The translations under genes were made by a program, and so were the position numbers. This document shows positions 1 to 32,793 of a stretch of DNA of 32,793 nucleotides, piece by piece (positions within the stretch are counted from its first letter, which is position 1; each line of letters starts with the position of its first letter). This DNA is from Bacteroidales bacterium (lineage in GTDB: Bacteria; Bacteroidota; Bacteroidia; Bacteroidales; UBA932). The stretch covers positions 1 through 32,793 of the forward strand of contig JAKSJP010000028.1 in NCBI GenBank assembly GCA_024398105.1. The letters are read 5' to 3'. Under the pieces are notes generated by a model that had not been told where the DNA came from, ran no database searches, and saw only the letters and a list, made by a program, of their open reading frames with translations.

Positions 1-20
1 ATACAGAAAATAATGCATTT

Positions 21-1676
21 ATGAGCAAACCGTTGATATATCAGATGCTACCACGACTTTGGGGCAACATCAGAGGAGGGCAGAAACCTTGGGGAACAGT
101 AGAGGAAAACGGCACTGGAACGTTCTCAGGCATTGATTCTGAGACTTTTGCATACCTACGTTCAATGGGATTCTCCCATGTCTGGTACACAGGCATAATC
201 CGTCATGCAACAGCTTGTGACACAAGAGGATGTTCAAGATCCGACCAATCATGGGTCAAAGGCAACGCCGGATCACCATATTCCATAAGCGACTACTTCG
301 ACGTCAACCCTTATCTGGCTGACAACCCTGACAACCGAATGGCAGAGTTCGAGGATCTTGTCAGAAGGACGCATGAAGCAGGACTGAAGGTCATCATCGA
401 CTTCGTGCCTAACCATGTGGCCCGTGACTATGGCAAGCATTCTCCTGAACCAATAATCAACGGAATAGATGCGAACGGGCACCCTGTGCTCGGCGCAAAT
501 GACGACAAGTCAGTCCATTGGACCGCAGAGAATGATTTCTACTATTACCCTGGACAGCATCTCAGGCTTCCTGTCAAAGGTTCGTCCTACAAGGAATACC
601 CTGCGAAGGCCTCAGGCAACTGCTTCACAGCCGAGCCTGGCATCAATGACTGGTTCGACACTATCAGGATAAACTACTGCGACTTCCATACATCGACCTG
701 GGACAAAGTACTGGAAATCATCCGTTTCTGGGCTTCCAAGGGAGTCGACGGATTCCGCTGCGACATGGTCGAGCTGGTTCCTGTTGAGTTCATGACATGG
801 CTGATCAAGTCTGCCAAGGCAGAATACAAGGACCTGATCTTCATCGCAGAGGTATATCAGAAGCATCAGTATTCGACATATGTACGCAAGGTGGGCTTCG
901 ACTATCTCTATGACAAGTCCGGCCTCTATGACGCCATAAAGGACATCGTAAGGAAGAACACTTCTGACAGTATGTCACAGGCAGGCGAGTGGCAGAGCAC
1001 AAGAAGGATCACAGGCAACTGGCAGTTCCTCGGAGACCTTCAGCCTAGGATGCTGAATTTCCTTGAGAACCATGACGAGCCTCGTTTCGGCTCGCCGGAG
1101 ATCTGCGGAGACCCGGAGAACAGCATGGCTTCGCTCTATACATCGCTTTTCCTCAACACGGCGCCGTTCATGGTTTATTTCGGAGAAGAAGTAGGCGAGT
1201 GCGGACAGGATGTCGAGGGTATGAGCGGACAGAACAACAGGACAACCATTTTCGACTGGTGGAAGATCGGGTCAGTAAGCCGTCTCTACGATGAGATCCA
1301 TGGCGGTGACGCCCTGCTGCCGAAAGAAAGGGAGCTGCTTGAGAAGTATCGCAAGGCTCTTACCATGGCCGCGACCGAACCCGCTGTGATCAAAGGCACC
1401 ACTTACGACCTCTGCTACTGCAACTTAGGTTCATGGGGATTCGACAGAGACAGACATTTCGCTTTCCTCAGAGACTACGAGAACTCGACCCTTCTGTTTG
1501 TCTGCAACTTCTCGGACAGGGATTCCGAACTCGACGTACGTATTCCTGAACACGCATTCAGCTGGATGGGACTGAAAAAGACAGCACAGCTGAATCCAGA
1601 TGCGCCGCTCAGGGTTGCTGTAAAGGCTTTTGATGCGATCGTCCTAAGACTTGATTCCAACGACGGATCTATCTGA
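21..1676 (+). CDS. GH13 alpha-amylase family protein
   Basis: A 551-residue glycoside hydrolase family 13 enzyme, expected to cut or rearrange alpha-1,4 glucans. The four GH13 regions are visible in order: VIIDFVPNH (D127, N131, H132), GFRCDMVELV with the nucleophile D248, FIAEVY with the acid/base E277, and FLENHDEP (H351, D352). There is no signal peptide, so it should act in the cytoplasm, for example on glycogen or imported maltodextrins. The C-terminal ~80 residues look like the small beta-sandwich that closes these enzymes. ATG at 21 is followed directly by family-like sequence; only 20 bases lie upstream, so its promoter and any operon partner are outside the window. It converges on the RNA methyltransferase. 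Exact substrate is not readable from the sequence. Confidence 0.9.
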   Translation: MSKPLIYQMLPRLWGNIRGGQKPWGTVEENGTGTFSGIDSETFAYLRSMGFSHVWYTGIIRHATACDTRGCSRSDQSWVKGNAGSPYSISDYFDVNPYLADNPDNRMAEFEDLVRRTHEAGLKVIIDFVPNHVARDYGKHSPEPIINGIDANGHPVLGANDDKSVHWTAENDFYYYPGQHLRLPVKGSSYKEYPAKASGNCFTAEPGINDWFDTIRINYCDFHTSTWDKVLEIIRFWASKGVDGFRCDMVELVPVEFMTWLIKSAKAEYKDLIFIAEVYQKHQYSTYVRKVGFDYLYDKSGLYDAIKDIVRKNTSDSMSQAGEWQSTRRITGNWQFLGDLQPRMLNFLENHDEPRFGSPEICGDPENSMASLYTSLFLNTAPFMVYFGEEVGECGQDVEGMSGQNNRTTIFDWWKIGSVSRLYDEIHGGDALLPKERELLEKYRKALTMAATEPAVIKGTTYDLCYCNLGSWGFDRDRHFAFLRDYENSTLLFVCNFSDRDSELDVRIPEHAFSWMGLKKTAQLNPDAPLRVAVKAFDAIVLRLDSNDGSI

Positions 1677-1680
1677 GTTC

Positions 1681-1695
1681 CTGTCTAACAGACAG
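1681..1695. terminator. Weak hairpin between convergent genes
   Basis: CTGTCT and AGACAG form a 6-bp stem with a 3-base loop between the amylase stop and the end of the methyltransferase gene, followed by a T-rich stretch on the plus strand. It is short and could be chance. Confidence 0.3.
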
Positions 1696-2436
1696 TTATT
1701 TGTGTAATCTTCTTCTGAATTCAGCTACGGTGACAGCCGTAGCGACAGCTGCGTTGAGCGATTCCGAACCAGGCTGGTCCGGTGGGAAAGGCGGTATGTA
1801 GAGACGGTCAGTGACGCGGGTTGCCATGGACTCGGATATTCCGCGCGACTCGTTGCCGATCACGATCATCACCGGCGAAGCGTCGCCAAGAGCCAGGTCC
1901 TTCGAATAGATATTCCCGCCGTCGAGGAAGGTACCATAGACATTTCCGCCAGCCTTGGTGAACGATTCTGCGACCTTGCAGATGTCCGCATAATGGAACT
2001 TGACGCGGAAAATCGCTCCCATGGTCGACTGGACGACCTTCGGATTGAAGATGTCCACAGAATCAGCAGTCGCATAGATCGCGTCGATGCCGAACCATTC
2101 GGCCAGACGTATTATCGTGCCCATGTTGCCCGGATCACGGATCGAGTCAAGTGCGAGGTACAGACCCTTGTCCGGACTGACAGCATCTGCGACCAGGTCC
2201 ACAGGCTTATGGACTACAGCAAGGACCGGAGACGGGGTGACAAGGGCGCTGATACGCTTCATCGCATCTTCGCCGACCTCGTCTTTACGGTAGAGAGCTT
2301 CGACCTTGAGACCCGAGGAAAGTGCTTCCGCAACCATCTTCTCGCCTTCGACGACGAACATTCCGTATTCATCACGGAATTTCTTATCATTCAGCGACTT
2401 GATGAACTTTATCTGATTATTTGAAAGAAGTGGCAT
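1696..2436 (-). CDS. SpoU/TrmH-family RNA 2'-O-methyltransferase
   Basis: A 246-residue SPOUT-class methyltransferase that uses S-adenosylmethionine to methylate a ribose 2'-OH in rRNA or tRNA. The three SpoU motifs are visible: motif 1 around DPGNMGTIIRLAEWFG, motif 2 around IVIGNESRGIS, and motif 3 PGSESLNAAVATAV near the C terminus, which builds the trefoil-knot cofactor site. The N-terminal part (NNQIKFIKSLNDKKFR, then FVVEGEKMV) matches the small substrate-binding domain seen in such enzymes. The start chosen is ATG at 2436 (MPLLSNN). A longer reading from TTG at 2463 is rejected because that TTG lies inside the TATATTTG promoter box. The target nucleotide cannot be inferred. It is divergent from the TamL-like gene. 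Confidence 0.85.
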   Translation of the reverse strand: MPLLSNNQIKFIKSLNDKKFRDEYGMFVVEGEKMVAEALSSGLKVEALYRKDEVGEDAMKRISALVTPSPVLAVVHKPVDLVADAVSPDKGLYLALDSIRDPGNMGTIIRLAEWFGIDAIYATADSVDIFNPKVVQSTMGAIFRVKFHYADICKVAESFTKAGGNVYGTFLDGGNIYSKDLALGDASPVMIVIGNESRGISESMATRVTDRLYIPPFPPDQPGSESLNAAVATAVTVAEFRRRLHK

Positions 2437-2460
2437 CCTGTGTAATTTGTTGCTATGATA

Positions 2461-2468
2461 CAAATATA
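2461..2468 (-). promoter_or_regulatory. Bacteroidota -7 box of the SpoU-family gene
   Basis: On the minus strand this reads TATATTTG, a perfect TAnnTTTG, 25 bases upstream of the ATG at 2436. No clear TTTG -33 box at the usual spacing was found. Confidence 0.6.
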
Positions 2469-2524
2469 ACTTTCCGATTTCAATAATGCTATTGATTTTT
2501 TGGGAATATGTCAGTTAATTAAAT

Positions 2525-2532
2525 TAAATTTG
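2525..2532 (+). promoter_or_regulatory. Bacteroidota -7 box of the TamL-like gene
   Basis: TAAATTTG matches TAnnTTTG and lies 17 bases upstream of the ATG at 2550. A TTTTG at 2498-2502 could serve as the -33 element with 22-base spacing, slightly long. Confidence 0.6.
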
Positions 2533-2549
2533 TATGATAAGCAACCTAG

Positions 2550-4733
2550 ATGAAGACCCGTCTATTCCATATCGTCCTGCTTCTTATCCTGGCAGTATCA
2601 TCGTTCTCCTGCAGTACCACAAGGGTACTTGAGGACGGACAGTATCGCCTGACGAAGAACGATATCGAGGTCACTAACGACAAGACCTTCAAGACGAAGA
2701 AGATCCAGTCCTACATCAGGCAGAGGCCGGATCCATGGAACCCTCTCCTCTGCGTATACAACTGGGGAAAGAACGGCGAGAAAGGCCTGGGCAAGATCTT
2801 CAGGAAGATCGGACAGGCTCCGGTCGTCTACAGTCCGGACATGCTCAACAGCTCTGCAGTCAACATCGAGGAAAGGCTCAAGTATCTGGGCTATTATGAT
2901 TCCAAGGTCGACGCCGGCATCGAGGTCCACAAGAAGAAGGTAAGGGCAAGATATGTCGTGACGCTGGGTAAGCAGTTCCCGATCAAGGACCTGAGCTTCC
3001 TGCTGCCCGAAAGAGGAGACATAGCCGAGGATTTCCTTGGAGACACCTCGTCTATCATGATACATCGCGGCGATTTCCTGTCCGAGGAACTGCTTGAGAA
3101 GGAAGCCGAGAGGTCAGCCGCATATCTCAGACAGCTAGGCTATTACGGTTTTTCAAAGAACTACTATTCCTTCGAGGCCGACACTCTTTCTTTCCCCGGG
3201 GAAGCAGTTCTCGAGGAAGCCGTGAGGGAATATACCAGGAATGAGACTTCGAACGAGGCCATGCCGCTGCTGAAGTCCCAGTTCAGGAACATCAGCATCA
3301 ATTACCCGAGCAACTTCAGCATCAAGGAGAATGTGCTGAAGAACATGAACACGATCCATCCTGGAGACATCTACAGCGAAAGCGCCGTGACGAACACCTA
3401 TAACAGGCTTTCATCGATCAGGTCTTTCAGCAATGTATCCGTTTCCTTGACAAAGGTCGACTCAACGAACGTAGACTGCGAGATCAGCCTTTACCCGGCA
3501 AAGCAGCAGGGCTTCAAGCTCAACCTTGAAGGATCGTCGAACTCGACCGGACTGCTCGGTATCTCGCCTGAGCTGTCTTTCTTCCACAGGAACGTCTTCC
3601 ATGGCGGCGAGCTGCTGAATCTCAGTTTCATGGGAAACTTCCAGTTCAAGCCTAACCAGCATGTCAAGTCAACTGAATATGGTGTCTCAGCCGGAATCAG
3701 CCTTCCTAGATTCGTAGGTCTGCCTATCAGGGTGTTCAAGGGCCAGATTCCAAGGACCGACATCAAGACATCATATAACTACCAGGACCGTCCTGAGTAC
3801 ACAAGAAGCATCATATCAGCCTCTTACGGCTATTCTGGATACGCAGGCAACTTCAGTTTCCAGTTCTTCCCGCTACAGCTCAACATCGTAAAGCTCTACA
3901 ACATCCAGGAGGACTTCTACAAGAAGCTTGTCACCAATCCATTCATGCTGAACTCATTCCAGAACCACTTTGACCTTGGTCTTGGAACAACTCTTTACTA
4001 CACGACAAACAGCGACGTCAACCCTAAGACCTCGTACCAATATGCCCGCCTCACCTTCGGACTTGCAGGAAATCTGCTCAGTGCATTCAAAGGCATCATG
4101 AAGAAGGATGCGAACGGAGCAGCGATGATCTGGAACACCCCATACTCACAGTACGTCAGAAGCGAGCTTACCCTCGGAAAGACCTGGAGGTTCGGCAAGG
4201 ACGAAGAGATGGGACTTGCCACCAGGCTGCTCGTCGGAGCAGGATATGCCTATGGCAACTCATCCGTACTGCCTTTCGAGCAGCATTTCTACGCCGGTGG
4301 CGCCAACAGCCTCAGGGGATGGCAGTCCAGAAGCGTAGGTCCAGGCCTTTCAAAGCCTGAAGCGACATTCATCATCCCTAACCAGTCCGGAGATATGAAG
4401 CTCGAGACCAATATCGAGTTCAGGTTCCCTATGTTCTGGAAGCTTCAGGGTGCTACATTCGTCGACGCAGGTAACATCTGGCTCCTTCAGGAATCCAACT
4501 CATCCGAGAACAGTTCTTTAGGAAGGCTCAAGGCATCGACCTTCCTTGAGAGCATAGCAGCAGACTGGGGTCTTGGACTGAGACTTGACCTCAACATCAT
4601 CCTCGTCCGCTTCGACCTCGGCATGCAGTTCCACGATCCGGCAATGGATGAAGGGGAGAGGTGGATATCACCTTCACAATGGCTGAAGCGAGATAACTTT
4701 GGATTCCATTTCGGAGTGGGTTATCCATTCTAA
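2550..4733 (+). CDS. TamL-like Omp85-family outer membrane lipoprotein
   Basis: A 727-residue Omp85-superfamily protein expected to sit in the outer membrane and help insert or export envelope proteins. The N terminus is a lipoprotein signal (MKTRLFHIVLLLILAVSSFSC, lipobox SFSC with Cys21), which distinguishes the Bacteroidota TamL form from classical TamA. Residues ~25-330 look like POTRA-type repeats (NISINYPSNFSIKENVL, YNRLSSIRSFSNVSVSL). The C-terminal half is a 16-strand-type barrel with the conserved lid-loop motif LRGW and the late motif FVDAGNIW. It ends in an aromatic-rich strand (FHFGVGYPF). No tamB-like gene is next to it in this window. Alternatives are a BamA-like paralogue; the lipobox and short POTRA region favour TamL. 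Confidence 0.85.
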   Translation: MKTRLFHIVLLLILAVSSFSCSTTRVLEDGQYRLTKNDIEVTNDKTFKTKKIQSYIRQRPDPWNPLLCVYNWGKNGEKGLGKIFRKIGQAPVVYSPDMLNSSAVNIEERLKYLGYYDSKVDAGIEVHKKKVRARYVVTLGKQFPIKDLSFLLPERGDIAEDFLGDTSSIMIHRGDFLSEELLEKEAERSAAYLRQLGYYGFSKNYYSFEADTLSFPGEAVLEEAVREYTRNETSNEAMPLLKSQFRNISINYPSNFSIKENVLKNMNTIHPGDIYSESAVTNTYNRLSSIRSFSNVSVSLTKVDSTNVDCEISLYPAKQQGFKLNLEGSSNSTGLLGISPELSFFHRNVFHGGELLNLSFMGNFQFKPNQHVKSTEYGVSAGISLPRFVGLPIRVFKGQIPRTDIKTSYNYQDRPEYTRSIISASYGYSGYAGNFSFQFFPLQLNIVKLYNIQEDFYKKLVTNPFMLNSFQNHFDLGLGTTLYYTTNSDVNPKTSYQYARLTFGLAGNLLSAFKGIMKKDANGAAMIWNTPYSQYVRSELTLGKTWRFGKDEEMGLATRLLVGAGYAYGNSSVLPFEQHFYAGGANSLRGWQSRSVGPGLSKPEATFIIPNQSGDMKLETNIEFRFPMFWKLQGATFVDAGNIWLLQESNSSENSSLGRLKASTFLESIAADWGLGLRLDLNIILVRFDLGMQFHDPAMDEGERWISPSQWLKRDNFGFHFGVGYPF

Positions 4734-4773
4734 ATAAAGTAAAGGCAGCCCTTAAGAGCTGCCTTTACTTTAT
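4734..4773. terminator. Perfect bidirectional terminator between tamL-like gene and rarA
   Basis: A 16-bp perfect inverted repeat (ATAAAGTAAAGGCAGC at 4734-4749 and its complement at 4758-4773) encloses an 8-base loop. Both flanks are A/T-rich, so it gives a T-rich tail on either strand. It begins one base after the plus-strand stop codon, and the minus-strand rarA stop codon (4770-4772) lies inside the stem. Confidence 0.85.
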
Positions 4774-6089
4774 TTATCCTTTTCTTCAGTTGCAGAACCA
4801 TAATACTTTGGCCAGCAAGCCTGTAGGTATGTCCTGAGTCCAGACTCGTGACGATTCTCACCAGGCTCGTAGAACTTGACTCCAGCAAGTTCTTCCGGCA
4901 TGAATTCCAGATCGACGAAATGGCCGGGGTAGTCATGGGCATAGAGATATCCGTCGTGGTATCCAAGTTCTTCCATGAGCTTTGTAGGCGCATTCCTCAG
5001 ATACAAAGGAACTGCAGCGGTCTGGGTCTTGTTCGCGACCTCCATAGCAGCATTGATAGCCATGTAGGCTGAATTGCTCTTAGGAGACGAAGCAAGGTAT
5101 ATCGCGGTCTCGGACAGAGGGATACGTGCCTCTGGCATACCGATCTTCTCAACTATCTGGAAACAGTTGTTTGCCAGCAGAAGGGCATTAGGATTTGCAA
5201 GTCCAATATCCTCGGCAGCTGAGATACAAAGCCTGCGCGCGATGAAGAGGGGATCCTCGCCACCATCAAGCATCCTTGCCATATAATACACAGCCGCGTT
5301 AGGGTCAGAGCCTCTCACGCTCTTGATAAAGGCCGAGATGATATCGTAGTGCATCTCACCACCCTTGTCATACCTTGCGACATTTTCCTGGAGACAAGAA
5401 GTCACCGTCTTGTTGTCAATTACGATCTCAGACTTGTGCCTGTTGGAATCTATGACGATCTCAAGGACGTTGAGAAGCTTTCTTCCATCACCTCCGCTGA
5501 AGCGGAACAAAGCATCTGTCTCCTCGACCTTGATGTTCAGATTACGAAGTATCTCATCTTCCTTCAGAGCCCTGTCAAGCAGTATCGCAAGATCCTCTGT
5601 ATCAAGGGACTTAAGTACGAACACCTGACATCTTGACAGAAGTGGATTTATGACTTCGAAAGAAGGGTTCTCAGTCGTAGCTCCGATAAGGACGACTGTA
5701 CCGTCCTCGACGGCTCCGAGCAGAGCATCCTGCTGAGATTTGCTGAAACGATGGATCTCGTCGATAAAGAGGATAGGGGATGGCCTGCCGGTGTTGAAGA
5801 CCGATCCTCTGTCGGCCTTTGCCCTGTCGATGACTTCACGGACTTCCTTCACTCCGGCACTGACAGCGGAAAGAGTATAGAACTCACGGTCAAGTGTCGA
5901 AGCGACGATTCTCGCAAGAGTAGTCTTTCCGACTCCCGGAGGACCCCAAAGGATGAAAGAAGTGAGGTTCCCAGACTCCACAAGATTGCGGAGAACGCAG
6001 CCTTCACCCACAAGATGACGCTGTCCGACGTAATCCTGAAGGTTTTGAGGCCTCATTCGCTCTGGAAGTGGTGCAACAATACTACTCAT
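4770..6089 (-). CDS. rarA: Replication-associated recombination protein A (RarA/MgsA)
   Basis: A 439-residue AAA+ ATPase of the RarA/MgsA/WRNIP1 family, which acts at stalled replication forks and on single-stranded DNA ends. It starts with the family-typical block LPERMRPQNLQDYVGQ. Walker A is GPPGVGKT (residues 49-56), Walker B is ILFIDEIHRF (about 106-115), and sensor 1 is IGATTENPSFEV with the arginine-finger region NPLLSRCQVF. The C-terminal half contains the tetramerization region (YDIISAFIKSVRGSDPNAA, ARRLCISAAEDIG). Length and order match complete family members. The gene stands alone on the minus strand, with a cluster of TGTTAA repeats just upstream of its start. Confidence 0.93.
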   Translation of the reverse strand: MSSIVAPLPERMRPQNLQDYVGQRHLVGEGCVLRNLVESGNLTSFILWGPPGVGKTTLARIVASTLDREFYTLSAVSAGVKEVREVIDRAKADRGSVFNTGRPSPILFIDEIHRFSKSQQDALLGAVEDGTVVLIGATTENPSFEVINPLLSRCQVFVLKSLDTEDLAILLDRALKEDEILRNLNIKVEETDALFRFSGGDGRKLLNVLEIVIDSNRHKSEIVIDNKTVTSCLQENVARYDKGGEMHYDIISAFIKSVRGSDPNAAVYYMARMLDGGEDPLFIARRLCISAAEDIGLANPNALLLANNCFQIVEKIGMPEARIPLSETAIYLASSPKSNSAYMAINAAMEVANKTQTAAVPLYLRNAPTKLMEELGYHDGYLYAHDYPGHFVDLEFMPEELAGVKFYEPGENRHESGLRTYLQACWPKYYGSATEEKDK

Positions 6090-6114
6090 TTGATTATCAA
6101 TATATAAAACAAAA

Positions 6115-6142
6115 GTGTTAATTGTGTTAACATTTTTGTTAA
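6115..6142. promoter_or_regulatory. TGTTAA repeat cluster upstream of rarA
   Basis: GTGTTAA occurs at 6115-6121 and 6124-6130, 9 bases apart, and TTAACA-TTTT-TGTTAA forms a 6-bp inverted repeat at 6127-6142. It sits 26-53 bases upstream of the rarA ATG, a position suited to a promoter or operator. No canonical TAnnTTTG box was found for rarA. The rest of 6090-6261 holds a short GC-rich patch and the next gene's promoter, nothing else recognised. Confidence 0.35.
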
Positions 6143-6228
6143 TAGGGTATTTTCACTAATTCTAAGACCCGCAGTGGGGCCGCGACAACAAATGTAACAA
6201 AAATGAAGTAAATGCCCCGTATTTTTAT

Positions 6229-6236
6229 TAAATTTG
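6229..6236 (+). promoter_or_regulatory. Bacteroidota -7 box of the first secreted orphan gene
   Basis: TAAATTTG, a perfect TAnnTTTG, ends 25 bases before the ATG at 6262. No convincing -33 TTTG is visible. Confidence 0.55.
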
Positions 6237-6261
6237 CTAGATAAGAGAGATTAGTGCCGAG

Positions 6262-6810
6262 ATGCCTAAACGCTGTTGCCTCATATTGCTTGCCCTTATG
6301 GGCAACCTGATGTCCACGACCCTCTATGGTCAGGGAACAAGGAGCGAATGGGGTGCGATCTATTCTCCGAAGGAAATCGGCCTGACCTATACTTCGAGCA
6401 GCTTGGACGGCTCACCATGGCATATGGCCAGGATAGTCGCTGACATGATGGACGTAGTGAGAGGGAAGACCGGGACACCAGGCGTAAGGGGAGTCTACAG
6501 CATAGCCTACCCGATGAAGACATGGAAATCCCTGAACGGGAACCAGATCAACCTGGTCGCCGGACCGGGAGCAGTGCTTGGATTGGTCAAGGACCATGGT
6601 GCCAGTCATTTCAGCGCCTTGGCCGGACTTGAAGGCATGGCTGGTATCTATTACCATCTGAACAGCGGCTTCGTGCTTGGAATCGGTCTGAGCGGCGAAC
6701 TTGGACTGTGTTTAAGCGCAAAAGATACGCATGACACAAGGCTCTCTTATTGGAAACATGGTATATATCAGGCATTTATACCTGAAATATCAATAGCTTA
6801 TAGGTTTTGA
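6262..6810 (+). CDS. Secreted protein of unknown function, probable small beta-barrel
   Basis: A 182-residue protein whose family I do not recognise. Residues 1-24 are a signal peptide (hydrophobic CCLILLALMGNLMSTTLYG followed by GQG), so it is exported. The mature part is rich in Gly, Tyr and alternating hydrophobic residues. It has strands such as GIYYHLNSGFVLGIGLSGEL and ends in an aromatic strand (FIPEISIAYRF), as outer membrane beta-barrel proteins do. It has its own promoter box and overlaps the next gene by four bases, so the two are probably co-translated. Nothing visible assigns a substrate or partner. Confidence 0.65.
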   Translation: MPKRCCLILLALMGNLMSTTLYGQGTRSEWGAIYSPKEIGLTYTSSSLDGSPWHMARIVADMMDVVRGKTGTPGVRGVYSIAYPMKTWKSLNGNQINLVAGPGAVLGLVKDHGASHFSALAGLEGMAGIYYHLNSGFVLGIGLSGELGLCLSAKDTHDTRLSYWKHGIYQAFIPEISIAYRF

Positions 6811-7424
6811 ACGGGCTTAGACACATACTGACAGCACTGATATGCGTGCTTCTGAGTCAAGGTGCATGGTCCCAGGACCAGAAACCTCTGAAACTCGTGC
6901 ATGGCATAGAATGGGGCGGTTCGTTCAATTACTATCAGTTTACCTACAGCCTGTTCCTGACCCAGGACCAGTTCCTGGCGGAAAAAAGCACCAAGGAGAT
7001 GATACATCACCTGAACGGCTTTGCCTGCTACAATGTCGGGATTGCGCTGAGACATATGGAAGCCTTGCTGCATGTTGGCTATCAAGGCTTTGACAAGAAC
7101 ATACAGCTTATACCTGTCGGAATCAAGGCAATGATGCACAGACGCGAAGATACGACAGGCCTGTTTGGATTCATAGACGGAAGCGTTGGATTTCCAGTCA
7201 AGGGAAAGGACAAGATTTCGCCTGCGTGTGCGATAGGAGCCGGATATAGGATACGTATCGCCGACAGGATATGTCTGGACCATTCACTTGGTATCTGTTA
7301 CGCAGTCGTGTCTCCGACAGATGTATATGATCCATATTCAGATTGTATGGTAAGACCGCAGGATTTAAGGGAATCTTGGGCTAACATATTGGGAATTAGA
7401 TTCTCGACAGCCTTATGTTTCTAG
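6807..7424 (+). CDS. Secreted protein of unknown function, probable outer membrane protein
   Basis: A 205-residue protein not recognised as a known family. It appears to start at TTG 6807, in the TTGA overlap with the previous stop codon; no in-frame ATG lies close downstream before the signal peptide. Residues 1-22 (LRHILTALICVLLSQGAWSQ) form a signal peptide. The mature part alternates hydrophobic and polar residues with many Gly and Tyr, and ends NILGIRFSTALCF, an aromatic-terminal strand typical of outer membrane barrels. Similar size, export signal and end to the preceding protein suggest a functional pair, but the two sequences are not obviously alike. The TTG start is an inference from the overlap. 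Confidence 0.6.
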   Translation: MNGLRHILTALICVLLSQGAWSQDQKPLKLVHGIEWGGSFNYYQFTYSLFLTQDQFLAEKSTKEMIHHLNGFACYNVGIALRHMEALLHVGYQGFDKNIQLIPVGIKAMMHRREDTTGLFGFIDGSVGFPVKGKDKISPACAIGAGYRIRIADRICLDHSLGICYAVVSPTDVYDPYSDCMVRPQDLRESWANILGIRFSTALCF

Positions 7425-7452
7425 CCTCAACTCCCCTTGCGCTACCTGTTAT

Positions 7453-7460
7453 ACAATTTG
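7453..7460 (+). promoter_or_regulatory. Possible -7 box for the 7503 operon
   Basis: ACAATTTG (inside TACAATTTG) is one base off the TAnnTTTG spacing, 43 bases before the first gene of the five-gene operon. A weak match only. Confidence 0.25.
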
Positions 7461-7502
7461 TATTATGTTAAGTAAAGTGTTAAGAAAACAGTAAATAAGG
7501 AA

Positions 7503-9152
7503 ATGATATTACAGTTATTGACGTTTTTAGGCGCTCTCGCACTCTTCCTCTATGGAATGCGTATGATGAGCAACGGCCTGCAGAAACTTACTGCCAAAGG
7601 CACAAGGAAATTCATTCCGCTTCTGACCTCTGACAACAAATTCAGGAATGTCACCGGCGGCTTCGGTCTGACTGCTGCTGTCCAGTCCTCGAATGCCGCG
7701 ACACTTATGGTCGTGAATTTCGTCAATAACGGGCTCATGAACATCCGACAGGCCGTATCCTCGATCATGGGAGCCAACATCGCGACTCCATTGACGGTAT
7801 GGATCATCGCATTCCTCCAGTACACCTGCAACATCGGTTCATTCGCATATATCGTAGTCGCTGCAGGATTCGCGATCAAGAGCAACGACAAGCTCAGGGA
7901 AATCGGCCATATGCTTATCGGAATCGGTATCATGTTCGTCGCCTTGAACTTCGTGCAGAGCTCGTCAGAAGGTCTCTGGGCATACCCGTCAATTTCTGAA
8001 GGAATGACTTCATTCGGATCGCACGGCTTCATATCAGTCCTTGGATATGTCATCGCCGGCTTCGTAATCGCAGCTCTTTTCCAGTCTTCAAGTGTCACTA
8101 TCATTCTCGCAATGATCCTTCTCACAAGCGGTTACATCAATTATGCAAACGCACTTGGAGTGATGGTCGGAGCCAATATCGGCACTACCCTTCTGGCAAA
8201 TCTCTCTGTATCAAATGCAAGCGACGAGGCCCGTCAGGCTGCCAGAGTCCATCTTTGGTTCAACCTGAGCATCGCGGTGATCGTACTGGTCATCTTCGCT
8301 CCGTTCAAGGCGCTCACATCCCTTGTACCTTCAGAGATATACGGAATCTGTGTTGCACACACGCTCTTCAACATTGCAGGAACCATAGTCCTTATATGGT
8401 TCGTGGACAAGATCGCAGACAAGCTGTTCAAGCCTAAGCAGGAAATCGCGCCTGTCGAGGACCTCGACAAGGTACGTCTCAAATATGTCACCGGCAGAAG
8501 TGTCGGAGCCCCTGGACTTTCTATCGCACTCGCCTACCGCGAGGCTGTAAACTACGGTCTCATATGCTATGAGGGATTCAGCTTCATCCCAATGGCACTC
8601 AACGAGAAAAATACGGACAACTTCGAGTATGCAAGAAAGAAACTCGTTGAATATGAAGAGATTACCGACAAGATGGAAAGCGGCATCGCTGAATTCCTTG
8701 GTGGATTCAAGGCCGATGAGCTCACACCTGAGGAGAACGGCGAGATCAAGATCCTCTATCGTATAATCGGCGAACTTGAGAGTCTTGGCGACAGCGGCGA
8801 GAACATCAGCCGCATACTCCAGAGAACAAACATCCATAACATACAGTTTGATTCAGCCACCACCGAGAAGCTCAACAACATGATACACCATGTCGAGAAG
8901 GCTCTCTCCGTGATGAACAACAACCTCCTCAACGTCGGCACCCATGCATTCAACATGTCCGCTGCCGAAAAAGCTGAGGATAAGATCAATGAGCTTCGCG
9001 ACAAATATAGGGACGAAGCAATAAGCATCCTTGAGTCCTCTAAAGAGAACTATCAGTCAATCAATTACTTCCTTGACCTGATCTCTGAATTCGAGGCTAT
9101 GGGTGACTTTATCATCAATGTTTCACAATCACTTGACAAACAGTTCAGATAA
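7503..9152 (+). CDS. Na/Pi cotransporter family protein with PhoU-like tail
   Basis: A 549-residue inner membrane transporter of the NptA/YjbB (PNaS) family, coupling phosphate movement to sodium. The membrane part spans roughly residues 1-310. It carries the duplicated Na/Pi signature, seen as AAVQSSNAATLMVV near residue 60 and FQSSSVTIILAMILL near residue 197, plus MGANIATPLTVW and MVGANIGTTLLANL. Residues ~340-549 are a soluble helical tail resembling PhoU, with long amphipathic helices (LYRIIGELESLGDSGENISRI style repeats). It is the first gene of a tight operon; its stop overlaps the rlmD start in TAATG. Direction of transport and phosphate dependence are not visible. Confidence 0.85.
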   Translation: MILQLLTFLGALALFLYGMRMMSNGLQKLTAKGTRKFIPLLTSDNKFRNVTGGFGLTAAVQSSNAATLMVVNFVNNGLMNIRQAVSSIMGANIATPLTVWIIAFLQYTCNIGSFAYIVVAAGFAIKSNDKLREIGHMLIGIGIMFVALNFVQSSSEGLWAYPSISEGMTSFGSHGFISVLGYVIAGFVIAALFQSSSVTIILAMILLTSGYINYANALGVMVGANIGTTLLANLSVSNASDEARQAARVHLWFNLSIAVIVLVIFAPFKALTSLVPSEIYGICVAHTLFNIAGTIVLIWFVDKIADKLFKPKQEIAPVEDLDKVRLKYVTGRSVGAPGLSIALAYREAVNYGLICYEGFSFIPMALNEKNTDNFEYARKKLVEYEEITDKMESGIAEFLGGFKADELTPEENGEIKILYRIIGELESLGDSGENISRILQRTNIHNIQFDSATTEKLNNMIHHVEKALSVMNNNLLNVGTHAFNMSAAEKAEDKINELRDKYRDEAISILESSKENYQSINYFLDLISEFEAMGDFIINVSQSLDKQFR

Positions 9153-10573
9153 TGGCTAGGAAAAAGCTTGACCTCGTTCTTGAGAACGTGGTGATAGAAA
9201 ACGTAGCGGCAGAAGGGAAAGCTATTGCCCACGATGTCGACGGAACAGTGCTTTTCGTCGAATTCGCCGTACCTGGTGACGTCGTAAACGTCAGGGTCAC
9301 AAAGAAGAAAAAGAACTACATGGAAGGCTATATCACAGAAATCGTGAAGCCTTCTGAACATAGACTAGAGCCTTTCTGCGGCCATTTCGGAGTATGCGGA
9401 GGCTGTAAATGGCAGCCACTTCCATACGAGATGCAGCTCAAGGCAAAGACCCAGCAGGTCTATGACCAGCTCGTCAGGATAGGACACCTCGACGTACCTG
9501 AGATATCCCCTATCCTTCCTTCGGACAACACGACATTCTACAGGAACAAGCTCGAATATTCTTTCTCTTCCAAACGTTGGCTCTATCGCGACGAGGATCC
9601 TGACCAGGTCGCTCCTGACGACAGGATGGGACTTGGATTCCATGTAGGAAAGTTCTTCGACAAGGTGCTTGACATCAAGCAGTGCTACCTCCAGAAAGAG
9701 CCTTCGAACAGCATCAGGCTCTTCATCAAGGACTATGCTGTCAGGAACGGCCTTGAGTTCTTCGACATACGCGAGAACCATGGCTACCTCCGCAACATGT
9801 TCATCAGGACTACTGAGGACGGACAGGTCATGCTGATCATCTGCCTCTTCTATGAAGACAAGGAAGTACGCGAGGCATTGCTCGACGCCATACTTGAAGC
9901 ATTCCCTCAGATAACATCGCTTTACTATGTGATAAACACCAAGGTAAACGATTCAATCTCCGATCAGGATTGCATCCTTTACAAAGGAAACGAAGCGATT
10001 GTCGAGACCATGGAAGGACTCAGTTTCAAGATCGGACCGAAGTCTTTCTACCAGACGAACAGCCCTCAGGCATACAAGCTTTACTCGACTACAAGGGACT
10101 TTGCGGCGCTAACCGGAAACGAAGTCGTATATGACCTCTACACCGGAACAGGCACCATCGCCCAGTTCGTGTCCAAGAAAGCGTCAAAGGTCATCGGCAT
10201 CGAATATGTACCTGAGGCCATCGAGGATGCAAAGGTAAATGCCAGGAACAACAACATCTCCAACTGCACATTCTTCGCAGGAGACATGAAAGATGTCCTC
10301 AACAGCGATTTCATCGCAAAGCACGGCAGACCGGACGTCATCATCCTTGACCCTCCGAGAGCCGGAATCCACCCTGACGTAGCAAAGGTGATCCTCGACG
10401 CCGCCCCTGAAAGGATGGTCTATGTCAGCTGCAACCCTGCTTCGCAGGCAAGGGACCTCGCCATACTCTGCGATAAATATGAGATAACCAAAGTCCAGCC
10501 CGTCGACATGTTCCCTCACACCCAGCATGTCGAGAACGTATGTGCGCTGAGACTTAAGAACAGCGCTGAATAA
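9152..10573 (+). CDS. rlmD: 23S rRNA (uracil-C5)-methyltransferase, RlmD/TrmA family
   Basis: A 473-residue RNA m5U methyltransferase. Residues ~1-65 form a TRAM RNA-binding domain. An iron-sulfur cluster motif follows: C76, C82 and C85 in FCGHFGVCGGCKWQ, with C178 as the fourth ligand in KQCYL. The Rossmann-fold SAM site is VYDLYTGTGTIAQF. Then come ILDPPRAGIHP and the catalytic Cys427 in VYVSCNPAS, and the terminal PHTQHVENV holds the family's general-base Glu. This is a complete enzyme. RlmD specificity (U1939-type) versus RlmCD or other paralogues is the usual annotation for Bacteroidota but cannot be proven here. It overlaps the upstream transporter by one base and is 2 bases from the next gene. 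Confidence 0.88.
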   Translation: MARKKLDLVLENVVIENVAAEGKAIAHDVDGTVLFVEFAVPGDVVNVRVTKKKKNYMEGYITEIVKPSEHRLEPFCGHFGVCGGCKWQPLPYEMQLKAKTQQVYDQLVRIGHLDVPEISPILPSDNTTFYRNKLEYSFSSKRWLYRDEDPDQVAPDDRMGLGFHVGKFFDKVLDIKQCYLQKEPSNSIRLFIKDYAVRNGLEFFDIRENHGYLRNMFIRTTEDGQVMLIICLFYEDKEVREALLDAILEAFPQITSLYYVINTKVNDSISDQDCILYKGNEAIVETMEGLSFKIGPKSFYQTNSPQAYKLYSTTRDFAALTGNEVVYDLYTGTGTIAQFVSKKASKVIGIEYVPEAIEDAKVNARNNNISNCTFFAGDMKDVLNSDFIAKHGRPDVIILDPPRAGIHPDVAKVILDAAPERMVYVSCNPASQARDLAILCDKYEITKVQPVDMFPHTQHVENVCALRLKNSAE

Positions 10574-10575
10574 CC

Positions 10576-11535
10576 ATGGTACTACAGATACTGATTCTGA
10601 TCGCAGGTCTGGCACTGATCGTAGTCGGTGCCGATGCTCTTGTAGACGGTTCTACCTGCGTAGCCAAGAGATCCGGGATCAGTGACTTCGTGATCGGTCT
10701 GACAATAGTCGGAATGGGAACATCCGCCCCGGAGATGGTAGTCAGCTTCATCGGCGCCATACATGGAAGCGCAGATGTCTCCATAGGAAACGTCATCGGA
10801 TCGAACATCTTCAACACCCTCCTGATCGCAGGAGTGACAGCTTTGATCCTGCCCGTAGCGATCACCAAGGAGAACAGGAAGGTCGACATCCCGTACAACA
10901 TCTTCGTCGTCCTGCTTCTTATAGCACTCGGCATGAACGCGACCCTGACCGGCTTGGGATCCGACTCCCTCAGCAGAATTGACGGAGCTGTCCTTCTATG
11001 CTTCTTCGCCGCGTTCATGTACTACTCCTTCAAGAAAGGTTCGTCAGACAATACGGAAGGACAGGAAGCACCGAAGTACGGTACCGCCATGTCGGTCATC
11101 ATGATCATGGGAGGACTCGCCGGACTGATCCTTGGAGGCAACCTGTTCGTGAATTCCGCAACCGACATAGCCCACAGGCTGAACATCAGTGAGAAATTCA
11201 TAGCACTGACGATACTTGCAGGAGGCACTTCCCTTCCGGAACTTGCCACCTGTGTCGTAGCTGCAGCGAAGAAGAATCCTTCACTTGCACTCGGAAACGT
11301 CATAGGATCCAATCTCTTCAACATACTGCTGATCCTTGGAGGTTCCGCACTGATACGTCCTCTTTCCTTCGCATCGATCAACTACATCGATCTCGGAGTC
11401 CTGCTGCTGAGCTCATTGCTTCTTCTCATATCGGCATGGACAGGAAAGAACAACAAGGTCGACAGATTTGACGGTGTCCTGTTCCTGCTCTGTTTCGTCG
11501 GATACTTCACATATCTATTCATGAATATAAACTAA
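10576..11535 (+). CDS. Calcium/sodium antiporter (YrbG family)
   Basis: A 319-residue inner membrane cation exchanger of the CaCA superfamily. It shows the two alpha repeats in inverted topology. The first is GMGTSAPEMVVSFIGA with GNVIGSNIFNTLLIAG; the second is AGGTSLPELATCVVAA with GNVIGSNLFNILLILGG. The acidic residues within the two alpha repeats (GTSAPE, GTSLPE) are the ion-binding Glu of the family. About ten membrane segments are expected, separated by a short charged loop near residue 155 (KKGSSDNTEGQEAPKYG). It begins 2 bases after rlmD, so it should be translated from the same transcript. Ion preference is by family analogy. Confidence 0.9.
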   Translation: MVLQILILIAGLALIVVGADALVDGSTCVAKRSGISDFVIGLTIVGMGTSAPEMVVSFIGAIHGSADVSIGNVIGSNIFNTLLIAGVTALILPVAITKENRKVDIPYNIFVVLLLIALGMNATLTGLGSDSLSRIDGAVLLCFFAAFMYYSFKKGSSDNTEGQEAPKYGTAMSVIMIMGGLAGLILGGNLFVNSATDIAHRLNISEKFIALTILAGGTSLPELATCVVAAAKKNPSLALGNVIGSNLFNILLILGGSALIRPLSFASINYIDLGVLLLSSLLLLISAWTGKNNKVDRFDGVLFLLCFVGYFTYLFMNIN

Positions 11536-11550
11536 AAACCTATACCAAAA

Positions 11551-12837
11551 ATGGCAACATTCAAACCTACTTCCTACAAGCTTGAGAACGTAGCAGACGG
11601 CCGTGTTTTCCTTGATGAAGGATGGACCCTCGCCGATCCACAGGCAACCTCTCCATCACTTGTGAGAGCTATCTACCAGACTAGATTCACTCCTAGAGAA
11701 GACCTCAAGGGACTTTACAGATATGCAGACTGGCTTCCAATCTGCAGGACACTGAAGAACTCCCACGCCCCTGTGACATACAAGAGCAAGGGTCTCGCCG
11801 AGCTTCTCGGTCTCTCAAACCTCTATATCACATTCTCCGGTTACTGGCCAAAGATCGGCGCCAGGATGGAGACCTGCTCATTCAAGGAGACCGAAGCCTT
11901 CTCAGTATGCGCACGCATGCCGAAGAAGAACAACAAGCAGGTGCTTGTAGTCCAGTCTGCCGGCAACACTGCAAGAGCCTTCGCAAGAGTATGTTCTGAC
12001 AACAACATTCCTATCGTCATCTGCATCCCGCAGGACAACATCAACGACCTCTGGTTCGCAAAGCCGCTTTCAAAATGCGTAAAGGTGATCGCTACCCCTA
12101 AGGGCACCGACTACTATGATGCCATCGCTCTTGGAGAGAAGCTCGCAAAGAACCCTCGTTTCGTCCTTGAAGGAGGTGCGAAGAACGTTGCAAGACGTGA
12201 CGGCATGGGAACAACTGTCCTCTCAGCAGTCGAGACGATCGGACGCATTCCTGACGCCTACTTCCAGGCTGTCGGAAGCGGTACAGGTGCGATCGCTGCA
12301 TGGGAGAACGCAGAGAGGCTTGCAGCTGACGGCCGTTTCGGAAAGAACAACATGAGGATCTATGCCTGCCAGAACGCTCCATACACTCTCATGTACGACT
12401 CATGGAAGGCCGGTCAGAGAGAGCTTGTCCCTATCACTCCTGAAGAATCCAGAAGAGACGCGGAGATCATCCTCGCGACCGTACTCTCAAACAGGAAACC
12501 GCCTTATTCAATCGCAGGTGGTCTCTATGATGTCCTCAAGGCATCAGGCGGCGACATGTACCTTGCTAACAACGACCAGATCGTAAAGGCAATCCTCCAG
12601 TTCTTCAAGAAGGAAGGTGTCGACATCTTCCCTGCCGCAGCTTGTGCAGTCGCATGCCTTGCACAGGCAGTCGAGAACGGTGACGTCAAGAAAGACGAAG
12701 TCATCATGCTCAACATCACCGGAGGTGGAATGCTCAATGCAACCAACCATGGTGCCATCCAGAAGGAGCCTGATCTCATCCTCAGCCAGGACCTTCCTGC
12801 AGAGGAGATCATCGCTGCCGTTGACAAATTGTTCTAG
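11551..12837 (+). CDS. Cysteate synthase (PLP-dependent, threonine-synthase fold)
   Basis: A 428-residue fold-type II PLP enzyme resembling cysteate synthase, which converts O-phosphoserine and sulfite to L-cysteate. The probable PLP lysine is K112 in METCSFKETEAF, the cofactor phosphate and substrate region is VQSAGNTARAFARVC, and the C-terminal glycine loop is NITGGGMLNATNHGA. These differ from ordinary threonine synthases (which have a GSFKDR-type motif) and match the cysteate-synthase subgroup as I recall it. In Bacteroidota cysteate is a precursor of sulfonolipids such as capnine derivatives. It sits 15 bases after the antiporter and 5 bases before an MscS channel. The alternative is a threonine-synthase paralogue with another amino-acid product. 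Confidence 0.75.
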   Translation: MATFKPTSYKLENVADGRVFLDEGWTLADPQATSPSLVRAIYQTRFTPREDLKGLYRYADWLPICRTLKNSHAPVTYKSKGLAELLGLSNLYITFSGYWPKIGARMETCSFKETEAFSVCARMPKKNNKQVLVVQSAGNTARAFARVCSDNNIPIVICIPQDNINDLWFAKPLSKCVKVIATPKGTDYYDAIALGEKLAKNPRFVLEGGAKNVARRDGMGTTVLSAVETIGRIPDAYFQAVGSGTGAIAAWENAERLAADGRFGKNNMRIYACQNAPYTLMYDSWKAGQRELVPITPEESRRDAEIILATVLSNRKPPYSIAGGLYDVLKASGGDMYLANNDQIVKAILQFFKKEGVDIFPAAACAVACLAQAVENGDVKKDEVIMLNITGGGMLNATNHGAIQKEPDLILSQDLPAEEIIAAVDKLF

Positions 12838-12842
12838 TACAG

Positions 12843-13784
12843 ATGAATATTCTACAGTTTACAGCATTGGCTGCCGAAGGCCAGGAAATAGTCAACGAGG
12901 CTGATTCAGCCAAAGTGATTCTCAAGAGCATGGCCGAGGAATTCAGCAAGGACCCTAACAAGTTCCTTGTCGGTCTCGGCCAGCAGGCCATTGATTTCGG
13001 ACTGAAGATCCTTGCAGCGTTCGCGATCTACATCATCGGAGCGTGGATAATCAAGAAAATCAAGATCGTCCTGAAAAAATTCTTCGAGAAGAGAGGTTCC
13101 GAACCGACTTTGACGTCATTCGTCACAAGTCTCGTGACCATCACTCTTACAGTACTGCTCATCATCATAACCATCAGTGCACTAGGAATCAACACCACAT
13201 CATTTGCGGCGATCCTTGCAGCAGGAGGCATGGCTATCGGTATGGCTCTCAGCGGAACCGTGCAGAACTTTGCAGGTGGATTGATGATACTTCTCTTCAA
13301 GCCTTTCAAGGTGGGAGACTATATCAAGGCACAGGGATACGAAGGTTTCGTGACAGAGGTCACAATCGTAAGCACAAAGATCAGGACCTATGCGAATTCT
13401 ATCATAGTGCTTCCTAACGGTGCGCTCTTCAATGGAAACATCGACAACTTCTCCAACAAGCCTTTGCACAGGATATCATGGAATGTCAGCATCGCCTATG
13501 GTTCAGACACAGCCAAGGCACGCGAGGTGATACTCGATTTCCTCGCAAAAGATGAAAGGATACTGAATTCTGAGACCCCGGGAGCTGCTGATCCAGCCGT
13601 TCATGTAAACAAGCTGAACGACAGCTCAGTAGACCTGATAGTCTACGCCTGGGTGAACGTCGGAGACTTCTGGCCTGTGACCTATGCGATAAATGAGAAA
13701 ATCTATTGCGAGCTGCCTAAGAACGGAATCCAGTTCCCATTCCCTCAGCTCGATGTTCACTTGGTCAAGCCTTCCTTAGACTGA
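12843..13784 (+). CDS. MscS-family small-conductance mechanosensitive channel
   Basis: A 313-residue inner membrane channel that opens under membrane tension to relieve osmotic shock. An amphipathic N-terminal region (~1-45) precedes three membrane segments: LGLQQ...FAIYIIGAWII, FVTSLVTITLTVLLIIIT, and the pore helix with the small-residue pattern AAGGMAIGMALSGTVQ (about residues 122-137). A beta domain follows (FKPFKVGDYIKAQG, VLPNGALFNGNI) and then an alpha/beta C-terminal domain ending FPQLDVHLV. Length and order match MscS. It is the last gene of the operon; its final 28 bases overlap the convergent acyltransferase gene. Confidence 0.9.
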   Translation: MNILQFTALAAEGQEIVNEADSAKVILKSMAEEFSKDPNKFLVGLGQQAIDFGLKILAAFAIYIIGAWIIKKIKIVLKKFFEKRGSEPTLTSFVTSLVTITLTVLLIIITISALGINTTSFAAILAAGGMAIGMALSGTVQNFAGGLMILLFKPFKVGDYIKAQGYEGFVTEVTIVSTKIRTYANSIIVLPNGALFNGNIDNFSNKPLHRISWNVSIAYGSDTAKAREVILDFLAKDERILNSETPGAADPAVHVNKLNDSSVDLIVYAWVNVGDFWPVTYAINEKIYCELPKNGIQFPFPQLDVHLVKPSLD

Positions 13785-14911
13785 ACAGGGTTGCTGTAGA
13801 TGTGGAGGAGAATATCCTTCACATCTGCTCTTGACAGTTCAGGCTCAAGCTGGTCAAGCTGCTTCTCTATATAAGCTTCGAACGCCGCCCTTTCCTGGGC
13901 GGTATATTTTTCTGCATACTTGTCAGAAGAGTTGACGATGTCGTAGGCGATATAGTTGTTCTTCCAGAGCCTGTATCCCCTGATGATGCGCTCATCGATA
14001 GCCTGACGGAGATTCTGGTATCTCTCATTCTTGCTAAGCTGTGCAGCTGCCTCGATCTCTTCCTTTGTAAGAGGTTCGCCTATGTTCAGATGGACGTTGC
14101 CCTTCCACTGGCGGATGCCTGTCATGATGCTGTTGAAATCCTCGTCCGGACCCTTGACATACTTCTCGACAGACCTTCTTATATAGAGTTCCCTGGCCTT
14201 GAGGATGTCACATGGCTCATACTCATACGAGATGCTGATAGGAAGAATATTGAGCTGAAGGAAGTCATTGACGAAGTCTCCGCTTCCGCTCATGTCGAAC
14301 ATCTTGAGGATGCCCTGCTCAGTAGCATCGATACCGTTCTTTGCACGACCCTCACGCTGGGCGATCCATACAGAGCTTTCTCCGGAAGTAATGGTCTTCC
14401 TTATATATCTCGAAAGGGTCATCGATGTCTGATAGAGTTCCCTTGCACCGACACCTCTGATGACCTTGATCATCTTGTTTGAGCGGAGCACCAGCTCGAC
14501 ATATGGATTGAGCAGAAGATTGTCTCCGACGCAGAGCTGCGAAGTCTCGAGACCGTTGATATGCATCACCCACTGGGTGAGTGCAGGGTCAACGATGATG
14601 TCCCTATGGTTAGAGACACTGAGATAGCGTCCATTTACCTTGTCGAAATTCTCCGTTCCGTCAAATGTGAACTCAGCGACGGAAGTCTTGAGGACCCACT
14701 GGATACCGGCGGCGATGACGACTTTCTGGAACTGGTCGACCGTCTTGATCTGGGAAAGGACCTGACCGAAATAAGATTCTTCCTTGTCCGGGAAGAGGAG
14801 TTTCGATACGCTTACAGCAAGAGGACTGTCAGCGAGCTTAGAAAATGCGGCACACGCCTGCTCGTCTGAATATGGACATATATCTGCGAATTCGTTGATG
14901 ATTTCAGCCAT
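13757..14911 (-). CDS. PlsC-like glycerophospholipid acyltransferase family protein
   Basis: A 384-residue protein with an acyltransferase domain like 1-acylglycerol-3-phosphate acyltransferase. The catalytic region reads SNHRDIIVDPAL: His102 is followed by Asp at +2 and +6 rather than at +5 as in the classical HX4D motif. The second block is WIAQREGRAKNG (EGR at 187-189), matching the substrate-binding FPEGTR-type motif. The N-terminal ~80 residues and C-terminal ~100 residues are helical extensions not assigned here. No membrane segment is evident, suggesting peripheral binding. Family is confident, substrate is not. Its 3' end overlaps the mscS gene by 28 bases. Confidence 0.75.
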   Translation of the reverse strand: MAEIINEFADICPYSDEQACAAFSKLADSPLAVSVSKLLFPDKEESYFGQVLSQIKTVDQFQKVVIAAGIQWVLKTSVAEFTFDGTENFDKVNGRYLSVSNHRDIIVDPALTQWVMHINGLETSQLCVGDNLLLNPYVELVLRSNKMIKVIRGVGARELYQTSMTLSRYIRKTITSGESSVWIAQREGRAKNGIDATEQGILKMFDMSGSGDFVNDFLQLNILPISISYEYEPCDILKARELYIRRSVEKYVKGPDEDFNSIMTGIRQWKGNVHLNIGEPLTKEEIEAAAQLSKNERYQNLRQAIDERIIRGYRLWKNNYIAYDIVNSSDKYAEKYTAQERAAFEAYIEKQLDQLEPELSRADVKDILLHIYSNPVQSKEGLTK

Positions 14912-14934
14912 GATAGGTTATGTTTGTCAGTTAT

Positions 14935-14942
14935 CAAAGATA
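14935..14942 (-). promoter_or_regulatory. Candidate -7 box for the PlsC-like gene
   Basis: The minus strand reads TATCTTTG, a perfect TAnnTTTG, 24 bases upstream of the ATG at 14911 and after the queA stop. This suggests the gene can be transcribed apart from queA. Confidence 0.45.
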
Positions 14943-14969
14943 GCCAAATAAATGCTAATTACATAGAGT

Positions 14970-16178
14970 TTACGCCCTGAAAAGCAGTGAGCTGTCTCCG
15001 TAGCTCAGGAACCTGAACCCATGTGAAAGTGCATAGTCGTATATCGTGCGCCAGTCACCGCCGACGAAAGCCGACACAAGAAGGATAAGCGTGCTTTCAG
15101 GCTGATGGAAATTCGTCACGAGTCTGCTGACGATACGGAATGCGAAGCCAGGGACGATTATGATCCTGGTTCCAGCCACAAGAGCAGGAAGATTGTTGTC
15201 ATCGAGATACTTCACGATAGCCGCAAGAGACTCTTCTGTAGTATAAGGATACACCCTCTCATATGGTGCCCACTGGGCGACATCTGCAGGTGAGCCTGTC
15301 TCGATGATGCTTACACCTATATAATATAAAGACTCAAGCGTCCTGACCGAAGTGGTGCCGACAGCGATCACCGGTCTGTCCGACTCGACGAGTTTCTGGA
15401 TGAAATCCCTGGATACGACGAAAGGCTCCCTATGCATGGAATGCTCAGCGACATTCGAGCTCTTCACTGGAAGAAAAGTACCGGCACCGACATGCAGGCA
15501 GACAGTCTCAGTGTCAATTCCCCTTTCCCTGATACGCTCGAGCACATTCTCCGTGAAATGAAGACCGGCAGTCGGAGCTGCAACCGAGCCTCGGATATGA
15601 GCATACAGGGTCTGATACCTCTCAAGGTCAATTGACTCCGTCTCTCGGTTGAGATATGGAGGAATAGGTACGTTTCCACAAGACTCAAGGACCTTTGAGA
15701 ATGGAGAGCCGTCTGACCATGTGAACTCGACAAGGCCTGTCTGGCCGTCACGTTCAATCTGCCTTGCCTTCAGGTCCATGGCAGCAATCTCCTTGCTTTC
15801 CTGCGGATTGTAGAGCGAAAGAATATCGTCCTTCCATCTCTTGGCATTTCCTATCACGCATTTCCAGACGCATCTCTCGGTCTGGGCAAAGGCCAGATTA
15901 TACTCATTCGGAGACACCGGTTCCAGACAGAAGATCTCGATATGGGCACCTGTCGACCTCTGGAAATGAAGGCGGGCAGGAACAACCTTGGTATCATTGA
16001 AGACCATGATCGCATCTTCAGGCAAGAGCGACGGGAGATCGCGGAAGATGTGCTCATCTACATGGCCGTCGATATAACGGAGCAATTTTGAAGAATCTCT
16101 CTCAGCTAAAGGATACTTAGCGATACGTTCATCAGTGAGAGGATAGTTGTAATCTTCTATATGGAGTTCTGGTATCAT
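14970..16178 (-). CDS. queA: S-adenosylmethionine:tRNA ribosyltransferase-isomerase
   Basis: A 402-residue QueA, which transfers and isomerises the ribosyl part of S-adenosylmethionine onto preQ1-modified tRNA to give epoxyqueuosine. Family signatures are clear: YPLAERDSSKLL near the N terminus, MVFNDTKVVPARL, AAPTAGLHFTENVLE, HVGAGTFLPVK, and TNFHQPESTLILLVSAF with GGDWRTIYDYAL near the C terminus. It is somewhat longer than the E. coli enzyme (about 356 residues), with the extra length in the 120-190 region. It starts at ATG 16178 next to a long AT-rich gap. No preQ1 riboswitch was recognised upstream, and no other queuosine gene is in the window. Confidence 0.95.
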   Translation of the reverse strand: MIPELHIEDYNYPLTDERIAKYPLAERDSSKLLRYIDGHVDEHIFRDLPSLLPEDAIMVFNDTKVVPARLHFQRSTGAHIEIFCLEPVSPNEYNLAFAQTERCVWKCVIGNAKRWKDDILSLYNPQESKEIAAMDLKARQIERDGQTGLVEFTWSDGSPFSKVLESCGNVPIPPYLNRETESIDLERYQTLYAHIRGSVAAPTAGLHFTENVLERIRERGIDTETVCLHVGAGTFLPVKSSNVAEHSMHREPFVVSRDFIQKLVESDRPVIAVGTTSVRTLESLYYIGVSIIETGSPADVAQWAPYERVYPYTTEESLAAIVKYLDDNNLPALVAGTRIIIVPGFAFRIVSRLVTNFHQPESTLILLVSAFVGGDWRTIYDYALSHGFRFLSYGDSSLLFRA

Positions 16179-16671
16179 CTGTCTGATCTAATATTCTGTA
16201 AAAATACGCATAAGAACTCAAATAATAAAATCGGGGTTTTCAACATGTTTTCAACAGTTCCAAATCTACTGTAAATGTACAGTTTTGTATAATTTACAAT
16301 ATTTATCATTTGTTTACATTTCCAAATTCAAATTCATTACATTTGTTAAATAAGTAAAAGTTATCAAATACTTATTAAATTAATATATTACTAATAGTCA
16401 GCATTTTGCATTACTTATGCTAAACTAATTGTATCAATATGAATTGTATACAAGCTAATAATTTACATCAATTATCAGGTTTTAGGTGTATTTTTGAATG
16501 TTATTCTATTTTCAACTACTTTATTTTCAGTTAGTTTATGCATATTTACTTAATTCTTTAATTCAAATAATTTACACCGTTTTACCGTACAAACTCCCCT
16601 ACTCCCCGTCTTGTCAAGATTTGTAAATGATTCATTTTATGTTTATTTTTGTTAAAACAACCGTTAAGAAA
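16179..16671. other. 493-base AT-rich divergent intergenic region with repeats
   Basis: A non-coding gap much richer in A/T than the flanking genes, between queA (minus) and the XRE regulator (plus). It contains two direct copies of TTTTCAACA exactly 11 bases apart (16237-16245, 16248-16256) and a one-mismatch copy at 16509-16517. It also holds an inverted repeat ACTGTA-AATG-TACAGT (16268-16283) and a perfect palindrome TTGTATACAA (16444-16453). AATTGTAT occurs twice (16427, 16442). TAnnTTTG boxes occur at 16338-16345 and 16489-16496, without good -33 partners. No ORF of note was found. It is probably a regulatory region; an origin-like role is not excluded. Confidence 0.6.
16620..16651 (+). 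promoter_or_regulatory. Promoter of the XRE regulator gene
   Basis: TTTG at 16620-16623, 20 bases of spacer, then TATTTTTG at 16644-16651: a good match to the Bacteroidota TTTG / TAnnTTTG promoter. It places the transcript start near 16656 and therefore rules out the in-frame ATG at 16627 as the start of the regulator. Confidence 0.7.
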
Positions 16672-17112
16672 ATGAACGAAAGACTGCAGCAGTTCCTCGC
16701 TGCTGAAAACATATCTCAATCACAGTTCGCGGAGACGATCGGCGTCGCACGAGCAAGCGTATCACATATCCTCGCGGGACGCAACAGACCGGGCTACGAC
16801 TTCATCTGCAGCCTGCTTGAACATTACCCTAGCCTGAACTCCGAATGGATTCTCATGGGCAAAGGCAAGATGTACAAAGGCGCCGTCGAGAAGGCTCCGC
16901 AGGCTGAAGCCCCTGTAATTGCGCCCGTTCCGGCCCCATTAGAGGCACATAAGGACGAAAATGGCACCATGGTCCAGGAAAGCCTGTTCACAGCCCAGGA
17001 AGAGCCTGAAATCCACGCTTCCGCCCCGGTTCCTCCCGTCTCATCGGCAAGGACCGTCTCGAAGATTATCGTATTCTATAGCGACAATACGTTCCAGGAG
17101 CTCAAGGGATAA
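16672..17112 (+). CDS. XRE-family helix-turn-helix transcriptional regulator
   Basis: A 146-residue DNA-binding protein. Residues ~3-65 are a Cro/CI-type helix-turn-helix (ISQSQFAETIGVARASVSHI, then LAGRNRPG), followed by the block LNSEWILMGKGKMY often seen at the end of this domain in Bacteroidota. Residues ~75-125 are a Pro/Ala/Glu-rich, probably disordered linker. The last ~20 residues (SKIIVFYSDNTFQELKG) look like a short conserved tail. There is no S24 peptidase domain, so it is not a self-cleaving repressor. ATG 16672 is used because the promoter boxes lie between it and the upstream ATG at 16627. The inverted repeats in the preceding gap are candidate operators. Target genes are unknown. 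Confidence 0.8.
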   Translation: MNERLQQFLAAENISQSQFAETIGVARASVSHILAGRNRPGYDFICSLLEHYPSLNSEWILMGKGKMYKGAVEKAPQAEAPVIAPVPAPLEAHKDENGTMVQESLFTAQEEPEIHASAPVPPVSSARTVSKIIVFYSDNTFQELKG

Positions 17113-17124
17113 TTGATTTTTTGC

Positions 17125-17132
17125 TAAATTTG
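17125..17132 (+). promoter_or_regulatory. Bacteroidota -7 box of the pyrD-like gene
   Basis: TAAATTTG is a perfect TAnnTTTG between the XRE stop and the ATG at 17154. It argues against the longer reading from TTG 17121 and for independent transcription of the pyrD-like and cinA-like pair. Confidence 0.55.
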
Positions 17133-17153
17133 TTGCCATCAAGAATTCCGGCA

Positions 17154-18074
17154 ATGATTTACAGAAGGTTCATACGTCCGATCATTTTCAAGCTCCAGCC
17201 TAAGCGTGCACAGACATTGGCACTCACGGCTCTGGAGTTCTTCAGGAATTTCTTCCTCACCAGAAAGCTTGTGAAGCTGATATACGGAAGACGCAGGTCC
17301 GGCTTGCAGACCGAGAGTCTGGGCATCCTTTTCCCTAATCCTATAGGATTTGCGGCCGGCTTTGACAAGAACGGACGCTTCTGCGACGTCATCAGCGACC
17401 TCGGATTCGGCTTCATCGAGTTCGGTCCGATCACGCCAAAGCCGGAATCGGGCACCGACATATCTAACGACGGTCTTCTCGCGACCATAGCCAACCTGAA
17501 GGACCGCAGGCCCAAGACCATCATTGCAGCCAATATAGTCCACAATTCGTCGACCTCAGACGAAATGCTTGTCGCAGACTACGACAAGAGTTTCTCGCTC
17601 CTGTACGACTTCGCGGACATGTTCGTGATCAACGCTTCCGAGAAAAGCCAGATGAAAAGATCCCCTATGGAGGACCCTGAGATCCTCTCTGAGGCGATGG
17701 ACGTGGTCCTCGACAGGAGACTGACCATGGACAAGATGAAGCCTGTTCTTGTCAAAGTATCGCCAGACATACCATACGACCAGCTTGATTCCATTCTTTC
17801 CTATTCCATGGCTTCAGGAGTCGACGGCATAGTGGCAGGAGACGTGAACAAGAATAACGTGAATCAGTTCGAGAAGAACCTGGAACTCGTAAAGCATATA
17901 GACGGCTATTGCAAAGGAAGGCTTGACATCATAGCATGCGGAGGTGTCCTTACTCCTGAAGAGGCGGCCGCGATGCTGGATGCGGGAGCATCTCTCGTTG
18001 AGCTCTATACCGGTCTGTTCTACGAAGGTCCTCACCTCGTAAAGCATACACTCAAGTATTTGGAAAATAGATAA
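17154..18074 (+). CDS. Divergent class 2 dihydroorotate dehydrogenase homologue
   Basis: A 306-residue FMN-type TIM-barrel protein resembling quinone-dependent dihydroorotate dehydrogenase (PyrD). Features retained: an N-terminal amphipathic region for membrane contact (RRFIRPIIFKLQPKRAQ), GFAAGFDKNG (65-74), ITPKPESG (93-100), VLVKVSPD (198-205), CGGVLTPEEA (262-271) and LYTGLFYEGP (284-293). Features missing or altered: the NRxGFNN loop, the GINIGKNK segment (here AANIVHNS), and the NxSSPNT motif with the catalytic Ser (here INASEKSQ). Many residues expected to bind orotate are therefore not evident. It may be the pyrimidine enzyme of a divergent lineage or a related oxidoreductase. ATG 17154 follows its own -7 box; cinA-like gene is immediately downstream. 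Confidence 0.7.
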   Translation: MIYRRFIRPIIFKLQPKRAQTLALTALEFFRNFFLTRKLVKLIYGRRRSGLQTESLGILFPNPIGFAAGFDKNGRFCDVISDLGFGFIEFGPITPKPESGTDISNDGLLATIANLKDRRPKTIIAANIVHNSSTSDEMLVADYDKSFSLLYDFADMFVINASEKSQMKRSPMEDPEILSEAMDVVLDRRLTMDKMKPVLVKVSPDIPYDQLDSILSYSMASGVDGIVAGDVNKNNVNQFEKNLELVKHIDGYCKGRLDIIACGGVLTPEEAAAMLDAGASLVELYTGLFYEGPHLVKHTLKYLENR

Positions 18075-18083
18075 TTGAACGAT

Positions 18084-18608
18084 ATGTCTGAAATCGTTGC
18101 TACAAGTAATTCACAAACATGTGAAGAAGCTGTCGAAGTAGCCCTGGGCAAGATTCTCAAGGAACACGGGCTGACACTTTCCGCCGCCGAGTCGTGTACC
18201 GGTGGCCAGATATCCCACATGATTACAATTGTACCCGGTTCGTCAGCCTACTATCTCGGGTCTGTCACGTCATATGCAGTCGCGGTCAAGGAGAAAGTTC
18301 TCGGCGTCGCTCCCGACATCATCGCCGACAACGGCGTCGTCAGCTCACAGGTTGCAGCCGCGATGGCAGAAGGAGTACGTCGCCTGACCGGAAGCGACTA
18401 CTCTGTCGCAACGACAGGATTCTCTGGTCCCGGAGGTGGAGATGAACGCTATCCTGAAGGCACCGTATGGATCGGAGCGAGCTCAGAATCAGGCACCGAG
18501 ACCATGGAATTCCACAGCAATCTTGACAGAAAAGGCAACATCGAGCGTTTTGCCGAGGCTGCGCTTGTTTTTCTTCTCAAAAAGATAAATCAAGAGCTAT
18601 CTGTTTGA
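18084..18608 (+). CDS. pncC: CinA C-terminal domain protein, probable nicotinamide-nucleotide amidase
   Basis: A 174-residue stand-alone CinA C-terminal (PncC) domain, which deamidates NMN to nicotinic acid mononucleotide in pyridine-nucleotide recycling. Signatures: LSAAESCTGGQISHM with the active-site Ser, GSVTSYAVAVKEKVLGV, and TGFSGPGGG. The N-terminal MoaB-like domain found in full-length CinA is absent, as in E. coli PncC. The start is taken at ATG 18084; TTG 18075 directly after the previous stop is possible. It is transcribed with the pyrD-like gene and ends at a strong terminator. Confidence 0.85.
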   Translation: MSEIVATSNSQTCEEAVEVALGKILKEHGLTLSAAESCTGGQISHMITIVPGSSAYYLGSVTSYAVAVKEKVLGVAPDIIADNGVVSSQVAAAMAEGVRRLTGSDYSVATTGFSGPGGGDERYPEGTVWIGASSESGTETMEFHSNLDRKGNIERFAEAALVFLLKKINQELSV

Positions 18609-18634
18609 CAATCAATATGTGTAACAAAATAGTT

Positions 18635-18668
18635 AAAGGGCTATAACATTTTTGTTATAGCCCTTTTT
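18635..18668. terminator. Intrinsic terminator, probably bidirectional
   Basis: A perfect 14-bp stem (AAAGGGCTATAACA at 18635-18648 pairing with 18653-18666) with a TTTT loop, followed by T residues on the plus strand. It closes the pncC transcript. The A-rich left flank gives some T on the minus strand, so it may also end the dipeptidase transcript that stops at 18687. Confidence 0.85.
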
Positions 18669-18686
18669 AGGTTATTTTCGGCGGAT

Positions 18687-19757
18687 TTACGCCTCTCGGA
18701 GCACTCTCATGAAGTTAGCACCGGCAACTTTCTCGATCTCTCCGACGCTATATCCTCTTCGTGACATTTCATCGAATACAAGACCTAGTCTGGACACATC
18801 TTCGAGACCAGATGGCGGAACTTCGATGCCATCGAAATCGGTTCCGATACCGACATGGTCGATACCTCCGACCTTGACAGCATGGTCGATGTGATCCACT
18901 ACCTCCTTGACGCCCGGCCTGTCAAGAGTCTTGAGTATATCCATCACACGGAAATACTCCTTTCTTATCTCGGGATTTCCTGGATCGGCCCTGAAGGCCT
19001 TGTCTGCTTCATCATATTCAAGATGCTCAGCATTGACAGCGTCGAAAAGGCGTCCGAACTCGTCAGACAGGAAGACCGGATAGAAATTGATCTGGATTAC
19101 ACCTCCCTTGTCAGCCATCTTCCTGATCATATCGTCGGTCATATTCCTCCTGTGTCCGGCAAGCGCACGGCAACATGAGTGAGTAGACACAATAGGCTTC
19201 GTAGAATACCTGATGCAGTCATAGAAAGTCTCATCTGACGCATGCGCCACGTCTATTATCATTCCAAGTCGGTTCATCTCAGCGACGACTTCCCTGCCGA
19301 ATGGACTAAGCCCATGCCATCTATGACCATGGGAAGCCGCATCTGCAATCTCGTTGTCACCGTTATGGGTAAGAGTCATATATCGCACGCCCATCCTGTA
19401 GAACTCCCTGAGAAGAGGAAGAGAAGTCTGTATCGGGGAGCCGTTCTCCATGCCTAAGAGAATGGAAACCAGCCCCTTATCCTTATTTCTCAGGATATCA
19501 TCAGCCGAACATGCAAGAGCCAGGTCCTGAGGATTCGCCTCGATCACATCCTTTGTAGCAGCAATCATCTGCATCGCATAACGGGTCGCAGCATCGGGCT
19601 CAACAGATGCCGGAGTATAAAGAGCGAAGAACGAAGCATCGACATGGCCCTTCTTAAGCTTAGGTATGTCGACATGGCCATGTTCGTTGTCGATACATAC
19701 ATCGCGCCGCCTCAGAAGCTGAGACGGCGTATCACAATGGGAATCCAGAATAATCAT
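18687..19757 (-). CDS. Membrane dipeptidase family (M19) peptidase
   Basis: A 356-residue zinc peptidase of the renal dipeptidase family, hydrolysing dipeptides including some with D-residues. The metal ligands are visible: His7 and Asp9 in ILDSHCDTP, Glu in LLGMENGSP (~residue 130), His in IVSTHSCCRALAGH (including the substrate-side HRRN), and GIGTDFDG for the later Asp. VKVGGIDHVGIGTDFDG is the classical M19 block. There is no signal peptide, so unlike some homologues it is probably cytoplasmic. It is the last gene of the long minus-strand run starting at valS and lies 15 bases after the GIN-domain gene. Confidence 0.9.
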   Translation of the reverse strand: MIILDSHCDTPSQLLRRRDVCIDNEHGHVDIPKLKKGHVDASFFALYTPASVEPDAATRYAMQMIAATKDVIEANPQDLALACSADDILRNKDKGLVSILLGMENGSPIQTSLPLLREFYRMGVRYMTLTHNGDNEIADAASHGHRWHGLSPFGREVVAEMNRLGMIIDVAHASDETFYDCIRYSTKPIVSTHSCCRALAGHRRNMTDDMIRKMADKGGVIQINFYPVFLSDEFGRLFDAVNAEHLEYDEADKAFRADPGNPEIRKEYFRVMDILKTLDRPGVKEVVDHIDHAVKVGGIDHVGIGTDFDGIEVPPSGLEDVSRLGLVFDEMSRRGYSVGEIEKVAGANFMRVLREA

Positions 19758-19772
19758 AGAATACCTTAAATT

Positions 19773-20678
19773 CTAGTGAAGATGATTGACCGAAGAGTTC
19801 TGGATGTTCACGATCTCGATCTCAGGCTTTCCGCCATAGCTTACTGTACAGCCGCCCTTGAGGTCAAGAGAAAGTGTCTCAGAAGGAACGATAAACATCT
19901 TGCAATTATTTGAACCAACGACTTTTACATCATTTACCTTAAGTTCTTCTGCATGTACTTCCTTTGAACCGCCATTAAGATTCATGGTAATCGCACGACC
20001 CTCAATGTTGAGCTTTGAAGAGTTGGCAGCATTGACATCCACTGTCTCGCACTCACCTGACACCCTCATCACAGAAGTCGCATTGACCTGAAGTGAAAGA
20101 TTCTTTGATATCTGGTCAACTGTCATTTCCGCAGAGTTGAGGCTGTTGATGGAAAGATTTCCTGCATCGATCATCGCCTCTTCAAGCACAGCCTTCTTGG
20201 CAGCTGTAAGTATAGCTGAGCCGGCGTTCACTGCGAGGCCTACGACTCTGGCATTGTCGGTAATATCAAGGTTGAAACTTTCTGTCTTGATGTCAATATT
20301 GTTGAGATCGACTCTCGCATCGTCTGCTGCGACGACTGAACTCAGCATCGGAGCATAGACCGTTGCCTTGAGTACAGGATCTGACTTCCTGCCGCTCACC
20401 TGCTTCTTGGTTTCCTTGTCCATGGCTTTCCTGTCAACAGTTGCTACGAGCTCGGATCCTTTAAGATATACATGGAAATAATTCTTGAGAGAACTCTCGA
20501 CCGTCCATTCGACTCCATAATAGTCCGCAGACCTGACAGTAACGACGAAACGGTCGCTTACATTGATTCCTGAGAAACCGCTTGTAAAGTCCTGCTGTCC
20601 GCTGACAGTCTGTGCCTTTGCACTATAACAACCTAAAGCAATAATTGCAATAGTAAAAGCAAAAATCCTGTTTTTCAT
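19773..20678 (-). CDS. Secreted GIN-domain (DUF2807) protein
   Basis: A 301-residue exported protein of the DUF2807 / putative autotransporter-adhesin head (GIN domain) family, common in Bacteroidota and of unknown function. Residues 1-22 are a signal peptide (IFAFTIAIIALGCYSAKAQ). After FSGINVSDRFVVTVRSAD the chain becomes a regular parallel-beta-helix-like repeat of short strands with Asn and Ser turns (NNIDIKTESFNLDITDNARV, LSINSLNSAEMTV, VNATSVMRVSG). The Cys at residue 17 is not in a convincing lipobox. It lies 20 bases after the ABC-F gene and 15 before the dipeptidase, so it shares their transcript. Confidence 0.8.
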   Translation of the reverse strand: MKNRIFAFTIAIIALGCYSAKAQTVSGQQDFTSGFSGINVSDRFVVTVRSADYYGVEWTVESSLKNYFHVYLKGSELVATVDRKAMDKETKKQVSGRKSDPVLKATVYAPMLSSVVAADDARVDLNNIDIKTESFNLDITDNARVVGLAVNAGSAILTAAKKAVLEEAMIDAGNLSINSLNSAEMTVDQISKNLSLQVNATSVMRVSGECETVDVNAANSSKLNIEGRAITMNLNGGSKEVHAEELKVNDVKVVGSNNCKMFIVPSETLSLDLKGGCTVSYGGKPEIEIVNIQNSSVNHLH

Positions 20679-20697
20679 ATTGTTAAAGATTTATAAG

Positions 20698-22614
20698 TTA
20701 TTCTTGCAGGCTTGCCCACTCCTCTGTCTTGGCGTCGACATCTCTCTTACACTCGAGGTATTCGCGGGTCAGTTCCATAATATCATCCTTGTCAGAAGGA
20801 TCCGCAAGCAGAGCCTCGATTTCCTTCATCCTCGTCTCTACCTTTGCAATCTCGTTCTCAAGGAATGCGATCCTGTTCTTGATCTTCTTCTCTTCCTTCG
20901 AGACAAACTTCTTCGCCTCGAACTCTTTCTTCGCGAGGGTCTCTTCCTTGACCGCAGGCTTCTCGTCGGCAGGCTTGAACCTTCTCTCCAGTTCCTGGAG
21001 ATTCTCCATCTTTCTGCTGTCGAGGAAATCCTGGACGCTTTCCAGATGCTCCTTGACCTTACCGTCACGGAACTCATACATCTTGTCGACGAGTCCATTG
21101 AGGAAGTCACGGTCATGGGAAACTACAACCAATGTGCCATCATAGGCCTTGAGCGCCTGCTTCAGGATATCCTTGGACTTGATGTCCATATGGTTGGTAG
21201 GCTCATCGAGCGCAAGGAGGTTGTACGGCTCAAGCATGAGCTTGGCCATTCCGAGCCTCGCCCTCTCTCCTCCACTCAGGACTGCAACCTTCTTGTCAAT
21301 ATCTTCTCCTCTGAAAAGGAACTGCGCAAGTATGTCACGGAGCTTGGTCCTGATATCTCCCACAGCGACATTGTCCAGAGTGCTGAACACAGTCTGGCTC
21401 TTGTCAAGGATGTCCTCCTGGTTCTGGGCGAAATATCCGATATGGACGTTATGTCCGATCTTCGCCTCACCGCTGATCGGATCAAGCTGACCCATTATGA
21501 CGCGCATCAAAGTAGTCTTGCCCTCGCCGTTCCTTCCGATGAATGCCACTTTCTCTCCCCTTCGGATCTCGACTTCCGCATTGCGGAACACCACCTTCTG
21601 TGGATATCCCACCGTAAGGTCTGTCGCCTTGAAGGCTATGTCTCCGGAACGAGGTGCAGGAGGGAACTTCACCGTCAGGGTTGCATTATCTGTCTCATCG
21701 ACCTCGATCCTGTCAAGTTTCTCGAGAGCCTTGATCCTGGACTGGACCTGGTTGGACTTTGTCGGCTTATATCTGAAGCGGGCGATGAAGTCCTCGGTCT
21801 TCTCGATCATCTTCTGCTGATTCTCATATGCAGCCATCTGCTGGGTCATACGCTCAGCACGAAGGTCGACATATTTTGAATATGACACCTTATAGTCATG
21901 GATCCTGCCGAGAAGGACCTCGACCGTCCTGTTGGTGACAGTATCAAGGAATCGACGGTCATGGGAAACCAGCATCAGAGATCCGCGGTAGTTCTTGAGA
22001 TAATCCTCCAGCCACTCGATCGATTCGATGTCAAGATGGTTGGTAGGCTCGTCGAGGAGCAGGACGTCCGGACTGCGCAGAAGAATCTTCGCAAGTTCTA
22101 TACGCATGTTCCAGCCCTGGCTGAAAGTCTCCGTCTTCCTGTCAAAATCCTGATCCTTGAAACCAAGTCCGAGAAGAGTCTTCTCCGCCCTTACCTGAGG
22201 AGGCTCGGAATGCTCAAGCGAGATCCTGTCATTGATGTCATTGAGCCTGTTGATGAGCTCCATGTATTCATCAGACTCATAGTCAGTCCTTTCCGCGAGC
22301 TCCGCATTGATCTTCGCAAGTTCCTTGTCAAGAGCATGCATAGCCTCGAAGGCAGTCATCGTCTCCTCCATCACGGTCCTGCCCTTATGGTGGTCCATGA
22401 TCTGAGGAAGATATCCGATGTTTATGCCGTTAGGCATGTCGATGTGGCCGCTGGTCGGAGACTGCATGCCACAGATAAGCTTCATTATTGTAGACTTGCC
22501 CGCGCCGTTCTTGCCGACGAGGCCGATCTTGTCGTTCTCACTTATATGGAAGCTGATATCATCCAGAAGATTATAACTTCCAAAAGATACAGTCAGGTTA
22601 TTGATCGATATCAT
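20698..22614 (-). CDS. ABC-F family ATP-binding protein
   Basis: A 638-residue protein with two ABC ATPase domains in one chain and no membrane segments, as in translation-associated ABC-F proteins (Uup/YheS/EttA group). Domain 1: Walker A GKNGAGKST (34-42), signature FSQGWNMRIELAK, Walker B LLLDEPTNHLD. Domain 2: Walker A GRNGEGKTT, signature LSGGERARLGMAK, Walker B LALDEPTNHMD. The linker between them (RAERMTQQMAAYENQQKMIEKTED) is the P-site tRNA-interacting region in this family. The C terminus (~545-638) is a charged coiled coil (EEKKIKNRIAFLENEIAKV). The first signature is FSQGW instead of LSGG. Its start overlaps the tatC stop by one base. It could be a housekeeping factor or an antibiotic-protection factor; the context favours housekeeping. 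Confidence 0.9.
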   Translation of the reverse strand: MISINNLTVSFGSYNLLDDISFHISENDKIGLVGKNGAGKSTIMKLICGMQSPTSGHIDMPNGINIGYLPQIMDHHKGRTVMEETMTAFEAMHALDKELAKINAELAERTDYESDEYMELINRLNDINDRISLEHSEPPQVRAEKTLLGLGFKDQDFDRKTETFSQGWNMRIELAKILLRSPDVLLLDEPTNHLDIESIEWLEDYLKNYRGSLMLVSHDRRFLDTVTNRTVEVLLGRIHDYKVSYSKYVDLRAERMTQQMAAYENQQKMIEKTEDFIARFRYKPTKSNQVQSRIKALEKLDRIEVDETDNATLTVKFPPAPRSGDIAFKATDLTVGYPQKVVFRNAEVEIRRGEKVAFIGRNGEGKTTLMRVIMGQLDPISGEAKIGHNVHIGYFAQNQEDILDKSQTVFSTLDNVAVGDIRTKLRDILAQFLFRGEDIDKKVAVLSGGERARLGMAKLMLEPYNLLALDEPTNHMDIKSKDILKQALKAYDGTLVVVSHDRDFLNGLVDKMYEFRDGKVKEHLESVQDFLDSRKMENLQELERRFKPADEKPAVKEETLAKKEFEAKKFVSKEEKKIKNRIAFLENEIAKVETRMKEIEALLADPSDKDDIMELTREYLECKRDVDAKTEEWASLQE

Positions 22615-23363
22615 TATTCAACACTTTCCTTACTACATACAATAATGCTGACTTCATACAGCAGGTACAGAGGTGCGGCTGCAATCACCATGGACATAGG
22701 ATCCGCCGGCGTGATTATGGCGGCAAGCACCAGGACTGCGACCAGGGCGTATTTTCTGCCGTTCCTAAGGTCATCCCTGCTGACTATCCCCATCTTGGAA
22801 AGAGCTGCGATGACTGCAGGGAATTCGAATACGATTCCGAACATCAGCACCAGAGACATGAACATCGAGATATATGACTTCAGCGAGACTGTGTTCGTGA
22901 CCGTGTCGCTGACCGAATAGCCCTGGAAGAAATTCAGGGCGAACGGAAGAACGAGGACGTACCCGACAGCTATACCTATATAAAATAAAAGGCCGGAGAA
23001 GAGGAAGGCGCCCTTGATGGCTTTCTTTTCCCTTTCGTAAAGAGCCGGAGCGATGAACTTCCAAAGTTCATAGACCACATATGGGAATGCCAGGACGAAG
23101 CCAAGCACTATCGATACGCGGAGATGGATGAAGAACTGGGCCGAGATCTCAAGGTTGACAAGGTTCATGGAAAAGTCTGACTTCATCAGCCTGTACATGA
23201 AGAAATCGCTTCTGGCAGGAGCCAGAAGCAATCCATCAAATACATAGGATTTGAAGCAGAACACAACGACGGCGAGTGCGCAGACCGCGGTCAGTGACCT
23301 GAAGATGTTTCCGCGCAGTTCGTCGAGATGGTCCCAGAATGACATCTCGCCGTTGTCCGCCAT
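22614..23363 (-). CDS. tatC: Sec-independent protein translocase subunit TatC
   Basis: A 249-residue inner membrane protein, the twin-arginine signal receptor. The N-terminal cytoplasmic block MSFWDHLDELRGN carries the conserved HLDELR. Six membrane segments follow, with the FAFPYVVYELWKFIAPALYE block after the first periplasmic loop and FGIVFEFPAV containing the conserved Glu. Length matches the family. It begins at the base after the tatA stop (TAG then ATG) and overlaps the ABC-F gene downstream, so tatA, tatC and ABC-F are surely co-transcribed. No tatB is visible, giving a minimal TatAC system. Confidence 0.95.
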   Translation of the reverse strand: MADNGEMSFWDHLDELRGNIFRSLTAVCALAVVVFCFKSYVFDGLLLAPARSDFFMYRLMKSDFSMNLVNLEISAQFFIHLRVSIVLGFVLAFPYVVYELWKFIAPALYEREKKAIKGAFLFSGLLFYIGIAVGYVLVLPFALNFFQGYSVSDTVTNTVSLKSYISMFMSLVLMFGIVFEFPAVIAALSKMGIVSRDDLRNGRKYALVAVLVLAAIITPADPMSMVIAAAPLYLLYEVSIIVCSKESVE

Positions 23364-23570
23364 CTAGTCTTTCTTTGTATCAGACTCTACGTCCTTCTTG
23401 ATATCCTTGATCTCGCCTTCTACTTCGTTGAGACCTTCCTTGAAGCTCTTGACGCCTTTGCCAAGTCCCTTCATAAGCTCAGGAATCTTCTTTCCACCAA
23501 AGAGAAGAAGAACTACAAGAGCGATGATGACGATCTCCATCGGACCGATGATTCCAAGTGGGTATACCAT
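23364..23570 (-). CDS. tatA: Twin-arginine translocase subunit TatA/TatE
   Basis: A 68-residue pore-forming Tat subunit. It has one N-terminal membrane helix (PMEIVIIALVVLLLFGG), the conserved FGGKKIPEL hinge, then the amphipathic helix LMKGLGKGVKSFKEGLNE and a charged tail rich in Lys and Glu. The ATG at 23570 gives a periplasmic N terminus of about ten residues. It sits directly before tatC and 8 bases after the thioesterase gene. Confidence 0.93.
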   Translation of the reverse strand: MVYPLGIIGPMEIVIIALVVLLLFGGKKIPELMKGLGKGVKSFKEGLNEVEGEIKDIKKDVESDTKKD

Positions 23571-23578
23571 GGTATTTT

Positions 23579-23998
23579 CTATTTATGGTTTTCGATTTCT
23601 TTCCTTATGACCTCGAGTATCTGATCCGGGCATCTGGTCGGGCGTCCGGTCTCCTTGTTGAGGAATCCCAGCACGACATCACCATAGGCGCAGACTTCCC
23701 CGTTCTGGTTGTAGACCGACTGATGGATCACGAACTTAGCCATCGGCTCCTTCTCGTCGATAGCTGCGACAGCCCTGAGGGTATCTCCAAGATAGGCGGA
23801 GTGCTTGTACTTGCATTCCACTGAGACGACCGGTATGGTGATGCCTTCCTTCTCGCAACGCTGGAGCGGGTAACCCCAATCTTCCATCATCTTAAGACGG
23901 GCGCACTCGAAGTATCTTATGTAATTCGAGTGATGGACTATGCCCATCTGGTCCGTCTCGTAATAGCGGACAGGAAATTCTACCGAATACTCAAGCAT
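23579..23998 (-). CDS. Acyl-CoA thioesterase, YbgC/4-hydroxybenzoyl-CoA thioesterase type
   Basis: A 139-residue hotdog-fold thioesterase. The signature is YYETDQMGIVHHSNY near the N terminus with the catalytic Asp16, followed by the long hotdog helix (YIRYFECARLKMMEDWG). It probably acts as a cytoplasmic homotetramer on short or medium acyl-CoAs. In proteobacteria ybgC is linked to tol-pal; here it lies 5 bases after valS and 8 before tatA. Substrate is not readable. Confidence 0.87.
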   Translation of the reverse strand: MLEYSVEFPVRYYETDQMGIVHHSNYIRYFECARLKMMEDWGYPLQRCEKEGITIPVVSVECKYKHSAYLGDTLRAVAAIDEKEPMAKFVIHQSVYNQNGEVCAYGDVVLGFLNKETGRPTRCPDQILEVIRKEIENHK

Positions 23999-24003
23999 GG
24001 CAA

Positions 24004-26652
24004 TTACTTTCTAAGTGCCTTGAGCTGAGACTCGTAGCTCTCAATCTTCGAAAGCGAGTCAGCCTCTTTCTTCCTTTCGATCGCAACTACCTTCTCCGGA
24101 GCATGTGCAACGAAGCTCTCGTTGGAGAGTTTCTTCCTTACTGATGCGAGGAAGTCCTGCTGGTACTTGAGTTCAGCCTCAAGCTTTGCGATCTCCTCCT
24201 CGACGTTCACGAGACCTCCGAGAACAACGAACATCTCGACAGTCCTTACCATGAACGATACGCCGGTTGCCTCGCCGAAATCAGCGACGGTCTCGACAGA
24301 AGATGTATTGGCGAGCTTCTCGACTACTGGAATGAACTCTGCAGGGAACGCACCCTTGATCTTGAGCTCAAGAGCCTCCTTTGGAGAGATGTTCTTCTGC
24401 TGACGGATACCACGGATTCCGTTGATTGCCTCCTGTGCCATCTCGAAGCCAGTGATATAGTCGGCGTCGACCTGTCCTGCTGAAGGTGTCTTCTCGAACA
24501 TGATTGTAGCGCCTGCCTCTCTTGTCTCCATTGACTGCCAGAGTTCCTCTGTGATGAACGGCATGATTGGATGGACCATCTTGAGGAGAGCCTCGAAGAA
24601 CTTGTTTGTAGCATCGAAGGTAGCCTTGTCGATGGCCTCACCGTATGCAGGCTTGATGGCCTCGAGGTACCATGAGCAATAGTCGTCCCAGAAGATCTTG
24701 TAGATGCTCATGAGCGCATCTGAGATCCTGAACTTCGAATAGTGGTCCTCAACAGCGGCGACAGTCTGGCTGAGCTTGTTCTCGAACCACTTCACTGCCA
24801 CCTTGTTGACCTCGCTCTGTGCGAGTGACTCATCGACCTTCCATCCCTGTACGAGACGGTATGAGTTCCAGATCTTGTTGCAGAAGTTTCTACCCTGCTC
24901 TACCTGTGACTCATCATAGAAGATATCGTTACCTGCCGATGAGCAGAGGAGCATTCCGATGCGGACAGCATCAGCTCCGTACTTCTCGATGAGGTCGAGA
25001 GGGTTAGGGCTGTTACCGAGAGTCTTGCTCATCTTGCGTCCGATCTTGTCACGGACGATACCTGTGAAGTATACGTTTCCGAAAGGAATGTCCTTCATGA
25101 ACTCGTTACCAGCCATGATCATACGTGCCACCCAGAAGAAGATGATGTCCGGTCCGGTCACGAGGTCGTTGGTAGGATAATAGTATGCAAGGTCCTTGTT
25201 TGGTTCGTGCTCAGGATGTCCTGGACGCTCAGGGTCGAACACTGAGATAGGCCAGAGCCAGCTTGAGAACCATGTGTCGAGTACATCCTCGTCCTGACGG
25301 AGATCAGCTGCAGTGTATGCAGGGTTGATCTTCTGTGCAGCCTCGAGAGCCTTCTCTGCAGTCTCCTCCACTACGATCTGTCCGTCTGGAAGATAGTATG
25401 CAGGGATTCTCTGGCCCCACCAGAGCTGACGTGAGATACACCAGTCGTGTGCATTCTCCATCCAGTGGCGGTATGTGTTGCGGTACTTGTCCGGAATAAA
25501 CTTGATCTTTCCTGACTCAACGCTGTCGAGTGCGGTTGCAGCGAGGTCCTCCATCTTGAGGAACCACTGTGCAGAGAGCTTAGGCTCGATGACAGCGTCT
25601 GTACGCTCTGAATATCCGATAGGAGAGGTATAGTCGTCGATCTTCACGAGATTGCCTGATTCCTCAAGCATCTTGGCGATCTTCTTACGTGCCACGAAAC
25701 GGTCCTCACCTACGAGGATCTGAGCCTTCTCGTTGAGCTTGCCATGGTCATCGATGATCTCGAGGATAGGAAGGTTGTGACGCATTCCGATCTCGTAGTC
25801 GTGTGCATCGTGTGCAGGTGTCACCTTGAGGCATCCTGTACCGAAGTCCATCTCCACATAGTCGTCCTCGATCACAGGGATCTCCTTGTTGATGAGAGGG
25901 ATGATGACCTTCTTGCCGCGGAGCCAGTGATGGCGCTCGTCATCAGGGTTGACGCAGATGGCGGCGTCGGCCATGATCGTCTCAGGACGTGTGGTGGCGA
26001 TCACGAGATACTGGTCGGTAGCATTGCCCTGACCGTCTGAGATATAGTACTTGAGATGGTAGAAATGGCTCTGGGTGTCCTTGTGGATGACCTCGTCGTC
26101 ACTTACGGCGGTAAGAGCGACAGGATCCCAGTTCACCATACGTACTCCCCTGTAGATCATGCCCTTCTTATAGAAGTAGCAGAAAGTAGCGATGACTGCA
26201 TCCGAGAGAGCCGGTTCCATTGTGAAGCGTGTCCTGTCCCAGTCGCATGATGCGCCGAGCTTGCGGAGCTGCTCGAGGATGATGCCGCCATGTTCTTCCT
26301 TCCACTCCCACGCATACTTGAGGAACTCATCGCGGGTGATGTCGGTCTTGTTGATGCCCATAGTCTTGAGACGAGCGACGACCTTGTTCTCAGTAGCAAT
26401 CGAAGCGTGGTCGGTACCAGGCACCCAGCAGGCGTTCTTGCCATCCATGCGGGCCTTTCTGATGAGCACGTCGTTCAATGTGTTGTTGAGCACATGGCCC
26501 ATGTGGAGGATACCGGTCACATTCGGTGGCGGGATCACGATTGTATAAGGTTGTCTCTCATCTGGTTCAGAATGAAAGAACTTCTTTTCAAGCCAGTAGG
26601 CATACCACTTGTCCTCTACCTGAGAGGGATTGTACTTTGCCGAAAGTTCCAT
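24004..26652 (-). CDS. valS: Valine--tRNA ligase
   Basis: An 882-residue class I aminoacyl-tRNA synthetase charging tRNA-Val. The HIGH-type motif is PPPNVTGILHMGH and the KMSKS motif is KMSKTLGNS. The CP1 editing domain is present (ATTRPETIMADAAICV, then DFGTGCLKVTPAHD). The C-terminal ~65 residues form the valine-specific coiled coil (AKLEAELKYQQDFLASVRKK). The start is ATG 26652 (MELSAKYNPSQVEDKWY); a GTG at 26697 would add 15 unrelated residues. It is the first gene of the seven-gene minus-strand run and is driven from the shared divergent promoter region. Confidence 0.96.
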   Translation of the reverse strand: MELSAKYNPSQVEDKWYAYWLEKKFFHSEPDERQPYTIVIPPPNVTGILHMGHVLNNTLNDVLIRKARMDGKNACWVPGTDHASIATENKVVARLKTMGINKTDITRDEFLKYAWEWKEEHGGIILEQLRKLGASCDWDRTRFTMEPALSDAVIATFCYFYKKGMIYRGVRMVNWDPVALTAVSDDEVIHKDTQSHFYHLKYYISDGQGNATDQYLVIATTRPETIMADAAICVNPDDERHHWLRGKKVIIPLINKEIPVIEDDYVEMDFGTGCLKVTPAHDAHDYEIGMRHNLPILEIIDDHGKLNEKAQILVGEDRFVARKKIAKMLEESGNLVKIDDYTSPIGYSERTDAVIEPKLSAQWFLKMEDLAATALDSVESGKIKFIPDKYRNTYRHWMENAHDWCISRQLWWGQRIPAYYLPDGQIVVEETAEKALEAAQKINPAYTAADLRQDEDVLDTWFSSWLWPISVFDPERPGHPEHEPNKDLAYYYPTNDLVTGPDIIFFWVARMIMAGNEFMKDIPFGNVYFTGIVRDKIGRKMSKTLGNSPNPLDLIEKYGADAVRIGMLLCSSAGNDIFYDESQVEQGRNFCNKIWNSYRLVQGWKVDESLAQSEVNKVAVKWFENKLSQTVAAVEDHYSKFRISDALMSIYKIFWDDYCSWYLEAIKPAYGEAIDKATFDATNKFFEALLKMVHPIMPFITEELWQSMETREAGATIMFEKTPSAGQVDADYITGFEMAQEAINGIRGIRQQKNISPKEALELKIKGAFPAEFIPVVEKLANTSSVETVADFGEATGVSFMVRTVEMFVVLGGLVNVEEEIAKLEAELKYQQDFLASVRKKLSNESFVAHAPEKVVAIERKKEADSLSKIESYESQLKALRK

Positions 26653-26714
26653 TAGTTGTATATCTGTTTTATTATATTTCGCATTACGCCGATGCACAAT
26701 AGTGCATATTCGTG

Positions 26715-26722
26715 CAAATATA
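26715..26722 (-). promoter_or_regulatory. Bacteroidota -7 box of valS
   Basis: The minus strand reads TATATTTG, 63 bases upstream of the valS ATG. It forms the left arm of a near-perfect inverted repeat with the oppositely oriented box at 26735-26742. Confidence 0.6.
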
Positions 26723-26734
26723 GCGAAAAATCGC

Positions 26735-26742
26735 TACATTTG
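26735..26742 (+). promoter_or_regulatory. Bacteroidota -7 box of the DUF3467 operon
   Basis: TACATTTG, a perfect TAnnTTTG, 35 bases before the ATG at 26777. It is back to back with the valS box, with the hairpin-like TAGCGA-AAAA-TCGCTA between them. Confidence 0.6.
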
Positions 26743-26776
26743 TAAGGCTAAGAACATTAAAGGACACATCTATATT

Positions 26777-27103
26777 ATGGAAAATAACGAAACGAAGCAG
26801 CTTGGTGTCAACATCAGCCCTGACGTGGCAAAAGGCACCTACTCTAACCTCGCAATCATCTCACATTCAAAGAATGAGTTTATTGTGGATTTCGCTGCGA
26901 TGCTCCCAGGAATGCCGAAGGCAGAAGTACAGAGCAGGATAATCATGAACCCGGAGAATGCAAAGAGACTCTTCCTAGCCCTCCAGGACAACATCATCAA
27001 GTTCGAGAACCAGTTCGGCACCATTCTTCTTGACGAACAGAAGAGACAGAAGGGCGGCACTTTCAACTTTGAGGACTTCGGTCCGATCGGAGGAAATTCA
27101 TAA
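26777..27103 (+). CDS. DUF3467 protein
   Basis: A 108-residue protein matching the DUF3467 pattern, a small family of unknown function: VAKGTYSNLAIISHSKNEFIVDFAAMLPGMPKAEV early, then SRIIMNPENAKRLFLALQDNI and a helix NIIKFENQFGTI. It is cytoplasmic, with no signal or membrane segment. ATG 26777 is used since a longer frame upstream would run through the promoter. Its stop overlaps the kdsC ATG by one base, so it is coupled to the lipopolysaccharide-sugar gene kdsC; whether that is functional is unknown. Confidence 0.8.
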   Translation: MENNETKQLGVNISPDVAKGTYSNLAIISHSKNEFIVDFAAMLPGMPKAEVQSRIIMNPENAKRLFLALQDNIIKFENQFGTILLDEQKRQKGGTFNFEDFGPIGGNS

Positions 27104-27627
27104 TGGTAGATTTCTCACAGATACGCGCATTCGCGTTTGACGTGGACGGCGTCTTCACCAACGGCGGAGTCCTTGCCACAGAGACCGGCGAGCTCTACAG
27201 GACATTTGATGCGAAGGATGGATTTGCAGTCAGGATGGCCGTGATGAAAGGATACCCGGTAGGCATCATAACAGGCGGAAAGTCAACTTCCATCAGAGAA
27301 AGGTTCCAGACCAGCGGCGTGCCGGGCGACGATGTATTCCTCGGCGCAAGGAACAAGGTCGAGCAGCTTCAGGAGTTCTGCCAGAAGCACTACCTCAACG
27401 CCGACCAGGTGCTCTTCATCGGAGATGACATCCCAGACCTCGACGTAATCATCGCAGTCGGCATAGGAATGTGTCCTGCCGACGCTGTCCCTGAAGTCAA
27501 GGCTGCGGCCGACATCGTCTCTGAATACAACGGCGGGCATCTCTGCGTACGCGACGCAATCGAGAAGGTTCTGAAGTCCCAGGGACACTGGGAGTTCGAC
27601 ACGATGCTTTACAAGAAGCTCTTCTAG
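27103..27627 (+). CDS. kdsC: 3-deoxy-D-manno-octulosonate 8-phosphate phosphatase (KdsC type)
   Basis: A 174-residue HAD-superfamily phosphatase of the KdsC type, removing phosphate from KDO-8-phosphate in lipopolysaccharide core synthesis. The HAD motifs are AFDVDGVFTNGG (nucleophile Asp13, Asp15), IITGGKST, the Lys in ARNKVEQL, and FIGDDIPDLDVI. There is no cap domain, as expected for this tetrameric group. It overlaps the DUF3467 gene by one base and is followed after 7 bases by maf. Some relatives act on other sugar phosphates, so substrate is by family. Confidence 0.87.
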   Translation: MVDFSQIRAFAFDVDGVFTNGGVLATETGELYRTFDAKDGFAVRMAVMKGYPVGIITGGKSTSIRERFQTSGVPGDDVFLGARNKVEQLQEFCQKHYLNADQVLFIGDDIPDLDVIIAVGIGMCPADAVPEVKAAADIVSEYNGGHLCVRDAIEKVLKSQGHWEFDTMLYKKLF

Positions 27628-27634
27628 ACAGACA

Positions 27635-28216
27635 ATGGACCTGAAAGGAAAAAGAATCATACTCGCGAGCAATTCACCAAGAAGGAAAGAATTGCTCGCT
27701 GGTCTTGATGTGGAATTCACAGTCGACACACGCAACAGCTTCGAGGAGAGCTATGACCCTTCGACTCCGCACGAGAAAGTCCCTGCACTCATGTCAGAGG
27801 GCAAGTCACTCGGCTTCTGGAGAGAGCTGGAAGACGACGAGATCATCATCACTTCCGATACCATGGTACTCTGCGGAACCGACATCATGGGCAAGCCGAA
27901 GGGTCCGGAAGAAGCCGCACATATGCTCAGGCTGCTCTCAGGAAGGTCCCATCAGGTCATAACCGCAGTCACGGTCAGGGACCGCAACAGGATGGAGACC
28001 GTATCCGACACGGCCCACGTCTGGTTCAAGAAACTGACAGACAGCGAGATCGACTACTATATAGAAAACTACAGACCCTTCGACAAAGCCGGGGCCTATG
28101 GTATCCAGGAATGGATAGGATACATCGGCATCAGCAAGATCGAAGGATCGTACTTCAACATCATGGGCCTTCCGGTCCACATCGTATATTCTCTTCTCGA
28201 GAAGTTCCTGGGCTGA
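27635..28216 (+). CDS. Maf family nucleoside triphosphate pyrophosphatase
   Basis: A 193-residue Maf protein, which hydrolyses non-canonical or dTTP/UTP-like nucleotides to monophosphates. Signatures: IILASNSPRRKELLAGL at the N terminus, ITSDTMVLC with the active-site Asp, the KPKGPEEAAHMLRLLSG helix, and DKAGAYGIQEW. Complete length. Third gene of the DUF3467-kdsC-maf operon; it ends 4 bases from the convergent unknown gene. Confidence 0.92.
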   Translation: MDLKGKRIILASNSPRRKELLAGLDVEFTVDTRNSFEESYDPSTPHEKVPALMSEGKSLGFWRELEDDEIIITSDTMVLCGTDIMGKPKGPEEAAHMLRLLSGRSHQVITAVTVRDRNRMETVSDTAHVWFKKLTDSEIDYYIENYRPFDKAGAYGIQEWIGYIGISKIEGSYFNIMGLPVHIVYSLLEKFLG

Positions 28217-28220
28217 GCCC

Positions 28221-28676
28221 CTACTCCTCTACGACTTTTACTCTGAGTCTCTGGTCGACAAGTGTGACATACTTCTCGAGTGTCTCGTCATCCTTTGCAA
28301 CGACTGACACGATTGCAAGCGCACCCTTCTTGATCTCGCAGAACATCACTCTCATAGGAGAATCATCCTCGCAGAGGCATTCGAAGCCATAGGCCTTCTT
28401 ACCGGCAAACGGCCATACGGTAAGAGGATCCTGGTCCTCCGGATCATTCTCATCAAAGCCTACCATGTCCACATAATTGAGCATGGCCTGCTCCTGCGCA
28501 TCTCCGTCAGAAGGCATGTCGCCGACATAGATATCGATGTCAGAGATGTCAGCCTGAGCTTTCTCATCAGAAAGGTATGCAGCGAGATGTGTGATCTCTG
28601 TTCCGTCCGGATCCGGAGTTGTTTCAACAGATGACTTCCAGCCTTCAGGAAGCTCCATCTTGATAGAGTACTTCAT
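28221..28676 (-). CDS. Acidic cytoplasmic protein of unknown function
   Basis: A 151-residue protein I do not recognise. It is strongly acidic (for example SDISDIDIYVGDMPSDGD-like and DENDPEDQDP stretches) with no signal peptide or membrane segment. A beta-rich order is suggested by MKYSIKMELPEGW, ALAIVSVVAKDDE and QRLRVKVVEE, with a central turn WPFAGKKAYGFECLCEDD. ATG 28676 is used; a TTG two codons upstream is possible. It has its own promoter box and is convergent with maf. Confidence 0.65.
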   Translation of the reverse strand: MKYSIKMELPEGWKSSVETTPDPDGTEITHLAAYLSDEKAQADISDIDIYVGDMPSDGDAQEQAMLNYVDMVGFDENDPEDQDPLTVWPFAGKKAYGFECLCEDDSPMRVMFCEIKKGALAIVSVVAKDDETLEKYVTLVDQRLRVKVVEE

Positions 28677-28697
28677 TTTCAAGTGTTTTAATCAGTA

Positions 28698-28705
28698 CAA
28701 ATATA
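28698..28705 (-). promoter_or_regulatory. Bacteroidota -7 box of the acidic unknown gene
   Basis: The minus strand reads TATATTTG, a perfect TAnnTTTG, 21 bases upstream of the ATG at 28676. No -33 partner at the usual spacing is visible. The rest of the AT-rich stretch 28706-28919 shows no gene. Confidence 0.55.
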
Positions 28706-28919
28706 ATGAAAGTAAATTTAAGAATTTGCTTACGATTAGTAATTAAAATGTTTAAATAAGAATATCACCCCCTAACTGAGTGCCACGATAAACCGTTTTA
28801 TGAATTTTATATCAAGATTTAAATAATTTTAATTAGAGATTGTAATCGTTTTAAATCACTGATACTCAATATATTTTTTAATGATAACAAAATTTTAATA
28901 ATAATTTTAGTAAAATATG

Positions 28920-28949
28920 TTGCCGATATATAAAAAAGCCGTACCTTTG
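28920..28949 (+). promoter_or_regulatory. Near-consensus Bacteroidota promoter of the orphan small transcript
   Basis: TTG at 28920-28922, exactly 19 bases of spacer, then TACCTTTG at 28942-28949. This is the best promoter match in the window. The transcript is expected to start near 28953-28956. Confidence 0.75.
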
Positions 28950-28962
28950 CAATGTAATCAAG

Positions 28963-29061
28963 ATGTGGTTCTCACAATCGAGATTACAGTGGTTATTAGT
29001 TTTAGTGTTATTAATTATGTGGTTAGATGAGCCTTCGCGCGTGATGCGTAAAAGCTCATAA
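28963..29061 (+). CDS. Possible 32-residue hydrophobic small protein
   Basis: An ATG about ten bases after the predicted transcript start opens 32 codons ending in TAA at 29059-29061. The product begins MWFSQSRLQ, has a central hydrophobic helix WLLVLVLLIMWL (residues 10-21), and ends in a polar tail with Arg and Lys (DEPSRVMRKSS). This is the shape of a single-span membrane microprotein or a type I toxin-like peptide. Against translation: seven of the leucines use TTA, which neighbouring genes avoid in favour of CTC, CTT and CTG, and the ORF overlaps both RNA stems. I cannot tell a translated gene from a chance frame in a structured RNA. Confidence 0.35.
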   Translation: MWFSQSRLQWLLVLVLLIMWLDEPSRVMRKSS

Positions 29062-29064
29062 AGT

Positions 29065-29100
29065 AAAAAAAGAAGACCGATCTGAAGGTCTTCTTTTTTT
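29065..29100. terminator. Strong bidirectional terminator
   Basis: A perfect 14-bp stem: seven A plus GAAGACC at 29065-29078 pairs with GGTCTTC plus seven T at 29087-29100, loop of 8. It ends the orphan plus-strand transcript, and on the minus strand it lies 40 bases past the stop of the beta-barrel gene, so it probably ends that operon too. Confidence 0.88.
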
Positions 29101-29139
29101 GTTTATATACAGCGTCTGTAGACAAAAGAATATCAGGGC

Positions 29140-30420
29140 CTACCTGCCGAGGCTGGCCCTGATACCTAGATTAAGATTAAAGTTAAGAGGACGCTCCTTA
29201 TATATGTTGTCAACGTCGCTTCCATTCTTGAAATAATATGACACTCCCGGTTCCGCGAAAAGGCTGAATCTGTTCCAGAGACCGACTCTTGCACCTAAGG
29301 AAGAAGCAAACGACCACTGAAGACGGTCCTCGCTGAATTTCCTCTTTTCGCCATCATGGAGACCGTTGCCATGGTCATAGGCAGTGACAGATGAGCCCGA
29401 CAGTGCCTTCTCCCCCATTCCTCCGAACCTGGCATAAAGCCCGAAGCGATTCTTGTCGACCATGTGCCAGCTCAAGGCGAGCGGAATGCCCAGATAGTCA
29501 AGTTTCTGCTTGACAGTGTAGCTGCTGATCTCCGAGCCGGAAGTCATTTCAGACAGAAGTCGGCTGTACGAAAGGCCTGTCACGATTCCAAGCCTGTCCG
29601 CGAACATATATTCAACCTCAAGCGAATATCTTATCGGCTGGTGATGATGAGTCTCCGACCTGACATCATTATTGTCAAGATTGGCAAGGATCACTGAATT
29701 TGCTTCCGAGAAGAGCGGAACATCTTCCGGCCAGTCCGCAAAGTCGCCGTTCGACTTCGAGTCCATCATAGGCGAGAACTGGATGCGAGGTTCCGAATTC
29801 AGGAAAGCGCCGTATCCTCCGAACGACTCATTCTCCCCCTTCGACAGGCCACCGACCGAAGCCATGAGCGACAGCCTACGCTGTCTCGGCTTTATGTCCA
29901 TGGTACCTGAAACAGCGTCCCAGTACGTCCTGACCGCCTCTCCGTCATCGGTCCCACTGCGATCATCAGGATCGACAGTCTGCCCAGGTTCTTCGTCTTT
30001 GACATCAGCAGAAGGCTGATCCTGGACTTCCGCAATTTCGATTTCTGCAGTCAGTTCCATGACAATCAAGTCTTCTCCGGCCTGTACCTCGACAGCACGG
30101 ACGTTGACAGGCTGGCCATAGACAGGCTGGTCGTCTTCCAGGTCGTCTTCAAATGACGGGACGGTCTCAACGACTGAGAAATCAGCATTGGCGACAGCCC
30201 TGTCCTCGACTACCGGCTTATCGTTATTTCCCAGGTACAGCAGAGCTGCGACAGCAGCCGCAGCAGCGGCAGAGACAGCCGAAATCCAGAACAGAGGACG
30301 GACCCTCGAGCCGGTACCATGATCAAGACCGGCCTGTACGCCCTTCCAGAGGCCGTCAGGCTCGTTCACCTGGCAGTCACTCAGCGACTCGCGCATCTTA
30401 TCTGTCCAATCCTTGTTCAT
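29140..30420 (-). CDS. Membrane-anchored protein with C-terminal outer-membrane-type beta-barrel domain
   Basis: A 426-residue protein of unusual layout. Residues 1-41 are a cytoplasmic segment (DWTDKMRESLSDCQVNEPDGLW), similar in position to short anti-sigma regions. Residues ~42-64 are one membrane helix (PLFWISAVSAAAAAAVAALL). Residues ~65-170 are a very acidic, low-complexity linker. Residues ~260-426 look like an outer membrane beta-barrel domain (YSLEVEYMFADRLGIVTGLSYSRL broken into strands, LSWHMVDKNRFGLYARFGG, FSLFAEPGVSYYF, ending LNLGIRASLGR). Its start overlaps the ECF sigma gene by 23 bases, which strongly suggests coupled translation and a functional link, for example sensing envelope state and controlling the sigma factor. 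That role is inferred, not shown. Confidence 0.7.
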   Translation of the reverse strand: MNKDWTDKMRESLSDCQVNEPDGLWKGVQAGLDHGTGSRVRPLFWISAVSAAAAAAVAALLYLGNNDKPVVEDRAVANADFSVVETVPSFEDDLEDDQPVYGQPVNVRAVEVQAGEDLIVMELTAEIEIAEVQDQPSADVKDEEPGQTVDPDDRSGTDDGEAVRTYWDAVSGTMDIKPRQRRLSLMASVGGLSKGENESFGGYGAFLNSEPRIQFSPMMDSKSNGDFADWPEDVPLFSEANSVILANLDNNDVRSETHHHQPIRYSLEVEYMFADRLGIVTGLSYSRLLSEMTSGSEISSYTVKQKLDYLGIPLALSWHMVDKNRFGLYARFGGMGEKALSGSSVTAYDHGNGLHDGEKRKFSEDRLQWSFASSLGARVGLWNRFSLFAEPGVSYYFKNGSDVDNIYKERPLNFNLNLGIRASLGR

Positions 30421-30973
30421 TTCTGTATTGTTTTATCATACCGGCGAGCAGCGTCTTTGCTCTATGGAATTGTGATGTTGATGAATTTTCTCTGATGCCG
30501 AGCATCTCGGCGATTTCCTTGTGGCTTTTCTGTTCGAAGACGAAAAGGTTCAGCACGGTCCTGCACCCAGGCGGAAGTTCCTCGACCATGGACTGAAGCA
30601 CCTGCGGAGGTATACCATCCACATCCGGGTCCTCAGTCTCCGGAATATCCGGCAAAGGGTCGTCGAGGCTGAGCAGCGGATGCTTGCTGGATCTGCGAAG
30701 GAACATCAGCGCCTCGTTCACCACGATGCGTGACATCCAGCCCCGCAGCGAGCCTGATCCCTTATATTCAAACTTGTCGAGATTAGAGAATATCTTGATG
30801 AAGGCTTCCTGAAGGACGTCCTTTAATTCGTCATCGTCCGGGACGTATCGGCGGCACACAGCTGAAAGATACCGCACGTTATTGTCATAGATTGACTTTA
30901 CGGCTGCGGTATCTCCACTTTTTGCCTTACGCACCAGCTGGGCTTCAGCGTCTTTCGGGAAAAACCTTATCAC
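30398..30973 (-). CDS. ECF RNA polymerase sigma factor
   Basis: A 191-residue sigma-70 family factor of the extracytoplasmic-function type. Region 2 covers about residues 28-95 (YLSAVCRRYVPDDDELKDVL, EAFIKIFSNLDKFEY, LRGWMSRIVVNEALMFLRR). An acidic linker DDPLPDIPETEDPDVDG follows, and region 4 is at about 128-180 (LPPGCRTVLNLFVFEQKSHKEIAEMLGI, then SQFHRAKTLL). No region 3 is present. It starts 13 bases after the NigD-like gene and overlaps the beta-barrel gene by 23 bases. It probably directs transcription of envelope genes, and perhaps its own operon; regulon unknown. Confidence 0.92.
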   Translation of the reverse strand: MIRFFPKDAEAQLVRKAKSGDTAAVKSIYDNNVRYLSAVCRRYVPDDDELKDVLQEAFIKIFSNLDKFEYKGSGSLRGWMSRIVVNEALMFLRRSSKHPLLSLDDPLPDIPETEDPDVDGIPPQVLQSMVEELPPGCRTVLNLFVFEQKSHKEIAEMLGIRENSSTSQFHRAKTLLAGMIKQYRNEQGLDR

Positions 30974-30986
30974 CTAGTAGATGTAC

Positions 30987-31682
30987 TTACTTCTCGCTTC
31001 TTGTGCAATAGTCGAACGAGATGGTCTTGTCAGCGTTGAAGCCTCTGTACCTGACTGTAAGCTTGACTGTCTTGCCCTCTGTGTCAGGAAGAGACGAAAG
31101 ATCGAAGGCTGCGACGCCAGCGCGCTGCTGTACGTTTGTATAGTCATTCTTTGCATCATGTCTGAGCTCGACTGTGTAAGGATCTTCAGGATCTACGCCT
31201 GTCACGACATTCACATAGTGTGATATTCCGATATTTCCGAAGTAAGCAGTGAAGCTGATGGTAAGGAAGCCGTCCTCAACGACTGTCAGCCAGCTGTTGT
31301 TGATCTCGATGCCATCCTTTCCATACTTGGCTGCATCTGCCTCAGAGGAGCCCTCGGTTGCGACCATGGCCTTTGTGAGTACAGGCTCAAGCATATGGAC
31401 CTTGACTGCCTTGTCAAACGGAGCAGGATCCTGGTTTACTTCTTCACAGTACGCCAAGGCTCTGACAGGGGTATTGTTTGATACACTCTTGTAGTTGACA
31501 GGAAGAAGAGTTGTCTTCTCGTCAAGCTGGAAGTAGGTCAAGCCTTTGTCAGTCTTCCTGATTGTCACCACCATGTTAGGATTGCACCATCCTTCAGGGA
31601 CATCGGTGCTGTCGATCGAGCATGATGGAAGTATTACAGCAGCGCCAAGAGCTGCAACGATAAGTTTTGCGATTCTTTTCAT
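30987..31682 (-). CDS. NigD-like lipoprotein
   Basis: A 231-residue lipoprotein. The signal (MKRIAKLIVAALGAAVILPSC) ends in the lipobox LPSC with Cys21. The mature part resembles the NigD-like family of Bacteroidales: an N-terminal OB-type region (MVVTIRKTDKGLTYFQLDEKTTLLPVN) and a C-terminal beta-sandwich (WLTVVEDGFLTISFTAYFG, then TVELRHDAKND and TVKLTVRYRGF). Function is unknown; the name comes from the nigrescin bacteriocin cluster and does not imply bacteriocin activity. It is the first gene of the sigma factor operon. No TAnnTTTG box was found in the 100 bases upstream. Confidence 0.75.
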   Translation of the reverse strand: MKRIAKLIVAALGAAVILPSCSIDSTDVPEGWCNPNMVVTIRKTDKGLTYFQLDEKTTLLPVNYKSVSNNTPVRALAYCEEVNQDPAPFDKAVKVHMLEPVLTKAMVATEGSSEADAAKYGKDGIEINNSWLTVVEDGFLTISFTAYFGNIGISHYVNVVTGVDPEDPYTVELRHDAKNDYTNVQQRAGVAAFDLSSLPDTEGKTVKLTVRYRGFNADKTISFDYCTRSEK

Positions 31683-31756
31683 AAATATCCTTTGTTATTT
31701 TTGTTATTCTGTTGCTTAAATGCAGCCGATGTGGAAATACTGCAGGAAAAAAACAA

Positions 31757-31781
31757 AAAAGAGACCTGGACGGCCTCTTTT
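31757..31781 (-). terminator. Intrinsic terminator of the CPBP protease gene
   Basis: AAAAGAGACC and GGCCTCTTTT form a 10-bp stem with one mismatch and a 5-base loop. Read on the minus strand it is followed by a long T-rich run, just past the protease stop at 31784. Confidence 0.75.
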
Positions 31782-31783
31782 CA

Positions 31784-32680
31784 TCAGATTTCTACAGTTG
31801 AGCTCATGATCCGTTCCTTAGAGACATACGTATCATAATAATATAGGGCTGCGATCAGGATTCCGAGAGTGATGAAACCGGCAAATCCTGAGAAGCCGAC
31901 AGTCAGGTCACTTCCACCCAAGGTCAGGAGATAGACGATACCGACCAGACCGTTTACGACACCATGCATCGCAGCACCAAGTATGACCGAACCGGTCTTG
32001 AGCACGAAATACATGATCAGGCATCCGGTAAGGATACAGAGCACGGACATCATGAAGACGCCAGCAACAGGATGCTGATGATAGATGTGGCCGAAAAGGA
32101 TCATCGGAGCATGCCAGATTCCATTGAAGAAACCGATGAAGAGCGCAACGTAGGCGAACTTATGTCCCTTGAGCAAAGTCATGAGATATCCCCTCCACAC
32201 GAATTCCTCTCCAAGCGAGAACAAGGTGCTGATCGTCAGGCCTCCTATCAGTCCACGTATCAGAGTGCCGCCGACAACAGCATAAGGAGGCATGGAGCTA
32301 AGACGAAGTCTGATCTGATCCGCCACTTCCTCATCTACACCCTTCAATGCCATTAGCTGCTCAGGACCATAATTGAAGGTAATTCCTGGGAGAAGTGCAC
32401 TGACCGGAACCACCATTATTATGGCAATGACCATCAGGGCTATGCCTGCGCCCCAGGTCAATGAAGGATTGAATTTAAGGAGCTTGAAGGCCGAGAAATC
32501 GTTCGTCCTCTTCTGGACGAAGAAAGTCGAAAGCAGCGGAACCGCCATGAATGCCACTTCAAGAAGAACCACATACAATCTTTTCGACATGACAAAATCA
32601 CTGAAAAGACCCATTGCAACAGTGTAAAGGATCCAGGAAAGTATGCAGATGACAATTGAGAAGCGTAGAGCTTTCTTCAT
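31784..32680 (-). CDS. CPBP family intramembrane glutamic endopeptidase
   Basis: A 298-residue multi-span membrane protease of the CPBP/Abi (CAAX protease-like) family. Motif 1 is SLGEEFVWRGYL with the catalytic Glu158-Glu159 and Arg163. Motif 2 is FFNGIWHAPMI with His190, and the third conserved His lies in AMHGVVNGLVG. About seven to eight hydrophobic segments are visible, with a soluble loop near residues 102-135. The start is ATG 32680 (MKKALRF); a TTG at 32704 falls in the upstream terminator tail and is rejected. It lies downstream of tRNA-Cys on the same strand but is separated by a terminator. Substrate unknown. Confidence 0.87.
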   Translation of the reverse strand: MKKALRFSIVICILSWILYTVAMGLFSDFVMSKRLYVVLLEVAFMAVPLLSTFFVQKRTNDFSAFKLLKFNPSLTWGAGIALMVIAIIMVVPVSALLPGITFNYGPEQLMALKGVDEEVADQIRLRLSSMPPYAVVGGTLIRGLIGGLTISTLFSLGEEFVWRGYLMTLLKGHKFAYVALFIGFFNGIWHAPMILFGHIYHQHPVAGVFMMSVLCILTGCLIMYFVLKTGSVILGAAMHGVVNGLVGIVYLLTLGGSDLTVGFSGFAGFITLGILIAALYYYDTYVSKERIMSSTVEI

Positions 32681-32702
32681 CAGTGGGATTATTATAGTTG
32701 TC

Positions 32703-32732
32703 AAAAAAAGCCCCGAGATTCTCCTCGGAGCT
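32703..32732 (-). terminator. Terminator downstream of tRNA-Cys
   Basis: AGCCCCGAG and CTCGGAGCT form a 9-bp stem with one mismatch. On the minus strand it is followed by seven T (the A run at 32703-32709), so it ends the tRNA transcript. Confidence 0.75.
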
Positions 32733-32739
32733 CATTGAG

Positions 32740-32793
32740 AGGTGCCTAGCGGAATCGAACCGCTCTACCAGGTTTTGCAGACCTGTACCTAAC
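32740..32793 (-). tRNA. tRNA-Cys (GCA), 3' part, cut by the window end
   Basis: On the minus strand the anticodon arm is CAGGT-CTGCAAA-ACCTG with anticodon GCA, and the T arm is AGCGG-TTCGATT-CCGCT. The 3' acceptor strand is AGGCACC followed by discriminator U, the hallmark of tRNA-Cys. No CCA is encoded. The 5' acceptor strand and most of the D arm lie beyond the window. Confidence 0.92.

Follow-up and report, generated by a model that had tools for sequence, protein, structure and literature searches.

A very probable small non-coding RNA gene with a nearly invariant core, from an apparently undescribed family in Candidatus Cryptobacteroides

Among the small RNAs (sRNAs) of Bacteroidales, FopS of Bacteroides thetaiotaomicron and GibS (Rfam model RF04182) are the closest points of comparison for the locus presented here. 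In the part of PMC11697453 on which we draw, which speaks of Bacteroidaceae, the FopS RNAs carry their seed at the RNA 5′ end and bind the protein RbpB through their 5′ portion.

The locus occupies positions 28920-29100 of the window, that is, the whole 32,793-nt contig JAKSJP010000028.1 (assembly GCA_024398105.1). Judged by comparison with its relatives, it is very probably the gene of a small non-coding RNA and not of a small protein, and it appears to represent an undescribed sRNA family that is widespread in Candidatus Cryptobacteroides; no description of a small or non-coding RNA of Cryptobacteroides was found in the open-licence literature, nor any mention there of a 16-letter stretch of the core, whether written as RNA or as DNA. 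Taken as a whole, we hold it moderately probable that this is a non-coding sRNA whose core serves as a trans-acting antisense seed on mRNA leaders. Cryptobacteroides and its relatives are found in gut and rumen metagenome assemblies, and the combination of a fixed core with swappable 5′ modules offers a clear test of what keeps an sRNA sequence fixed.

Layout of the locus and its alternative 5′ ends

The window's genome comprises 2.43 Mb in 48 contigs, and its 23 matches to the SusC family TIGR04056 fit a member of the Bacteroidota. The initial annotation had described a promoter (TTG, a 19-base spacer and TACCTTTG), two stems and a 14-bp terminator between genes of the opposite strand; the promoter reads exactly as given, the stems and the terminator are all present within 28953-29100, and the flanking ORFs (28221-28682 and 29140-30420) both lie on the minus strand (Table 1).

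Table 1. Features of the sRNA locus in window coordinates
Feature	Position	Strand	Description
Promoter, Bacteroidota type	28920-28949	+	TTG (28920-28922), 19-base spacer, TACCTTTG (28942-28949)
Stem 1	28953-28988	+	Variable 5′ hairpin; outer part TGTAATC/GATTACA (28953-28959/28982-28988), inner part TGTG-GTTCT-CACA
Core	28990-29026	+	Nearly invariant 37 nt free of C, at most weakly folded: TGGTTATTAGTTTTAGTGTTATTAATTATGTGGTTAG
Stem 2	29027-29059	+	Variable 3′ hairpin, ATGAGC/GCTCAT (29027-29032/29054-29059); loop contains GTGA
Terminator	29065-29100	+	Separate 14-bp hairpin (29065-29078/29087-29100) with A-run and T-run
32-codon ORF	28963-29061	+	Frame from the initial annotation, rejected as a gene

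The 5′ end of the RNA is inferred to lie at or near the start of stem 1, and in the window's genome the sRNA would be transcribed as a molecule of roughly 105-150 nt. In many relatives a T-run directly follows stem 2, so that stem 2 is itself the terminator; the separate terminator of the window, also present in the loci L002-L004, may double for the convergent minus-strand ORF at 29140-30420. That ORF, of 426 aa and with no NCBIfam match, belongs to a minus-strand run behind the sRNA (29140-32704) that further holds an ECF-type sigma factor (30398-30973), a NigD-like lipoprotein (30987-31682) and a weakly CAAX-protease-like protein (31784-32704). The pattern TTG-N19-TAnnTTTG has a single occurrence in the window, compared with a mean of 0.15 in shuffles (14 of 100 with at least one), and this uniqueness is weak evidence if taken alone; the box TACCTTTG by itself occurs three times in the window, and a sigma70-style promoter scan listed no site at 28920-29100.

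Of the 136 distinct copies pooled from related genomes and loci (see below), 118 carry TAnnTTTG no more than 60 nt before the core; 111 of these have a stem-1 region, and in seven (L034, L035, L070, L125, L126, L152 and L155) the core comes directly behind the box. Other copies begin differently: in L073, L102 and L164 the usual box is replaced by TGGCAC-N5-TTGC, which we take to be the sigma54 consensus, 14 nt upstream of the core, and in six loci (L015, L044, L086, L122, L154 and L156) about 8 nt separate the end of a tRNA-Cys gene from the core, an arrangement that may reflect an sRNA derived from a tRNA trailer. In copies with a bare promoter, a tRNA-Cys gene or a sigma54-like promoter, the core thus probably lies at or near the RNA 5′ end; stem 1 would be an exchangeable 5′ cap, and copies that lack it would have a bare 5′ end or one made by cutting the RNA out of the tRNA-Cys transcript. 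The recurrent neighbours in 120 loci are maf-like (27), kbl-like (26), tdh-like (25) and valS-like (21) genes, names read from the sequence and confirmed by NCBIfam for the window's Maf alone.

Conservation of the core and covariation of the stems

A BLAST search with a 211-base query against 60 relatives found the core in 29 of the 36 congeners besides the window's genome, and the BLAST tally of 33/61 includes two genomes (G005 and G025) that match in the promoter part alone. The seven congeners without the core are of varied completeness (G005 91%, G007 61%, G010 63%, G020 80%, G025 58%, G032 91% and G035 72%), and the core is absent from the 24 genomes of other genera in this search, save for G039, which matches in part, over 40 nt. 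BLAST listed 36 copies, from which the one in G039 (L031) was left out as a doubtful relative; in the remaining 35, where a few pairs at contig ends (L006/L032, the L020 palindrome) may each represent a single copy, a 28-nt core segment is identical in 34, and L030 is one base short. An exact 27-mer scan of genome contigs returned at least 120 stretches. In the pooled 136 copies a 31-nt core is identical in 133, a figure to be read with the fact that 101 of the 136 come from loci picked by exact core match; among the 35 not so chosen it is identical in 33, L031 being one exception.

A 19-nt core pattern, with up to three mismatches allowed, was searched in the window's genome and 120 others of the genus; it matches 104 of these 121, with 199 matches in total; among the matches listed there is one exact core copy in the window's genome and at most three in congeners, counts that come from fragmented assemblies in which copies may be missed. 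None of the 60 inexact matches among those listed for the 121 genomes was a full-length sRNA by covariance search. In the order at large, the R1 covariance search recovered the family in 3 of 393 genomes, all Cryptobacteroides and the window's own among them, under stricter filters and with few candidates scored per genome. The three-mismatch pattern search gave matches in 45 of 393 genomes of the order; outside the genus these are about as many as in the backward control, and the arrangement of promoter and hairpin is absent from the 30 loci of this search that were inspected. Neither the 20-nt match in L306 nor the 17-nt matches in L485-L488 have a clear promoter, hairpin and T-run. Three single loci may be recorded here: L031:1034-1128, in a genome of another family of the order (G039), holds TTATTAGTTTTAGGTTATTAATTATG, near the core, scores 27 bits in the covariance search (E 0.0011) and, with no promoter box seen, is possibly a distant relative; L058 carries, near position 716, a second copy with one core base changed beside the exact copy; and L020:1459-1649 contains two facing sRNA copies, a palindrome at a contig end that is perhaps an assembly artefact.

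On these alignments, the main feature of the family is the fixed stretch between the stems, and the flanking hairpins vary freely. The 150-nt strand folds at -46.1 kcal/mol, compared with -27.6 ± 3.3 kcal/mol for its shuffles (z -5.6), the z-score being -2.35 once the terminator is left out. The check on covariation in relatives for which the initial annotation had asked bore out the stems. In alignment A1, made of 27 sequences with the two stems defined from a single sequence, pairing is kept in 91.3% of cells, compared with 84.4% when shuffled and 35-50% when slid; changes on both sides are seen in 7 of 12 pairs (shuffles 2.8 ± 1.1, with 1 of 500 as high) and, for stem 1, in 6 of 7; and the covariation score is 0.252, compared with 0.141 in shuffles, none of 500 of which reach it. 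The number of further pair types in A1 is not above that of shuffles (13 and 11.6; 113/500), and RNAalifold did not recover stem 1 from the sequence alignment. In the larger set, where the helix was picked per sequence and the pair tables therefore lean towards pairing, a stem-1 helix of at least 5 bp is possible in 109 of the 111 copies that have the region (shuffled letters give a mean of 38/111), with 38 different outer arm pairs; by the same per-sequence rule, stem 2 can form at least 5 bp in 136 of 136 copies, a figure that has no shuffled control.

The locus thus has its own promoter, a covarying structure and a terminator hairpin, the marks of an intergenic sRNA at the level of sequence evidence alone; by the same comparisons the promoter, the stems and the terminator exceed what chance would give, unlike the ORF. 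The regulatory-RNA half of the initial annotation is supported by a conserved promoter, covarying stems, a terminator, a nearly invariant core and the lack of an Rfam match: Rfam 15 returned no matches at the gathering threshold over the whole window, and for four relatives nothing over the sRNA up to E 1.

Likely pairing with mRNA leaders and the competing explanations

Base pairing in trans with mRNA leaders is the likely action of the sRNA, as far as can be predicted from complementarity and the placing of the core. The core would act as an antisense seed, and its pairing, on the start codon or immediately 5′ of it, would block ribosome entry by analogy with FopS, on a target set different from that of FopS, with xylB and other genes as candidates. 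The position of the core at the probable 5′ end in several architectures is the place of the seed in FopS, as given in the part of PMC11697453 used here, and counts in favour of pairing. Two perfect complements stand out: in L349 (G458), 22 nt complementary to the core lie 1 nt before the ATG of xylB, and in L361 (G469), the last bases of a 24-nt complement fall within the first ATG of a lipoprotein-like gene, which leaves 4 nt to a second ATG. Under a Markov model of leaders with 2000 genes assumed per genome, the number of perfect matches expected in all leaders of the 121 genomes is 0.001-0.002 at a length of 21 nt and 0.0003-0.0006 at 22 nt. As a set, 28 xylB-type leaders (30 were fetched and 2 could not be placed) give a mild signal, their predicted pairing being stronger with the core than with its dinucleotide shuffles (z -2.75, equalled by 2 of 200), the xylB leader of the window's own genome being unremarkable (-14.5 kcal/mol, mean -14.0). 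By these predictions, xylB and the lipoprotein-like gene of L361 are targets as candidates only.

Other searches for targets gave nothing of this kind. Complementarity to the core is not raised in 698 leaders of genes near sRNA copies (z +0.9), a k-mer test on them was not significant, and 31 groups of orthologous neighbours yielded no convincing target (lowest z -2.09). G032, which is 91% complete, has five near-complements and no exact core among the matches listed, which counts against pairing. Of 60 near-complements of the core (at most three mismatches), 36 have a start codon no more than 20 nt away, compared with 8 of 28 for a reversed pattern and 16 of 30 for a dinucleotide-shuffled one (30 of 65 and 30 of 56 control matches were fetched). 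Many of the 36 leader genes, 31 of which were scanned, are sugar-related, as are about half of the 16 leader genes of the shuffled control (by reading) and none of the 8 of the reversed control. Because the shuffled control falls in leaders about as often and, judged by reading alone, resembles the true set in its portion of sugar genes, neither location nor function is specific, and an enrichment of sugar genes, striking at first, was dropped.

susC genes were likewise set aside as targets. An early z of -3.0 (-70 to -10, the best of 25 windows, 60 shuffles) gave way, in preset windows on the 18 susC leaders of the window's genome (G000), to -0.75 for -60 to +15 (48 of 200 shuffles as good) and -1.34 for -60 to 0 (18 of 200). 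As a positive control, the 5′ part of a FopS-like RNA against 30 of the 44 susC leaders of G095 gave z -7.7 for -60 to +15 (0 of 200) and -1.5 for -60 to 0, with values of -0.8 and -0.9 in other stretches; the start codons of two leaders in the susC test (L202 and L483) look wrongly chosen.

The fixed core could be explained equally well by protein binding, and it is best described as a proposed pairing (seed) or protein-binding region. The corresponding rival, an sRNA that binds or titrates an RNA-binding protein through the core, with pairing not its main action, we regard as a serious contender of clearly lower probability. Contiguous fixed stretches of 37 nt are long for a seed, and the leaders near sRNA copies are without excess complementarity; both speak for binding, as does the precedent of RbpB on FopS. 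The RRM_1 domain of RbpB type (PF00076), however, was found in G013 and not in G000, G016, G061 or G404, so that the known candidate partner is mostly absent (missing in four of five genus members tested), and perfect leader complements of 22 and 24 nt are hard to account for by protein binding alone. That the core might be a recombination or phage attachment site and no RNA element is very improbable. Genes for tRNAs or sRNAs often serve phages as attachment sites, and the 25-nt core does occur in three IMG/VR contigs (L166, L167 and L168), in the first of which the sRNA copy starts just behind an integrase gene; yet the stems covary, promoter and terminator are conserved across species, and the copies in L167, which encodes a portal protein, and L168 lie directly behind a gene for an NAD-dependent DNA ligase, each with its own hairpins. 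L307 holds the core's first 20 nt with a terminator-like hairpin behind them, and two of its large proteins have no match in PHROG; in the viral stretch L306:7368-10600, which also holds these 20 nt, a reverse transcriptase gene (phrog_1423) lies about 1.7 kb upstream.

The probability left to a 32-aa small membrane protein, alone or in a dual-function RNA, is next to nil. The frame that the initial annotation had put forward does exist, with an ATG and 32 codons, and its hydrophobic part WLLVLVLLIMWL is fixed since the core is fixed; in 85 of the 136 copies the frame ends at codon 13 counted from Trp, a shared end point that results from the fixed core together with the conserved opening bases of stem 2. 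Comparing frame and start codons over the 136 copies nonetheless ruled the microprotein out: an in-frame ATG is present in 12 copies (with frames of 22-48 codons), no ATG, GTG or TTG stands in frame upstream of the hydrophobic segment in 103, and the upstream part of the ORF overlaps the freely varying stem 1. A type I toxin-like small membrane protein would have a conserved ORF with a start codon, which is not what these counts show, and NCBIfam has no match for the 32-aa ORF. Of the synonymous-biased change that had been suggested as a sign of coding, a single change that would be synonymous is seen, in one copy (L058). The dual-function RNA that had also been entertained is unlikely because the segment is fixed at the DNA level and start codons are not kept; the frame merely reads the fixed U-rich core, which should not be annotated as a hydrophobic peptide.

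An extended version of the preferred reading, an antisense sRNA acting through its core, would make it a genus-wide master sRNA with a 37-nt seed and at least four kinds of 5′ end that silences catabolic mRNAs, mostly without RbpB, and whose seed, once captured by phages, redirects host metabolism; this we consider unlikely.

Comparison with FopS, GibS and Spot 42

The FopS-like sequences used here come from matches to the GibS model and a motif scan. A search of 149 genomes of the order with RF04182 gave matches in 23 genomes, none over the cut-off; FopS-like sRNAs are thus seen in 20 of 132 sampled genera, with 3-6 model matches in six genomes. The 22 sequences inspected (L169-L189 among them) share the pattern (G/A)TGTTTTTCAT(A/G)GTATTAGA(T/A)TTAAGGTTA, nearly all with a hairpin and a T-run, and are taken as FopS-like by analogy with what the portion of PMC11697453 used here describes and with general features of FopS RNAs. 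The FopS-like motif GTATTAGATTTAAGGTTAA also occurs in 42 viral stretches (L264-L305), many with a hairpin behind it and three (L284, L285 and L305) with no evident hairpin.

That the sRNA should be the Cryptobacteroides member of the FopS/GibS family, repressing susC translation, is quite unlikely, and membership was dropped on sequence tests and susC target tests. The layout of copies without stem 1 (promoter, conserved 5′ stretch, hairpin terminator), the presence of both kinds of RNA in viral contigs, a 14/17 match between TATTAGTTTTAGTGTTA and TATTAGATTTAAGGTTA, and near-complements before two susC-type genes (L219, by blastp to susC, and L223, by reading) speak for it. However, the 14/17 match is not significant, since 239 of 2000 shuffles reach its score. 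An nhmmer profile built from 56 FopS-like sequences, a few perhaps false members, does not tell the sRNA from shuffles: it matches 44 of 136 copies, at a median of 2.45 bits, and 167 of 500 shuffles, at a median of 3.4 bits. The GibS model gives 25.1 bits (cut-off 115, E 0.12), which is chance level because the surely unrelated MicC gets 26.6 on the same stretch; with Prevotella-2 at 19.4 bits, all these Rfam matches are far below their cut-offs. The susC leaders respond to the FopS-like query in G095 and not to the core in G000, and, under the stricter filters, the complete family turned up in a single genus. Neither an R1/R1′ seed at the 5′ end nor, by prediction, a targeting of susC start regions was found.

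Spot 42-type sRNAs regulate carbon use, a role that the new sRNA would share if xylB-like catabolic leaders are true targets; no sequence relation is claimed. GibS is likewise a Bacteroidales sRNA with a terminator, and it aligns weakly over the core and the hairpins. Within the part of PMC11697453 used here, FopS too has a Bacteroidota promoter, a hairpin terminator, paralogous copies and a presence in phages, and its fixed seed-like 5′ stretch is shared by the sRNA copies without stem 1; by comparison with the 12-15 copies per genome of FopS, one to three copies of the new sRNA are seen in fragmented assemblies, usually with an extra 5′ stem, no susC signal and no significant sequence similarity. 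On these comparisons, the sRNA is built like FopS, with a kinship for which no significant similarity speaks and with susC probably not aimed at as a class; if the two are unrelated, fixed-seed sRNAs would seem to have more than one origin in Bacteroidales.
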